This document shows positions 1 to 56,891 of a stretch of DNA of 56,891 nt, in pieces. The notes under the pieces were generated by a model, which did not search any database, was not told the origin of the DNA, and saw only the letters and a list, made by a program, of their open reading frames with translations. The DNA lies in contig JAFVEY010000077.1 in the NCBI GenBank assembly GCA_017475765.1, positions 1 through 56,891 of the forward strand, given 5' to 3'. Position numbers and translations under genes: made by a program. The stretch comes from Clostridia bacterium. GTDB lineage: Bacteria > Bacillota > Clostridia > Oscillospirales > Acutalibacteraceae. Numbering within the stretch: position 1 is the stretch's first letter; the number at the start of each line of letters is the position of its first letter.

Positions 1-1
1 C

Positions 2-94
2 AAGCAGGCAAGCGATGAGAAAATGTCCGACCTGAAGCGTATAGAGTCAAAGCGGGGAGGATATTCGAGAAGAGGAAATTCTCAGAAACAGTAA
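2..94 (+). CDS. 3' end of an unidentified gene (partial)
   Basis: An open frame enters from the left edge and ends at TAA 92-94, giving the last 30 residues of a protein. The tail is polar and basic (Lys/Arg/Ser/Gly/Gln-rich, ending NSQKQ), with no motif I recognise. A good hairpin terminator follows it directly, which supports it being a real gene end. No function can be assigned from this fragment. Confidence 0.5.
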   Translation, partial: KQASDEKMSDLKRIESKRGGYSRRGNSQKQ

Positions 95-105
95 TATCAT
101 ATTTT

Positions 106-139
106 CGGAGGGTTACTTGGTAACTCTCCGGATTTTTTT
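106..139 (+). terminator. Rho-independent terminator of the upstream gene
   Basis: An 11-bp stem (106-116 with 120-130, one G-U pair) closes a 3-nt loop and is followed by a run of seven T at 133-139. It ends the unit entering from the left and sits just before the amidohydrolase SD. Confidence 0.8.
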
Positions 140-155
140 GAAGGGAATTTTTAAT

Positions 156-1331
156 ATGTTGATTATTAACGCAAAAATTGTTACCATGGACAGGAATAAT
201 ACCGTGATTGATAACGGGTATATCAAAACGACAGACGGCAAAATCTCTGAAATTGGCAGTATGGATAAGGCAGAAGCTGCGGATGAACCGATTTTTGATG
301 TGAAGGGCGCAGGAATTTATCCCGGTTTTGTAGATGCACACACACATCTCGGAATGTTTGAAGATTCCATTACTTTTGAGGGAGATGACGGCAATGAGGA
401 TACAGACCCAATCACACCAAACCTGAGAGCAGTTGACGGAGCCAATCCTCTGGACAGATATTTTGCGGAGGCTCTTGCGGCAGGGGTGACAACGGTGCTG
501 ATAAGTCCGGGCAGTACCAATCCTATTGCAGGTGAAATTGCAGCCGTCAAAACAAAAGGAAGACGGATTGACAATATGATTATAAAAGCACCGGCGGCTA
601 TCAAAATGTCGCTGGGAGAAAATCCGAAATCCAGCTATAATGATAAAAATCAGATGCCTGTCACAAGAATGGCTATTGCAGCACTTATCAGAGAAACGCT
701 GACAAAAGCAAAAAAATATTATCAGGATCAGCAGTCATATTATAATGACAGAGTCAATGAGGTTCTGCCTGAATACGATGCCAAATATGAGTCGCTGATA
801 CCTCTTTTTAAAAAGGAAATCCCTGCCCATTTTCACGCCCACAGGGCAGATGATATTTTTACTGCTTTGCGCATTGCAAGGGAATTTGATATCGAATGTG
901 TCATTGTTCATGCAACGGATGGTCATTTAATTGTAGAGGAGCTGAAAGACGAATGTAAAGGCGTGTTATCAGGTCCCTTTATGACAGACAGAAGCAAACC
1001 GGAGCTTAAAAATCTGACATCCGCTTCCCCCGGTATCATGTCCGGCAGCAGCATACCCACAGCAATTATCACCGACCACCCCGAAACGCCGATCCAATAT
1101 CTTCCTCTTTGCGCTGCGGTTGCAGTTCGTGAGGGTATGGACGAAATACAGGCTCTCAGAGCAATTACGATCACACCAGCAGAAATTTGCGGTATAGCCG
1201 ACAGAGTCGGTTCGATTGAAATAGGGAAGGACGCTGATTTTATCGTGCTTGACGGCAGTCCCCTTGATATCACCAAAAAGCCTTCTGCCGTTTTTGTTGA
1301 CGGCATTTTAGCGGATTCAGAATTATTGTAA
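156..1331 (+). CDS. Amidohydrolase family protein (imidazolonepropionase-like)
   Basis: A 391-residue metal-dependent amidohydrolase. The N-terminal beta-sandwich (about 1-55) leads into the strand GFVDAHTHLGM with the metal-binding HxH at His62/His64. Further candidate ligands occur in PAHFHAH, in VIVHATDGH and in ITDHPETP near the C-terminus. It ends with the usual amidohydrolase tail (GSIEIGKDADFIVLDGSPLD), which returns to the sandwich domain. The family hydrolyses C-N bonds of cyclic amides, ureas or dipeptides; the substrate here cannot be told. I chose ATG 156 because AAGGGA lies 9 nt upstream; an upstream in-frame GTG at 117 would lie in the terminator hairpin. It stands alone between two terminator/promoter signals. 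Confidence 0.9.
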   Translation: MLIINAKIVTMDRNNTVIDNGYIKTTDGKISEIGSMDKAEAADEPIFDVKGAGIYPGFVDAHTHLGMFEDSITFEGDDGNEDTDPITPNLRAVDGANPLDRYFAEALAAGVTTVLISPGSTNPIAGEIAAVKTKGRRIDNMIIKAPAAIKMSLGENPKSSYNDKNQMPVTRMAIAALIRETLTKAKKYYQDQQSYYNDRVNEVLPEYDAKYESLIPLFKKEIPAHFHAHRADDIFTALRIAREFDIECVIVHATDGHLIVEELKDECKGVLSGPFMTDRSKPELKNLTSASPGIMSGSSIPTAIITDHPETPIQYLPLCAAVAVREGMDEIQALRAITITPAEICGIADRVGSIEIGKDADFIVLDGSPLDITKKPSAVFVDGILADSELL

Positions 1332-1402
1332 ATATATCTAAAAATAAATCATAAATTTTTAACATAAATTTCGATAAAACTATTCCATTTTTTAGTTAAT
1401 AG

Positions 1403-1411
1403 TGTTATAAT
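1403..1411 (+). promoter_or_regulatory. Extended -10 promoter of hpf
   Basis: TGTTATAAT at 1403-1411 is a perfect extended -10 element (TGn plus TATAAT), about 50 nt before the hpf start. The -35 region (around 1383-1388) is poor, as is common for extended -10 promoters. Confidence 0.6.
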
Positions 1412-1459
1412 ATAGTCAATCTCAGCGATGAGAGATCCAAAAACAAGGAGGCTTGGCTT

Positions 1460-2002
1460 ATGAAGTACAACATTATAGGCAGAAAAGTAAATCTCAAAGA
1501 TAATTTCAAGGAGCGTGTCTACAAAAAGCTCGGAAAATTTGAAAAGATTTATTCTGAAGATGCAGAGGCTACTGTAACGGTAACGGTAGAAAAGAACCGT
1601 CAGACAGTCGAGGTTACGATACGTGATAACGGAATGATGTACCGTGCAGAAAGTATTGCACTTGAGATGAACGACGCTCTTGACGCAGTCGTTGATATAC
1701 TTGGAGGACAGATCAGAAAGAACAAAACAAAGCTCAGCAAGAAATTCAAGGCTGATTCCTTTGAGGAATATTTTACCGCTCTGGAAGGCGAATTGGAAGA
1801 GGAAGAGCTGGAGGATGAGGATTATACAGTAGTCCGCAAAAAGACATTTTCCATTAAACCTCTCAGTGTAGAGGAAGCCATCCTGCAGATGAATATGATA
1901 GGCCATGAATTCTTTATGTTCCGCAATGCGATAACAAATGAAATCAATGTTGTATATAAGCGTAAAAACGGAACATACGGACTGCTGGAGCCACAGGAAT
2001 AA
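1460..2002 (+). CDS. hpf: Ribosome hibernation promoting factor, long form
   Basis: 180 residues, the length of the long HPF form found in Firmicutes. The N-terminal HPF/YfiA domain (about 1-100, starting MKYNIIGRKVNLKDNFKERV) binds the 30S decoding region. An acidic linker (about 105-125) leads to the C-terminal dimerisation domain (about 125-178; KTFSIKPLSVEEAILQMN, then VVYKRKNGTYGLLEP), which joins two ribosomes into inactive 100S dimers. The start is set by a strong SD (AAGGAGG, 1445-1451). It is monocistronic, with its own extended -10 promoter and a terminator shared with the convergent coaX gene. Confidence 0.97.
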   Translation: MKYNIIGRKVNLKDNFKERVYKKLGKFEKIYSEDAEATVTVTVEKNRQTVEVTIRDNGMMYRAESIALEMNDALDAVVDILGGQIRKNKTKLSKKFKADSFEEYFTALEGELEEEELEDEDYTVVRKKTFSIKPLSVEEAILQMNMIGHEFFMFRNAITNEINVVYKRKNGTYGLLEPQE

Positions 2003-2033
2003 TACCGTTTGAATTTCGCATAGCGCAGAAAAC

Positions 2034-2078
2034 TCCCACATGATAAGATCAAGGATTTTATCATGTGGGAATATTATT
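2034..2078. terminator. Bidirectional terminator between hpf and coaX
   Basis: Perfect 13-bp stem: 2034-2046 pairs with 2058-2070 around an 11-nt loop. T-rich sequence follows on the plus strand. It lies between convergent genes and probably serves both. Confidence 0.85.
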
Positions 2079-2843
2079 TTATTTGTTTTTGTTATATATG
2101 ATCTGAAGCCCCTTGATCAGCAGATCGTTATCAAGAATGATCTTATGACGGCAGTTGGGAATAATTTTTTTGGAAAGTCCTCCCGTTGCGACGATTGTCG
2201 GTTCGCCTTCGATCTCACCGCATATTCTGTCTATGATGCCGTCTATCATGGCTGCATTGCCGAACACAGCACCCGAACGCATACAATCAGCGGTGTTGGT
2301 TCCTATCGTTTTTTTGGGCGTGTCAAGACTGATTTCCTGAAGTTGTGCGGCATTTTTGGTAAGCGACTGCATTGCGACACGTACGCCAGGACAGATTACG
2401 CCTCCCCGATAGATGCCGTTTTTGTCAACAACAACAATGGTGGTCGCCGTACCCATATCAACCACGATCAGCGGCTTCGGATAATTGGCAGCGGCGGCAA
2501 CGCATCCCACAACAATATCACTTCCGAGGGTTGCCGGATTGTCAATCTGTATGTTAAGCCCTGTTTTAATCCCCGGCCCCACTATCATTGGCTCACAGGA
2601 GATAATCCTCATCACAGCCTGTTTCAGTACTTCATTCAGCGGCGGAACAACCGAAGAAATAATCGCTCCGGTAAAATCGGCAAGAGAGCATTTTTTTATT
2701 TCGATAAGACTTCTGAAAATGACGGCGTATTCATCCTCGGTTTTATTGATATCAGTATTGATTCTGGCAACAAAAACGGGATTTGAATTTTCCACAGCGC
2801 CGAAAACGATATTCGTATTGCCTACGTCTAATGCCAATAACAT
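2079..2843 (-). CDS. coaX: Type III pantothenate kinase
   Basis: 254 residues. CoaX phosphorylates pantothenate, the first step of coenzyme A synthesis, and belongs to the ASKHA fold. Visible motifs are the N-terminal nucleotide loop (LALDVGNTNIVFG), the central acidic motif with surrounding glycines (VVDMGTATTIVVV) and GATGGLSKKI-like GIVATGGLSK near the C-terminus. Type III enzymes are insensitive to CoA feedback and usually use a monovalent cation; that is family knowledge. The ATG directly follows the stop of mscS with no gap, and its SD (AGGAGG-type) lies inside the mscS 3' end, so the two genes are probably translationally coupled. Confidence 0.96.
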   Translation of the reverse strand: MLLALDVGNTNIVFGAVENSNPVFVARINTDINKTEDEYAVIFRSLIEIKKCSLADFTGAIISSVVPPLNEVLKQAVMRIISCEPMIVGPGIKTGLNIQIDNPATLGSDIVVGCVAAAANYPKPLIVVDMGTATTIVVVDKNGIYRGGVICPGVRVAMQSLTKNAAQLQEISLDTPKKTIGTNTADCMRSGAVFGNAAMIDGIIDRICGEIEGEPTIVATGGLSKKIIPNCRHKIILDNDLLIKGLQIIYNKNK

Positions 2844-3761
2844 TTATTTTTCCTCCTTAGCGTTTACGGTTACGATTGATTTTTTAAGCTCTGTGCCTGG
2901 ATCAAAGTGTACATCAAGCTGATTAAAGGGTATCTCAATGCCGTTTTCATCAAGGGCATTCTTAATTTTTTCTCGCATACTGAGCAGAATCGTCCAGTAA
3001 TTCTCCGATTTGCACCATATCCATACGATCAGATCAACGCTGCTGTCATTGAATTTATCCACAGATACTTTATTGTTTCTTTCCTGCAGAACCAGCTCGT
3101 TTTCTTTGATCAGCTTCATGATCACCTCACGTGCTTTCTCGATATCCTCTTTATAGGATATCGGCACAGGAATATCCGCCCTTCTGAAATCAAGAGAGAA
3201 GTGATTGATGACATTGTTAGATGTCAGTCTGGAATTCGGTATCATCACTTCTTTGTAATCGTAAGTTCTGAGCGTGGTATACATCATTTCGATTTTGATG
3301 ACTTCTCCGATGATTCCTTCGGTTTCAATAAAATCCCCTGTCCGGAACTTTTTATTAAGTATAATAAGCGTGCCGCTGGCAACATTTGAAAGACTGTCTT
3401 TCAGAGCCAGACCGACAGTAACCGCAGCAGCGCCGAGAGCTGTCACGATGGTTGATATATCGAATCCCAGCGTTCCTATCACACAAACTCCCAGAAGTAT
3501 CAGGAGTGTTGTATTGACCACCGAATCAAGGAAACTTATTACCGTCTGGTCTGCCTTGCCTCTTTTCAATGCACGGTTGATAATTTTTCTCAGCAGCTTG
3601 ATCAGCCACCATCCGCCGACAAAAATAACAATGGCAGCAATGATATTCGGAATCATGCCGATCAGCCAATCTGATTTATCATTAAACCACTTTTCAAGAC
3701 GGCTCAGCTCCTGCCCGACATTATCCGGCGAAAGAACTTCATCCAAATATAAAAAATCCAT
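2844..3761 (-). CDS. Small-conductance mechanosensitive channel, MscS family
   Basis: 305 residues, the typical size of MscS. An amphipathic start is followed by three membrane segments: about 34-58 (IPNIIAAIVIFVGGWWLI), about 85-105 and the pore-lining Gly/Ala-rich helix (ALGAAAVTVGLALKDSLSNVASG). The cytoplasmic beta domain follows (FRTGDFIETEGIIGEV, then the mixed C-terminal domain). It opens under membrane tension to release solutes in hypo-osmotic shock. The strong SD GGAGGAGGAAT precedes ATG 3761. First gene of an mscS-coaX operon. Confidence 0.93.
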   Translation of the reverse strand: MDFLYLDEVLSPDNVGQELSRLEKWFNDKSDWLIGMIPNIIAAIVIFVGGWWLIKLLRKIINRALKRGKADQTVISFLDSVVNTTLLILLGVCVIGTLGFDISTIVTALGAAAVTVGLALKDSLSNVASGTLIILNKKFRTGDFIETEGIIGEVIKIEMMYTTLRTYDYKEVMIPNSRLTSNNVINHFSLDFRRADIPVPISYKEDIEKAREVIMKLIKENELVLQERNNKVSVDKFNDSSVDLIVWIWCKSENYWTILLSMREKIKNALDENGIEIPFNQLDVHFDPGTELKKSIVTVNAKEEK

Positions 3762-3792
3762 ACAATTCCTCCTCCTTTATCAAAACAACTCC

Positions 3793-3801
3793 ATTATAAC
3801 A
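3793..3801 (-). promoter_or_regulatory. Extended -10 promoter of mscS-coaX
   Basis: On the minus strand TGTTATAAT occupies 3801-3793, about 35 nt upstream of the mscS start. The -35 region is weak, so the call rests on the extended -10. Confidence 0.45.
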
Positions 3802-3873
3802 TATATTTTCCTTATATAAAAGCCAAAGGATTGAATTTTTCTATTACTTTATATAATTTCTGACGGCTTTTCC

Positions 3874-3902
3874 TTGAAAAAATGTTCCGTTTATTGTATG
3901 AT
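3874..3902 (+). promoter_or_regulatory. Sigma-A promoter of the MORN gene
   Basis: TTGAAA (3874-3879), 17-nt spacer, TATGAT (3897-3902). Transcription would start near 3909. This makes the upstream TTG (3874) and ATG (3898) of the same open frame promoter DNA rather than coding, and favours translation from 3937. Confidence 0.7.
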
Positions 3903-3936
3903 AAATAGAGGTATTATGCACGAAAGGGAATTTACT

Positions 3937-6699
3937 ATGGACTATTCTTTGATTCAGAATGCAGATAAGGATCTGATTTATTACGGTGTTTATAACACTG
4001 AGGCAGAGCTTCTGGACGGCAGCGATCTGCTTTGCGCTGTTCGTAAGAGCTTTTTTGAAAGCGGTAAACGTCAAAAAAACCGCAGCAGTTTTAATTTTTA
4101 CGGAGAGATTTATCGCAGCGCCTATACAATGGAGGAAAATAAGCCTCTGAAATGGAAAAAGCTGATAGGATCAAAGCAGTCTGAAAAAACGGTCGTCAGC
4201 GATAATGGTTATTTTGTTGAAACACTTGACCTCGACAGAAAACCGGTCAAAAGAACTTATTATGACAATCATCATATATGGATATCGACAGAATATTTTT
4301 CACCTACTGACAGAAGAATCCCGACTATCTCCCTGAAACCGTCAACAGACGGCAACAAGCCTGTGATCATCCGCAGAAAATCAGACGGTCAGACTGACAT
4401 TTTGTATCCTTTTGAACAGGTTGTGGAGAAGGCTCTGACCGATAAACTCAATATCATAGACGGTGAACCGCAGATCTTCTGCCGTACAAGCTCAGGCAGC
4501 TTCTATTTCTGCACACATAGTGAATCGGAAAAAAGGAGCGAAGCCCTAAAAAAACTGCTTGAAAAGGAAGAAGATACCGATATTGAACAGAATACCGGAG
4601 AAGAAATCATACCTGCATTTGAGGTCAATGCGGATGCTCTGAATGAAGCTCCTGCCGTTTTGGAGATAACAGAGGAGAATATTGCCGCTGCTTCGGATGT
4701 GGAAGAGGTTACCGAGGAAGCTGAAATCGTGCAGGAAGAGGACGAAGAAAATATTTCTTCGGAACCGGCGGAGGAAACAGTCGATGAGGATGAAGTAACC
4801 GAAACAGAAGAGTCTGCTATTTCCGAACATGAACCGACTGAACTGATACCTGAAACCTTTTCTCCGGCTGCTGTTCCCGGAGAAACAGAGGACAGCGATA
4901 ATGTTCCTGATCTTTCAGCAGAAAGCTTTTCGGATGAAACTCCGGAATATATACCGAACAGACCGATTTGTGCCTTTATGCAGGATTGCCCGTATGAATA
5001 TATCAATAAGATGATCATTGATTCGGGCGGAAAGCAGTATTATTATTTCGGCGATATAGCCGATGATAAGCGCAGCGGAAACGGACGAACGGCTATGTCT
5101 GACGGAAAAACTGCTTATGAGGGCAGCTATAAGGACGATAAAAGGGACGGATTCGGTGTTTATTATTTCAAATCGGGCAAGCTGTGTTATGCCGGTTCTT
5201 GGAAACAGAACAGAAGAGAAGGTCTCGGCATTGCATTTTCACCATCTGACGGAAGCGCCTTTATCGGAAAATGGCAGGATAATAACTCCATTGGCATAGG
5301 AGCTAGCTTTGATAAGGACGGAAACCTTGTCTATCTCGGCAAAACTGAAGATGGCAAACGAAGCGGAACAGGCATTACCTATTCACCGGAAAAGGACACT
5401 TTCTTTGTCGGTAAGTATAAGGACGGTGAGTTTCTCGGAACAGGAACCCAGTTTGACAGCGATGGCAATATGCTTTATGTCGGCGGCTACCGTGGCGGTA
5501 TCAGAACCGGAAAGGGTACGTCATATCATGCAGACGGCACAGTTTGTTACCGTGGCGAATGGAAGAATAACAGATACCACGGCGAGGGAATACTTTATCT
5601 TTCTGAGGGCGGTACCATCAGCGGAACCTTCAGAAATGGCAGGGCTGACGGCAAGTGTACACTTACAGACAGCAGCGGCAGAGTCATTTATACAGGCAGC
5701 TTTGCAAATGATATCTATAATGGTACGGGAAGGCTTTTCTCAGAGGACGGCAGCTATGTCGAGGGACGCTTTGTTGACGGTGAGCCGACAGGTATCTTTA
5801 ATGAATATGATAGTGAAAAACAGCTGGTTTACTGCGGAGAATGGAACGATATGCACCGCAGCGGCAAGGGCATTGAATACAAAGACGGCGAAAAGCTCTA
5901 TGAAGGAGAATTTAAAAATTCCCTTTATGACGGTGATGGAAAGCTGTACAGCGAAGGCAGGCTGATTTATTCAGGAGGCTTCGTCGGCGGTATCAAAACC
6001 GGATACGGTGTTGAATATAACGGCAGCGATATCAGGTATATCGGTATGTGGAAGGACGGACTGTACAGCGGCTGCGGAATACTTTATGATGACGGTCTGC
6101 CGAGATATACAGGCTGCTTTAAAAACGGCAGACGGGAGGGCAGGATCAACGAAATATCTGAAAAGAGTATCATACGCAAATGTGTTTATAAAAATGATGA
6201 GCTTATTTATATGTGTGAATATTCTCCAAACGGACTCCTGTTATATTATGGTAATGTAAAAGACGGCTTAAGAAATGGAATGGGCAGCCTGTTCAATGAA
6301 AATTGCGAAAAGGAGTTTGAAGGCATTTTCAAAAATGGGGAACCCGAAAAAACAATGCAGGTATTCTATAAAGTGTTGGATGAGCTTCCTTCATGTGAAG
6401 AGCTTGCAGAAACAGAATATGAATATTATCGTCAGGCACCACAGTATGCGGTCGAAAAGGCGGTATCGGGCGGTGTATATACCGGTCAGCTTAAAAGTGG
6501 AAAACCTGACGGCAAGGGTACGGTGATGTATTCCGATCACCGATATACAGGAATGTTTATTGACGGTCTGCCTTGCGGAGAAGGTGTCATATATATGACA
6601 GACGGCAGCAAAATAAGCGGAGTATTTAATACCTCGGATTCATATAACGGTGAAGCGCTGACTTTTGCCGACATTACATATTACATGACTGCCAAGTGA
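3937..6699 (+). CDS. Large MORN-repeat protein with unknown N-terminal domain
   Basis: 920 residues. Residues 1-200 form a globular region I do not recognise. About 200-350 is a very acidic, low-complexity linker (Glu/Asp/Ser/Thr/Pro-rich). From about 370 to the end there are roughly 20 MORN-type units of the form YxGxWKxGxxxGxGxxY, mostly spaced 21-25 residues. No signal peptide or membrane segment is visible, so it is probably cytoplasmic. MORN repeats are known as lipid- or protein-binding beta-hairpin arrays; the bacterial role is unclear. ATG 3937 is chosen for the SD GAAAGGGA 7 nt upstream and because the promoter covers earlier in-frame starts; ATG 3916 would leave a leader of only a few bases. 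A HAD phosphatase follows after 13 nt. Confidence 0.85.
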   Translation: MDYSLIQNADKDLIYYGVYNTEAELLDGSDLLCAVRKSFFESGKRQKNRSSFNFYGEIYRSAYTMEENKPLKWKKLIGSKQSEKTVVSDNGYFVETLDLDRKPVKRTYYDNHHIWISTEYFSPTDRRIPTISLKPSTDGNKPVIIRRKSDGQTDILYPFEQVVEKALTDKLNIIDGEPQIFCRTSSGSFYFCTHSESEKRSEALKKLLEKEEDTDIEQNTGEEIIPAFEVNADALNEAPAVLEITEENIAAASDVEEVTEEAEIVQEEDEENISSEPAEETVDEDEVTETEESAISEHEPTELIPETFSPAAVPGETEDSDNVPDLSAESFSDETPEYIPNRPICAFMQDCPYEYINKMIIDSGGKQYYYFGDIADDKRSGNGRTAMSDGKTAYEGSYKDDKRDGFGVYYFKSGKLCYAGSWKQNRREGLGIAFSPSDGSAFIGKWQDNNSIGIGASFDKDGNLVYLGKTEDGKRSGTGITYSPEKDTFFVGKYKDGEFLGTGTQFDSDGNMLYVGGYRGGIRTGKGTSYHADGTVCYRGEWKNNRYHGEGILYLSEGGTISGTFRNGRADGKCTLTDSSGRVIYTGSFANDIYNGTGRLFSEDGSYVEGRFVDGEPTGIFNEYDSEKQLVYCGEWNDMHRSGKGIEYKDGEKLYEGEFKNSLYDGDGKLYSEGRLIYSGGFVGGIKTGYGVEYNGSDIRYIGMWKDGLYSGCGILYDDGLPRYTGCFKNGRREGRINEISEKSIIRKCVYKNDELIYMCEYSPNGLLLYYGNVKDGLRNGMGSLFNENCEKEFEGIFKNGEPEKTMQVFYKVLDELPSCEELAETEYEYYRQAPQYAVEKAVSGGVYTGQLKSGKPDGKGTVMYSDHRYTGMFIDGLPCGEGVIYMTDGSKISGVFNTSDSYNGEALTFADITYYMTAK

Positions 6700-6712
6700 C
6701 AGGGAGGTACGC

Positions 6713-7543
6713 ATGAAAACGCTTTATATTTCTGATCTGGACGGAACGCTGCTCAATAAGTCGGCTGAGCTGTCCGAAAGAAGTGCAGAGATCATCAGTC
6801 ATTTATGTCAAAAGGGTATGCTGTTTACCATAGCAACAGCAAGAAGTCTGAGTTCCATTGAGATACTCGACAGACTTGATATACAGCTGCCTTGTGTTCA
6901 GCTGAACGGAGTACTGATGTATGATTTTGGTACCAAAGCGTACACAGGATGTACACCGATCGAAACCAAGGCAGCTCAGAAAGTGACGGATATCCTAAGA
7001 GCGCATGACAGAATGTCTTTTGTTTATAAATCAGATAGTGAATACGGGATACACGTTGAATTTGAAAAGCTGAAAAATGAGGTTGAACGAAATTTCTTTG
7101 AAGCAAGAAAAGATAAGGACTACAAAAGTTTCTCACAAACCGACAAAATACAGATCGGCGATAGTGACAAGGTTATCTACTTTACAATGGTGGATGAGTA
7201 TGACAAGCTACTGCCTATCCATCAGGAAATCAGCTGTGTAGCGGGTGCAAGGTCAACGCTTTACAGCGATAATTATTCAAGATACTATTTTCTTGAAGTG
7301 TTCAGCAGCAAAGCTACCAAAGCACGAGGAATGCTGAAAATAAAGGAGCTTCTGGGTGCGGAAAGAGTAGTGGCTTTCGGTGATAATCTGAATGATATAG
7401 AAATGCTTAAGGCAGCGGATGTGGGAATTGCAGTCGGTGATGCAGTTGAAGATGTAAAGGTGATTGCCGATACGGTCATCGGCAACAGCTATGAAGACGG
7501 AGTTGCCGAATATCTTCTTAGTGAATATCGTTCTATAAAATAA
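6713..7543 (+). CDS. Cof-type HAD-IIB family hydrolase
   Basis: 276 residues, the usual size of Cof-type phosphatases. Motif I is ISDLDGTLLN (nucleophile Asp8, acid Asp10), motif II is the threonine in TIATARS, the motif III lysine is in the FSSKATKARGM region, and motif IV is VVAFGDNLNDIEML. The C2b cap domain lies between about residues 85 and 190. Such enzymes dephosphorylate sugar phosphates or FMN/PLP-type cofactors; the substrate cannot be read from sequence. SD GGGAGG, 13 nt after the MORN gene, so the two are likely cotranscribed. A terminator follows at once. Confidence 0.92.
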   Translation: MKTLYISDLDGTLLNKSAELSERSAEIISHLCQKGMLFTIATARSLSSIEILDRLDIQLPCVQLNGVLMYDFGTKAYTGCTPIETKAAQKVTDILRAHDRMSFVYKSDSEYGIHVEFEKLKNEVERNFFEARKDKDYKSFSQTDKIQIGDSDKVIYFTMVDEYDKLLPIHQEISCVAGARSTLYSDNYSRYYFLEVFSSKATKARGMLKIKELLGAERVVAFGDNLNDIEMLKAADVGIAVGDAVEDVKVIADTVIGNSYEDGVAEYLLSEYRSIK

Positions 7544-7544
7544 G

Positions 7545-7578
7545 AAACAGGCAGCCACGATTTGGTCTGCCTGTTTTT
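7545..7578. terminator. Bidirectional terminator
   Basis: Stem 7545-7554 with 7567-7576 (AAACAGGCAG and its complement), extended inside the loop by CCA/TGG, followed by a T run. It sits between the convergent HAD phosphatase and phosphopantetheinyl transferase genes. The same arm sequence recurs in the sbcC terminator near 22.3 kb. Confidence 0.85.
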
Positions 7579-8191
7579 AGTTGTCAAGCAATTCACTTGA
7601 CAGTAATTTTATGATGTTCTCTTCCTGTCCGGAAAAATATGCTGCATAATATCTTTCGTTTTTAATGATATGGATATCGCTCAGCTTTTCACTGGTGATC
7701 AATTTAAAATCGGCAGAAAGTCCTGAACCGTCTATTTTTGAATAGCATTCTTTCATTGTCCATAATCGGATAAGTTCAGCCGGGATATCTTTTGCGGTCT
7801 GTGCCGCTTCCAACTCTTCAGTAGAACAAAAATATTTTGCTGTCCTTAACATAATTTTTCTGATATCGGTGATATCAACGGCTGTTTCGTTTTTGGAAAG
7901 GATGCAGGCACAGGCATTGCGGCAATGGCTCAGGCTGAAAAATATCTCAGGGTATTGTTTCAGATAGGGCTTTCCGTTATTTCCAAAAACAAATTCAGGC
8001 TTTATGTCCGTTATTGCATACTCGTTTCTTAGTGCATACCGGAGAAGAAGGTAAACAGCGGCGCTGTTTACTTTATCATTCTTCAGTCGCAGACTGTCCA
8101 TTTTTTTGATTCTTTGCATACTAAGACGGGGCACAGCCGCCGATATAAATTCCTCCCCCAATGTATCTGAATTTTCTAACAGATAGATCAT
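7577..8191 (-). CDS. 4'-phosphopantetheinyl transferase superfamily protein
   Basis: 204 residues. It transfers the phosphopantetheine arm of CoA to a serine of a carrier protein. The magnesium-binding motif reads TAVDITDI where the family usually has GVDIE. The second signature is intact (LWTMKECYSKIDGSGL, matching WxxKEaxxK), and an SLSHCRNACAC segment corresponds to the SHS motif. This is the Sfp-like size class (about 200-230 aa), which modifies peptide or polyketide carrier proteins, but no synthase gene is in the window. ATG 8191 is preceded by a weak SD (GGAGG in CGGAGGTTG). It may alternatively serve fatty-acid ACP. Confidence 0.88.
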   Translation of the reverse strand: MIYLLENSDTLGEEFISAAVPRLSMQRIKKMDSLRLKNDKVNSAAVYLLLRYALRNEYAITDIKPEFVFGNNGKPYLKQYPEIFFSLSHCRNACACILSKNETAVDITDIRKIMLRTAKYFCSTEELEAAQTAKDIPAELIRLWTMKECYSKIDGSGLSADFKLITSEKLSDIHIIKNERYYAAYFSGQEENIIKLLSSELLDN

Positions 8192-8357
8192 ATAGCAACC
8201 TCCGAAGTAATTATAAATTTATTGTAACAGCTTGATTAACATCTGTCAAACTCCCGTGAATAAAAATTCTGTATTTGCTGATAATAACATAAAATGGCTT
8301 AAAATCATGTTGATATTTACAAATTTGTAATTCACAGCAACAATAGCTGACAAAAAC

Positions 8358-8387
8358 TTGCAATTTGCATAAGTGATGTGCTATAAT
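8358..8387 (+). promoter_or_regulatory. Promoter of the PASTA pseudokinase gene
   Basis: TTGCAA (8358-8363), 18-nt spacer, TGC-TATAAT extended -10 (TATAAT 8382-8387). It gives a leader of about 90 nt. The divergent gap 8192-8357 shows nothing else that I can name. Confidence 0.65.
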
Positions 8388-8400
8388 GCTCTAAGGTGCA

Positions 8401-8429
8401 AAATTGCGGCTGCCGTACTGCTGCAATTT
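8401..8429 (+). promoter_or_regulatory. Hairpin in the pseudokinase 5' leader
   Basis: 8401-8410 pairs with 8420-8429 (10 bp including a G-U) around a 9-nt loop. A T-rich stretch starts about 9 nt later (8439), too far for a standard terminator. It could be an mRNA-stabilising leader or a weak attenuator. Confidence 0.4.
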
Positions 8430-8483
8430 GTAATGCAGTTTTTATTATCTATCACTACTTTGTACGGAGAAGGCGGTATCAGT

Positions 8484-10115
8484 ATGGGACAGCTATGTTT
8501 GGGCTGTATGAAGGAAAATCTTGGCGAGAAAGTGTGTCCGTTCTGCGGTTTTGATAGTTCAACCGTTCAGCCGGCGCCGTTCCTGCCTTTAGGAATAAAG
8601 TTGCAGCAGGATAAATATCTTGTGGGTAGAAAAATAGAAAATAATGCCGAGGGTGCCCGATATATCGGGTACAGCGAGGCAGTACACTCACCTGTTATCA
8701 TCCGTGAATTTATGCCTGCCGGTATCTGCGGCAGAGCAAGGGGTAAGACAAATGTTGTTATCAGAAGCGGCTTTGAAAGCAGATATAATGAGATAAACGA
8801 AAAATTTCTCAGCTATTACCGAACAATCGCAAGACTCAGGGATCTGACAGCCGTGGCTTCTATTTTCGACATTTTTACCGAAAATGGCGTTTCATATACG
8901 GTTGAGGAATATTATGATTCGATTCCCTTTACGGAATTTATAGAGCGCAGAGGCGGCAGTATCGACTGGAATACAGCACGTCCGCTTTTCATGCCCCTGA
9001 TTGCCGCTTTGTCGTCGCTCCATTCGGCGGGGATCGGTCATTATGCGGTTTCTCCTGAAAATATTGTTGTCACGACTTCCGGTAAGCTCAGACTGACAGG
9101 CTTTGCCATTGACGATATAAGACGTTCGGGAACGAACTTTGAACCCGAACTGATGGACGGCTGTGCGGCAATGGAGCAGTATATGGACAGCGCCGATATT
9201 TCGGAAGCTACCGATATTTACGGCTTTACCGCAACGCTTTTCTACGCTCTCACAGGCAGACTTCCCGAAAACAGCTGTGACAGAAAGCCTGACGGCAAGC
9301 TGCCGATACCGACAGCGGTATTCAAGCGTCTCCCTTCTCATGTTGTAACGGCTCTTGCAGGCGGTCTGCAGGTTTCTCCCAAAAAGAGGATCCAGAGCTT
9401 TGAGGAAATGCGCACACAATTAACTTCGGCTCCGACCGTAAAGGCAGTACGCACAGAGGCAACAAGAAGCGCCATCCAGAGTGAGGCAGCAAACAGATAT
9501 ACACCGAAGAAAACGGGAGTGCCAGGTTATGCCTGGGCGGCTATGTCCGTACTTTCCTGTATTTTGATACTTCTTGTAGCAGGAATTGTGTGGATCAGTC
9601 AGCATCCTATGGACAGTCTGAATATTTTCGGCAATCATGCCGCAGAGGAAAGCGAAGAATCCGAGCAGTCAATACTTGACCCCGATATGATTCAGGTTCC
9701 CGACCTTGTTGGCAAGGATTATGATGAGCTTGTCGCAAAACAGACTTCTGATTCAAACTATATTATCATAAAAGCAAATGAAGATACATTCAGCAATAAG
9801 GACAGGGAAGGAATTATCTCCTCTCAGAGCCCCGAACCGGGCATGAAGGCTGAAAAGGGTGTTATCATAGTAGTTACCGTCAGCAAAGGGCTTCCGAATA
9901 GAGAGCTTCCCGTTATTGCGGGACAATCTGTTGAATCTGCTGTAAAGGCGCTGAATGAACAGGGTTTTATTGCTTCACCGGGCAGCTATACAGCAAGCGA
10001 TTCTGTTGAATCGGGCAAGGTAATAGGCTATGAAAACTACAATGCCGGCGATCTTGCGCCTTATGGAGCAAAAATCAGTCTTAATATTTCCGCAGGTGCT
10101 GAAAATCCGGACTAA
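8484..10115 (+). CDS. Membrane PASTA-domain protein with a degenerate Ser/Thr kinase domain
   Basis: 543 residues. The N-terminus is a zinc ribbon (Cys5, Cys8, Cys18, Cys21). A kinase-like domain follows (about 35-310), one membrane helix (about 348-373) and two PASTA domains (about 402-470 and 472-540), which in relatives bind muropeptides or wall material. The kinase fold is recognisable (VIIREFMPAG; LHSAGIGHYAVSPENIVV; ATDIYGFTATLFYALTGRLP), but key residues are gone: the beta-3 Lys is Arg74, HRD reads HYA (186-188) and DFG reads TGF (205-207). I infer a pseudokinase that senses or scaffolds rather than phosphorylates. ATG 8484 is chosen because it starts the zinc ribbon and follows a GGAGAAGGCGG SD; the earlier in-frame starts lie in the promoter and leader. 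Confidence 0.9.
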   Translation: MGQLCLGCMKENLGEKVCPFCGFDSSTVQPAPFLPLGIKLQQDKYLVGRKIENNAEGARYIGYSEAVHSPVIIREFMPAGICGRARGKTNVVIRSGFESRYNEINEKFLSYYRTIARLRDLTAVASIFDIFTENGVSYTVEEYYDSIPFTEFIERRGGSIDWNTARPLFMPLIAALSSLHSAGIGHYAVSPENIVVTTSGKLRLTGFAIDDIRRSGTNFEPELMDGCAAMEQYMDSADISEATDIYGFTATLFYALTGRLPENSCDRKPDGKLPIPTAVFKRLPSHVVTALAGGLQVSPKKRIQSFEEMRTQLTSAPTVKAVRTEATRSAIQSEAANRYTPKKTGVPGYAWAAMSVLSCILILLVAGIVWISQHPMDSLNIFGNHAAEESEESEQSILDPDMIQVPDLVGKDYDELVAKQTSDSNYIIIKANEDTFSNKDREGIISSQSPEPGMKAEKGVIIVVTVSKGLPNRELPVIAGQSVESAVKALNEQGFIASPGSYTASDSVESGKVIGYENYNAGDLAPYGAKISLNISAGAENPD

Positions 10116-10132
10116 TTCAAATAGCTCATAAT

Positions 10133-10170
10133 AATAGCCTGAAATTTCACATTGAAATTTCAGGCTATTT
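10133..10170 (+). terminator. Terminator after the pseudokinase gene
   Basis: Perfect 17-bp stem (10133-10149 with 10153-10169) with a 3-nt loop, ending in TTT. The flanking run of T is short on the plus strand, but the stem is very stable. It may act in both directions. Confidence 0.8.
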
Positions 10171-10184
10171 CAATAATATATCCA

Positions 10185-10228
10185 AAAAATAAAGGAGGAC
10201 ACCGTAAAAATTCGGTCACGATGTCCTT
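10185..10228 (-). terminator. Probable terminator of the XRE regulator gene
   Basis: Read on the minus strand, AGGACA...CCG pairs with CGG-TGTCCT after an 8-nt loop with an asymmetric bulge. The stem is followed by CCTTTATTTTTT. The bulge makes this less certain than its neighbours. Confidence 0.5.
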
Positions 10229-10923
10229 CAGGTCAATTTTTTAATTTTTTCTTCGGTCTTTTGTATCAGATTATAAAGAGAAGGGGCAGATTCCGGAAAT
10301 TGATTGGAGAATACTTCGGGTGAAAGATTGGGAGCTGCCATATTATCCATTCCTTGAAAACCGTCGGCAGGCTTGCCCGATGAAATTTGTGTGGCGTTAG
10401 TTTCTATAATGTTCATAAGTGCCGATGAAAGTCCGGAATACATCTCGGAATTCACGGAAAACATAGCCTGTGGATTTTTGGGATTGGCAGAATATACGGT
10501 TCGCAGCATTTTATATACAGAAACCATCAGATAGGACGAAACCTCTGTGGTAAGTCCTTTGCTGTTTGACTGTGCAAGCAGCTCATACATGATATTAATG
10601 GAATTTAAAATGAGTTTTTTGTTCAGGGTAACAAGCGTGTTTGATTTTGTATTATCATCATTTTTCTGATTCTGCAGATCGGGCAGATCCTCCAGTTTCA
10701 GCGTTGCACCCTGCCTGTCGGGAGTTCTGCCGAGCAGATAATCACAGGATACATTATAGTAGTCTGCTATATGGATGACGAAATCAAGTCCACATTCTCT
10801 GATTCCTTTTTCATAATGTGAAAGCAAAGCCTGAGAAACTCCCAGTTCCATTGCCGCCTGTTTCTGACTAAGCCCTCGTTCTTTTCGCAAAAGCGTTATG
10901 ATTCTTGGAAAATCGCTGTTCAT
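10228..10923 (-). CDS. XRE-family helix-turn-helix regulator
   Basis: 231 residues. Residues about 5-65 form a Cro/CI-type HTH (IITLLRKERGLSQKQAAMEL, then GVSQALLSHYEKGIRECGL), with the usual DYYNVSCDYLLGRT continuation. The remaining 160 residues are helical and Asn/Ser-rich with no known domain; they may mediate oligomerisation or ligand sensing. ATG 10923 is chosen for the SD GAGGTG; an in-frame extension upstream to 11013 has no SD. It is divergent from the histidine phosphatase gene. The target genes are unknown. Confidence 0.9.
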   Translation of the reverse strand: MNSDFPRIITLLRKERGLSQKQAAMELGVSQALLSHYEKGIRECGLDFVIHIADYYNVSCDYLLGRTPDRQGATLKLEDLPDLQNQKNDDNTKSNTLVTLNKKLILNSINIMYELLAQSNSKGLTTEVSSYLMVSVYKMLRTVYSANPKNPQAMFSVNSEMYSGLSSALMNIIETNATQISSGKPADGFQGMDNMAAPNLSPEVFSNQFPESAPSLYNLIQKTEEKIKKLT

Positions 10924-11103
10924 GTTACACCTCTTGACTTTATGTAATGAAAATACTAATATATAAGTAACGGTTTGATTTATCTGTTTACATAAATCGA
11001 CTCCGATCAACATATAAACAGCAAGTAAATTATATAATATTTAAAACAATTTGTAAAGTTTTTTTTGACCGTTTAAGAAAATAATTTTTAAGGAGTTTAA
11101 ACT

Positions 11104-11757
11104 ATGCAGTCTTATGTCATTAATCTTATCCGGCATGGAGCCGTTGATGAAACGCTGAAGGGGAAGTATATTGGTTCAACGGATGTGCAGCTTTCCAAAA
11201 AAGGGAGAGAGGGACTTGTCGCAATAAGAGAGGGAACAGGTTATCCGCAGCCGCAGAAGTTATACAGCAGTCCTCTTTTGCGCTGCACAGAAAGCTGTGA
11301 GATCATTTATCCGGGCATGGATATCAATTGTCTGGGATCTTTCAGAGAATGCAGCTTTGGTGAATGGGAGGGGAAGAGCGCTGCCGAGCTTTCGGAAAAT
11401 CCTTTGTTTGCCGAATGGCTTCAGAATTCGGACAAAACACCTCCTCCGGGCGGAGAAAGCGGAAAGGACTTTGCTGCAAGAATCAGCAAAGGCTTTGAAA
11501 GACTGGTCGAAACGATGTCAGCAGAGGGTATAACTGAGGCGTCACTCATCACTCACGGGGGAGTTATCATGACCATACTTGCCATTTACGGACTTCCGCA
11601 GGCACCGAGCTATCAATGGAGAATGGATAACGGCTATGGATTTTCTGTGCGTGTCAATCCGTTTCTTTGGATGAGAGACAGAGTGGTCGAGGTGTTCGAT
11701 ACCTGTCCGAGGGCGCCGAAAAGAGAAGAAATCTCCGAAAACAGCGAAAATATTTAG
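11104..11757 (+). CDS. Histidine phosphatase family protein (phosphoglycerate mutase-like)
   Basis: 217 residues. The catalytic RHG motif lies at about residues 10-12 (NLIRHGAVDE), the second arginine in YSSPLLRCTES, the acid Glu in ECSFGEWEGK and the second catalytic His in LITHGGVIM. This branch-2-like family includes alpha-ribazole phosphatase (CobC) and small-molecule phosphatases; no cobalamin genes are nearby, so I make no narrower call. SD AAGGAG is at 11090-11095. The gene appears monocistronic; I see no clear terminator behind it. Confidence 0.9.
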   Translation: MQSYVINLIRHGAVDETLKGKYIGSTDVQLSKKGREGLVAIREGTGYPQPQKLYSSPLLRCTESCEIIYPGMDINCLGSFRECSFGEWEGKSAAELSENPLFAEWLQNSDKTPPPGGESGKDFAARISKGFERLVETMSAEGITEASLITHGGVIMTILAIYGLPQAPSYQWRMDNGYGFSVRVNPFLWMRDRVVEVFDTCPRAPKREEISENSENI

Positions 11758-11805
11758 CGTTTTGCCGTTAATCAATATAAATTCTATAAAATTTTATTAA
11801 ATAAA

Positions 11806-11834
11806 TTGAAATTATGGAAAAAATGGTATATAAT
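11806..11834 (+). promoter_or_regulatory. Sigma-A promoter of the COG0523 gene pair
   Basis: TTGAAA (11806-11811), 17-nt spacer, TATAAT (11829-11834). It gives a leader of about 50 nt. I looked for a Zur-like palindrome around it and did not see a convincing one. Confidence 0.75.
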
Positions 11835-11889
11835 ATAGTTTGTACACTTAAACCGATAATATATAACATATAAAGGAGAGAAATTCATA

Positions 11890-12969
11890 ATGACAAGGAT
11901 TGACATTTTTTCAGGCTTTCTCGGAGCAGGAAAAACGACTTTGATAAAAAAGCTCATCAAGGAAGGCTATAAGGATGAGCAGCTGGTTCTGATTGAAAAT
12001 GAGTTCGGTGAAATAGGTATAGACGGCGGCTTTCTTAAGGAAGCAGGCATACAGATCAATGAAATGAATTCGGGCTGTATTTGCTGCTCTCTTGTCGGTG
12101 ATTTCAGAGAAGCTCTCACAAAGGTGCTTGATCAGTATCATCCGGACAGAATTCTCATCGAGCCGTCCGGTGTCGGCAAACTTTCTGACGTAATCAATGC
12201 AGTAAAGACAGTTGCCAGCGATGAGGTTATTCTCAACAGCTTTATTACCGTTGCGGACGCTTCAAAGGTAAAGAGCTATATTAAAAACTTCGGCGAATTC
12301 TATAACAATCAGATAGAGTTTGCCAGCACGATTATTCTCAGCAGAACACAGAATATTTCCGATGAGAAATTGGCACAGGCTGTTGTGCTGATCAAAGAGC
12401 ATAACACAAAGGCTTCTATTGTAACAACTCCGTGGGATGAACTGACAGGCGAGCAGATACTTTCAGCAGCAGACGGCAAGGCTCTTCTGACAGTAGACGA
12501 TGTACATCCTGATGAACATGAGCATCATCATCACCATCACCACGACCACAATGAGGAGCATGAGCATCATCACCACGACCACGATGAGGAGCATGAACAT
12601 CATCACCACGACCATGATGAGGAGCATGAGCATCATCACCACGACCACGATGAGGAACACGAGCATCACCATCACCACCATCATCACCATGCCGATGAGG
12701 TATTTACAAGCTGGGGAGCCGAAACGACAAAGAAATTTACAGAAGAAGAAATAAAGAGTATTCTGGAAGCACTTGCTGACAGCGAAAAATACGGTATTGT
12801 TCTCAGAGCAAAGGGTATTGTAGCTGCTCAGAACGGAACATGGATACACTATGACTTTGTTCCGGAGGAAATAGATGTAAGAACAGGCGCAGCAGATTAT
12901 ACAGGCAGAATCTGTGTTATCGGTTCTAAACTTAATGAAGAAGAGCTTAAAAAGCTTTTCGGAATCTGA
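11890..12969 (+). CDS. COG0523 (CobW/ZNG1-type) GTPase with a His-rich metal-binding tract
   Basis: 359 residues of the G3E GTPase family. Walker A is GFLGAGKTT (9-17), the Glu-rich switch is LIENEFGEIGID, the metal motif CxCC is Cys63/65/66 (GCICCSL) and LIEPSGVGKL follows. Residues 210-267 form a His/Glu/Asp tract with 37 His in 58 residues, made of 11-residue repeats. The CobW C-terminal domain (about 275-359) comes after it. Such proteins act as zinc or cobalt metallochaperones; the His tract is typical of zinc-binding members. SD AAAGGAGAG. The second gene of the pair begins 17 nt downstream, so the two are almost certainly cotranscribed. Confidence 0.93.
   Translation: MTRIDIFSGFLGAGKTTLIKKLIKEGYKDEQLVLIENEFGEIGIDGGFLKEAGIQINEMNSGCICCSLVGDFREALTKVLDQYHPDRILIEPSGVGKLSDVINAVKTVASDEVILNSFITVADASKVKSYIKNFGEFYNNQIEFASTIILSRTQNISDEKLAQAVVLIKEHNTKASIVTTPWDELTGEQILSAADGKALLTVDDVHPDEHEHHHHHHHDHNEEHEHHHHDHDEEHEHHHHDHDEEHEHHHHDHDEEHEHHHHHHHHHADEVFTSWGAETTKKFTEEEIKSILEALADSEKYGIVLRAKGIVAAQNGTWIHYDFVPEEIDVRTGAADYTGRICVIGSKLNEEELKKLFGI
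12517..12690 (+). repeat. In-frame 33-bp tandem repeat encoding His/Glu/Asp units
   Basis: Three near-identical 33-bp units, each encoding HEHHHHDHDEE, flanked by a longer variant unit on each side. Silent changes (CAT/CAC, GAG/GAA) show that the copies are not all recent. Such tracts often change length by slippage or recombination without breaking the frame. Confidence 0.85.
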
Positions 12970-12986
12970 ACGGAGTGAAACAATCA

Positions 12987-13937
12987 ATGAAGGAGATACC
13001 GGTATATTTGTTTTTGGGCTTCTTGGACGGAGGTAAAACAAGATTTATACACGAAACTCTTTGCGACAAGCGTTTTCAGAGCGGCGAAAAAACACTCTGT
13101 ATCCTTTTTGAGGATGGAGATGAAGAGCTTGACACTTCCAAATACAGAGGCGGAAAAAATGTTACCATTATTATTGCCGATGGTAAGGAGAGCCTTACTC
13201 AGCAATTTTTGGAGGACAGCCTGAAAAACAGCGGCGCAGAAAGAGTTATGATCGAATATAACGGAATGTGGACGCTTCAGGAGCTGGCTGTGGTTCTGCC
13301 GCAGAACTGGCAGATTTATCAGATTATGATGATGGCTGATGCCAATAATTTTGAAACCTATAACAATAATATGCGTCAGCTTGTGTATGATAAAATCAAT
13401 TCAACGGAGGTCATATTCTTCAATCGCTGTAAAGCCGGTTTGGATAAAATGCCCCTCCATACGATCGTAAGGGCTATTAACCGCCGCACAGCTATCATAT
13501 ATGAATATGAGGACGGTACAGTTGAGAATGACGATATTGTTGATCCTCTCCCTTATGATTTGGACGCTCCTGTTGTCGAGATCAACGATGAAGATTTCGG
13601 ACTGCTTTATCTTGATGCTATGGATAAGCCGCAGAACTATGACGGTAAAACCATTAAATTCAAGGCGCTTACCGCAAGAAGTCCTAAGCTGCCAAAAGGC
13701 AGTTTTGTAGGGGGCAGATTTGCCATGGCTTGCTGTGCTGAAGACATACAATATGTAGGTTTTATGTGCAGATGGAAGCAGGCAGACACCGTTAAGAATA
13801 AGGGTTGGTATACAGTAACCGCCGAGGTCAGGGCTGAGCGTGACAAGCTGTTTAACGGAGAGGTCGGACCGATCCTTTATATTAAAGAAGTCAAGTCTGC
13901 AGTAAAGCCGGAAGAAGAAACGGTTTACTTTTCCTGA
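12987..13937 (+). CDS. Degenerate G3E-type GTPase fused to a YcgQ/DUF1980-like domain
   Basis: 316 residues. The N-terminal half resembles the preceding COG0523 protein: Walker A GFLDGGKTRF (11-20) and VMIEYNGMWTLQEL in place of LIEPSG. It has no CxCC metal motif. The C-terminal 110 residues (DKPQNYDGKTIKFKALTARS; FVGGRFAMACCAEDIQYVGF; GWYTVTAEV) match the C-terminal domain of YcgQ/TIGR03943 proteins, partners of YcgR-type permeases; this is family recall, not a search. I infer a metal-transport accessory protein. ATG 12987 has GGAG 11 nt upstream; GTG 12975 is an alternative. A terminator follows. Confidence 0.8.
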   Translation: MKEIPVYLFLGFLDGGKTRFIHETLCDKRFQSGEKTLCILFEDGDEELDTSKYRGGKNVTIIIADGKESLTQQFLEDSLKNSGAERVMIEYNGMWTLQELAVVLPQNWQIYQIMMMADANNFETYNNNMRQLVYDKINSTEVIFFNRCKAGLDKMPLHTIVRAINRRTAIIYEYEDGTVENDDIVDPLPYDLDAPVVEINDEDFGLLYLDAMDKPQNYDGKTIKFKALTARSPKLPKGSFVGGRFAMACCAEDIQYVGFMCRWKQADTVKNKGWYTVTAEVRAERDKLFNGEVGPILYIKEVKSAVKPEEETVYFS

Positions 13938-13982
13938 CAAACAGCAATTAATTTACAAATAAGTTTAACACTTTCAATAATG

Positions 13983-14021
13983 CAAAACATCCGGGGAAGA
14001 TATCATTCCTCGGATGTTTTG
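13983..14021. terminator. Bidirectional terminator
   Basis: A 16-bp stem (13983-13998 with 14006-14021, one G-U pair) with a 7-nt loop. The arms end in AAAA/TTTT, so either strand gives a short T run. It lies between the convergent GTPase-fusion and LCP genes. Confidence 0.75.
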
Positions 14022-14033
14022 TTTGCGGTTCTT

Positions 14034-15158
14034 TTATTGTTCAAATACAAAATCATAAAGTGCTTCAAGCTCGTCATTTTCATCAGCTATAACAAGAACC
14101 TGACCGCTTTCCGTCCAGTCGTCATAGTAGTTACTGCTCATCGGAACGCTGTGTTCCTGTCTTTCATACTTCAGGGAAAAGAGAAGATCGAAACCTTTGT
14201 CAGTCAGTACGGCAGGGTTCATATTGGTTGTCAGATAAGCAGAAATAGAGTAGCCTGTATATGGCATTAACAACGGATTGCTGCTCAGCTTTGACAGCAC
14301 GGTATTGATAACGGTTCTCTGCCTTTGTGTGCGGTCAAAATCAGAACCGGCACTATCTCTGTCTCTTGCATACCAAAGCGCCTGACGGCCGTTTAAATGG
14401 ACAAGAGCGGTATTGCCGTTTTCTTCTGTGTAATCATAGTCATAACTGTCTGGATCAAGCTCCATTTCGGTATCAACCTGGTGATTTCTGTAACTTTGCC
14501 AGTTGATATATTCTATTTCCTCTCTTGAAAGCGCAAGGTCAATTCCTCCGACAGCGTCAATCATATCCGTAAAGCTCTGAAAATCAACAATAAGATAGTT
14601 ATCGATCCTGATATGAAAGTTATACTCAACCGTTTCTGCCGCCAGCTTTGCGCCGCCATAGGCATAGGCGGCATTGAGCTTGTCATATCCGTAATCGGGA
14701 ATATAGACATACAGGTCACGCATAAACGATGTCAGCTTGAGTTTCTTTGTATTTTTGTCGATTGTCAGAAGAATAATCGAATCAGATCTTCCGTGTTTGC
14801 CGTCCTGATGATTGTCCTCGCCGAATATCAATATATTTTCAACGCCGCTTTTGCTTTTCAGTTCTATTCCGGAGCTGTGCTCAATAGTATCATACGAGTA
14901 ATTGACCCTTGAAAGAACAATGATAATATAAATACCTGACAGGATCAGAATAATAGCGGCAAGAATCAGTATAAAACTTAAAAATCTGACAAAACAGCCT
15001 TTTTTGGGTTTTTGAGGTTGCGGTTCATGTTCTTCGTCCGGTTCTTTATGTTCATCATAGTATTGTTTTGTTTTAGTTCTGTCATGTACATAAAAGCCGT
15101 CGCCGTAATCCATTCTGTCGCTGCTGCTGTATATATCGTTTTTATCTGCCATTTTCAT
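14034..15158 (-). CDS. LytR-CpsA-Psr (LCP) family protein, downstream copy
   Basis: 374 residues. A short acidic and Pro-rich cytoplasmic N-terminus is followed by one membrane helix (about 56-80) and the LCP catalytic domain outside the cell. Family landmarks are ILIFGEDNH, SDSIILLTIDKNTKKLKLTSFMRD, LNAAYAYGG, VDFQSFTDMIDAVGGIDL and the Arg-rich ALWYARDRDS...DRTQRQ. LCP enzymes transfer undecaprenyl-linked glycopolymers (teichoic acid, capsule) to peptidoglycan. ATG 15158 follows AAGGGAG; ATG 15152 is close by. A hairpin separates it from the upstream LCP copy, and a terminator ends the unit. Confidence 0.93.
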   Translation of the reverse strand: MKMADKNDIYSSSDRMDYGDGFYVHDRTKTKQYYDEHKEPDEEHEPQPQKPKKGCFVRFLSFILILAAIILILSGIYIIIVLSRVNYSYDTIEHSSGIELKSKSGVENILIFGEDNHQDGKHGRSDSIILLTIDKNTKKLKLTSFMRDLYVYIPDYGYDKLNAAYAYGGAKLAAETVEYNFHIRIDNYLIVDFQSFTDMIDAVGGIDLALSREEIEYINWQSYRNHQVDTEMELDPDSYDYDYTEENGNTALVHLNGRQALWYARDRDSAGSDFDRTQRQRTVINTVLSKLSSNPLLMPYTGYSISAYLTTNMNPAVLTDKGFDLLFSLKYERQEHSVPMSSNYYDDWTESGQVLVIADENDELEALYDFVFEQ

Positions 15159-15170
15159 TTCATCTCCCTT

Positions 15171-15220
15171 AAAAATGCGGCACAGCCAATAAACAGCGTT
15201 CTGCTGTCTGAGCTGTGCCG
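15171..15220 (-). terminator. Hairpin between the two LCP genes (terminator or attenuator)
   Basis: On the minus strand CGGCACAGC (15220-15212) pairs with 15086-type complement at 15086+92, i.e. 15178-15186, enclosing a smaller ACAGC/GCTGT hairpin. CATTTTT follows directly and runs into the SD of the downstream LCP gene. It could end some transcripts and so set the ratio of the two LCP proteins. Confidence 0.6.
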
Positions 15221-15228
15221 TAATTCCG

Positions 15229-16530
15229 TTATTCTGTGTTTCCGTCTCCGAATACAAAGTTTGCTGTTTTTACTCTGAAATCATCCCAGTCAATTATAAC
15301 AATACAGCTTTGCGGCCAACCGCCTATATAAATCGGATGATCATCATCTGAGTAGTAGAAATCTACTCCGATTTTATCATATTCAGGCGCTGATGTCGAA
15401 ACAATATCATAATTAAGATACTTTGTGATATTAGTGGCAAGAGTAGTGATTTCGGAGGTTTTAAGATTAGTGGTAATCAGCGGACCTATTTCATAGATAA
15501 TAGACATGGCAGTAGAAAAATCGGAATTTTTCAATCTGTTTACAAGAAGGCTGATAACATTTCTTTGACGCTGTGTTCTTGTGTAATCGTCGCCGCTGCA
15601 GATGCCCTCTTCACCACGGTTTCTTGAATGCCAGAGAGCCTGTCTGCCGTTAAGATGAACCATTGCTACGTTTTCTCCGTCAGCATTGGGGGTGTAGGTG
15701 TAGCTTGAAGCGTCAAGTTCGTTACGTGTTTCAACCTGATGGTTTTTCCAGCACTGCCAGTCGATATAATCGACTTCTTCCTGAGTCAGCTCAATATCAA
15801 TACCGCCCAATGTGTCTATGATATTTTTAAAACTTGCAAAGTCAACAATCGCATATCTGTCTATTTGGATACCGTAATTGGATTGTATTGTATTGACAGT
15901 AAGTGCTGCTCCGCCAAGATTGAATGCAGCGGTCAGCTTATTTTCATCATATCCGGGAATGGCAACATAGGTATCACGCATAAATGAAAGCAGTTTGAGT
16001 TTTTTATGTCTTGTGTCGATGGAAAGAAGGATCATCGTGTCCGAATTGCCCCTGTCCTGATTATATCTTGTATCAGCGCCGATAATAAGAATATTGAGGA
16101 TATCAGAATCGGTCAGAAGAGTGCCGTCATACGAATTGGTGTTTTTGCTCGTATTTGTATTGCCGGAAGAGTTCTTTGAGTTTTCGTTATTATTTTGGGA
16201 GGACTCATATGATTCATAGTTGACCCTGCTGAAATAATTGTACATAACAAGGCATCCCGAACCGGATATGATCATGATAACTCCCAAAACGACAGCGCAG
16301 ATCCTGAGTGCGAGTTTTGAACCGCCTTTATTTTTATTCGCTAAAAATGTCTGCCCGGATTTCTCATAAGAGGGGATACTGCTGCTGTGATCCTTAGGCG
16401 AGTCATAAAACACAACTTCGTCTTCGGAAGCTAGTGTACTTTTAGAGGTTTTACTTTTTGGAGCTTCAGATAGATTCTTTTTGGTGCTTAACGTCTTATC
16501 GGATGTTTCATTTTTGCGTTTATCAGACAT
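15229..16530 (-). CDS. LytR-CpsA-Psr (LCP) family protein, upstream copy
   Basis: 433 residues, a paralogue of the next gene. The N-terminal cytoplasmic part (1-80) is Lys/Ser-rich, followed by a membrane helix (about 84-105) and a Ser/Asn-rich extracellular linker. The LCP domain shows ILIIGADTR, SDTMILLSIDTRHKKLKLLSFMRD, DTLGGIDIEL and the basic ALWHSRNRGE...TRTQRQRN. The inferred role is attaching wall polymers to peptidoglycan. SD AGGAGA precedes ATG 16530, and a near-consensus promoter lies about 60 nt further upstream. Confidence 0.94.
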   Translation of the reverse strand: MSDKRKNETSDKTLSTKKNLSEAPKSKTSKSTLASEDEVVFYDSPKDHSSSIPSYEKSGQTFLANKNKGGSKLALRICAVVLGVIMIISGSGCLVMYNYFSRVNYESYESSQNNNENSKNSSGNTNTSKNTNSYDGTLLTDSDILNILIIGADTRYNQDRGNSDTMILLSIDTRHKKLKLLSFMRDTYVAIPGYDENKLTAAFNLGGAALTVNTIQSNYGIQIDRYAIVDFASFKNIIDTLGGIDIELTQEEVDYIDWQCWKNHQVETRNELDASSYTYTPNADGENVAMVHLNGRQALWHSRNRGEEGICSGDDYTRTQRQRNVISLLVNRLKNSDFSTAMSIIYEIGPLITTNLKTSEITTLATNITKYLNYDIVSTSAPEYDKIGVDFYYSDDDHPIYIGGWPQSCIVIIDWDDFRVKTANFVFGDGNTE

Positions 16531-16590
16531 ATTAATTCTCCTTTAAACAGGTGCAATATGAATTATTCAAATTTTTTACCAACCAAAAAC

Positions 16591-16619
16591 ATTATAGAAT
16601 AGATTAATGCAATATTCAA
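16591..16619 (-). promoter_or_regulatory. Sigma-A promoter of the LCP gene pair
   Basis: On the minus strand: TTGAAT (16619-16614), 17-nt spacer, TATAAT (16596-16591). Confidence 0.7.
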
Positions 16620-16685
16620 ATAAATTAGAAAAAAACGTCGCTATGAATATTTTTTGCCGTTGACAAGCATATAAATTGTACAGTT

Positions 16686-16799
16686 TTACAATGTTATATG
16701 TTGATCATCCAGCGAAAGATAGTAGGACGGAAGAAAGTCCTTCATAAAAATTTCAACTTCCGGCAGCTGCATTTTTTCAAGGTATTTGACAGATTCTTC
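16686..16799 (-). pseudogene. yfbR: Detached C-terminal coding remnant of yfbR, after an in-frame stop
   Basis: The same frame continues beyond the stop at 16800-16802 for 37 codons to TAA at 16686-16688. The encoded peptide includes EVEIFMKDFLPSYYLSLDD, which resembles the C-terminal end of YfbR proteins (the E. coli protein, from memory, has MDYFMEIFVPSFHLSLDE here). With it the frame totals 197 codons, against about 199 residues in E. coli. So this is part of the gene cut off by a single nonsense codon, or expressed by readthrough. Confidence 0.8.
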
Positions 16800-17279
16800 T
16801 TATGCTCTTACAAATTCATTGTTACCCATTTGTTCCTCTTCAATACATTTGATAAGTGCTGACAGCTTATCCGCAGCCTTTACAAGAGCAAGCAGCTTTG
16901 TGTCCTCGCTGCCGCAGGTAATGATTTTTTCATATTCATCACGCAGATATTCCGGCAGAGCTGACAGCAGCTGGTTTGAAGCTTCTGCCTCGATATCCGC
17001 ATACGCTTTTCTCAGCGTTTTGCTGGAATATTTTATTGGTGTGGGCAGATCTCCGGTGATGATTTCCGTACAGTCGTGATACATAGCGATGACAGCAGCT
17101 CTTTCGGGATTAATATTGCCGCCCAGTTTTTTATTATGGATCACACAAAGTGCATGAGCAATAATCGCCACAGTCAGACTGTGTTCACTTATATTTTCTA
17201 TGCGGGTGTTATTCATCAGCGACCATCGGTTGATATATTTCATTCGTGACATGATCGCAAAAAAATGGTAGTTTTCCAT
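16800..17279 (-). CDS. yfbR: YfbR-type 5'-deoxynucleotidase (HD domain), prematurely stopped
   Basis: 159 residues up to TAA 16802-16800. YfbR dephosphorylates deoxyribonucleoside 5'-monophosphates. HD-domain metal ligands can be read at His33, His68-Asp69 and Asp137, in SEHSLTVAIIAH, AMYHDCTEIITGDLPTP and VKAADKLSA. These are the positions I recall for the E. coli enzyme, so the truncated chain keeps the full active site. It stops right after GNNEFVRA, where relatives continue for about 40 more residues. ATG 17279 has the SD GAGGT. Divergent from the small Cys protein gene. See the remnant at 16686-16799. Confidence 0.88.
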   Translation of the reverse strand: MENYHFFAIMSRMKYINRWSLMNNTRIENISEHSLTVAIIAHALCVIHNKKLGGNINPERAAVIAMYHDCTEIITGDLPTPIKYSSKTLRKAYADIEAEASNQLLSALPEYLRDEYEKIITCGSEDTKLLALVKAADKLSALIKCIEEEQMGNNEFVRA

Positions 17280-17380
17280 GGTGATACCTCTTTTACGGTG
17301 TTTTGTTAAATTTCGTATATCAGCTTGCAATTACGCTTTCGGTTATGATACTATTGTCTTATCGAAAGGAGGAGATTGGT

Positions 17381-17563
17381 GTGAGTGATTCAGCGCAATG
17401 TTTAAGCTGCGTACATTATGTTTATAATGAAGATTGGGAAGAATATGAATGTCTTGTTTCTCTGGATGAGGATGAATATGCGGCGCTTATGAGCGGCAAA
17501 TATCAGGGATGTCCGTATTTTCGCCTTGATGATGAATACGGAGTGGTCAGGAAACAAATGTAG
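17381..17563 (+). CDS. Small Cys-containing acidic protein (DUF6472-like)
   Basis: 60 residues from a GTG start with a strong SD (AAGGAGGAG, 17366-17374). Four cysteines (CLSC at 8-11, EC near 24 and GCPYF near 44) suggest a small zinc-binding fold. The pattern CxxC-x-YVYNEDWEEYEC-x-SLDEDEY-x-GCPYFRLDDEY-VRKQM is, from memory, that of a short conserved Clostridia family of unknown function (DUF6472). An in-frame upstream ATG at 17303 lies before the SD and is not used. The function is unknown. Confidence 0.75.
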   Translation: MSDSAQCLSCVHYVYNEDWEEYECLVSLDEDEYAALMSGKYQGCPYFRLDDEYGVVRKQM

Positions 17564-17591
17564 AACTCCGCATTGATACTGATGCGGAGTT
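17564..17591. terminator. Probable bidirectional terminator
   Basis: Perfect 10-bp GC-rich stem (17564-17573 with 17582-17591) between convergent genes, starting right at the stop of the small Cys protein. No clear T run follows, so efficiency is uncertain. Confidence 0.5.
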
Positions 17592-17638
17592 GATGGTGAG
17601 GGTTTACTTTCTGCTTATTTTCTGTAATATTTCTCAGC

Positions 17639-18139
17639 TTACATAAACAGCGATACAATAAACGGAATTCCGTATGAAATAAATGACATAATAGCCGTTG
17701 CCAGGACAAGACCGCCGAGAATCGCTATGCAGGCATCTTTCAGCCTGAAGTGGAAAAGAGCAGCGACAAGAGAGCCTGTCCAAGCTCCGGTTCCGGGAAG
17801 AGGAATTCCTACAAAAAGGAAAAGTCCCCATTTTTTATGCTTCATGATTTTCTGAGCGCCTTTTTCTGCTTTTTCTTCGAGCTTGTTGATCATTTTAACG
17901 AATTTTGTATTTTTCAGAAGGTCAAATATTTTTTCTATAAATAAGAGTATAAAGGGTATCGGCAGAATATTGCCGATAATACAGATCGGTATGGCACGCC
18001 ACATATCAATATTCAGAATACTTGCGGCAATCAGACCTCCCCGAAGCTCCAGTATCGGACAAAGAGATATCAAAAAAACAATCAGCTCAGACGGTATGCC
18101 CCCAAGTGATGACACCATATTTTGAATTAAGTTTTCCAA
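17639..18139 (-). CDS. Small multidrug export protein family (COG2426)
   Basis: 166 residues, mostly hydrophobic, with about four membrane segments (ELIVFLISLCPILELRGGLI; AIPICIIGNILPIPFILLFI; GLFLFVGIPLPGTGAWTGSL; CIAILGGLVLATAIMSFISYG). The paired re-entrant motifs PxLELRGGxIAA and GIPLPGTGAWTGSLVAALF are the signature of the family named 'putative small multi-drug export protein'. The transport substrate is not established. A basic, coiled loop (KLEEKAEKGAQKIMKHKK) joins the two halves. ATG 18139 has a GGAGG-type SD. Monocistronic by appearance. Confidence 0.88.
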   Translation of the reverse strand: MENLIQNMVSSLGGIPSELIVFLISLCPILELRGGLIAASILNIDMWRAIPICIIGNILPIPFILLFIEKIFDLLKNTKFVKMINKLEEKAEKGAQKIMKHKKWGLFLFVGIPLPGTGAWTGSLVAALFHFRLKDACIAILGGLVLATAIMSFISYGIPFIVSLFM

Positions 18140-18296
18140 ATTGAATTCCTCCGTTTTTTAAATCCATCCTATTTATTATAGCCTAAGTTAAATCCGTTGA
18201 CAATACCTATTTTATTTTTTTGTTAATTTGTTATTATATATCTGTACGATAAAATGTGCAGACAGAAAATCAACACTTTCAATTTAATTCCAAATA

Positions 18297-18305
18297 TGAT
18301 ATAAT
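18297..18305 (+). promoter_or_regulatory. Extended -10 promoter of sbcDC
   Basis: TGA-TATAAT at 18297-18305 with a weak -35 (TTTCAA at 18277-18282, 17-nt spacing), about 30 nt before the sbcD start. Confidence 0.55.
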
Positions 18306-18335
18306 ACAATAAAATTTAAATCGGATGGTGATTTT

Positions 18336-19499
18336 ATGAAATTCATACATCTTTCAGATCTTCATATCGGAAAGAAACTCAACGGATTTTCTTTGCTTGA
18401 AGATCAGGAATATATACTGGGAGAAATTCTGGAAGGTATCAGGCGTGAAAAACCGCAGGCAGTCCTGATTTCCGGAGATGTATATGATAAATCAACTCCA
18501 TCTTATGAAGCTGTCAGGCTTCTCGACAGGTTTCTGGATGCACTTGATATTGACGGACTTTCAGTTTTTGTCATCAGCGGAAATCATGATTCCCCCGATC
18601 GGTTGTCCTTTGGTTCGGGAAGAATGAAAAAAAGCGGATTGTTTATCAAAGGCGGCTTTGACGGAGAGCTTTCGCCTGTTGTACTGGAGGATGAATATGG
18701 TCCTGTCAATTTCTATCTTCTGCCGTTTATCCGGATAGCCGATGTTAATTATGTATATGGTACGGATATCAAAGATTATACTGAAGCGTTTCAGCTGGTT
18801 ATTGAAAAAATGCAGCTTGACCCTTCACAGCGGAATGTCTTGCTTTCTCATCAGTATGTTGCCGGAGCTGTTCTTTCGGAATCCGAGAGTACAGTCGGCA
18901 GTCTGGACAGTATCGCTGCTGAAGTTTATCAACCCTTTGATTACACAGCTCTCGGACATATTCACCGTCCGCAGTTTGTCATCGGCGATCGTTTGTGCTA
19001 CTGCGGCACTCCGCTAAAATATTCTTATAGTGAAATCGGTTATGAAAAGTCCTATACGATCGTAACATTGGGTGGGAAAACATCTTCCGGTCATCTGTGC
19101 GATATCACAACAGAAATGGTTCCTTTGATACCCAAGCGTGATATAAGGGAAATAAAAGCTTCCTTTGATGATTTCATTGCCGCTGAACGTGATGATAACG
19201 GTATTGTTACCAATGATTATATCTATGCCGTCCTGACCGATGAATTTGATATTCCCGATGCTATCGGTCATTTGCGCAAGCTGTATCCGAATATTTTAAA
19301 TGTAAAACGTGAAAACGCCAATTATGATACTTACGATTCCGTCATTTTGGGAAGTGCAGGAATCGACAGAGATCCGTTTGAATTATTTTCCGAATTTTAT
19401 GCTGTTCAGCATGACGGAAACGAACCTGACGAAAAAAGTGCGGAAATATTGAAAAAAGCGATTGCGGAGATATGGGGGGATGAAAATGAAACCGATTAA
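18336..19499 (+). CDS. sbcD: Exonuclease SbcCD, nuclease subunit D
   Basis: 387 residues, homologous to Mre11. Calcineurin-like phosphoesterase motifs are in order: HLSDLHIGKKL (metal ligands Asp8, His10), LISGDVYDKSTPS, VISGNHDSPDR, LLSHQYV and LGHIHRPQ. With SbcC it cleaves hairpins and protein-blocked DNA ends. The SbcC start overlaps its last codons, so the two subunits are translationally coupled. The weak SD (GGATGGTGA) is 9 nt upstream of ATG 18336. Confidence 0.97.
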   Translation: MKFIHLSDLHIGKKLNGFSLLEDQEYILGEILEGIRREKPQAVLISGDVYDKSTPSYEAVRLLDRFLDALDIDGLSVFVISGNHDSPDRLSFGSGRMKKSGLFIKGGFDGELSPVVLEDEYGPVNFYLLPFIRIADVNYVYGTDIKDYTEAFQLVIEKMQLDPSQRNVLLSHQYVAGAVLSESESTVGSLDSIAAEVYQPFDYTALGHIHRPQFVIGDRLCYCGTPLKYSYSEIGYEKSYTIVTLGGKTSSGHLCDITTEMVPLIPKRDIREIKASFDDFIAAERDDNGIVTNDYIYAVLTDEFDIPDAIGHLRKLYPNILNVKRENANYDTYDSVILGSAGIDRDPFELFSEFYAVQHDGNEPDEKSAEILKKAIAEIWGDENETD

Positions 19500-22314
19500 A
19501 CTTGTTATGTCTGCTTTCGGACCGTATTTAAAGGAAACGACCATCAATTTCTCCGATCTCGGAGACAGCGGTATTTATCTGATAACAGGTGATACCGGAG
19601 CAGGAAAAAGCACCATATTTGAAGCAATCAGCTATGCACTTTATGGAGAAACGGTGAGCGGTTCGGGAAGAAGTGCTGCCATGCTCAGAAATAAATCGGC
19701 AACCGATGATGAGGAAACTTATGTGGAGCTTGATTTTATGGCGGCGGGAAAAAGGTATCATATTTACCGAAGTCCTAAATATACACTTGACCGCTTTAAA
19801 AAGCAAAGAAAAAATGCAGCCGATAGTAATGGCTCTGCCCAAAAGAAGCAGGCGGAACACGGCAATCAATTTCTTCTTCAGGGCTTTGATGACGGCACAT
19901 TGATTTCCAAGGAAAATGACGGGAACCGTAAAATATTTGATATTATCGGAATAGGCAAGGACAATTTCAAGAAAATATCCATGATCGCTCAGGGAGAATT
20001 TATGAGCGTTATCCGTGAAAAAACAGAAGCAAGAGAAAAAATACTGAATTCTGTATTTGATACGCAGAATTATGTTCTCCTGACGGAAAAGCTGAAAGAT
20101 TACCGCTCTAAGGCAAATGCAGAGCTTGAATCTGTTAAAGTGGGGCTGCTGTCTGTACTCAGCCGGCTTGAATGTAGCAAGGAAAGTGTTTTTGCCGATG
20201 ATGTACAGACCGAAAAGAATCTGGAGATCATTACCTCGGAGCAGCTTGAAAGGATACATACACTTGCAGAAAATATCATAGCGGAAGATACGGAGCTGCT
20301 GGAAAATATTGTCAGACAGCTTGAAGAGAATACTGCCCGCACCGATGAAGTCAAAAAGGATTTGGTAAAGGCTGAAATCAGACATCGTCAGGAAACCGAG
20401 CTGAAAAAAAAGAAAGCGGAAAGAGAAGCACTTGAAGCCACTCTTCCGGCATTGCAGAGAGCTTTGGAGGAAGTTCGGGACGCTCCGGAAAAGGCGGCTG
20501 AGATCGAAACTCGTGCAGAGGTTCTTGCTTCCGGACTTACCGATTATGATTCTCTCGATAAAGCGGTTTCAGATAAAACCAAAATAAGCAGGAATCTTTC
20601 AAAGTTACAGACTGAGCTTGAAACAGCCAGAAAGGAAAAAGCATCCGCCGAACAGGAGGAAGAAGCCGCTAAAAAGCAACTTTCCAAACTGGAAGGAATT
20701 GAGGAGAAAAAGGCTGATACTGAGATAAAATATCAGTCTGTGGTGGATAACGGTACCAAATTGAAGGAATTTCAGAGTAAATTTAATATTTTACGAACTA
20801 AACAGCAGGAAGCGGAAAAGCTGAAACAGAATTTTATGATAATTGCAGCGTCTTATACAAAGAAAAAAACAGAATATGATCATATTCACAAAGAATTTAT
20901 ATGCAATCAGGCAGGAATACTGGCAGCAGAATTAACGGCTGGGGAAAGATGTCCCGTATGCGGCTCAAGGGATCATCCTTTTCCGGCAAAGTCGGAGAAC
21001 AAAACCGTCACAAAGGAACAGCTTGACAAAACAAAGTCAGATCTTGATAAAGCAGATGCAGCAATGAACGAGGCTTCAAAGGCTGCCGGCATTGCCAAAG
21101 AAAGAGCCGAAGATTTTCGTAGTGATCTTTTGGAAGGTATGGGTTCATATTTCGGAAAGCGTATAGAATCTCTGGAAGAAACCGAAGAATATATCATCGA
21201 AAAGATGAAAGAATTAAGAGTGATTGCCAAACAACTGATGGCTGAGAAGAAAAAGTATCAGGAGCTTATTGATGAAAAAACGAAGCTGCACAGACTGGTC
21301 GATTCAAAGCAGGTATTAATATATGCTCTCGGTGAAAAAATTGCTGCTCTTACGGGTGAAGTGTCTGCCGAGTCGGAAAAGGAGAGCGCCGCTGGAGAAA
21401 GAATTACAGAGCTGAAGGAAAAACTGGAATTCAGTTCCAAAAAGGAAGCCGAAAAACATATTGCACAGCTCAAACAGGAAGCAGCTATGCTTAAAGCAAA
21501 ATATGAATCTGCCAGATCGGCTGTTGATACGCAAAAGAGCAGGGCAGAGGCGCTGATTTCTGCCGAGGAAGTTCTTCAAAAGCAGCTTTCCGAAAGCGAT
21601 GAATATGATTTGGATGTTCTTCAAAAAAAGGCTGAGACACTAGCAGATGCTTTTAAGATACTTGATGTTCAGAGACAGGAGCTTCATTCGAGAATTTCAT
21701 CCAATAACAGCATTAAAACCGAGCTGGAAAAGAAAAAGTCGGATTTTATTACTGCTTTTGAGAAATTTAACAGATGCAGCGATCTTTACAGGACAGCAAG
21801 CGGTGATCTGAAGGGCAGGGACAATGTGAAGCTGCTTTCTTATGTTCAGGCTGCTTATTTTGAAAGAGTGCTTCAAAGAGCCAATATCAGACTTTATACG
21901 ATGAGTGACGGCAGATACAGTCTGGTTCGTTCTTCGTATGCTGCCGACAAAAGAAAGACCACCGGTCTTGACATTGATGTTCGTGATAACGAAAGCGGTA
22001 AAACAAGAAATGTTGAAACCCTTTCCGGCGGTGAGTCCTTTATGGCGGCTCTTGCCATGTCGCTGGGGCTTTCGGATGAAATACAGTCGAATGCGGGAGG
22101 AATACAGCTTGAAACAATGTTCATAGATGAGGGCTTCGGCTCTCTTGATGATAGAGCGCTTGATAAAGCGGTTGATGCTCTTCATACATTGAGCACGGGA
22201 AATTGTCTTATCGGGATCATATCTCATGTAGGCAGGCTCAAAGAGGTGATCAATAAGAGAATTACTGTTAAAAGGAACTCTGACAACAATACCGTGGCGA
22301 AGATTGAGCTATAA
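19486..22314 (+). CDS. sbcC: Exonuclease SbcCD, ATPase subunit C
   Basis: 942 residues, a Rad50-like SMC ATPase. Walker A is GDTGAGKST (35-43). Two long Lys/Glu-rich coiled coils flank the zinc hook CPVC (Cys489-Cys492). The ABC signature is LSGGES (about 846) and Walker B is MFIDEGFGSLDD (about 880). ATP-driven opening of the head controls SbcD nuclease access to DNA. ATG 19486 is chosen for the GGGGGG SD 6 nt upstream and because it starts MKPIKLVMSAFGPY, the usual family N-terminus; ATG 19480 sits too close to the SD. It overlaps sbcD by 14 nt. Confidence 0.97.
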   Translation: MKPIKLVMSAFGPYLKETTINFSDLGDSGIYLITGDTGAGKSTIFEAISYALYGETVSGSGRSAAMLRNKSATDDEETYVELDFMAAGKRYHIYRSPKYTLDRFKKQRKNAADSNGSAQKKQAEHGNQFLLQGFDDGTLISKENDGNRKIFDIIGIGKDNFKKISMIAQGEFMSVIREKTEAREKILNSVFDTQNYVLLTEKLKDYRSKANAELESVKVGLLSVLSRLECSKESVFADDVQTEKNLEIITSEQLERIHTLAENIIAEDTELLENIVRQLEENTARTDEVKKDLVKAEIRHRQETELKKKKAEREALEATLPALQRALEEVRDAPEKAAEIETRAEVLASGLTDYDSLDKAVSDKTKISRNLSKLQTELETARKEKASAEQEEEAAKKQLSKLEGIEEKKADTEIKYQSVVDNGTKLKEFQSKFNILRTKQQEAEKLKQNFMIIAASYTKKKTEYDHIHKEFICNQAGILAAELTAGERCPVCGSRDHPFPAKSENKTVTKEQLDKTKSDLDKADAAMNEASKAAGIAKERAEDFRSDLLEGMGSYFGKRIESLEETEEYIIEKMKELRVIAKQLMAEKKKYQELIDEKTKLHRLVDSKQVLIYALGEKIAALTGEVSAESEKESAAGERITELKEKLEFSSKKEAEKHIAQLKQEAAMLKAKYESARSAVDTQKSRAEALISAEEVLQKQLSESDEYDLDVLQKKAETLADAFKILDVQRQELHSRISSNNSIKTELEKKKSDFITAFEKFNRCSDLYRTASGDLKGRDNVKLLSYVQAAYFERVLQRANIRLYTMSDGRYSLVRSSYAADKRKTTGLDIDVRDNESGKTRNVETLSGGESFMAALAMSLGLSDEIQSNAGGIQLETMFIDEGFGSLDDRALDKAVDALHTLSTGNCLIGIISHVGRLKEVINKRITVKRNSDNNTVAKIEL

Positions 22315-22316
22315 TC

Positions 22317-22358
22317 AAAAACAGGCAGCATCGTAAAAAAACGATACTGCCTGTTTTT
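22317..22358. terminator. Bidirectional terminator after sbcC
   Basis: An 18-bp stem with one mismatch (22317-22334 with 22341-22358) and an A6 loop. The arms end in A5/T5, so it works on both strands, between convergent sbcC and the M23 hydrolase gene. It shares the AACAGGCAG arm with the terminator at 7545. Confidence 0.88.
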
Positions 22359-23625
22359 ATCTGTCATATTCCGTGAGCGGATCATAACGCACGCCGTTAT
22401 GGCGCATTTCAAAGTGAAGATGCGGACCTGTGGAGTAGCCTGTCGAACCGACATATCCGATGAGCTGTCCGGCAACCACCTCTTGACCAGGTACAACAGT
22501 AACACCCGACAGATGTCCGTATATTGATATCTTTCCGTCACCGTGATCAATCATAACGTAGTTGCCGTAACCGCCGCCGCAGCCGCAGCTGTAATATTTT
22601 CCGTAATCATGTGTGCAGGATTCGTTTGTTGAAAAGACTGTACCGTTCCAGCAGGCAACGACCTTTTCACCGTATATGTTGCCGTCTGCAATATCAAGTG
22701 CACCGTGATTGCTTGCACCTCTCCATTCTTCAAATAACGAGGTGAGGTATGTATGCCCCGGACAGGGCCAGACATAAGAACCGTCAGATTCCACAACGAT
22801 CTGATTATCCTCTTCGGTTAATGCCCTGTTCTGAGCTGCCTGTTCCTGCATTTTTTTGATCCTTTCAAGGCGCAGCTTTTCTGCCATTTCCTTGTTATAT
22901 TCAGCTAATGCCTTTTCAAGCTCAGCCTGACGCTCTTCGTTTTCTTTGATGGCATCTTCCGTGTCCTCTTTCGTCTTTTTAAGCTCTAGAATAATCTTTT
23001 GATTTTCTTTTGAAAGCTCATTGACGTTGGTTTTGTCTGCTTCAAGCTGCTTCTTTTCTTTTTCGATCTGTTCTTTGCTGTCCTTCAGCTTCTGCTGTTC
23101 AGCGCTGATTTCCTCCATTTCTTCCTGAAGACCTTGTATTAGGTTGTCATCATAAGCAGAAATACTCTGAACAAGCTCCATTTTATCAATGAAGTCAGAA
23201 AAATCCTTCGCCTGTAGGATGATTTCAAGAGAAGATATATCACCGGCGGTATAAATTGCCCTGAGTCGTGAGCGCAGAAGCGCCAGTCTGTCCTCAATTG
23301 CTTCGAGTTTACTGTCGATAAGGGTTTGTTTTTCGCTGATTTCATCGGTCAGCTTTTTGATATTGTCGTTGCTTGTCTGTATTTTCTTTGTAAGTTCGGT
23401 TATCTGATCCTGAAGTTCCTTGCTGTAATCCTCTTTTTCTTTGATGCTCTTATTTGTCTGTTTAAGCTCCTCCTGATATTCGGAGTTTTCCTGCTCAAGC
23501 TGCTCATGTTGACGGGAGTTTTCCTCCTTGTCAAAAGCAAACACAGTAGACATTGTCAGCATAGCTGCTGCTAAAAATGCGGATAAGGAAGTCAGAACAA
23601 TTTTTTTCTTATTTTTACCAGCCAA
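22357..23625 (-). CDS. M23 peptidase / EnvC-PcsB-like murein hydrolase
   Basis: 422 residues. A signal peptide (about 1-30) is followed by a long Glu/Lys/Gln coiled coil (about 32-265) and a C-terminal LytM/M23 domain (about 290-418). The zinc motifs HGALDIAD (HxxxD) and HLHFEMR (HxH) are both intact, so the enzyme is probably active. In relatives, FtsEX recruits and gates such coiled-coil hydrolases or activators for septal wall splitting. The start is TTG 23625, set by SD AAGGAGGAG; the first ATG would remove part of the signal peptide. It overlaps the ftsX stop by 11 nt (CTTGGCTGGTAA), so translation is coupled. The Cys-Gly-Cys-Gly-Gly-Gly loop (SCGCGGGYG) is an oddity. Confidence 0.93.
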   Translation of the reverse strand: MAGKNKKKIVLTSLSAFLAAAMLTMSTVFAFDKEENSRQHEQLEQENSEYQEELKQTNKSIKEKEDYSKELQDQITELTKKIQTSNDNIKKLTDEISEKQTLIDSKLEAIEDRLALLRSRLRAIYTAGDISSLEIILQAKDFSDFIDKMELVQSISAYDDNLIQGLQEEMEEISAEQQKLKDSKEQIEKEKKQLEADKTNVNELSKENQKIILELKKTKEDTEDAIKENEERQAELEKALAEYNKEMAEKLRLERIKKMQEQAAQNRALTEEDNQIVVESDGSYVWPCPGHTYLTSLFEEWRGASNHGALDIADGNIYGEKVVACWNGTVFSTNESCTHDYGKYYSCGCGGGYGNYVMIDHGDGKISIYGHLSGVTVVPGQEVVAGQLIGYVGSTGYSTGPHLHFEMRHNGVRYDPLTEYDR

Positions 23626-24526
23626 GAATTTCTCCTCCTTCCTTTCTGAGGTATTTGGTGATCGAGATAAATCCTCCCAAAGCTCCGATTAATATGCCGG
23701 CACCGGAAAATCCTAATAATATGAAACCCCATAACTCTTCAAGGGGAATTGTGGATTTTCCGATGAAAGAAATGACATTGGAAGCAGTTTCCCTGACAGG
23801 GTTATAAATACTGATCAGAATAATGGAGGACAAAAGACCTGCAATCAGACCGATCGTCATCGCTTCAATGATGAACGGTATCCGAACAAAGGTATTGGTA
23901 GCCCCGACGGATTTCATAATGCTTATCTCAAAGCGTCTGGAATACATTGTCATTTTGATGGTATTGGAAATGATGAAAAGAGTGACTACTCCAAGAATGA
24001 TCACCACCCAGAATCCGACGATTGTTACAAAGTAATTCAGCTTTGTCAGCGTTCTTGCAATATCCCCACGGTCGCTTACGGAAACAACACCATTTATCTT
24101 CTTGATTTGTTCAATTGTCTGTTTATATTCCGAAAGATCCTTAAGCTGTACCTTATAGGCATTTCCCAGAGGATTGTCATCCCCCTGCATACTTTCATAC
24201 AGATTTCCCAGCTTGTTTTTATATTCTTTGATAGCATCATCCTTGGAATAAAATTCGCATTCATCGACATTCGGCAGTTTTTTTATCTGACTGCCCAGCT
24301 TGATGGCATCAATATCGGACATCTCATAGTCAAGATATACATTGATCTGATTATCGTCACCAATAGATGATATCAGACTGCTGACATTTGCTGACAGAAG
24401 CATTGCTGCTCCTGTGATAATAAGGCAGGAAACTAAGACAATGATGGAAGCAAGAGACATCATACGATGATTCCATATATTTTTTAAGCCTTCCTTTATA
24501 AGATAACCGCTGCTTGAAAACTTCAT
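23615..24526 (-). CDS. ftsX: Cell division ABC transporter permease FtsX
   Basis: 303 residues with four membrane segments: about 20-45, 170-195, 215-240 and 270-292. The large extracellular loop (about 50-165) is the part that contacts the periplasmic or extracellular wall hydrolase in this family. N-terminal landmark: YLIKEGLKNIWNHRMMSLASI. SD AAGGGGG precedes ATG 24526. Encoded between ftsE and the M23 hydrolase, the classic arrangement for regulated wall hydrolysis at division or sporulation. Confidence 0.95.
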   Translation of the reverse strand: MKFSSSGYLIKEGLKNIWNHRMMSLASIIVLVSCLIITGAAMLLSANVSSLISSIGDDNQINVYLDYEMSDIDAIKLGSQIKKLPNVDECEFYSKDDAIKEYKNKLGNLYESMQGDDNPLGNAYKVQLKDLSEYKQTIEQIKKINGVVSVSDRGDIARTLTKLNYFVTIVGFWVVIILGVVTLFIISNTIKMTMYSRRFEISIMKSVGATNTFVRIPFIIEAMTIGLIAGLLSSIILISIYNPVRETASNVISFIGKSTIPLEELWGFILLGFSGAGILIGALGGFISITKYLRKEGGEILGW

Positions 24527-24540
24527 TTTTTAGCCCCCTT

Positions 24541-25260
24541 TTATTCAGAATATGACGGTTCGGAATCCGTTATATCCGCAGGATGGTATTTTGTTGGCAG
24601 TTTTTCGTCCCGTTCGATCTCTCCGCCGTTTATCATAATAATTCTTCCGCCGAATTCCTTCACAAGTTCATGCTCATGGGTAACAATAATAACTGTTGTG
24701 CCTCTTTTGTTGATTTCAACCAGCTTTTTCATGATCTCAAAGGACATTTTAGGGTCAATATTACCCGTCGGCTCATCGGCAATGATCATTTCGGGATTGT
24801 TGACAAGAGCCCTTGCAAGGCTGACTCTTTGCTGTTCACCGCCTGAAAGCTCATTCGGGCGGCATTTTTCCTTACCTTTCAGACCAACCATATCAATGAC
24901 ATACTGTACACGCTTTTTGATGGCTTTTTCAGGAGAACCGATTGCTCTCATTGCGAAAGCTATATTGTCGTAGACATTCATTTTGTCGATCAGTCTGAAA
25001 TCCTGAAAAACGATTCCCATCGTTCTGCGCAGATAGGGAATCTTACGGTTTCTGATTTTCATAAGATCATAGCCGTTTACCTTTATTTTTCCGAAGTTTG
25101 CCTTTTCCTCGTGTATCAGCAGCTTAAGAAATGTACTTTTTCCGGCACCGGAAGCGCCCACAATAAACACAAATTCGCCCTGTTCGATATCAAGGCTGAT
25201 ATTTTTCAGCGCTTCAGTTCCGTTTGAATATATCTTTGAAACATTTTTTAAATGTATCAC
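24541..25260 (-). CDS. ftsE: Cell division ATP-binding protein FtsE
   Basis: 239 residues. ABC ATPase with Walker A GASGAGKST (35-43), Q-loop GIVFQDFRL, signature LSGGEQQRVSLARAL, Walker B MIIADEPTGNID and the H-switch VIIVTHEHEL. Its ATP cycle drives FtsX and through it the M23 hydrolase. The start is GTG 25260, with AGGGATG about 10 nt upstream. It begins the three-gene operon, 14 nt before ftsX. Confidence 0.96.
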   Translation of the reverse strand: MIHLKNVSKIYSNGTEALKNISLDIEQGEFVFIVGASGAGKSTFLKLLIHEEKANFGKIKVNGYDLMKIRNRKIPYLRRTMGIVFQDFRLIDKMNVYDNIAFAMRAIGSPEKAIKKRVQYVIDMVGLKGKEKCRPNELSGGEQQRVSLARALVNNPEMIIADEPTGNIDPKMSFEIMKKLVEINKRGTTVIIVTHEHELVKEFGGRIIMINGGEIERDEKLPTKYHPADITDSEPSYSE

Positions 25261-25322
25261 AATATCACATCCCTGATTTTTTTACTATATTCTCATTAAC
25301 TGTAATTACCTATATCCTGTAT

Positions 25323-25351
25323 ATTATATAATATATTTAACTCCACGTCAA
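25323..25351 (-). promoter_or_regulatory. Sigma-A promoter of ftsE-ftsX-M23
   Basis: On the minus strand: TTGACG (25351-25346), 17-nt spacer, TATAAT (25328-25323). Leader of about 55 nt. Confidence 0.78.
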
Positions 25352-25398
25352 ATGTAAAAATAACCAAAGAAATGGATAATTATTGTGTTGCAGCAAAA

Positions 25399-25424
25399 CG
25401 CCGATATGAATTGTCATACCGGCG
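25399..25424 (-). terminator. Terminator of the CdaR/PucR-type regulator gene
   Basis: An 11-bp stem (25399-25409 with 25414-25424, one mismatch) with a 4-nt loop. On the minus strand it is followed by TTTTG. It separates this gene from the ftsE promoter. Confidence 0.65.
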
Positions 25425-25431
25425 CTGTGAT

Positions 25432-26517
25432 TTAGTATTTTATCGGATTGGATGAAAGATATTTCTTAACCATAAGAGCGACTTTGAAGATGATAGCATC
25501 CTCAAATTCTCTCAGATCAAGACCTGTAAGCTTTTTGATCTTTTCAAGTCTGTATACTAGTGTATTTCTGTGAACGAAAAGTTTTCTGGAGGTTTCCGAA
25601 ACATTCAGGTTATTTTCAAAGAAGCGCTGAATTGTAAACAGTGTTTCCTGGTCAAGCGATTCAATAGAACCTCTTTTAAACACTTCCTTCAGGAACATAT
25701 CGCAGAGGGTTGTCGGAAGCTGATAAATAAGACGGGCAATGCCGAGTTTGTCATAGCTTACGATGGAGCGTTCAGTATCAAATACCTTTCCGACCTCAAG
25801 AGCTACCTGAGCTTCCTTAAAGGAGCGGGCGAGATCCTTGATTCCTGTGACGGGAGTGCCGATGCCGATCACGCAGTGCGTGTAGAATTCGCCGGAAAGC
25901 GTATCGACGATAGATCCTGCGAGTTTTTCCAGATCCTTTGAATCAATGTCCTGTTTGATTTCCTTAACGAGTGCGATATCCGTTTCATTAATATTGATAA
26001 CGAAATCCTTTGATTTGTCGGGGAAGAGGTTCTGAATGACATCATAAGCTGAAATATCGGTTTTTGCCGAGATCTTTATCAGCATACAAACTCTGGTCAC
26101 ATCCGAATTGAATTTCAGCTCTCTTGATTTAAGATAAATATCACCGGGAAGAATGTTATCAAGAATAATATTTTTGATAAAGTTTCCCCTGTCATATTTT
26201 TCATCATAATACTGTTTGATGCTGCTGAGAGAAATGGCAAGTATAGCAGCATATTTCTGAGCCGCAAAGTCATTGCCCGCTACAAAAACGGCATATTCAC
26301 TTCTCGGTTTGCTTCCGAAGGATTTATATGTATATCCGTTAAGAACGAACGGAGCGGCAGAAGTGAGCATTTCGGATGTGATATGTTCGTTGACCTCGCC
26401 GATCTTGCCAAGCTCGCTGCAAGCGATAACAACAGAAGTTTCATCAATAACACCGATCGTTCTGTCGATGGTATCTCTCATCTGATGAATAACTCCTTGA
26501 AACAATCTGTTTGACAT
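25432..26517 (-). CDS. CdaR/PucR-family transcriptional regulator
   Basis: 361 residues. The C-terminal 60 residues contain the PucR-type helix-turn-helix (RFFENNLNVSETSRKLFVHRNTLVYRLEKIKKLTGLDLREFEDAIIF). The middle (about 120-280) has the GGDEF-like spacer domain of CdaR proteins. The N-terminal part (FQGVIHQMRDTIDRTIGVIDETSVVIACSE) resembles the diacid-sensing domain. Regulators of this type respond to small metabolites such as sugar diacids, but the ligand and target here are unknown because no catabolic operon adjoins it. SD GAGGTAAC precedes ATG 26517. Confidence 0.88.
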   Translation of the reverse strand: MSNRLFQGVIHQMRDTIDRTIGVIDETSVVIACSELGKIGEVNEHITSEMLTSAAPFVLNGYTYKSFGSKPRSEYAVFVAGNDFAAQKYAAILAISLSSIKQYYDEKYDRGNFIKNIILDNILPGDIYLKSRELKFNSDVTRVCMLIKISAKTDISAYDVIQNLFPDKSKDFVININETDIALVKEIKQDIDSKDLEKLAGSIVDTLSGEFYTHCVIGIGTPVTGIKDLARSFKEAQVALEVGKVFDTERSIVSYDKLGIARLIYQLPTTLCDMFLKEVFKRGSIESLDQETLFTIQRFFENNLNVSETSRKLFVHRNTLVYRLEKIKKLTGLDLREFEDAIIFKVALMVKKYLSSNPIKY

Positions 26518-26831
26518 ATTTTGTTACCTCACTTTAAAAGTATAATATTGATGTGATTAATTGACCGATAAAATAAACTACTATATACATTTTACACAAA
26601 ACTTTAAAAAAATGCAACCTTTTTATCGAATTTTTATTGAAATGACTTTTAAAAATTATGTAAAATTACGGAATACCGCAATTAATAGCCAAAAATTCGC
26701 TATGAAAACCTACAAATTTTAACAATGATTTTTTATTTTTTCTATCAAACCGACAGAAAATAGTATATATAACTCACTTTTTAATTAATTCAACATATAT
26801 TAAGGTGAAAATGACTATGAGCTATTTCCTG
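26518..26831. other. AT-rich intergenic stretch with no recognised feature
   Basis: Very AT-rich divergent region. TTGACC with TATACA 17 nt later (from about 26562) could be a weak plus-strand promoter, but no gene follows closely. I see no RNA gene or repeat. Confidence 0.4.
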
Positions 26832-26851
26832 ATTTCAACCGCTGTTGAAAT
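26832..26851. promoter_or_regulatory. Candidate operator: inverted repeat covering the -35 element
   Basis: ATTTCAAC-cgct-GTTGAAAT, a perfect 8-bp inverted repeat with a 4-nt centre. The right arm contains the -35 hexamer (26845-26850) of the U32 gene promoter. A protein bound here would block that promoter. Confidence 0.5.
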
Positions 26852-26873
26852 ATCTTCCGCAAAGTGTTATAAT
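26845..26873 (+). promoter_or_regulatory. Sigma-A promoter of the U32 protein gene
   Basis: TTGAAA (26845-26850), 17-nt spacer, TGT-TATAAT (TATAAT 26868-26873), an extended -10. Confidence 0.78.
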
Positions 26874-26917
26874 GTGGAATAGTATTTATTTTGTTTCAAA
26901 ACAGGAGAGTGTCAGTT

Positions 26918-28132
26918 ATGAATAAGGTTGAATTGCTTGCTCCGGCAGGAGATCCGGAATGTTTTGACAGCGCATTGAAATTTGGTGCCGATGCCATTTA
27001 TCTTGCCGGTACAGAATTCGGTATGAGAACAGCTTCCAGAAATTTTTCTCCTGAAGCGCTGAAGAATGCTGTCGATAAAGCTCATGCAAAGGGTGTCAGA
27101 GTTCATGTCACCTGCAACACTCTTCCGAGAAATGATGAAATGGAAAGACTTCCCGAATTTCTCACAACCGTTCAGGACTGCGGTGCCGATGCTTTTATCA
27201 TAGCCGATCTCGGCGTGATGTCGCTGGCTGCAAAATATGCACCTAAGGTTGAACGTCATGTTTCAACTCAGGCAGGAGTAGTCAATTATCAGACTGCAAG
27301 GGTGCTGTATGAAATGGGTGCGTCAAGAGTGGTTCTTGCCCGTGAGCTGAGTCTGAATGAAATTGCCGCACTCAAAGCAAAGATTCCGTCCGAACTGGAA
27401 ATAGAAACTTTTGTTCACGGTTCAATGTGCGTGTCCTTTTCCGGAAGATGTCTGATTTCAAGCTATATGACGGGAAGAGATGCCAACAGAGGAGACTGCG
27501 CCCAGCCGTGCAGATGGAAATATCAACTTTTTGAAGAACACAGAGAGGGGCAGTATTTTCCTGTCGAGGAAAATGAAAACGGCACATTTCTTTACAACTC
27601 ACGGGATCTTTGTATGATAGAGCATATCCCTGAGCTTTTGAATGCCGGTATCAACAGCCTGAAAATTGAAGGCAGGGCAAAATCGGCATATTATGTTTCA
27701 GTTATCACAAATGCCTATCGTCATGCGATCGACGAATATTATGAAAACGGCGGTAGTCGTCCGCTGTCGCCATGGATCAGAGAGGAGCTTGAAAAGGTCA
27801 GCCACAGAGAATACAATACCGGATTTTTCTTTGGAAGCGAGCCGGGACAGGTAACGGGAAACGGGGGATATATCCGTCACTATGATGTGGTTGCCGTATG
27901 CGATGAATATAAGGATCATACAGCATATCTGACACAGCGCAACAGGTTTTTTTCCGGTGACAGACTGGACGTTCTTCCGCCGAGCGGCGAACCGTTTGAA
28001 ATTACCATAGATTATATGCAGAATGATAAGGGGGAGCAGATAGATGTTGCGCCCCATGCCATGCAGAAAGTAATCATGCCGAGCAATGTTGAGATACCTG
28101 CCGGTTCGGTTTTAAGAAAGCAGCGAGATTGA
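26918..28132 (+). CDS. Peptidase U32 family protein (tRNA/rRNA hydroxylation-type)
   Basis: 404 residues. N-terminal KVELLAPAGDPECFDSALKFGADAIYLAG and the family signature ETFVHGSMCVSFSGRCLISSYMTGRDANRGDCAQPCRWKY with its conserved cysteines identify the U32 family. Although named as collagenase-like peptidases, several characterised members (RlhA, TrhP) act in prephenate-dependent hydroxylation of RNA; a TrhP-like role in tRNA U34 modification is the likelier guess. ATG 26918 follows AGGAGAG; an earlier in-frame ATG at 26891 has no SD. The gene is followed after 24 nt by a YqiA-like esterase gene. Confidence 0.92.
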   Translation: MNKVELLAPAGDPECFDSALKFGADAIYLAGTEFGMRTASRNFSPEALKNAVDKAHAKGVRVHVTCNTLPRNDEMERLPEFLTTVQDCGADAFIIADLGVMSLAAKYAPKVERHVSTQAGVVNYQTARVLYEMGASRVVLARELSLNEIAALKAKIPSELEIETFVHGSMCVSFSGRCLISSYMTGRDANRGDCAQPCRWKYQLFEEHREGQYFPVEENENGTFLYNSRDLCMIEHIPELLNAGINSLKIEGRAKSAYYVSVITNAYRHAIDEYYENGGSRPLSPWIREELEKVSHREYNTGFFFGSEPGQVTGNGGYIRHYDVVAVCDEYKDHTAYLTQRNRFFSGDRLDVLPPSGEPFEITIDYMQNDKGEQIDVAPHAMQKVIMPSNVEIPAGSVLRKQRD

Positions 28133-28156
28133 TTGAAAATAAGGTTAAGGTGAGCA

Positions 28157-28696
28157 ATGATGAAAATACTGAATATACACGGATACAGGGGAAATGCGGC
28201 GAATGCAGCTTATAATGCTTTGTCGGAGTGCGGATTTGATATTATATCCCTTCAGATAGATTATGACAGGACATCTCCTGAAACATTAATGCAGCTTCTC
28301 AGCAGTCAGTTTGCCAACAATTTTTGCAGCGCAGTAGTCGGAACAAGTCTGGGAGGATTTTTTGCAGCGCTGATCAGTGCAAAGCATGAATGTCCTGCTG
28401 TTCTGATCAATCCGTGTCTTTTGCCATTTTTAAGTCTGCCGAGGCTGGGCTATAAGGATGATGATGGAATTGTGGAATATATCAGGCTGTTTTCGGGAAT
28501 TGCCGATGCGGATAACAGTAATATATCTGTGATTGCAGGCGGCAAGGATGAGGTAATAGACACACATGATTTTACTAGAAGTATTTTTCAGAATGAAAGG
28601 TACATATTGGTTCCTGACGGTATGCACAGCGGTGCAACAATGCCCCTGACCGATATTTTCAAAGATCATATTGATGGATTTTTCGGAGAAAGATGA
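28157..28696 (+). CDS. YqiA/YcfP-like alpha/beta hydrolase
   Basis: 179 residues. Starts ILNIHGYRGNAANAAYNAL, the oxyanion region of this compact esterase family. The nucleophile elbow is GTSLGG, the acid Asp lies in VIAGGKDEVID, and the catalytic His in PDGMHSGATM. Relatives are small esterases (UPF0227/YqiA) of uncertain physiological substrate. SD AAGGTGAG; ATG 28160 is an equally possible start one codon later. Probably cotranscribed with the U32 gene. Confidence 0.82.
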   Translation: MMKILNIHGYRGNAANAAYNALSECGFDIISLQIDYDRTSPETLMQLLSSQFANNFCSAVVGTSLGGFFAALISAKHECPAVLINPCLLPFLSLPRLGYKDDDGIVEYIRLFSGIADADNSNISVIAGGKDEVIDTHDFTRSIFQNERYILVPDGMHSGATMPLTDIFKDHIDGFFGER

Positions 28697-28759
28697 GGAT
28701 TTTATAAAAAAGTACGGATTTTGAATTAACAATGTCATAAACGAGGGGGCATACAAATA

Positions 28760-29464
28760 TTGAATAACAATAATCAATTCGATCAGAATGAGAATACTGT
28801 ATTTCAGTCAAATGATGATTATCAGACAAAAGTTTCAAAGATCATGGAAGAGTATAATATACAAAATGGACATTCATATCGGATGGGAAAAGATATAGAT
28901 TTTTCAACATTGAAAATGTTATATCCCGATGCAGGGCGTTCGACATATCGGGATGGGCTTCCGAAGTTTTTTCTGCTGACCATACTCGGTGCGGTTTCGA
29001 TTCTCATTGTGATTGTTTTTTTGATCGTCAGTATTATGGCAGCAGAAAATTCAAAGAAGTTCATAGACAACGCCGTAACAGTAACGGGGCAAGTAACTAA
29101 TGTCACAAAACATCGTAACAAGAAAAGTGTAAGATATACTTATGTTGTCCGTTACAGCTATGAATATGCAGGTGATTCATTCAATGGTCAGGATACATTG
29201 GATTTTTCCGATGCGTCCCGAATGGGATTGACCAGTATAGTAAACAGCGGAAGAAGTGTGACCGTATATATTGATCCCGATAATCCTTCCTCCTCCATGC
29301 TTGTTGAAGAAAAAGCAGACAGCGCCTTTTCTGCTTTTCTTGTTTTAGGTGCTATGGGTGTTTTTTTGATTGTAGTGGGCGTTAAGCACCTCAAAGACTG
29401 CGAGGCAGGAAAAAGAGCCGTTTATACAGTATCAGGCAAGAAAAAGTCAAGAAAGATTTCCTGA
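28760..29464 (+). CDS. DUF3592-type membrane protein
   Basis: 234 residues. Asn/Gln/Asp-rich N-terminus (1-70), membrane helix (about 75-97), an extracytoplasmic beta-domain (VTVTGQVTNVTKHRNKKSVRYTYVVRYSYEYAG...VTVYIDPDNPSSSMLVEE) and a second helix (about 195-213) with a basic tail. The pattern 'turns X into a new domain, then YxPxxPs' matches DUF3592. The function is unknown. The start is TTG 28760, after GAGGGGG; the first in-frame ATG (28844) lacks an SD. Confidence 0.78.
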   Translation: MNNNNQFDQNENTVFQSNDDYQTKVSKIMEEYNIQNGHSYRMGKDIDFSTLKMLYPDAGRSTYRDGLPKFFLLTILGAVSILIVIVFLIVSIMAAENSKKFIDNAVTVTGQVTNVTKHRNKKSVRYTYVVRYSYEYAGDSFNGQDTLDFSDASRMGLTSIVNSGRSVTVYIDPDNPSSSMLVEEKADSAFSAFLVLGAMGVFLIVVGVKHLKDCEAGKRAVYTVSGKKKSRKIS

Positions 29465-29598
29465 CAATTGACTGCAAATTTTTTGTTTCAAGAAGCTTTA
29501 GTATTTATGATTAATCAATGGAAGAGGACAAAAATGTTCGGAAGATTCGCTCATGACAGACATATAACTGTGAATTTAAATGATAAAAGGGTGTTACT

Positions 29599-31554
29599 AT
29601 GGAACAGTTTAAACTTGTATCGGATTATCGTCCGACAGGCGACCAGCCGCAGGCTATTGCCGAATTAATCAAAAGTATCAATGCCGGAAACAGGGAACAG
29701 ACCTTGCTCGGTGTGACAGGTTCAGGAAAAACCTTTACCATGGCAAATGTCATTGCACAGCTTAACCGCCCGACATTGGTGCTTGCACATAATAAAACAT
29801 TGGCGGCACAGCTTTGTGAGGAATTCCGTTCGTTTTTCCCCGAAAATGCGGTGGAATATTTTGTGTCCTATTATGACTATTATCAGCCTGAGGCTTATGT
29901 TCCGACAACAGATACCTATATTGAAAAGGACAGCGCCATCAATGATGAAATCGACAAGCTCCGTCACTCGGCAACGCTTGCACTCTCAGAGCGCAGAGAT
30001 GTGATTATTGTGGCGAGTGTGTCATGTATTTATTCCCTCGGCAACCCGATTGATTACCGCAATATGGTGATTTCTCTCCGTCCGGGAATGAAAAAATCAA
30101 GGGATGATCTCCTTAAAAAGCTGGTAGAGCTGCAATATGAAAGAAACGATATCGACTTTACCCGTAATAAATTCAGGGTCAGGGGAGATGTTGTCGAAAT
30201 ATTTCCTGCTTATTCGTCCGATGCGATCATAAGAGTGGAGTTTTTTGGAGATGAGATCGACAGGATCAGCGAGATCAATCCCATAACGGGAGAGAACCGT
30301 TCCAATCTGAAACACGCAGCCATCTATCCGGCTTCTCACTATATTGTGCCGAGAGATAAAATAGAAATAGCTGTAAAGGAAATTGAACAGGAACTGGAAG
30401 AAAGAATCAAATTCTTTCAGGACAGAGGGAAATTGTTGGAAGCGCAGAGAATAGAACAACGAACAAAATATGACATTGAAATGCTCAAGGAAATAGGCTT
30501 CTGCAGCGGTATCGAAAACTATTCAAGAGTTCTTTCGGGCAGAAAGCCCGGTTCAGTTCCTTATACGCTTCTTGATTACTTTCCGGAGGATTATCTTCTT
30601 TTCGTGGATGAATCTCATGTAATGCTGCCGCAGGTGCGTGGAATGTACGGAGGGGACAGAGGAAGAAAAGAAAACCTTGTCGAATACGGATTCCGTCTGC
30701 CGTCTGCTTACGACAACAGACCCCTCAATTTTGATGAATTTTATGACAGGATCAATCAGGCAGTTTTTGTCAGCGCAACCCCCGGCGATCTGGAGCTTGA
30801 AAAAAGTGCCGTTATCGCCGAACAGGTAATCAGACCGACAGGACTTCTCGACCCTGAAATAAGCGTCCGCCCTGTTGAAGGGCAGATGGATGATCTGATA
30901 TCTGAAATTAACAAGCGTACAGAGAAAGATCAGCGTGTGCTTGTGACAACCCTAACCAAGAAGATGGCGGAGGATCTTACGGATTATTTTACGACCATGG
31001 GGATCAAGGTGCGCTATATGCACCATGATATTGATACGGTTGAGAGGATGCAGATCATCCGTGATCTCAGACTCGGCGAGTTTAATGTGCTTGTCGGAAT
31101 CAATCTTCTTCGTGAGGGACTCGACATTCCGGAAGTTTCTCTGGTTGCCATTCTTGATGCGGATAAGGAGGGATTCCTCAGAAGTGAGCGTTCTCTCATA
31201 CAGACCATAGGCAGAGCCGCAAGAAATGCAGAGGGTACGGTCATCATGTATGCCGACTGCGTTACGGATTCTATGGAAAAAGCCATCACCGAAACCGAAA
31301 GAAGAAGATCCATACAGCAGAAGTATAATGAAGAAAATGGTATTATACCGAAAACGATCACCAAAAAGGTCAGCGATATCATAGAAATCTCATCTCATGA
31401 TGATGAAAAGCTGCGCAGCAAAACCAGGATGAGCAAGGCGGAACGTGAAAAGCTCATTGCCCAGCTGACAAAGGAAATGAAGGCTGCCGCAAAACTGCTT
31501 GAATTTGAACACGCCGCTTATCTGAGAGATAAAATAAAAGAGCTGCAGGGTTAA
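29599..31554 (+). CDS. uvrB: UvrABC excinuclease subunit B
   Basis: 651 residues, full length for the family. Walker A is GVTGSGKT (38-45), the DNA-clamping beta-hairpin is [16 protein letters not shown]-like Walker B is [11 protein letters not shown], and helicase motifs [38 protein letters not shown] and QTIGRAARN are in order. A C-terminal UVR motif (about 615-650) binds UvrC. UvrB verifies damage and loads UvrC in nucleotide excision repair. uvrA does not follow, unlike many Firmicutes. SD AAAAGGGTG. The 134 nt upstream hold no clear promoter or SOS box. Confidence 0.98.
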
Positions 31555-31618
31555 TTGATTTGTAAAAATTGATAAATTCAGGTAAATAAAAACGACTGGA
31601 TTTGTTGGAGATGAAAAT

Positions 31619-32416
31619 ATGGACATTTTGGGTCTTGACAAAATTAAACATTTGGACGAAAATAGTAGAGTTGAAGTAACGGGACTTGAAATGATCCGCA
31701 GGGAAACTGTTAATATTACAGGTCTTGATTGTATTCGTCATGCGGACGCAAGCGATCTTCCCGGAATGTCAGCCTTTGCGGTAAAACTAATCGGGCTTGT
31801 CAGTCAGGCAAAAGAGCTTGATACGGAATATAAGGAATTCGGAGCCGAACATCATCAATATGAATTCAATCCGGTGATTCCTCTTTCACAGGTCAGGGAT
31901 TTTGAACACAGACATCATATCAGGCTTCCGCAGGGTTATGTTGATTTTCTGACACAGGTCGGCAATGGCGGAGCAGGGCCGGGATATGGTATCTATTCGC
32001 TGGAACAGACAGAAACAGAGTGTTACTATGACCATAAAAACAGCTTTTGCCCGTATACAGAGGTCAAAAATCAGCCTGATTTTTATACTCTGCCCTATAC
32101 ATCGGAAGGCAAAGAGCCTATGGTGAATTCCCTTCTTTCTCCGCAGTATTGGGACAGCTGGTATAACGAGCTGCAAAGGATCGCATCCGTTGGTGACGGT
32201 ACAGCCTATGACCGTATGTATTCCGAAGCCTATAACGGACTGATACAAATTATAGATGAAGGCTGCTGCACAGGATATATGCTGGTATGCAGCGGAGATT
32301 TAAGCGGAGAGATCGTTTTTTTCAGGCATGAGCTTGAAATGCCGCAGCCTGTGAATATGACATTTGAAGATTTTATTATCAATCATTTTAAAAGTATCAT
32401 CCATAAATATGAATAA
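31619..32416 (+). CDS. SMI1/KNR4 (SUKH) family protein
   Basis: 265 residues. The central and C-terminal part shows the SUKH fold: PLSQVRDFEHRHHIRLPQGYVDFLTQVGNGGAGPGYGIYSL, then GCCTGYMLVCSGDLSGEIVFF and a terminal MTFEDFIINHF. In bacteria many SUKH proteins neutralise polymorphic toxins, but others are not immunity proteins. No toxin gene is nearby. The first 41 residues carry three GL(D/E)xI(K/R) motifs at 5, 22 and 35, possibly a small repeat. Its stop is immediately followed by the topoisomerase gene, so the two are likely cotranscribed. SD GGAGATG; ATG 31619. Confidence 0.85.
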   Translation: MDILGLDKIKHLDENSRVEVTGLEMIRRETVNITGLDCIRHADASDLPGMSAFAVKLIGLVSQAKELDTEYKEFGAEHHQYEFNPVIPLSQVRDFEHRHHIRLPQGYVDFLTQVGNGGAGPGYGIYSLEQTETECYYDHKNSFCPYTEVKNQPDFYTLPYTSEGKEPMVNSLLSPQYWDSWYNELQRIASVGDGTAYDRMYSEAYNGLIQIIDEGCCTGYMLVCSGDLSGEIVFFRHELEMPQPVNMTFEDFIINHFKSIIHKYE

Positions 32417-32446
32417 ATGAATTTGAATGAAGAGGAGAAAGGAACA

Positions 32447-34435
32447 TTGGCGAAACAACAAAAGCAAACCTACGGAAATGAAAGTATAACGACCCTTAAG
32501 GGCGCTGACAGAGTCAGAAAGCGACCGGCAGTTATTTTCGGCTCAGACGGAATAGAAGGATGTCAGCATTCTGCCTTTGAGATACTTTCCAACTCGATCG
32601 ACGAAGCCCGTGAGGGTTACGGAAAGGAAATCATCATCACACGCTTTGCCGACCATTCGATCGAGATAGAGGATTTCGGCAGAGGCATACCCGTAGATTA
32701 TAACAAGAATGAGGAACGCTATAACTGGGAGCTTGTTTTCTGTGAATTGTATGCAGGCGGAAAATATAACAACAGCGAAGCCGAAAGTTATGAATTTTCT
32801 CTCGGACTGAACGGTCTGGGTCTTTGTTCGACTCAGTATTCATCAGAATATATGGATGTTGAAATACGCCGTGACGAAACGCTTTTCACACTTCATTTTG
32901 AACATGGAGAAAATGTCGGAGGACTCAAAAAGGAAAAATACAGCGGCAGAAAAACGGGTACGAAGATAAAATGGAAACCGGATATAGAGGTGTTTACGGA
33001 TATTAATATAACGGATGAATATTTCATGGATATCATCCGCCGTCAGGCAATTGTCAATGCCGGAATACGCTTCATTTACCGTTCCGAAAAGACGGACGGC
33101 GGCTTTGAAGAAACCGAATTTATCTATCAGAACGGCATAGAGGATCATGTAAAGGAACTGATTGGAGAGGACGGTCTTTCAAACGTACAGTTCTGGCAGA
33201 CAGAAAAAATGGTTCGTGACCGTGACGATAAGCCGGAATATAAAACCAAGATCAATATTGCGCTTGCCTTTTCAAACAAAGTAAATGTCTCGGAATATTA
33301 TCACAATTCATCGTGGCTGGAATATGGCGGCGCACCAGAAAAGGCCGTTAAAAATGCTTTTGTGTATTCAATAGATGCCTATCTTAAGGCTAACGGCAAA
33401 TATCAGAAAAATGAAGCGAAGATCAGCTTTGACGATGTTCGTGATTGTCTTGTTATTGTTATTTCGTCCTTTTCAAGTGTCACATCATACGAGAATCAGA
33501 CAAAAAAGGCTATCACCAATAAGGGTATTCAGGACGCAATGACGGAATATCTCCGCCATCAGCTGGAGGTTTATTTTATTGAAAATAAACTTGATGCAGA
33601 AAAAATTGCGGCTCAGGTTCTGATTAACAAAAGAAGCCGTGAAAGCGCCGAAAAAACAAGGTTTAACATCAAAAAGACCCTTGCTGGCAATATGGATATG
33701 ACAGGCAGAGTAGCGAAATTCGTTGACTGCCGCAGCAAGGATAAAGGCGAGAGAGAACTTTTCATCGTGGAGGGTGATTCAGCTCTCGGTGCCTGCAAAC
33801 AGGCAAGAAATCCCGATTTTCAGGCGATTATGCCAATAAGGGGAAAGATACTTAATTGTCTGAAAGCGGATTATAATAAAATTTTCAAAAGTGAGATCAT
33901 CACCGATCTTCTGAAGGTACTCGGCTGCGGAGTGGAAGTGAAATCCAAGGCAAACAAAGACCTTGCCTCGTTTGATATGGAGCTTCTGAGGTGGAATAAG
34001 ATCATATTCTGTACAGATGCCGATGTTGACGGCTTCCACATACGCACCCTTCTGCTCACCATGATATACCGCCTTGCACCGACGCTTATCAGGGAAGGCA
34101 AGGTATTTATTGCAGAATCACCTCTTTATGAGATAACCTCAAAGGAAAAGGTGTATTTTGCCTACACGGAGGCAGAAAAGGAACAGTTCATCAAGGAAAT
34201 CGGAAATAATAAGTTCACCATACAGCGTTCAAAGGGTCTTGGTGAAAATGAACCTGATATGATGAGCCTTACCACCATGAATCCGGCAACACGCAGACTG
34301 ATCAAGGTAATGCCTGATGATGCGGCAATGACCTCTGAAATGTTTGATATTCTGCTTGGCGATAATCTGACAGTAAGACGGGATTATATTATTGAAAACG
34401 GTGCAAGATATATTGACGATCTGGATGTATCATAA
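32447..34435 (+). CDS. parE: Divergent type IIA topoisomerase ATPase subunit (ParE/GyrB-like)
   Basis: 662 residues. The GHKL ATPase domain has SAFEILSNSIDEAREG, DFGRGIPVD and GGKYN...SLGLNGLGLC. The Toprim metal site follows with EGDSALGACKQARNPDF, PIRGKILN and DADVDGFHIRTLLLT, then the C-terminal FTIQRSKGLGENEPDMM. Compared with textbook GyrB/ParE (EGDSAGGSAKQGRDR; DADVDGSHIRT) it differs at several usually invariant positions, so it is a diverged paralogue. TTG 32447 with GGAGAAAGG is preferred; ATG 32417 abuts the SUKH stop without an SD. The partner subunit begins 17 nt downstream. The symbol is provisional. Confidence 0.85.
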   Translation: MAKQQKQTYGNESITTLKGADRVRKRPAVIFGSDGIEGCQHSAFEILSNSIDEAREGYGKEIIITRFADHSIEIEDFGRGIPVDYNKNEERYNWELVFCELYAGGKYNNSEAESYEFSLGLNGLGLCSTQYSSEYMDVEIRRDETLFTLHFEHGENVGGLKKEKYSGRKTGTKIKWKPDIEVFTDINITDEYFMDIIRRQAIVNAGIRFIYRSEKTDGGFEETEFIYQNGIEDHVKELIGEDGLSNVQFWQTEKMVRDRDDKPEYKTKINIALAFSNKVNVSEYYHNSSWLEYGGAPEKAVKNAFVYSIDAYLKANGKYQKNEAKISFDDVRDCLVIVISSFSSVTSYENQTKKAITNKGIQDAMTEYLRHQLEVYFIENKLDAEKIAAQVLINKRSRESAEKTRFNIKKTLAGNMDMTGRVAKFVDCRSKDKGERELFIVEGDSALGACKQARNPDFQAIMPIRGKILNCLKADYNKIFKSEIITDLLKVLGCGVEVKSKANKDLASFDMELLRWNKIIFCTDADVDGFHIRTLLLTMIYRLAPTLIREGKVFIAESPLYEITSKEKVYFAYTEAEKEQFIKEIGNNKFTIQRSKGLGENEPDMMSLTTMNPATRRLIKVMPDDAAMTSEMFDILLGDNLTVRRDYIIENGARYIDDLDVS

Positions 34436-34452
34436 AGGAGCTGTGGAAAAAT

Positions 34453-36687
34453 ATGGCAAGAAAAAAGACAACAAAAAAAACCCCCGCAGCACCGAAAATA
34501 CAGGGGTATATTGCAGGTGCGGGCGAAATAGTGGAGGAGAAAATCGTTTCCACGCTGGAAGAAAACTTCATGCCCTATGCTATGAGCATCATTCTCAGCC
34601 GTGCCATTCCCGAAATAGACGGCTTCAAGCCCTCACACAGAAAACTGCTTTATACCATGTATAAAATGGGGCTTTTAGGTCCGACAAGAACAAAATCGGC
34701 GAATATCGTTGGTCAGACCATGAAGCTCAATCCGCACGGTGATGCAGCGATCTATGATACAATGGTTCGTCTGAGCAGAGGATATGAAGCACTTTTGCAT
34801 CCCTTTGTTGATTCAAAGGGAAATTTCGGCAAATTTTACAGTCGTGATATGGCTTGGGCAGCGTCACGTTATACCGAGGCAAAGCTCGACCCGATATGCA
34901 ATGAGCTTTTCAGGGATATAGATAAGGATACGGTAGATTTTGTTGATAACTATGATAATACAATGAAGGAGCCTACCTTGCTTCCGGCGGCATTTCCGTC
35001 TGTACTGGTCAATGCCAACACAGGTATTGCGGTAGGTATGGCAAGCTCTATATGCTCATTCAATCTGTCTGAGGTTTGTCAGACCACCATCGGACTGCTG
35101 AGAGATCCTGATTTTGATATCATGTCTACTCTGATTGCCCCCGATTTCACGGGCGGCGCCCAGATTATTTATGATAAAAAGGTGATGCAGAGCGTCTATG
35201 ACACAGGAAGAGGCAGCATCAGGCTCAGAGGACGCTATACTTACGATAAATTTGCAAATTGTATTGATGTCCTCAGCATTCCGCAGACGACAACCTCAGA
35301 AGCGATCATTGAAAAAGTGATCGACCTTGTAAAAGCGGGAAAAATAAAGGAAATATCGGATATTCGTGATGAAACCGGTATTGATGGTCTCAAAATCACA
35401 ATAGACCTTAAGCGAGGAGTCAATCCCGATAAGCTGATGACAAAGCTGTATAAAATGACTCCTCTGGAGGACAGCTTTGCCTGCAACTTCAATGTTCTTA
35501 TTGCGGGAACACCAAAGGTACTGGGAGTCCGTGAGCTTCTTAATGAATGGTCGGCATTCAGAATAGAATGTGTTAAAAGAAGAACCTATTTCGATCTTCA
35601 TAAAAAGCAGGACAGACTTCATCTGCTCAGAGGTCTTGAAAAAATTCTTCTTGATATCGACAAGGCGATTAAAATTATCCGGAATACGGAAGAAGAAGCA
35701 ATGGTTATTCCTAACCTTATGGAAGGCTTCGGAATTGATGAAATACAGGCTGAGTATGTCGCAGAAATAAAGCTCAGACATCTCAATCGTGAATATATCC
35801 TCAAACGCACAGATGATATCTCACAGCTTGAAAAGGATATCGCCGAGCTGGAAGCGATTCTCGCCAGCAAAACAAAGATAAAGAATATCATTATCCGTGA
35901 GCTTTCAGAAATTGCCGAAAAATACGGTCAGCCACGAAAGAGTATGATCATTTATGCGGATGATATCGTTGAAGATGAATCGGAAGAGGAAGTTCCCAAT
36001 TATGCGGTGAATCTTTTCTTCACAAAAGAGGGATATTTCAAAAAGATCACGCCCCTTTCACTCAGAATGAGCGGAGAACATAAACTCAAAGACGGTGATG
36101 AAATATCCGAGCATTTTGAAACAACCAATAACACGGATATCATTTTCTTCTCCGATAAATGCAGCGCCTATAAAACAAAGGCTCAGAATTTCAGCGACAC
36201 AAAGACAAGCGTTCTCGGTGAATATATACCGTCCAAGCTGTCATTTGAAGAAGGAGAAAATGCAGTTTATATGATCCCGACAAAGGATTATAAGGGCTTT
36301 GTGTTCTTTGTCTTTGAAAGCGGTAAGGTCGCAAAGGTACCGCTTGAAGCGTACTCGACAAAAACAAACCGGAAAAAGCTTGCCAATGCTTATTCGGATA
36401 AGGAACCGCTGGCTGCAATCTGTTATTCTCCTGATGATGAATGTGATATTGTTTTGTTGTCTTCTTCGGGAAGAGCATTGATATTCCGCAGCAGCGATCT
36501 TCTCGCAAAAACGACAAGATCCACTCAGGGCGTTGCTGTGATGAAGCAGAAAAAGGGTCACAGGGTTATTTCGGCACAGATATTGACAGAGGGAATGTTT
36601 GCTGATCCCGACAGATACCGGGCTAAAAATATACCATCCATGGGTCAGCTTCCGAAGAGCGATGAAAGCGAACAGATCACTTTCTGA
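34453..36687 (+). CDS. parC: Divergent type IIA topoisomerase cleavage subunit (ParC/GyrA-like)
   Basis: 744 residues. A basic N-terminus precedes the winged-helix domain, and the catalytic dyad is Arg139-Tyr140 (AASRYTEAKL). The tower domain includes DNYDNTMKEPTLLPAAFPSVLVNANTGIAVGMA. After a coiled C-gate (about 380-480) comes a short C-terminal propeller-like region (about 500-720). I see no GyrA box (QRRGGKG), so it is more like topoisomerase IV. The quinolone-determining helix reads NPHGDAAIYD: the serine equivalent to E. coli GyrA Ser83 is Ala98. SD AAGGAG. With the preceding gene it should form an A2B2 enzyme. The symbol is provisional. Confidence 0.87.
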   Translation: MARKKTTKKTPAAPKIQGYIAGAGEIVEEKIVSTLEENFMPYAMSIILSRAIPEIDGFKPSHRKLLYTMYKMGLLGPTRTKSANIVGQTMKLNPHGDAAIYDTMVRLSRGYEALLHPFVDSKGNFGKFYSRDMAWAASRYTEAKLDPICNELFRDIDKDTVDFVDNYDNTMKEPTLLPAAFPSVLVNANTGIAVGMASSICSFNLSEVCQTTIGLLRDPDFDIMSTLIAPDFTGGAQIIYDKKVMQSVYDTGRGSIRLRGRYTYDKFANCIDVLSIPQTTTSEAIIEKVIDLVKAGKIKEISDIRDETGIDGLKITIDLKRGVNPDKLMTKLYKMTPLEDSFACNFNVLIAGTPKVLGVRELLNEWSAFRIECVKRRTYFDLHKKQDRLHLLRGLEKILLDIDKAIKIIRNTEEEAMVIPNLMEGFGIDEIQAEYVAEIKLRHLNREYILKRTDDISQLEKDIAELEAILASKTKIKNIIIRELSEIAEKYGQPRKSMIIYADDIVEDESEEEVPNYAVNLFFTKEGYFKKITPLSLRMSGEHKLKDGDEISEHFETTNNTDIIFFSDKCSAYKTKAQNFSDTKTSVLGEYIPSKLSFEEGENAVYMIPTKDYKGFVFFVFESGKVAKVPLEAYSTKTNRKKLANAYSDKEPLAAICYSPDDECDIVLLSSSGRALIFRSSDLLAKTTRSTQGVAVMKQKKGHRVISAQILTEGMFADPDRYRAKNIPSMGQLPKSDESEQITF

Positions 36688-36714
36688 CATACAGAATATC
36701 AAAGAATCAAAAGC

Positions 36715-36746
36715 AGCTCCGCTGCCCGTATTCGGTCAGCGGAGCT
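36715..36746 (+). terminator. Probable terminator after the topoisomerase operon
   Basis: Perfect 10-bp GC-rich stem (36715-36724 with 36737-36746). Only a TTT follows, so termination may be partial. The 130 nt that follow up to the secG promoter show nothing further. Confidence 0.55.
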
Positions 36747-36875
36747 TTGACAGAATTATTTCTATTCATGCCGGATCAAGATATGATTTTGTCCGACAAT
36801 GATATATTGTGTAATTTGAATGAAAAAACACTTGGAAAATTTTATCAAAATATATGATTTATTATGATAAATGAC

Positions 36876-36904
36876 TTGATTTTATTTTTTTTATATGATA
36901 TTAT
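36876..36904 (+). promoter_or_regulatory. Sigma-A promoter of secG
   Basis: TTGATT (36876-36881), 17-nt spacer, TATTAT (36899-36904). Confidence 0.65.
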
Positions 36905-36949
36905 AAGTAGGTATGTTAAGCAATCAATTAACTAGGAGGATTATACATA

Positions 36950-37450
36950 ATGGGTGTTTGGGAAATTGTTGTAGGTTCGGCAGTACTGCTTTTATCAATT
37001 ATAATGATTATTGTTATTATTCTTCAGGAAGGTCACGAAGCCGGTCTCGGTACTGTTACGGGCGGAGCAGATTCATTCCTTTCAAGAGGAAAAGCACGTA
37101 CAGCTGATGCTCTATTTGCAAGAATAACAAGATATTGTGCTATTGTCTTTTTCGTATTGGTTATACTTCTTAATGCTCTTTCCTATTTCGGTCTTTCAGG
37201 CAGAACAGCAGAGGAAGCAGAAGAAATCAGCCTTCCTTCCACAGAGGTAAGCGTTGCTGCTGAAGACAGCGAGGTTTCACAGGAAGAAGCGTCTGCTGCT
37301 GAAAGCAGCGCAGAAACATCAGCGTCGGAATCGGCAGCAGAGGAAAGCGGTACAGAATCTTCGGAGAGTGAAGAATCGGACGAAAGCAGTACCGAAGAGG
37401 CGGATGCTGGAGAAAGCACAGAGGATTCACAGGAGTCTGATGCCGAATAA
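36950..37450 (+). CDS. secG: Preprotein translocase subunit SecG with a long acidic tail
   Basis: 166 residues, about twice the normal SecG length. Residues 1-80 are the standard protein: two membrane helices (about 3-27 and 57-79) joined by the conserved HEAGLGTVTGGADSFLSRGKART loop, which normally reads QxGxxxxxG. The remaining 85 residues are an acidic, Ser/Glu/Ala-rich, low-complexity tail. SecG aids SecYEG-driven export by SecA. SD AGGAGG. Monocistronic, with promoter and terminator. Confidence 0.93.
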   Translation: MGVWEIVVGSAVLLLSIIMIIVIILQEGHEAGLGTVTGGADSFLSRGKARTADALFARITRYCAIVFFVLVILLNALSYFGLSGRTAEEAEEISLPSTEVSVAAEDSEVSQEEASAAESSAETSASESAAEESGTESSESEESDESSTEEADAGESTEDSQESDAE

Positions 37451-37472
37451 TTCAAGTATGATATTTACAATC

Positions 37473-37512
37473 AAGCATCTTCAATGGCTTTCATTGGAGG
37501 TGCTTTGTTTTT
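37473..37512 (+). terminator. Terminator of secG
   Basis: A 14-bp stem with two G-U pairs (37473-37486 with 37492-37505), 5-nt loop, then TGTTTTT. Confidence 0.75.
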
Positions 37513-37536
37513 AACTTGGTTTAAGCAGGTGATATA

Positions 37537-38883
37537 ATGAAAATAACAATACCCGAAAATGTGGAAATCATCATAAAGCGTCTGATAAAAGGCGGATACA
37601 GTACTTATGTTGTGGGCGGCTGTGTCAGAGACAGTATTATGGGCGCTGCACCTCACGACTGGGATATATGTACTTCTGCAATGCCGGAAGAAACTTTGAA
37701 TACGCTGGGAAGTCATAATGTCATAGACAGCGGACTCAAACACGGGACAGTTACTGTCAATTTCGGAGGAAGTCTTTTTGAAATCACTACTTTTCGCACA
37801 GACGGAGTTTATCTTGACAACCGGCGTCCGGAAAGCGTTACCTTTGTCCGCTCCCTGAAAGAGGATCTTTCCAGAAGGGATTTTACCATAAATGCAATAG
37901 CGTATAATCATACAGACGGAATATGCGATTACTTCGGCGGTATGGAGGATATCAGAAATAAAATTATACGCTGTGTCGGCAATCCTGATAAGCGCTTTAA
38001 TGAAGATGCCCTCAGAATTCTCCGTGCTTTGAGATTTGCTTCAAAACTTGGTTTTGAGATAGAGAAACATACCTCAGAAGCTGTGCATAAAAACGCCGGA
38101 CTTCTGAGAAATATATCGGCTGAACGCATAGCATCCGAATTGATACGTATTCTAGACGGAGAGTATGTCGAAAAAATCCTGACAGATTATAGTGATGTCA
38201 TAGCGGTTGTTATACCCGAAATCATTCCGATGATAGGCTTTGAGCAGAGAAATCCGCACCATATTTATGATGTCTGGGGTCATACCGTAAAGGTGATTGC
38301 CCATTCACCGCACGGTAAGATTCTCAGGCTTGCGGCACTTTTTCACGATATCGGAAAGCCTGAGTGCTATACAATTGACGAAAAGGGAACAGGGCATTTT
38401 CATGGTCATCCGAAAATAAGTGCAGCAATGGCGGAAAAGATTATGTACAGGCTGAAATTGGATAAAAAAACAATTTCGGATGTCATTGTACTGATTGAAT
38501 ACCATGACAAGAGACCTCCGGCAGAACCTAAGAATGTACGAAGGCTGCTTTCAAAAATAGGAACAGAAAACTTCAAAAGATTGATGGAACTGAAAAAGGC
38601 TGATGCAAAGGGACAGAATCCGGATCTTCTGAATCAGAAGCTTGATTATATTGCGGAACTTGAAAGGATATGTGAAGAAGAAACTGCAGACGGAAAGCAG
38701 TTTACCATCAAATCACTTCAAATCAACGGCAATGATCTTATGCGGCTTGGTATCAAGGAGGGTAGACAGATAGGGCTTATATTAAAGTATCTGTTATCTT
38801 TGGTGATTGATGGTGCTGTTGAAAATGAATATCATGCGCTTGTTAAAGAAGCTGCCGAATATCATAATAAGTATTTAAACTGA
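37537..38883 (+). CDS. cca: CCA tRNA nucleotidyltransferase
   Basis: 448 residues. Class II CCA-adding enzyme: VVGGCVRDSIMGAAPHDWDICTSA contains the nucleotidyl-transferase GG and DxD motifs, followed by RRDFTINAIAYN and the RILRALRFA RNA-binding motif. A C-terminal HD domain (LFHDIGKPECYT; GHPKISAAMAEKIM) suggests extra phosphohydrolase activity, as in several bacterial enzymes. It adds or repairs the 3' CCA of tRNA. Weak SD AGGTGA before ATG 37537. Confidence 0.96.
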   Translation: MKITIPENVEIIIKRLIKGGYSTYVVGGCVRDSIMGAAPHDWDICTSAMPEETLNTLGSHNVIDSGLKHGTVTVNFGGSLFEITTFRTDGVYLDNRRPESVTFVRSLKEDLSRRDFTINAIAYNHTDGICDYFGGMEDIRNKIIRCVGNPDKRFNEDALRILRALRFASKLGFEIEKHTSEAVHKNAGLLRNISAERIASELIRILDGEYVEKILTDYSDVIAVVIPEIIPMIGFEQRNPHHIYDVWGHTVKVIAHSPHGKILRLAALFHDIGKPECYTIDEKGTGHFHGHPKISAAMAEKIMYRLKLDKKTISDVIVLIEYHDKRPPAEPKNVRRLLSKIGTENFKRLMELKKADAKGQNPDLLNQKLDYIAELERICEEETADGKQFTIKSLQINGNDLMRLGIKEGRQIGLILKYLLSLVIDGAVENEYHALVKEAAEYHNKYLN

Positions 38884-38912
38884 TTGAAGAGAATACTGAT
38901 GTGTGGTATAAT
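38884..38912 (+). promoter_or_regulatory. Sigma-A promoter of the dnaD-dnaI-degV group
   Basis: TTGAAG (38884-38889), 17-nt spacer, TATAAT (38907-38912). It begins directly after the cca stop codon. Confidence 0.75.
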
Positions 38913-38950
38913 GACAGCAGACGGTAAAAAATCAAAAAGTGGGGAAGAGA

Positions 38951-39997
38951 ATGGAATATAAACTTAATCTCGGTACATGGGGAAGCGTTTTTGCTGTCCC
39001 TAGTGAAATTGTGGATAAGCACCTGAAATTGGCAGGTGCGGCTCAGCTTAAGGTGATTCTGTGGCTTTTACGTCATGCAGGCGAAGGCTATACAGTAGAT
39101 GATATCGCATCGGCTTTATCTATGCAAAGTGCCGATGTCAGGGATTGTATGATATACTGGACAGAAACAGGCGTTATCACCGTCAATGAGGGAATTATTA
39201 CGCCGCCTGTAACCTCTGTGCAGGAGGATGAATTATCGGCTGAGACATATACAACAAAGGCAGAGCAACCGCTGAAGGAAACCGCTGTGCAAACACAGGA
39301 GGAAAGCAGCGATACAAAAAGTACCGAAAAACCGACAAGAGCTTTGTCACGTCCCGAAAAACCGGATGCTAAATATCTTATCCAAAGAATGTCCGATGAT
39401 GCCAGTATTGCTTATCTGATGCAGGCTGCCGATGAAATTTTTGGCAGGCTGACAAATATCAATGATAAAGCCACGCTGCTGATGATACACGAAACAGACG
39501 GTCTGCCTGTTGAGGTGATCATCATGCTCATGCAGTATGCTTCCAGTATCGGAAAATGCAATATCAGATATATTGAGAAGATGGCGATCACATGGGCAGA
39601 TGAAGAAATCACCGATTTGGAGCTGGCAGAAAAGAAGATACAAAAGCTGACAAGCGGCAGGAATGCGGCAAACCTCATACAGAAAACGCTGGGACTGGAC
39701 GTTCATTCGCCGACAGAAAAGGAAACGGAATATGCTGACAGATGGCTCAATAAATGGAAGTTTACGCCTGATATGGTAAGAAAAGCATACGAGATTTGTG
39801 TGGATGCAAAAGGTAAATACATTCCAAAATATGTTGATTCTGTTCTTGGCAGATGGTACAATTCCGGCATCACAACGCCCGAACAGGCAGAATTTGACCA
39901 AAGTAAAGGCAAAAAGAAACCAAAGCAGAATTATGATGCAACTTATGATATTTCCGAATATGAAAGTATGAGTATTATAGATGAAGGGGGATTATGA
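38951..39997 (+). CDS. DnaD domain protein
   Basis: 348 residues. The N-terminal winged-helix part (KLAGAAQLKVILWLLRHAGEGYTVDDIASALSM) and the C-terminal DnaD/DnaB2 domain (about 140-230; NINDKATLLMIHETDGLPVEVIIMLMQYA...YIEKMAITWADEEI) are separated by an acidic, Thr/Glu-rich linker. DnaD-type proteins help load the replicative helicase at origins or restart sites, and the next gene encodes a DnaI/DnaC-like loader. ATG 38951 follows GGGGAAGAG. Its stop overlaps the next start (ATGA). Confidence 0.9.
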   Translation: MEYKLNLGTWGSVFAVPSEIVDKHLKLAGAAQLKVILWLLRHAGEGYTVDDIASALSMQSADVRDCMIYWTETGVITVNEGIITPPVTSVQEDELSAETYTTKAEQPLKETAVQTQEESSDTKSTEKPTRALSRPEKPDAKYLIQRMSDDASIAYLMQAADEIFGRLTNINDKATLLMIHETDGLPVEVIIMLMQYASSIGKCNIRYIEKMAITWADEEITDLELAEKKIQKLTSGRNAANLIQKTLGLDVHSPTEKETEYADRWLNKWKFTPDMVRKAYEICVDAKGKYIPKYVDSVLGRWYNSGITTPEQAEFDQSKGKKKPKQNYDATYDISEYESMSIIDEGGL

Positions 39998-41001
39998 TGA
40001 GTTACAGCAGAGAGGTTTTTAGTGAAGCGGCTGCGGTAATGGAAAAGCGGCGTCTTTTGTCAGAGCAGGAGCTGGAAGAAAGAAGGCACAGGCTGTACCT
40101 TGTTTGTCCGAGAGCACAGGAAATAGAGAGAAGTCTTGTAAGGACATCGGTAGCGGCGGCTAAAGCAGTTGTTGCAGGCGCTGATATAAAGGATGAGCTT
40201 GCAAAGCTCAAAGACAGAAGTCTGCAATTACAGACAGAGCTTCAAGAAATACTTGAAAAAAGAAAGCTGCCCCGTAATTATCTTGAACAGCAGTTTGAAT
40301 GTGAAAAATGCAGCGATACCGGATATATAGACGGAAAGATGTGCAGCTGTATGAAGCAGCTTTTAAGACAGACTGCTTATCAATTCGTCAACGGTGAATC
40401 AAAACTTGCTCTGACGGATTTTGACAGCTTTGTTCTTGAATATTATCCCGATACAGCACTTCCTGTTTCCGGCAAAAGCGTTCGGGAATATATGCGTTCT
40501 GTGCTGAGATTCTGCAGAAGATATGCGGAAAATTTCTCCGAAGAATCGAGCAGTCTGCTGTTTCAGGGCGGACCGGGACTCGGAAAAACACATCTTTCCC
40601 TTGCCATAGCCAAAGAGGTCATTGACAGGGGCTGCGGAGTGATCTATGTTTCCGCACCGAATATGTTAAAAAGGTTGGAGGATGAGCATTTCGGGAGGAG
40701 CAGTAATGAAAGAGGAGTCAGCGCCGAATTGATGAGCGAATGTGATCTTCTGATTATTGATGATCTCGGAACGGAATTTATTACAAAATTCAGTATTCCT
40801 GCCATATATAATATACTTAACACAAGAATTCTGTCAGAACTGCCGACTATCATCAGCACCAATCTTTCGATGAAGGGGCTGCAGGAGATCTATGGAGACA
40901 GAATGATTTCAAGGATCATCGGTATGCTTGACAGAGTTGAATTCAAAGGAAACGATATCCGCCAGCTTAAGCGCAGAGAGCGCAACATAAAAAATTCATA
41001 A
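39994..41001 (+). CDS. DnaI/DnaC-like helicase loader ATPase
   Basis: 335 residues. An N-terminal helical part and zinc-binding cysteines (FECEKCSDTGYIDGKMCSCMKQ, about 98-115) lead to an AAA+ domain with Walker A GGPGLGKTHLS, Walker B CDLLIIDDLGTEF, sensor 1 LPTIISTNLS and the Arg finger region DRMISRIIGMLDRVEF. Such ATPases load DnaB-type helicase onto DNA. It overlaps the DnaD gene by 4 nt (ATGA), strongly indicating a joint primosome role. ATG 39997 is an alternative start. Confidence 0.92.
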   Translation: MMSYSREVFSEAAAVMEKRRLLSEQELEERRHRLYLVCPRAQEIERSLVRTSVAAAKAVVAGADIKDELAKLKDRSLQLQTELQEILEKRKLPRNYLEQQFECEKCSDTGYIDGKMCSCMKQLLRQTAYQFVNGESKLALTDFDSFVLEYYPDTALPVSGKSVREYMRSVLRFCRRYAENFSEESSSLLFQGGPGLGKTHLSLAIAKEVIDRGCGVIYVSAPNMLKRLEDEHFGRSSNERGVSAELMSECDLLIIDDLGTEFITKFSIPAIYNILNTRILSELPTIISTNLSMKGLQEIYGDRMISRIIGMLDRVEFKGNDIRQLKRRERNIKNS

Positions 41002-41013
41002 GGAGAATAGTTT

Positions 41014-41865
41014 ATGTCAAACATTATTTTAACCGCCGACAGCACCTGTGACCTTACACCTGAACTGAAAAACAAATATCAGGTCAGCTATATACCGCTC
41101 CACATTGTGCTGGGCGAAAAAAGCTATGAGGACGGCGTCAATATAACACCCCCTGAGATCTATCAAAACTTTGAAGCAACAGGAACACTTCCGAAAACAG
41201 CAGCCGTCAGTACTGGAGAGTATCTGGAGGTGTTCAGACCTGTTGTAGAGCGTGGCGACAGCGTGATTCATATCAATCTCGGCTCTGCCATTTCATCGTC
41301 ATATCAGAATGCCTGCATAGCCGCTGAAGAGCTTGGCAATGTATATGTTGTGGATTCCTGTAATCTTTCAACAGGTTCAGGTCATATTGTCATAGAATCC
41401 GCAAAGATGATCGAGCAGGGAATGGATGCGCCGGAAATTGCCGAAAAGCTCAGAGCGCTGACAAAAAAAGTTCATTCCAGCTTTGTGATCGATAAGCTGG
41501 ATTATCTTCGTGCGGGCGGAAGATGCTCAACGCTTGCCGTACTCGGTGCTAATCTTCTTCGTATCAAGCCATCAATCTTTGTCAGCAATGCGGACGGCTC
41601 GATGACGGTCGGCAAAAAATACAGAGGAAAACTTGAAAATGTGTTGATTCAATATGTTGATGAACAGCTTTCCGCTTATAATAACATCCGTACCGATAAA
41701 ATATTTATTACTCATGCAGGAATTGGGGAAGCATATGTAAAGCTGGTATATGATCATCTGAAAAGTAAAGATTACTTTGAAAATATCTATATCACAACAG
41801 CAAGCTGTACGATATCTTCCCATTGCGGTCCGGGTACATTAGGAATACTGTTTATGACCGAGTGA
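41014..41865 (+). CDS. DegV family fatty-acid-binding protein
   Basis: 283 residues. Opens with IILTADSTCDLTPEL, then YIPLHIVLGEKSYEDGVNITPPEIYQNF and TAAVSTGEYLEVF, the DegV N-terminal pattern. VVDSCNLSTGSGHIV and YLRAGGRCSTLAV follow. DegV proteins (FakB-like) bind a fatty acid for phosphorylation by FakA in some species; no fakA is here. SD AAGGAGA, 12 nt after the DnaI-like gene, so probably in the same operon. Confidence 0.92.
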   Translation: MSNIILTADSTCDLTPELKNKYQVSYIPLHIVLGEKSYEDGVNITPPEIYQNFEATGTLPKTAAVSTGEYLEVFRPVVERGDSVIHINLGSAISSSYQNACIAAEELGNVYVVDSCNLSTGSGHIVIESAKMIEQGMDAPEIAEKLRALTKKVHSSFVIDKLDYLRAGGRCSTLAVLGANLLRIKPSIFVSNADGSMTVGKKYRGKLENVLIQYVDEQLSAYNNIRTDKIFITHAGIGEAYVKLVYDHLKSKDYFENIYITTASCTISSHCGPGTLGILFMTE

Positions 41866-41880
41866 TTGTGAGGTGTGATG

Positions 41881-42546
41881 ATGGCAGGATATATGATATA
41901 TTGGCCGGAAGAATATGTGCAGAAGATTATTGCGCAAAATGATTTGGGTCCTTTCAAAGTGATATTCGGAAGTCATCACAGATTAATGCCGCCTCTCAGA
42001 AATATACACATAGGAGATACGGTATATCCGTGTACCATTATGAGGGAAACGCTTTGTGTGCTTGCAAGGATGACGATCATAAAGAGTGAGGTCGCTTTTG
42101 AATATCTTATGAGGGAAACAGGGGATTATCACCGGTCGCTGATTCCCGAATATGCTGCCGTTGAAGTCATTGAACAGGGCAGCGGCGGCAAAAATGCTGT
42201 GATATATCTTACCTCGGATGATGACCCGATATCCGATATTTCTGAACTTCCGCCGAATCTGAGATTATACCGGCAGAAACCAATTCCCCATCATTTTCAT
42301 CAGGAACCGATCAAATGCTGTGCGGAAACGGCAATGTCAGGAACAGACGGAAGCAGTATCAAGGTGCGCCCGATGCCGAAGGAAATATTAAGAAGTCTTG
42401 TTTTCGGAGAAACCGAGAGCAGGCTCAGACCGTTGAGACTGGAGGAAAACGGAGAGCCTGCTTTATCAGCATTATACAACCGTACAAGAAGAATGACGCC
42501 CGATACCAAAACAGCATTTGACTTATTATTTGATGGTGGAGAATGA
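41881..42546 (+). CDS. Hypothetical protein of unknown family
   Basis: 221 residues; I do not recognise it. The N-terminal 80 residues look beta-rich (MIYWPEEYVQKII; FKVIFGSHHRLMPPLRNIHIGDTVYPCTIMRETLCVLARMTI). A PUA/ASCH-like barrel is possible, but I cannot support it. The middle holds PPNLRLYRQKPIPHHFHQEPIKCCAET, and the C-terminus is Arg-rich. No signal peptide or membrane helix. SD GAGG is at 41870-41873; ATG 41878 or GTG 41875 are also possible starts. It follows degV closely, so it is likely in the same transcript. Confidence 0.7.
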   Translation: MAGYMIYWPEEYVQKIIAQNDLGPFKVIFGSHHRLMPPLRNIHIGDTVYPCTIMRETLCVLARMTIIKSEVAFEYLMRETGDYHRSLIPEYAAVEVIEQGSGGKNAVIYLTSDDDPISDISELPPNLRLYRQKPIPHHFHQEPIKCCAETAMSGTDGSSIKVRPMPKEILRSLVFGETESRLRPLRLEENGEPALSALYNRTRRMTPDTKTAFDLLFDGGE

Positions 42547-42576
42547 CAGGAATTTTTATACTATTGGGAGAGTATT

Positions 42577-42897
42577 ATGCCGAACATCAACGAGATAATG
42601 ACAGAAATACATAAACTTGTTGGAAAGTTGCAAATGAACCAAAACTCCGGATTGAATATCGAAATAAAAGCAGATCAACCGGATTACTTTTGTTGTTTCA
42701 TCGAAAATGAAAGATTGATGGGAGAGATTGTTGTAAATAAGGGCGGCTTTCAGCCGTTCAGGAATGTATCCTTTACTATTGTTACTTCGGAAAATGAAGA
42801 GGAAGAACATCCGTTTTATTATTGTTATTACGATGATGAAACAAGCTCAATGGAAGAAATAAAATCAAATCTTCATAAAGGTATGAGGTTATTTTGA
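42577..42897 (+). CDS. Hypothetical small acidic protein
   Basis: 106 residues; no family recognised. A short helix (INEIMTEIHKLVGKLQMN) is followed by beta-type sequence rich in Phe, Tyr and Glu (CCFIENERLMGEIVVNKGGFQPFRNVSFTIVTSENEEEE). SD GGGAGAG is 7 nt upstream, and the gene lies 30 nt after its unknown neighbour. Composition resembles small immunity- or adaptor-type proteins, but that is only a resemblance. Confidence 0.65.
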   Translation: MPNINEIMTEIHKLVGKLQMNQNSGLNIEIKADQPDYFCCFIENERLMGEIVVNKGGFQPFRNVSFTIVTSENEEEEHPFYYCYYDDETSSMEEIKSNLHKGMRLF

Positions 42898-42909
42898 AAA
42901 TATTACCGT

Positions 42910-42918
42910 TGTTATAAT
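42910..42918 (+). promoter_or_regulatory. Extended -10 promoter of rnr
   Basis: TGT-TATAAT at 42910-42918, about 90 nt before the rnr start. A TTGAAA sits 13 nt upstream, too near to act as a -35. Confidence 0.55.
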
Positions 42919-43007
42919 ATAGAAACAAAAGGATATTCATTTTTTAGATTGGGAATGATATGATCAATTGATGATCAAGGTTAGTATAAAAAATATGGAG
43001 GTAGAAA

Positions 43008-45122
43008 TTGAATATTGAAGTAAATAATATGGTGCTTGAAGCTCTTAAGAAGCAAAGCGAACCGATAGAAAGAAGAGATCTTCAGATACTCAGCGGAGTA
43101 TTGGAAATTGAAGAGTTTAATAACGCTCTTTCTTATCTTGAAAGAAAAGGAAAAATTGTCATTAACAGAAAGAAGGTCGGCTTGCCCGAAACGATGGGTT
43201 ATGCGGTGGCAGTCATCGTTCGTCAGTCAAGGGGATTTTCATTTGCACAGCCTGTCGATGCGGCAATGGATGATATTTTTATTCATGCTTCCTCCGTCAA
43301 GGGAGCCATACCGGGCGATCTTGTCCTGCTCAAAAATATAACGGCAGGGGGAAAGGGATTTTCAGGTGAGGTTGCCAGAATTCTGGAACAAGGCTCCCGA
43401 ATTATAACGGGAACCATAGAGCGTCCTCTCGGAAAGCACGGCAGAGCCTATATCATACCTGATACCGGATTTTCTCATCATCTCCGCATTGTTCAGGGCG
43501 GAGAACTGAAAAGCAAGGTCGGGGATAAGGTCAAAGCCGCTGTATCTTATGATCAGAAAGAAAAAAGGGTTTATGCAAGAGTCATCAAGGTTTACGGAAA
43601 GGGCAGTTCTGCCAGGATATGTGCCGATGCCATTATTGATTCCTATGGTATTCCGACAAAATTTCCCGTTCCTGTCAAGCATGAGGCAGCGATCAAGGCT
43701 GCTCAGCCTATCACCGATGAGGAAATATCAAAGCGGCTTGATCTTACGGCAGAACCGATATTTACCATCGACGGTGCGGACGCAAAGGATCTTGATGATG
43801 CTATATCTGTCAAAAAATTGGAAAACGGCTGGGAGCTTGGTGTTCACATTGCTGATGTTTCACACTATGTGACAAAAGGAAGCAAGCTGGACGAGGAAGC
43901 ACAGCAGAGAGGAACATCGGTCTATTTTGCGGACAGAGTCATTCCTATGCTGCCGGTGGAGCTTTCCAACGGCTGCTGCTCGCTGAATGCCGATACGAAA
44001 AAGCTGACATTTTCAGCGATTATGCGGCTTGACGAAAAAGCGGAGCTTGTGGATTACCGTTTTGAAAAAAGCGTCATTATTTCAAAGGTAAGAGGCGTAT
44101 ATTCTGAGGTGAATGCGATTCTTGACGGAAGTGCCGATGAAGTTGTTAAAGAAAAATATGTGCCTGTATATGAATGTATATTTGAAGCACAGAAACTTGC
44201 TGAACTGCTTAAAGAAAGAGCCAAACGAAGAGGAGAGCTTGAAATTGAATCATCTGAGTTAAGGTTCGTACTTGATGAAAATGGTGTATGTGTTGATGTC
44301 TCCGCAAGAGAAAGAGGACAGGCAGAGGAGCTTATCGAACAGTTTATGATAACCGCCAATAGTGCCGCCGCTCTTTATGCGAAAAGCGCCGGCATACCGT
44401 TCGTATATCGTGTTCATGAAGAACCAGACCCCGAAAAACTTCTGTCGCTGTCGGAGCTTGCTGCCGCCTGCGGATTTCAGACCAGAAGATTAAAAGATGG
44501 CGTGCGTCAGACCGACCTTGCCGCATTGATAGAAAAGGCCAGGGAAACAAAATATTCATGTCTGATATCAACACAGGTTCTCAGAACAATGGCGAAAGCA
44601 CGGTATGATGCACATCCTCTCGGTCATTTCGGTTTGTCGCTGGCGGACTACTGCCATTTCACTTCACCAATCAGACGATATCCCGACACCTCGATCCATC
44701 GTATTCTGACCGATCTTGTCAGCGGTGTTTCAGTTGATGTCATCAAACAGAGATATCACGAATTTGCGGTTCAGTCTGCCAAACTTTCATCGGACTATGA
44801 GATAAGAGCCGTAAAGGCAGAGCGTGATGCCGAAAAATGCTATGCAGCGGAATATATGTGCGCTCATATCGGAGAAATACATCCCGGTGTTGTTTCGGGA
44901 GTAATGAGCAAGGGTATTTTTGTTATGCTCGAAAACGGAATAGAAGGATTTGTGAATCTTTTGGAAATAGAGGGAACAGATTTTGAATTTGACGGCAAAA
45001 CAACAACCACCGATATCCGAAGCGGAAAAAGCTATTCGATAGGCGATGTTGTGAGTATTGAAGTGATCAATGCAAATGTTGCAACGGGAACGATAGATTT
45101 TGCTTTTGCGGAGGAAAAATAA
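43008..45122 (+). CDS. rnr: Ribonuclease R
   Basis: 704 residues. An N-terminal winged helix (1-60) and cold-shock OB domains (about 65-215) precede the RNB catalytic domain (FTIDGADAKDLDDAISV with its conserved aspartates; HYVTKGSKLDEEAQQRGTSVYFADRVIPMLP; HFGLSLADYCHFTSPIRRYPD). The C-terminal S1 domain (about 620-700) follows. It degrades structured RNA 3' to 5' and often works in tmRNA quality control. TTG 43008 is chosen for the GGAGG SD 8 nt upstream; the first ATG (43029) would cut the winged helix. Confidence 0.96.
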   Translation: MNIEVNNMVLEALKKQSEPIERRDLQILSGVLEIEEFNNALSYLERKGKIVINRKKVGLPETMGYAVAVIVRQSRGFSFAQPVDAAMDDIFIHASSVKGAIPGDLVLLKNITAGGKGFSGEVARILEQGSRIITGTIERPLGKHGRAYIIPDTGFSHHLRIVQGGELKSKVGDKVKAAVSYDQKEKRVYARVIKVYGKGSSARICADAIIDSYGIPTKFPVPVKHEAAIKAAQPITDEEISKRLDLTAEPIFTIDGADAKDLDDAISVKKLENGWELGVHIADVSHYVTKGSKLDEEAQQRGTSVYFADRVIPMLPVELSNGCCSLNADTKKLTFSAIMRLDEKAELVDYRFEKSVIISKVRGVYSEVNAILDGSADEVVKEKYVPVYECIFEAQKLAELLKERAKRRGELEIESSELRFVLDENGVCVDVSARERGQAEELIEQFMITANSAAALYAKSAGIPFVYRVHEEPDPEKLLSLSELAAACGFQTRRLKDGVRQTDLAALIEKARETKYSCLISTQVLRTMAKARYDAHPLGHFGLSLADYCHFTSPIRRYPDTSIHRILTDLVSGVSVDVIKQRYHEFAVQSAKLSSDYEIRAVKAERDAEKCYAAEYMCAHIGEIHPGVVSGVMSKGIFVMLENGIEGFVNLLEIEGTDFEFDGKTTTTDIRSGKSYSIGDVVSIEVINANVATGTIDFAFAEEK

Positions 45123-45125
45123 AAC

Positions 45126-45162
45126 AAGCGGAGCCTGTATTGTTTTGGTACAGACTCCGCTT
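45126..45162. terminator. Bidirectional terminator between rnr and ribU
   Basis: A 14-bp stem with one mismatch (45126-45139 with 45149-45162), then TTTTCGTTT. Confidence 0.85.
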
Positions 45163-45188
45163 TTCGTTTATTATTGTTGATATGAATT

Positions 45189-45902
45189 TTATATTACCTT
45201 CATCAGAACCAAAACGAAATATACGCAGGTGATCAGGGCAATAGCGGTGAATATAAATATTCCGATGGTGGCAGCCTTGCTGTCGGATTTCTGAGTATCA
45301 CGCTTTGATATGAGTTTTGCCTTTTCAAGAACACGGATGGAGGGGTAAAGCATTACGGCAATAGAGGAATTCAGCACGCTTTTGAGCAGATTAAACGGCA
45401 GGAATGTGGGGATCAGCATCTGAGCAACCTGTTCTCTTGTTGCATTCATATACAGCGGCGTTATCAGATAATTCCAAAGAAGCATAACAGCCGTCATCGC
45501 CAGACAGCCCGCAATCAGACCGATCACGGCAGATTTAAGACCCGGCTTTTTCTTGTGAATGAACGAAGCAACGCAAACAAAGCTTGCAGAGGACAATAAG
45601 TTCATGATCATTCCGATAATGCCCGTAGAGCTGATCGTGATCATCTCAACAAGGGCAAGAACGGCAGACATCACAAATCCTGCCAGCGGTCCGAAGATAA
45701 AAGCGCCGAATACAAGTACTGCGTCCTTGAAATCCATCGTCAGAAATCCGAAAATCGGAAGCCGGAAGAAAAATACCGTCAGATAGGCGACAGCGGTGAG
45801 CATAGCAAGACCAGTAATTTTCTTGACTCTGTCGGAAGCTGACTGACGACCCTTGAGTATTGGCTTGTTTCCTGACATAACAGATGTTTCTTTTGCTTTC
45901 AT
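45189..45902 (-). CDS. ribU: Riboflavin ECF transporter S component
   Basis: 237 residues with six hydrophobic segments. The N-terminal cytoplasmic part is basic (about 1-28), followed by ITGLAMLTAVAYLTVFF and the FLTMDFKDAVLVFGAFIFGPLAGFV motif typical of riboflavin S components. It binds riboflavin with high affinity and needs an EcfAA'T module, which is not in this window. The FMN riboswitch immediately upstream strongly supports the riboflavin assignment. The SD is AAGGAGATG before ATG 45902, with rather long spacing. Confidence 0.95.
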   Translation of the reverse strand: MKAKETSVMSGNKPILKGRQSASDRVKKITGLAMLTAVAYLTVFFFRLPIFGFLTMDFKDAVLVFGAFIFGPLAGFVMSAVLALVEMITISSTGIIGMIMNLLSSASFVCVASFIHKKKPGLKSAVIGLIAGCLAMTAVMLLWNYLITPLYMNATREQVAQMLIPTFLPFNLLKSVLNSSIAVMLYPSIRVLEKAKLISKRDTQKSDSKAATIGIFIFTAIALITCVYFVLVLMKVI

Positions 45903-45949
45903 AATAACAGCATCTCCTTAAAAATGAATTTTAGCTGTCTGCGCAAAAG

Positions 45950-45981
45950 CTCCCCGCAAATCTTGTCTGATTTACGGGGAG
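45950..45981 (-). terminator. Riboswitch-controlled terminator of ribU
   Basis: A 13-bp stem with one mismatch (45950-45962 with 45969-45981, 6-nt loop), followed on the minus strand by TTTTGCGC. It lies between the FMN aptamer and the ribU start, as expected for an expression platform that ends transcription when FMN is bound. Confidence 0.8.
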
Positions 45982-46021
45982 TAATTATATTGTTTGGTAA
46001 AACCGTATTCAATATAACTAA

Positions 46022-46142
46022 TCTTCTTTCATCCGGACTATACCGTCGGCATTGGAATCTCACCAATTCAGCTTACGCTCGCGGGCTTACCCGATACAAC
46101 AGGCACACCGCCGGTGGGGAATTGCACCCCGCCCCGAAGACA
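46022..46142 (-). ncRNA. FMN riboswitch (RFN element)
   Basis: Read on the minus strand, the RFN landmarks come in order: the CTTCGGGGC...GGGTGCAATTCCCC start, ACCGGCGGT, AGCCCGCGAGC, GGTGAGATTCCAA, GCCGACGGTATAGTCCGGATG and the closing GAAGAT. These are the conserved segments of the FMN aptamer. Confidence 0.96.
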
Positions 46143-46161
46143 GCAATTATTTTATGTTTTC

Positions 46162-46190
46162 ATTGTAGCACGATCATTTGTCTATGTCAA
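46162..46190 (-). promoter_or_regulatory. Promoter of the FMN riboswitch-ribU transcript
   Basis: On the minus strand: TTGACA (46190-46185), 17-nt spacer, TACAAT (46167-46162), with TGC before the -10. Confidence 0.82.
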
Positions 46191-46221
46191 GTATCTAATC
46201 AAATTTTATTTGCTCTGATGC

Positions 46222-46250
46222 TTGACAGCGCCTGATGGATATTGTATATT
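46222..46250 (+). promoter_or_regulatory. Sigma-A promoter of the HAD phosphatase gene
   Basis: TTGACA (46222-46227), 17-nt spacer, TATATT (46245-46250). It is back-to-back with the ribU promoter, with 31 nt between the two -35 boxes. Confidence 0.78.
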
Positions 46251-46324
46251 ATTGATAATGCTAAAAAATACCAATCATTTTGAGGAATTACTTAAAAAAT
46301 GACGTTTGCGAGGACTAAGGAAGT

Positions 46325-46981
46325 ATGAAAAATATTAAAGCTGCTATTTTTGATTTGGATGGAACACTCATTGATTCCATGTATGTATGGGAAAAGGTGG
46401 ATGTTGATTTTATGATGCAACGGGGAATACCTGTTTCAAAAGAATATACAGATATTGTCCGCAGTATGTTTTTTGAAACGGCGGCAGCCTATACAAAGGA
46501 TAAATACGGTCTTGATGAAAGCGTAGAAGAAATTATGCAGACATGGCTCGACATGGCTCATAACGAATACGCCCATCATATACAAGCGAAACCGTATGTT
46601 GTTGAATATCTGAAGAAGCTCAAAGAAAAGAGCATTATATTGGGAATTGCCACATCCAACAATCCGTATCTTCTTAAACCATGCCTTGAAAACAACGGCA
46701 TGAATGGGATTTTCAGCTGTATTTGCTATACCTCAGAGGTCGGGCTGAATAAAAGCAGTCCCGATATTTATCTTTATACCGCTGAAAAGCTGGGTGTAAA
46801 GCCGGAAGAATGTGTTGTTTTTGAGGATATTATTGAAGGTATTAAAAGCGCAAAATCGGTCGGCATGAAAACCGTTGCGGTTTATGACAGCTCAAACGAT
46901 GATTATATGGATCAAATAAAAGTCACAGCAGATAAATTTGTTGAAACTTATAGTGAATTGCTTGACGAAATGGATCAATGA
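46325..46981 (+). CDS. HAD phosphatase, beta-phosphoglucomutase-like
   Basis: 218 residues. Motif I is AIFDLDGTLIDS, motif II lies in GIATSNN, the motif III Lys is in GLNKSSPDIYLY and motif IV in VVFEDIIEGIKSAKSVGMKTVAV. The four-helix cap (about 15-85) places it in the beta-PGM/phosphoglycolate-type group. The exact substrate (sugar phosphate or damaged metabolite) is not readable. SD AAGGAAG. A strong promoter for the next gene lies in its 3' end. Confidence 0.92.
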   Translation: MKNIKAAIFDLDGTLIDSMYVWEKVDVDFMMQRGIPVSKEYTDIVRSMFFETAAAYTKDKYGLDESVEEIMQTWLDMAHNEYAHHIQAKPYVVEYLKKLKEKSIILGIATSNNPYLLKPCLENNGMNGIFSCICYTSEVGLNKSSPDIYLYTAEKLGVKPEECVVFEDIIEGIKSAKSVGMKTVAVYDSSNDDYMDQIKVTADKFVETYSELLDEMDQ

Positions 46982-46990
46982 GATTATAAT
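46962..46990 (+). promoter_or_regulatory. Sigma-A promoter of ddh
   Basis: TTGACG (46962-46967), 17-nt spacer, TATAAT (46985-46990). The -35 lies inside the coding sequence of the preceding gene. Confidence 0.75.
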
Positions 46991-47032
46991 ATTAGATACA
47001 TTTAATTCCAATCAAGAACAGGAGAGAATAAA

Positions 47033-48019
47033 ATGAAAACAAGAATCGGTATTTTAGGCTATGGAAATTTGGGCAGAGGAACGGAAATTGCTGTTGCTGC
47101 TGCAAATGATATGGAGCTTGCCGCTGTATTTACACGCCGTGATCCTTCATCGGTTTCAATTCTTACACCCAATGTTCCTGTCATCAATGTGGACGAAATA
47201 GAAAAGTGGACAGATAAGATTGACGTACTCGTACTTTGCGGCGGCAGCGCTACCGATCTGCCCGAACAGACACCCCGATATGCAAAGCTCTTTAATGTTA
47301 TTGACAGCTTTGACACACACGCACGCATTCCTGAACATTTTGCCAGTGTTGATGCAGCTGCCAAGGAAGGCGGCAAGGTGGGTTTGATCTCAGCAGGCTG
47401 GGATCCGGGCCTGTTTTCGCTCAACAGAGTTTATGCAAATGCTATTCTTCCCGATGGAAAGGATTATACCTTCTGGGGAAAAGGTGTGAGTCAGGGACAT
47501 TCTGATGCTATCCGCAGAATTGAGGGAGTAAAGAATGCAAAACAGTATACCATTCCGGTCGATGCTGCTCTTGATGCTGTAAGAAGCGGAGCAAATCCCG
47601 AACTGACAACACGTCAGAAGCACACAAGAGAATGTTTTGTCGTTCTTGAGGACGGTGCAGACGCCGCACAGGTTGAAAAGGAAATCAAGGAGATGCCGAA
47701 TTACTTTGCAGATTATGATACAATCGTACATTTTATCAGCGAAGAAGAACTGCTGACAGAACACGCAGGTATGGCTCACGGCGGCTTTGTTTTCAGAACA
47801 GGCAAAACCGGTATCAACAAGGAAAATAATCATATCATTGAATATAGCCTGAAACTCGATTCCAATCCCGAATTCACAACAAGCGTCCTTATTGCCTACG
47901 CAAGAGCGGTAAAGCGTCTTTCGGATGAAGGTCAGACAGGCGCAAAGACAGTTTTGGATATACCGCCTGCATATCTTTGCGAGCAAAGCGGAGAAGAGCT
48001 GAGAGCACATTTCCTTTAA
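47033..48019 (+). CDS. ddh: meso-Diaminopimelate D-dehydrogenase
   Basis: 328 residues. N-terminal NADPH-binding Rossmann motif RIGILGYGNLGRG, then AVFTRRDP, CGGSATDLPEQTP, VDSFDTHARIPEHF-like NVIDSFDTHARIPEHF and SAGWDPGLFSLNR, all typical of Ddh. The dimerisation and DAP-binding domain lies in the C-terminal half (FWGKGVSQGHSDAIRRI). It makes meso-DAP from tetrahydrodipicolinate in one step, for lysine and peptidoglycan. SD CAGGAGAG. A terminator follows. Confidence 0.97.
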   Translation: MKTRIGILGYGNLGRGTEIAVAAANDMELAAVFTRRDPSSVSILTPNVPVINVDEIEKWTDKIDVLVLCGGSATDLPEQTPRYAKLFNVIDSFDTHARIPEHFASVDAAAKEGGKVGLISAGWDPGLFSLNRVYANAILPDGKDYTFWGKGVSQGHSDAIRRIEGVKNAKQYTIPVDAALDAVRSGANPELTTRQKHTRECFVVLEDGADAAQVEKEIKEMPNYFADYDTIVHFISEEELLTEHAGMAHGGFVFRTGKTGINKENNHIIEYSLKLDSNPEFTTSVLIAYARAVKRLSDEGQTGAKTVLDIPPAYLCEQSGEELRAHFL

Positions 48020-48049
48020 TAGACTCTCATACATAACTTATCATTATTT

Positions 48050-48094
48050 TAACACCCGCATTGGTTATTAATCACCTTTGCGGGTGTTATTTTT
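48050..48094 (+). terminator. Terminator of ddh
   Basis: Perfect 11-bp stem (48050-48060 with 48079-48089) with an 18-nt loop, then T5. Confidence 0.82.
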
Positions 48095-48204
48095 AATTGA
48101 TTCAACATAATTTACCAAAAAATATTTGTAATATAAAGCAGCTTATTGTAAACAATAATAACACAGGCGGAAACAAAAGAGATTCATTCATAAATCCTTT
48201 TGCT

Positions 48205-48234
48205 GAATTTACGATAGAGTGCGATTGTATGATA
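48205..48234 (+). promoter_or_regulatory. Candidate sigma-G-type promoter of the spore protein gene
   Basis: GAATT (48205-48209), exactly 18 nt, TATGATA (48228-48234). Compared with the forespore sigma-G consensus GHATR-N18-CATWHTA, four of five and five of seven bases match. This is plausible, not proven. Confidence 0.4.
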
Positions 48235-48249
48235 GATTTTATACCGTTT

Positions 48250-48294
48250 TTATTTACGGTGCAGAATCTCATAGTAGCAACGCACCGTAAATAA
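48250..48294. repeat. Perfect 13-bp inverted repeat before the spore protein gene
   Basis: 48250-48262 pairs with 48282-48294 around a 19-nt loop. No T run follows on either strand, so it is not a standard terminator. A smaller hairpin (ACAGG/CCTGT, near 48293-48311) follows. It would form in the mRNA leader if the upstream promoter is used. Confidence 0.6.
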
Positions 48295-48336
48295 CAGGTA
48301 CCGCCCTGTAAAAATTCGATAAAAGGAGATACGATT

Positions 48337-48531
48337 ATGTCCAGCAATTCTAACTCTATCAATGTGCCCGAAGCAAGACAGGCTATGGAGCAGTTCAAGA
48401 TGGAATGTGCCAACGAAGTAGGCGTTAACCTCAAGCAGGGCTACAACGGCGACCTTACTTCTCGTCAGGCAGGATCAGTAGGCGGCCAGATGGTCAAAAA
48501 GATGATTGAAGCTTACGAGAGAAGTATGTAA
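48337..48531 (+). CDS. Alpha/beta-type small acid-soluble spore protein
   Basis: 64 residues. The signature EVGVNLKQGYNGDLTSRQAGSVGGQMVKKMIEAYE matches the DNA-binding core of alpha/beta SASPs (consensus features: NxxxVPEAxxALxxxKxExAxE and GxxxxGxLTSRxxGxVGGxMvkkmi). The N-terminus is Ser/Asn-rich. In dormant spores these proteins coat and protect DNA; the GPR protease site would lie in the KMECANEVGV region. SD AAAGGAGAT. This gene is the best evidence that the organism sporulates. Confidence 0.96.
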   Translation: MSSNSNSINVPEARQAMEQFKMECANEVGVNLKQGYNGDLTSRQAGSVGGQMVKKMIEAYERSM

Positions 48532-48587
48532 TTAACCCTGTTAATATTATTTTCTCTGAGTTTAACTGATCTTATACGATGATAAGG

Positions 48588-48626
48588 AACTCCCGCAGCC
48601 GGGAAATTATTTCGGCTGCGGGAGTT
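48588..48626. terminator. Bidirectional terminator between the spore protein gene and metE
   Basis: Perfect 14-bp GC-rich stem (48588-48601 with 48613-48626), 11-nt loop, then TTCC. Convergent genes on both sides. Confidence 0.8.
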
Positions 48627-48701
48627 TTCCTGCTTTTTGAATTATCTTTTAGGCATATATATAAAATTTTTCGTAGGGTACTGAATAGTTGCGAAGTTTG
48701 A

Positions 48702-50978
48702 TTATGCTTTATACTTGCTCCGTATTTCCCTTGCTGCAGCGACAAGATTTTCAAGACTTGGAACAGTTTCCTCACTTCCTCTTGTTTTCAGTCCGCAGTC
48801 GGGGTTTACCCAAAGTTTTTCCGCAGGTATACGATCAAGCATTTTTTGGAGTGCAGCTTTGATTTCTTCCTTTGCCGGTATTCTCGGAGAATGAATATCG
48901 TAAACACCCGGACCAACCTCTGTGCGGAAGTTTTTCTCCTTGAGGACATCCAAAATGGTAAGGTCGGAACGACTTGCCTCGAAGGTGATAACATCAGCAT
49001 CCATATTGTCAATATCCCCGATGATATCGGCAAATTCGCTGTAACACATATGTGTGTGTATCTGTGTTTCCGGTTTCACGCCGCTGTGAACAAGGCGGAA
49101 GGCGGGAATCGCCCAATCTAGATACTCGCTGTTCCAATCGCTCTTGCGCAGGGGCAACTTTTCTCTTAAAGCAGCTTCGTCGATTTGAATGATATTTATC
49201 CCGTTGGCTTCAAGGTCAAGTACTTCCTCACGGATCGCCAAGGCGATCTGATAAGCGCTATCTTTCAAGGAAATATCCTCTCTGGGGAATGACCAGTTGA
49301 GGATCGTCACAGGACCGGTAAGCATACCCTTCACAGGCTTGTCAGTCAGGCTTTGTGCATAGGATGACCATTTTACCGTCATTGACTTTGCTCTGGAAAT
49401 ATCGCCCCATACAACAGGCGGCTTGACGCACCTTGTACCATAGGACTGCACCCATGCTTTTTCTGTGAAGAGATAACCGTCAAGGCATTCACCGAAATAT
49501 TCAACCATATCGTTTCTTTCAAATTCGCCGTGTACAAGCACATCTATGCCGATTTGCTCCTGCAATCTGATACAGCCTTCGATTTTTCCCTTTAAGAAGC
49601 TATCATAATCGTCGGCTGTTACTTCGCCCTTTCTGAATCCTGCTCTTGTTTTGCGAATTTCAATAGTCTGTGGGAAAGAGCCTATGGTTGTTGTGGGGAA
49701 CAAAGGAAGATTAAATCTTTCCTTTTGGATTTTCTCACGCACGGCAAATTTGGGAAGTCTTGTGAAGTCTTTCTCGGACAAAGCATTGACCTTTTCTTTG
49801 ATGGATGTATTTTCGCCGCTTCTCGGCTGAGCAAAAAGTTCTGAATTTGCCCGATATTCGGTGGTTTCAGCCGGATTTTCGGATGTAAGAAGTTTTTTGA
49901 TTTCTGCAAGTTCTGTCAGTTTTTCGCTTGCATAAGCAAAATGCTTTTTATAAGCATCTGAGAGCTTTGTTTCGTTTTTCAGTGTGTACGGAACATGAAG
50001 CAGGGAACAGGAAGTACCAACAACAAAATCAATATTCTGATTTTTCAATTCATCTAAAATGTGTAAAGTGTTGGTATAGTTATTTTTCCAGATATTCTTG
50101 CCGTTGACAACACCCGCAAAAAGAATTTTGTCCTTCGGAAAACCATTGGTTCTGACAAGCTCCAAAGTTTTTCTTCCCTCGATAAAATCAAGACCGATTC
50201 CGTCAAAATCAAGAGCAGTAACCTCATTGTAGAAATCTCTGATATCGCCGAAATAGGTCTGCAGGAGGATTTCCACGCCGCTTTTGTCTGAGAGAATTTT
50301 TGTGTATAAATCTTTGAAGAAGGTTATATCACTTTCCGTCAGGTCTTTCACGAGGTACGGCTCGTCAAGCTGTATCCATTCTGCGCCGAGTTCCGAGAGT
50401 TTTTTAATGATATCAATATAAGCGTTTGCTGCTGCTTCGGTAAAATCCTCTTTTGTTTTTGTACCTGTATATCTTGCAAGCTCAAGGAAGGTAAAAGGAC
50501 CTGTCAGAACGGGCTTTGTCCTGACACCATTTTCTAAAGCCTCCACAAAAAGCTCGAACGGTTTATTGCCCGATACTTTGATTTCAGTATCATCGTCAAT
50601 TTCGGGAACCATATAGTGATAGTTGGTATTGAACCACTTTTTCATAGCAAGGGCTTTGACATCGCCCTTTTCTCCCTGGTAGCCTCTTGCTGCCGCAAAA
50701 TACTCATCAAGTACAGACAATCCGAGAGAAGTATATCTTTTCGGAACAGCATTCAGAAGAAAAGCGGTATCAAGCATACCATCATAAAAAGAAAAATCGT
50801 TTGACGGTATAAAATCAAGACCGCTTTCCTGCTGTTCTTTAAGATTCTGAAATCTTAACTCTTTGGCAGTTTCCAAAAGCTGTAATTCCTCGATTTCGCC
50901 TTTAAAATATTTTTCACTTGCAAATTTAAGCTCACGGAGTGAACCGATTCTCGGATAGCCGATGATGGATGTTTTCAT
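48702..50978 (-). CDS. metE: Cobalamin-independent methionine synthase
   Basis: 758 residues, full length. N-terminal [18 protein letters not shown] and the internal core [24 protein letters not shown] are the two barrel starts. The zinc ligands fall in [10 protein letters not shown] (His, Cys) and [11 protein letters not shown] (Cys). It transfers a methyl group from methyl-tetrahydrofolate polyglutamate to homocysteine. ATG 50978 follows AAAGGATATG; an in-frame start at 50996 has no SD. It is divergent from a lysR gene that probably controls it. Confidence 0.97.
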
Positions 50979-51004
50979 ATTTTCATATCCTTTCAAACAT
51001 TTAG

Positions 51005-51032
51005 ATTACGAATATAACTATATACCTGTCAA
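51005..51032 (-). promoter_or_regulatory. Likely promoter of metE
   Basis: On the minus strand: consensus TTGACA (51032-51027), 16-nt spacer, CGTAAT (51010-51005). The -10 is imperfect, which would suit a gene that needs an activator. Confidence 0.5.
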
Positions 51033-51067
51033 AGCGGCATGTAAAATATGAAAAACAGGCGCTTATT

Positions 51068-51084
51068 CATAGATTTTTTCTATG
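51068..51084. promoter_or_regulatory. Candidate LysR-type operator
   Basis: CATAGA-ttttt-TCTATG, a perfect 6-bp dyad that contains TAGA-N5-TCTA, i.e. the T-N11-A pattern bound by LysR-type regulators. It sits between metE and lysR and just upstream of the lysR -10. Confidence 0.55.
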
Positions 51085-51089
51085 ATTTG

Positions 51090-51098
51090 TGTTATAAT
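51090..51098 (+). promoter_or_regulatory. Extended -10 promoter of the lysR gene
   Basis: TGT-TATAAT at 51090-51098, about 30 nt before the start. The operator at 51068-51084 covers its -35 position, compatible with autorepression. A second TATAAT lies at 51104-51109. Confidence 0.5.
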
Positions 51099-51128
51099 AA
51101 TATTATAATCTATTTACGGAGTGATATT

Positions 51129-52046
51129 ATGACACTAAAGCAGCTTGAATATGTTGTAACAGCCGCAGAAAAAAGTTCTGTGACGGAAGCAGCAAAAGAG
51201 CTTTTTATTGCCCAGCCCAGCCTTACTGCTGCCATCCACGAGCTGGAAGAGGAACTGGGGATAACGATTTTTTATCGGTCGAAAAGAGGGATAGAACCCA
51301 CAAAGGACGGAGATGAATTTCTAGGCTACGCCCGTCAGGTATTGGAGCAGACCAATCTTATCAATGAGCGTTATACCGGAAAAACTGTCAAAAAACAAAG
51401 GTTCTGTATTTCTTCCCAGCATTATTCATTTGTGGTCGAAGCCTTTGTTGAGCTGCTGAAAAGTGATATCGGGAATAAGTATGAATTTCATATGCGGGAA
51501 ACACAAACATACGAAATTATAGAGGATGTGGCACATCTAAGGAGCGAGATCGGCGTTTTATATCTTAATCAATTCAACGAAACCATTATCAGGAAAACGC
51601 TCCGTGACAACAATCTGATTTTCAGCAGTCTGTTTACGGCAAAACCTCATGTTTTTGTGGGAAAGAACAGTCCCCTTGCAGAAAAAAACAGCATTACGCT
51701 CGATGATCTTAAGGCCTATCCCCGTCTTTCCTATGAACAGGGAAGTCATAATTCATTTTATTTCGCCGAAGAGATTTTAAGCACTGCTGACAGCGACAAG
51801 GATATTGTTGTGTGTGACAGAGCGACTCTTTTTAATCTGCTTGTCGGTCTTAACGGCTACACCATTTGCAGCGGTGTCATTAACGAGGAACTGAATGGCT
51901 CCAACATCATCGCAAAGCCGCTGACAGTAGATGATTATATGGAGATAGGTTATATTCTGCCGTCAGGAATAAAGCCGTCACTTCTGACAGGAATGTATAT
52001 TGATATTCTGCAAAAAATAACAAAGAATGTTTTGTGTGTTCAGTAA
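51129..52046 (+). CDS. LysR-family transcriptional regulator, probable metE regulator
   Basis: 305 residues. The N-terminal winged HTH (LKQLEYVVTAAEKSSVTEAAKELFIAQPSLTAAIHELEEELGITIFYRSKRGIEPTKDG) and a periplasmic-binding-protein-like ligand domain (about 90-300) define the family. Its divergent position next to metE, with a LysR-type dyad between them, suggests regulation of methionine synthesis, perhaps with homocysteine or a sulfur metabolite as inducer. ATG 51129 follows GGAGTGAT; an earlier in-frame start overlaps the operator. Confidence 0.92.
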   Translation: MTLKQLEYVVTAAEKSSVTEAAKELFIAQPSLTAAIHELEEELGITIFYRSKRGIEPTKDGDEFLGYARQVLEQTNLINERYTGKTVKKQRFCISSQHYSFVVEAFVELLKSDIGNKYEFHMRETQTYEIIEDVAHLRSEIGVLYLNQFNETIIRKTLRDNNLIFSSLFTAKPHVFVGKNSPLAEKNSITLDDLKAYPRLSYEQGSHNSFYFAEEILSTADSDKDIVVCDRATLFNLLVGLNGYTICSGVINEELNGSNIIAKPLTVDDYMEIGYILPSGIKPSLLTGMYIDILQKITKNVLCVQ

Positions 52047-52090
52047 CAGCTGAGATACAGACCACTGCAGTAAACCGCTTGATAAAAATA

Positions 52091-52118
52091 TTGAAATTTT
52101 TTCGGGATATGATATAAT
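52091..52118 (+). promoter_or_regulatory. Sigma-A promoter of the ArsC-like gene
   Basis: TTGAAA (52091-52096), 16-nt spacer, TGA-TATAAT (TATAAT 52113-52118). Confidence 0.68.
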
Positions 52119-52156
52119 AGTCTAAAATATCATATCTGATTTTTGGAGGAATGAAA

Positions 52157-52516
52157 ATGCTTTTTATTGAATATCCTAAATGTACTACCTGTAAAAAAGC
52201 TAAAAAGTGGCTTGACGAGCATCATATTGAGTATACAGACAGACATATCAAGGACGAAAATCCAACAGACGGAGAGCTTTCAAAGTGGCTTGAAATCAGC
52301 GGACTGCCAATAAGGAAGTTTTTCAACACAAGCGGAATGCTTTATCGTGAAATGCAGCTCAAGGATAAGCTGCCGGACATGACAGAGGAGGAAATGATCA
52401 ATCTTCTCGCATCCGATGGAATGCTTGTCAAGCGTCCGGTTCTGATTAACGGCTCTACCGTGCTGATGGGTTTCAAAGAAAAGGAATGGGAAGAAGCACT
52501 TCTGAATCAATCATAA
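52157..52516 (+). CDS. ArsC/Spx family protein
   Basis: 119 residues. Thioredoxin-like ArsC/Spx family with an N-terminal CTTC (CxxC) pair at about residues 10-13 ([19 protein letters not shown]), RxIKxENPT and the terminal [17 protein letters not shown] motif with the conserved Arg-Pro. Members include Spx transcription regulators and YffB/arsenate-reductase-like proteins. The CxxC pair fits either, and no ars operon is present, so I leave it open. ATG 52157 is chosen because GGAGGA ends directly before ATG 52151. Confidence 0.9.
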
Positions 52517-52530
52517 ACGGAGAATCAAAA

Positions 52531-54501
52531 ATGAGGGATTATTTACCGATATGCAAAGAGGATATGCAAAAAAGAGGATGGAATCAGGTAGATTTCACTT
52601 TTGTTATAGGTGATGCCTATGTTGATCATCCGTCTTTCGGACCAGCCATTATCAGCCGTATTCTTGAAGCCGAGGGGTACAGGGTAGGTATTATCGCCCA
52701 GCCTGACTGGAAGGACGAAAAAAGTATTGATGTTTTTGGCGAACCGAGGCTTGGCTTTCTGATCAGCGCGGGCAATATGGATTCGATGGTAAATCATTAT
52801 TCCGTGTCGAAAAAACGCCGTTCAAAGGATTTTTTTACTCCCGGAGGAGTTATGGGGAAACGTCCGGATCATGCGACTGTTGTTTATGGCAACCTGATAA
52901 GAAGAACCTATAAAAACAAACCTGTCATCATCGGCGGTATTGAAGCAAGTCTTCGCAGAATGGCGCATTATGACTATTGGGATGATTGCCTTAAAAGATC
53001 TGTGCTGCTTGATTCGCAGGCTGATATCCTGTCGTATGGGATGGGCGAAAAGTCGATCGTTGAGATAGCGGATGCGCTGAACAGCGGCATACCTGTTGAG
53101 GAGATCACCTTTATCAAGGGAACGGTATATAAAACAAAAAATCTTAATCATATTTATGAATATATCACCCTTCCTTCTTATGAGGAGCTTTGTGCCGACA
53201 AGCTGAATTATGCACGCAGCTTTTATACTCAATACTGTAATACAGATGCTTTTTCGGGCAAATGTCTGGTCGAACCGTATAAAGGCGGCGTTTATGTGGT
53301 GCAGAATCCGATGTCTCCGCCGCTTTCTCAGGAGGAAATGGACAGAGTTTATGCTTTGCCGTATATGAGGAATTATCATCCTTCTTATGAGGCTATGGGC
53401 GGAATTGATGCCATTAAAGAGGTTAAATTCAGTCTAATCAGCAACCGTGGCTGTTTCGGCGGCTGCAGCTTCTGTGCGCTTACATTTCATCAGGGAAGAA
53501 TCATTCAGACGAGAAGTCATGAATCAATTTTAGCAGAAGCAGAAACAATAATAAAAGATCCTGAGTTCAAGGGTTATATCCATGATGTCGGAGGACCGAC
53601 AGCAAATTTCAGAAAACCGGCTTGTCAGAAACAGCTGACAAAGGGAGTGTGCACCAACCGCCAATGTCTTTTTCCGAAGCCTTGTCCGAATCTTCGTGTG
53701 GATCACAGCGATTATCTGTCGCTTCTGCGAAAACTGAGATCACTTCCCGGAGTAAAAAAGGTATTTATCAGGTCGGGAATACGATTTGATTATATTATGG
53801 CAGACCCTGACGAAACCTTTCTGAGAGAAATGTGTCAGCATCATATCAGCGGTCAGCTTAAGGTGGCACCGGAGCATATTTCCGATACGGTTCTCAGAAA
53901 GCTCGGAAAACCCGAAAATAGTGTTTATCGTGCCTTCTGCAAAAAATATGCGGCAATCAACAAAAAGCTCGGAAAGCCGCAGTTTCTTGTGCCCTATCTC
54001 ATGTCCTCACATCCCGGTTCAACGCTGAAGGAAGCGATAGAGCTTGCGGAATATCTTCGTGACAATCACCTCAGCCCCGAACAGGTTCAGGATTTTTATC
54101 CGACACCGTCAACGATATCTACCTGTATGTACTACACGGGAGTTGACCCCCGCACGATGGAGCCTGTTTTTGTGGAGCATAATCCCCACGCAAAGGCTAT
54201 GCAGAGGGCGTTGATACAATATAAAAATCCCAAAAACTATGAGCTTGTTCATGAGGCTCTGGAACTTGCTCACCGTACAGACCTTATCGGCTTTGATAAA
54301 AAATGCCTGATAAAACCAAGAAATTCACACGATACCGCCGCAGCAAAAAAGATTCCGCACGGACAGAAGGGCTCAAAACCTGCCAGACAGCTTACCGATG
54401 CGGAAAAGAAATACGGTATCTCCTTTGAAAAATATGACAGCATACAAAAGGCTGAAAGCAGCCGCAAAAAACAAAATACAAGCAAAAAGAAAAAACGATA
54501 A
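52531..54501 (+). CDS. YgiQ family radical SAM protein
   Basis: 656 residues. N-terminal YgiQ domain ([35 protein letters not shown]...), with a radical SAM core whose 4Fe-4S cysteines are in [19 protein letters not shown] (CxxxCxxC). Later cysteines ([27 protein letters not shown]) are typical of the family. The C-terminus is Lys/Ser-rich and disordered (about 600-656). The family reaction is not established. SD ACGGAGA; it starts 14 nt after the ArsC-like gene, so cotranscription is likely. Confidence 0.94.
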
Positions 54502-54571
54502 ATGAATTTTACCGTTTTTTTGCTGAAATATTAGCAATTTGTAAATTCGGAGCGGAAGTTGTCGAATTTGA

Positions 54572-54600
54572 TTGATTTTTTGCTGAAAGTATGTTAATAT
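54572..54600 (+). promoter_or_regulatory. Candidate promoter of nfeD-SPFH
   Basis: TTGATT (54572-54577), 17-nt spacer, TGT-TAATAT (54595-54600). The -10 is imperfect, but the TGn helps. Confidence 0.45.
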
Positions 54601-54609
54601 TATGTCAAT

Positions 54610-54627
54610 ACGATATATATATATCGT
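54610..54627. repeat. 18-bp perfect palindrome in the nfeD leader
   Basis: ACGATATATATATATCGT reads the same on both strands. It lies just downstream of the candidate -10, so it would be at the 5' end of the transcript or act as an operator. Confidence 0.6.
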
Positions 54628-54655
54628 TGATATTGTCCATAGGAGGTGTGAAAGT

Positions 54656-55084
54656 ATGTTAGGTATTTGGTTGACGGTAATTGTTATTGCTGTTGCATTC
54701 GAGATTGCCACACAGCTGCAGCTGGTGTCTGTCTGGGCAGCGGTCGGGGGTATAGTGGCATTGATCACAGATGTCTGCGGCGTTGATCAAACGATACAGA
54801 TCATTATTTTCTTTGCTGTTACCTTCATAATGCTTGCACTTACCAGACCGTTTGTCCGCAGAATGACAAACAGTATCAAAAACACGCCTACAAACGCTGA
54901 CATGAATATCGGCAGAACAGGCAAGGTTACAAAAATAGTTGACACATCTGCCGGATTGTTCAGAGTAAGCGTAGCAGGAGCCGATTGGTCGGCAGTAACA
55001 CAGGATCGTTCCATACCCGAAGTTGGATCGGACATTCGTGTAGAACGGATTGAAGGAGTTAAACTGGTGGTTTCATCGGTATGA
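54656..55084 (+). CDS. NfeD family membrane protein
   Basis: 142 residues. Three or so membrane segments (about 2-20, 24-43, 47-65) lead to a small OB-fold domain (about 85-140; NIGRTGKVTKIVDTSAGLFRVSVAGADWSAVT...GSDIRVERIEGVKLVV). NfeD proteins pair with SPFH/flotillin-type proteins in membrane microdomains, and the next gene encodes such a partner. ATG 54656 follows the strong SD AGGAGGTG; an in-frame start at 54602 overlaps the palindrome. Confidence 0.92.
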   Translation: MLGIWLTVIVIAVAFEIATQLQLVSVWAAVGGIVALITDVCGVDQTIQIIIFFAVTFIMLALTRPFVRRMTNSIKNTPTNADMNIGRTGKVTKIVDTSAGLFRVSVAGADWSAVTQDRSIPEVGSDIRVERIEGVKLVVSSV

Positions 55085-55118
55085 TCCGAAAATATTATGA
55101 AAAAGAGAGGTATTTATT

Positions 55119-56165
55119 ATGCCGGGCGGAGTAATTGCTTTAATTATTATCGGAGTGATCGTTTTATTGGTCATCGTAACAAACATCAATGTCGTTCCGC
55201 AGTCGAACGCCTATGTCATTGAACGTTTCGGTACTTTCTTCAAAATCTGGGGCAATGGCATTCATGTCAAGGTTCCCTTTATGGATCGAATTGCAAGAAA
55301 GGTATCGCTTAAGGAGCAAGTAGTTGACTTTGAGCCGCAGTCGGTTATCACACGTGATAACGTGTCTATGAAAATTGATACGGTTGTCTATTATCAGATC
55401 ACTGATCCGAGACTTTATACCTATGGTGTAGAGAACCCGATCATGGCTATCGAAACACTTTGCGCAACAACTCTCCGTAATATTATCGGTGAGCTGGAAC
55501 TTGATAATACGCTCACTTCACGTGATAACATCAACTCAAGAATTCGTGAGATTCTTGACGAAGCCACAGACCCGTGGGGCATCAAGGTAAAGCGTGTGGA
55601 GCTGAAAAATATTCTTCCTCCCCGTGAAATACAGGCTGCCATGGAGAAGCAGATGAAGGCAGAGCGTGAGCGCCGTGCAAGAATTCTTGACGCAGAAGGT
55701 GAAAAGACAAGTCAGATTCTGGTTGCAGAGGGTCATAAAGAGGCTGCCATCCTTCGTGCAGACGCTATCAGAGAGACTAAGATCCGTGAAGCACAGGGTG
55801 AAGCAGAGGCGATTCTCGCAGTACAGAAGGCGTATGCAGACAGCTTGAGAATGCTGAACGAGGCTGCACCGACAGACAGGGTCATTGCGCTTAAGAGCCT
55901 TGAAACCTTTACAAAGGTGGCAGACGGCAGAGCAACAAAGATCATCATTCCTTCAGAAATCCAGTCAATGGCAAGTCTTGCAACATCGCTTAAGGAACTG
56001 GTTGTTGAAGGAGATATCGACAAGACTCCTGTTGCGGCAAAAACAGTAGAAATTCCTAATATGCAGTCGCCAGCAGCATCTCAGCCGGTATCTGCTGCTG
56101 ATGCCCAGGCTGCTCTCAGAGAGAGAGCAAGACAGGCTCTCCAGCAAAATGCACCAAGAGTGTAA
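55119..56165 (+). CDS. SPFH/band 7 (stomatin-like) protein
   Basis: 348 residues. One N-terminal membrane helix (about 5-23) is followed by the SPFH domain (about 25-200; VVPQSNAYVIERFGTFFKIW...VITRDNVSMKIDTVVYYQITDPRLYTYGVENP) and an Ala/Glu-rich coiled coil (about 205-265; EKTSQILVAEGHKEAAILRAD). The C-terminus is Ala/Gln-rich. It probably forms membrane-bound ring or cage assemblies with NfeD, helping membrane organisation or protease control. SD AAGAGAGG. Second gene of the nfeD operon; a terminator follows. Confidence 0.95.
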   Translation: MPGGVIALIIIGVIVLLVIVTNINVVPQSNAYVIERFGTFFKIWGNGIHVKVPFMDRIARKVSLKEQVVDFEPQSVITRDNVSMKIDTVVYYQITDPRLYTYGVENPIMAIETLCATTLRNIIGELELDNTLTSRDNINSRIREILDEATDPWGIKVKRVELKNILPPREIQAAMEKQMKAERERRARILDAEGEKTSQILVAEGHKEAAILRADAIRETKIREAQGEAEAILAVQKAYADSLRMLNEAAPTDRVIALKSLETFTKVADGRATKIIIPSEIQSMASLATSLKELVVEGDIDKTPVAAKTVEIPNMQSPAASQPVSAADAQAALRERARQALQQNAPRV

Positions 56166-56184
56166 AAATTAATAGAAATTTGCG

Positions 56185-56225
56185 AAAAGCAAGGCTGATA
56201 TTTTTAATTCAACCTTGCTTTTTTT
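56185..56225 (+). terminator. Terminator of nfeD-SPFH
   Basis: A 10-bp stem (56185-56194 with 56213-56222) with an 18-nt loop, then T-rich sequence to 56225. Confidence 0.75.
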
Positions 56226-56297
56226 GCAAATATATACTAAAATGTATAAGGGAATTTTTTATATTTTCCCATACTTGAAAAATAGGAGAGAAGAATT

Positions 56298-56813
56298 ATG
56301 TCTGAACAAAAAAAGGTAGCTGTCATTATGGGCAGCGACAGCGACTTCCCGACAGTTTCGGGAGCAATCAAAACGCTTGACTCTTACGGAGTACCCTTTG
56401 AGGTGCATATCATGTCCGCTCACCGCACACCTGAGGCTGCTGCCGAGTTTTCTTCAAAGGCTCGTGAAAACGGCTTCGGCGTGATTATTGCAGCAGCAGG
56501 CAAGGCAGCTCATCTTGCAGGTGTTCTTGCTGCTCATACTACCGTACCGGTAATCGGCATTCCGATAAAATCCTCAACTCTTGACGGACTGGACGCTTTG
56601 CTTGCAACTGTTCAGATGCCCAAAGGAATACCTGTGGCAACGGTTGCGATAGACGGAGCTGACAATGCAGCTATACTTGCTGTTCAGATTCTTGCACTTT
56701 CCGATGATGCTCTTGCTGAAAAGCTTGCTGCTGATAAGGTAAATATGAAAAACGGCGTTGCGCAGAAGGATGAAGCCATTCAGCAGAGAGTCAGAGAGCT
56801 GATCAATAATTAA
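56298..56813 (+). CDS. purE: N5-carboxyaminoimidazole ribonucleotide mutase
   Basis: 171 residues. Class I PurE motifs: VIMGSDSDFPT (nucleotide loop), HIMSAHRTPE with the catalytic His, IAAAGKAAHLAGVLAAHTTVPVIGIPIKSSTLDGLDALL and MPKGIPVATVAIDGADNAA. It converts N5-CAIR to CAIR in purine synthesis. SD AGGAGAG. A hairpin-prone AT-rich leader of about 70 nt precedes it; I saw no purine riboswitch. purF follows 11 nt downstream. Confidence 0.97.
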   Translation: MSEQKKVAVIMGSDSDFPTVSGAIKTLDSYGVPFEVHIMSAHRTPEAAAEFSSKARENGFGVIIAAAGKAAHLAGVLAAHTTVPVIGIPIKSSTLDGLDALLATVQMPKGIPVATVAIDGADNAAILAVQILALSDDALAEKLAADKVNMKNGVAQKDEAIQQRVRELINN

Positions 56814-56824
56814 GGAGTAGTTTT

Positions 56825-56891
56825 ATGTCTGAATTACATGATGAATGCGGTGTTTTCGGAATTTATAAATATGACGGGGACACAGATATTG
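56825..56891 (+). CDS. purF: Amidophosphoribosyltransferase, 5' end (partial)
   Basis: The first 22 codons run off the right edge. The peptide is MSELHDECGVFGIYKYDGDTDI. CGVFGI matches the N-terminal nucleophile Cys of PurF, normally exposed by removal of a short propeptide (here MSELHDE). SD AAGGAG follows the purE stop, as expected for a pur operon. Confidence 0.88.
   Translation, partial: MSELHDECGVFGIYKYDGDTDI

Follow-up and report, generated by a model that had tools for sequence, protein, structure and literature searches.

A premature ochre codon in the only yfbR gene of a Clostridia draft genome: a probable early step in gene loss

Introduction

The YfbR 5′-deoxynucleotidase of Escherichia coli is known from several structures (PDB 2PAQ, 2PAR and 2PAU). 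As summarized in the relevant part of a review (PMC8177086), YfbR is a dimer, and substitutions of Arg18, Trp19 and Asp77, like those of the metal ligands, inactivate it. A second body of work concerns genes interrupted by a stop codon. Belinky et al. 2021 (PMC7918605) argue that in-frame stops are widespread in bacteria, mostly short-lived and may be read through; they also argue that many remain under purifying selection. The large-scale set described there is limited to stops that are common to orthologues.

Here we describe a yfbR gene from a stretch of 56,891 nucleotides (contig JAFVEY010000077.1 of the Clostridia bacterium assembly GCA_017475765.1), hereafter the window. The gene resembles E. 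coli YfbR throughout, including the part that encodes its C-terminus, and is divided by a single in-frame TAA. We ask how this stop codon is best explained, given the state of the gene in relatives and the quality of the draft sequence in which it was found.

Results

A single stop codon divides an otherwise complete yfbR frame

The gene lies on the minus strand (17279–16686). Translation yields 159 residues (16803–17279), a TAA at codon 160 of 197 (16802–16800), 37 further sense codons (codons 161–197, 16689–16799) that form an orphaned C-terminal tail, and a terminal TAA (16688–16686). This is the arrangement given in the initial annotation, which had also named the gene; whole-frame searches of the genome found exactly one stop within the yfbR frame. 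Both profile searches support the name: residues 1–159 match the Pfam family YfbR-like (PF12917) at 2.8e-69 (232.9 bits, cut-off 25.9) and the NCBIfam equivalog PRK03826 at 5.6e-65 (218.7 bits, cut-off 122), in each case above the curated threshold. The matches of the truncated frame extend to position 154 of 182 in the Pfam profile and to position 159 of 197 in the NCBIfam profile, and so fall short of a full-length fold with its C-terminal helices.

All metal ligands and substrate residues are encoded ahead of the stop. The HD ligands His33, His68, Asp69 and Asp137, which the initial annotation had placed there, are invariant in an alignment of 26 rows that includes the window, as are Arg18, Trp19 and Asp77. 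The lysine that the initial annotation placed in the E. coli protein at the position of the stop was borne out by the alignment to 2PAQ. The tail, too, is YfbR-like, as had been proposed: it aligns in frame and without net insertion or deletion to five relatives that are 75–82% identical over the frame.

The gene downstream on the same strand (15229–16530) encodes a protein of the LytR-CpsA-Psr (LCP) family (Pfam PF03816). It is a conserved neighbor of yfbR: an orthologue also stands beside the remnant of yfbR in the genome G025, which is described below.

Codon 160 is a sense codon in all other homologues

A total of 118 loci was gathered, duplicates among them, from which 105 distinct proteins remained after removal. 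In 116 of the 118 the first stop falls after residue 191–209, and the commonest end point (47 loci) is residue 197, which identifies the TAA at 16688–16686 as the ancestral terminator of the full-length gene. Among homologue rows that had been flagged as containing a stop, loci L101, L105, L106, L114, L115 and L116 are all without one before residue 191; the stops flagged in the other rows are probably natural terminators. A natural gene end at residue 159, which the initial annotation had held open as a way in which its reading might fail, was not seen in any orthologue among these loci and is rejected.

At column 160 a sense residue is present in all 104 distinct homologues other than the window, 64 of which have lysine. 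The pattern is sharper among 38 close relatives, chosen by locus as those of the same genus plus loci L031–L056, with duplicates removed: 32 have lysine, three glycine and three arginine. Judged from these alignments the stop at codon 160 is more than chance, because all 104 homologues have a sense codon there and the tail continues in frame, with no net indel, in the five relatives mentioned above.

The one other early stop is found in a Lachnospiraceae draft genome (L086, 3001–3576), where yfbR carries an in-frame TAG at residue 164, four codons beyond the position of the stop in the window and ∼120 bases from the end of its contig. Two stops so close together could weakly hint at tolerance (n = 2).

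The genus has lost yfbR repeatedly

Within the genus PF12917 was found in 50 of 64 genomes, leaving 14 without a match. Of the 50, 48 match the full profile (47 with no stop, plus the window genome), while in G473 the match is split into two pieces and in G025 it covers the end only. Three of the 64 genomes thus carry yfbR lesions, each of a different kind: the TAA of the window, a frame break in G473 and a deletion remnant in G025. In G473 (L161, 1780–2339) residues 1–83 and 110–197 are encoded in different frames, and the gene lies near the end of a contig. In G025 (L119, 4475–4731) residues 5–20 and 143–195 are in different frames and the middle is gone; this remnant directly adjoins the orthologue of the LCP gene of the window.

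Genes missing from draft genomes can be a matter of assembly gaps. Among the 26 genomes with a completeness of 90% or more and a contamination of 5% or less, six gave no yfbR match, including G017, G018 and G431 (rated 100% complete). In G017, G031 and G030, which possess the LCP orthologue, the 1.4–1.5 kb upstream of it contain no match to yfbR; G018 and G431 gave neither a yfbR nor an LCP match. The contig of G011 begins too close by for the absence of yfbR to be judged. The upstream exporter was found in two (G009 and G030) of 13 genomes examined for a missing or partial yfbR. Since the lesions differ they imply separate loss events, counted here without placement on the species tree, and on this genomic comparison the genus is one that loses yfbR repeatedly.

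The covered part of the window is otherwise sound

The most obvious alternative to a mutation is that the sequence misleads: the living population would have an uninterrupted yfbR, and the TAA would be a wrong or minority base introduced by sequencing, by assembly or by a mixture of strains. The source is a draft genome (2.32 Mb, 81 contigs) with a completeness of 95.15% and a contamination of 0.44%. The window is contig 22 of this genome, whose relatives are mostly uncultured Clostridia, several of them from rumen or other herbivore gut samples. So fragmented a draft favors an artefact, as does the fact that yfbR bears no other sign of decay. The stop in L086, likewise in a draft and close to a contig end, indicates that such calls occur in such data, whether real or not. 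Against this, the stop in the window sits in the middle of a 56.9 kb contig.

To gauge the soundness of the window as a whole, 312 open frames no shorter than 100 residues (shadow frames included) from the loci of 12 relatives were compared with it. Keeping the best-scoring frame for each stretch left 75 matches over 37,183 bases, which by manual count touch 31 window genes; about a third of the window lies outside this coverage. Only yfbR has an internal stop. The remaining 30 covered genes have none, and the assembly is therefore not generally error-ridden. Two stops at the front of the match at 23618–24658 precede the start of the window gene itself (24526) and were not taken for a lesion. 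A short match at 17450–17563 was not counted as a gene, being antisense to a small gene at about 17381–17563 on the plus strand. This small gene, which we take to be DUF6472, is divergent from yfbR, has matches in relatives and has a GTG start behind what is by eye a good Shine-Dalgarno sequence.

Two other features of the window were recorded. An FMN riboswitch (RF00050, 113.6 bits) occupies 46017–46145 on the minus strand, upstream of a minus-strand frame (45189–45902) that is presumably a flavin-related gene. On the plus strand, 11890–13937 encodes two proteins: a CobW-type GTPase that contains an extended His/Asp/Glu-rich run and, after it, a protein that matches CobW and DUF1980_C. From the sequence they look like a metal chaperone pair.

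Given the mid-contig site, the soundness of the neighboring genes and the proneness of yfbR to loss in the genus, we regard an artefact as unlikely, while still a contender to be taken seriously: in this draft sequence a base-call error or a mixture of strains would look the same as a young mutation.

The lesion is young if the gene is no longer under selection

Seventy residues do not vary among the 38 close relatives, and the window copy retains every one of them; 62 precede the stop and eight follow it. We used a simple neutral simulation to obtain the chance of such retention had the whole gene been relaxed. For a divergence of 1% the probability of keeping 70 of 70 is 0.20; it falls to 0.038 for 2% and to 0.010 for 3%. 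Hence, if the whole gene is relaxed, the lesion is young. The eight tail residues alone say little, because the probability of keeping them is still 0.40 at 5% divergence. Taken at face value, such complete conservation would point to a very young lesion, to an assembly or strain artefact, or to a tail that continues to be produced in small amounts.

Comparison of nonsynonymous differences between tail and head gave a mixed picture. Of 741 pairs one was dropped, its head difference being under the cut-off; the median tail/head ratio was 1.52 for the 38 pairs that include the window and 1.68 for the 702 that do not. For close pairs (head pN 0.03–0.13) the order is reversed: 2.58 with the window (8 pairs) versus 1.94 without (97 pairs, upper quartile 2.24). 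This higher ratio does not signify decay on the branch of the window, because a relative-rate check shows no excess in the tail: measured to 30 outgroup rows, its mean distance is 0.414, and those of eight near relatives span 0.377–0.498. The tail taken alone accordingly allows no conclusion on faster evolution in the window. At synonymous sites the head is close to saturation against nine relatives (differences of 0.73–0.84). The nearest relative compared is therefore distant, and the stop could be confined to the level of the strain.

The truncated product is probably impaired

From the comparison of homologues the tail is normally under selection, since the 116 other loci run past residue 191 and eight of its residues are invariant in the 38 relatives. 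What its loss might mean for the protein was approached with AlphaFold models. That of an intact relative (L031) has a mean pLDDT of 83.2 and matches 2PAQ with a target-normalized TM of 0.94 at 1.5 Å; its tail is modeled as helices at 156–168, 173–181, 183–187 and 190–196. The model of residues 1–159 of the window has a mean pLDDT of 76.1. Over residues 1–30 the block means of confidence are 83/62/50 in L031 versus 48/45/39 in the 159-residue form, a drop that is no clean test of the tail, as the models are of two different proteins (window 1–159 and full-length L031). The rmsd to E. coli YfbR is 1.5 for L031 versus about 8 for the 159-residue form, the core of which can nevertheless be superposed on the HD enzyme OxsA with an rmsd of 2.1 across 131 columns.

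The models suggest that the absent tail normally lends stability to the N-terminal part, which carries substrate residues, and that the core would still fold. We infer, as something suggestive only, an impaired but not necessarily inactive truncated protein, because its core still matches OxsA.

These results bear on the proposal that the truncation is tolerated, that is, that a 159-residue protein in which all metal ligands and substrate residues are present retains its deoxynucleotidase function. In its favor are the seven metal-ligand and substrate residues that precede the stop (H33, H68, D69, D137, R18, W19 and D77), the head in which 62 of 62 invariant residues are kept, the HD fold predicted for the core, and the occurrence of a second premature stop, four codons on, in the unrelated draft genome of L086. 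Set against these are the continuation of the other 116 loci past residue 191, the invariance of the eight tail residues in close relatives and the loss, in the truncated model, of the placement of the N-terminus. On balance we consider a working 159-residue enzyme improbable.

Marks of readthrough are lacking

Ribosomes might sometimes pass the TAA and thereby produce small amounts of the full-length enzyme, with the stop serving as a brake on expression. That the tail is still in frame, with no excess of change on the branch of the window, speaks for this, as does the argument of Belinky et al. 2021 (PMC7918605) that purifying selection still acts on many bacterial in-frame stops and that these may be read through. 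The conservation is just as well accounted for by a young lesion, and two marks by which readthrough might be recognized, conservation of the stop position and a suppressor tRNA, were not found. The stop is common to none of the 104 other homologues. As to tRNAs, the genome yields 41 hits to RF00005, and ARAGORN assigned anticodons to 40 of them; among these 40, a set that may be incomplete in a draft genome, there is no ochre suppressor (anticodon UUA). The hit that ARAGORN left unnamed has CAU in its anticodon loop, as read from the Rfam alignment. A tRNA-Leu labeled ‘taa’ reads UUA codons, not UAA.

The hit without an ARAGORN call (L171, 41–111, minus strand) is an odd tRNA-like element that scores 38.3 bits against RF00005 and has a poorly paired anticodon stem.

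TAA ends 25 of 35 hand-picked window genes, and is also yfbR's own terminator. It is a working terminator in this genome, and a genome-wide reassignment of TAA is ruled out by the same counts. Translation of the tail by restart finds little encouragement: there are in-frame ATG codons in the tail, none with a clear Shine-Dalgarno sequence ahead of it by eye. We hold occasional readthrough to be very improbable. Slimmer still are the prospects of a compound version, in which the TAA is a reversible brake, low-level readthrough still yields some full-length YfbR, the tail remains under selection, and the codon toggles within the species in the course of a recurrent tuning and loss of dNMP dephosphorylation in these gut Clostridia.

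Discussion

The reading that we favor, with a probability of roughly 0.6, is that a recent nonsense mutation truncates the only yfbR of the genome and marks an early step in the loss of a dispensable gene. The mutation, either fixed or the allele of one strain picked by the assembly, would cut YfbR at residue 159. Translation would end at the TAA, giving a product without the C-terminal helices that help to position the N-terminal segment bearing Arg18 and Trp19, and thus one that is presumably weakly active or inactive. The cell would tolerate this loss if dNMP dephosphorylation by YfbR is dispensable in the genus. The window copy would then represent an early stage of the process behind the frame break in G473, the two-piece remnant in G025 and the lack of a detectable gene in 14 genomes.

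Two observations are those expected of a young pseudogene: the stop is absent from 104 of 104 orthologues, and yfbR gives a single match with no intact second copy in the 95% complete draft. A consideration that tells against a young mutation as the sole account is that an artefact or rare readthrough would likewise leave head and tail fully conserved. The initial annotation left four explanations side by side. Frequent loss within the genus and the conservation of 70 of 70 residues now allow them to be ordered: a young nonsense mutation stands first and an error of sequence or assembly second, while tolerated truncation and readthrough fall well behind. The case is most likely one of ordinary gene decay, not of a new mechanism.

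Its value is twofold. It offers a small, tidy case of a gene at the start of decay, with a single lesion, no other damage observed and sister species that have lost the gene in other ways. It also serves as a warning that a conserved tail behind a stop codon does not by itself show readthrough.

Among described systems the closest is E. coli YfbR (2PAQ, 2PAR, 2PAU). The head of the window protein aligns to it over residues 1–158 (E = 2.7e-49), with identical metal ligands and identical Arg18, Trp19 and Asp77; the difference lies at the C-terminus, where the window copy ends with residue 159 and the alignment of the E. coli protein to L031 extends through the tail. As a lesion, the stop is like those of single-nonsense bacterial pseudogenes and like the stops of Belinky et al. 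2021 (PMC7918605): one in-frame stop in a gene that is otherwise conserved, and apparently short-lived. It is unlike the large-scale set described there in being common to no relative compared, and so lies outside that set. Nearest in kind are the ruins of yfbR in G025 and G473, where the frame of the same gene is broken, in G025 beside the same LCP neighbor; there, however, the damage consists of deletions or frame breaks, whereas in the window it is a nonsense codon.
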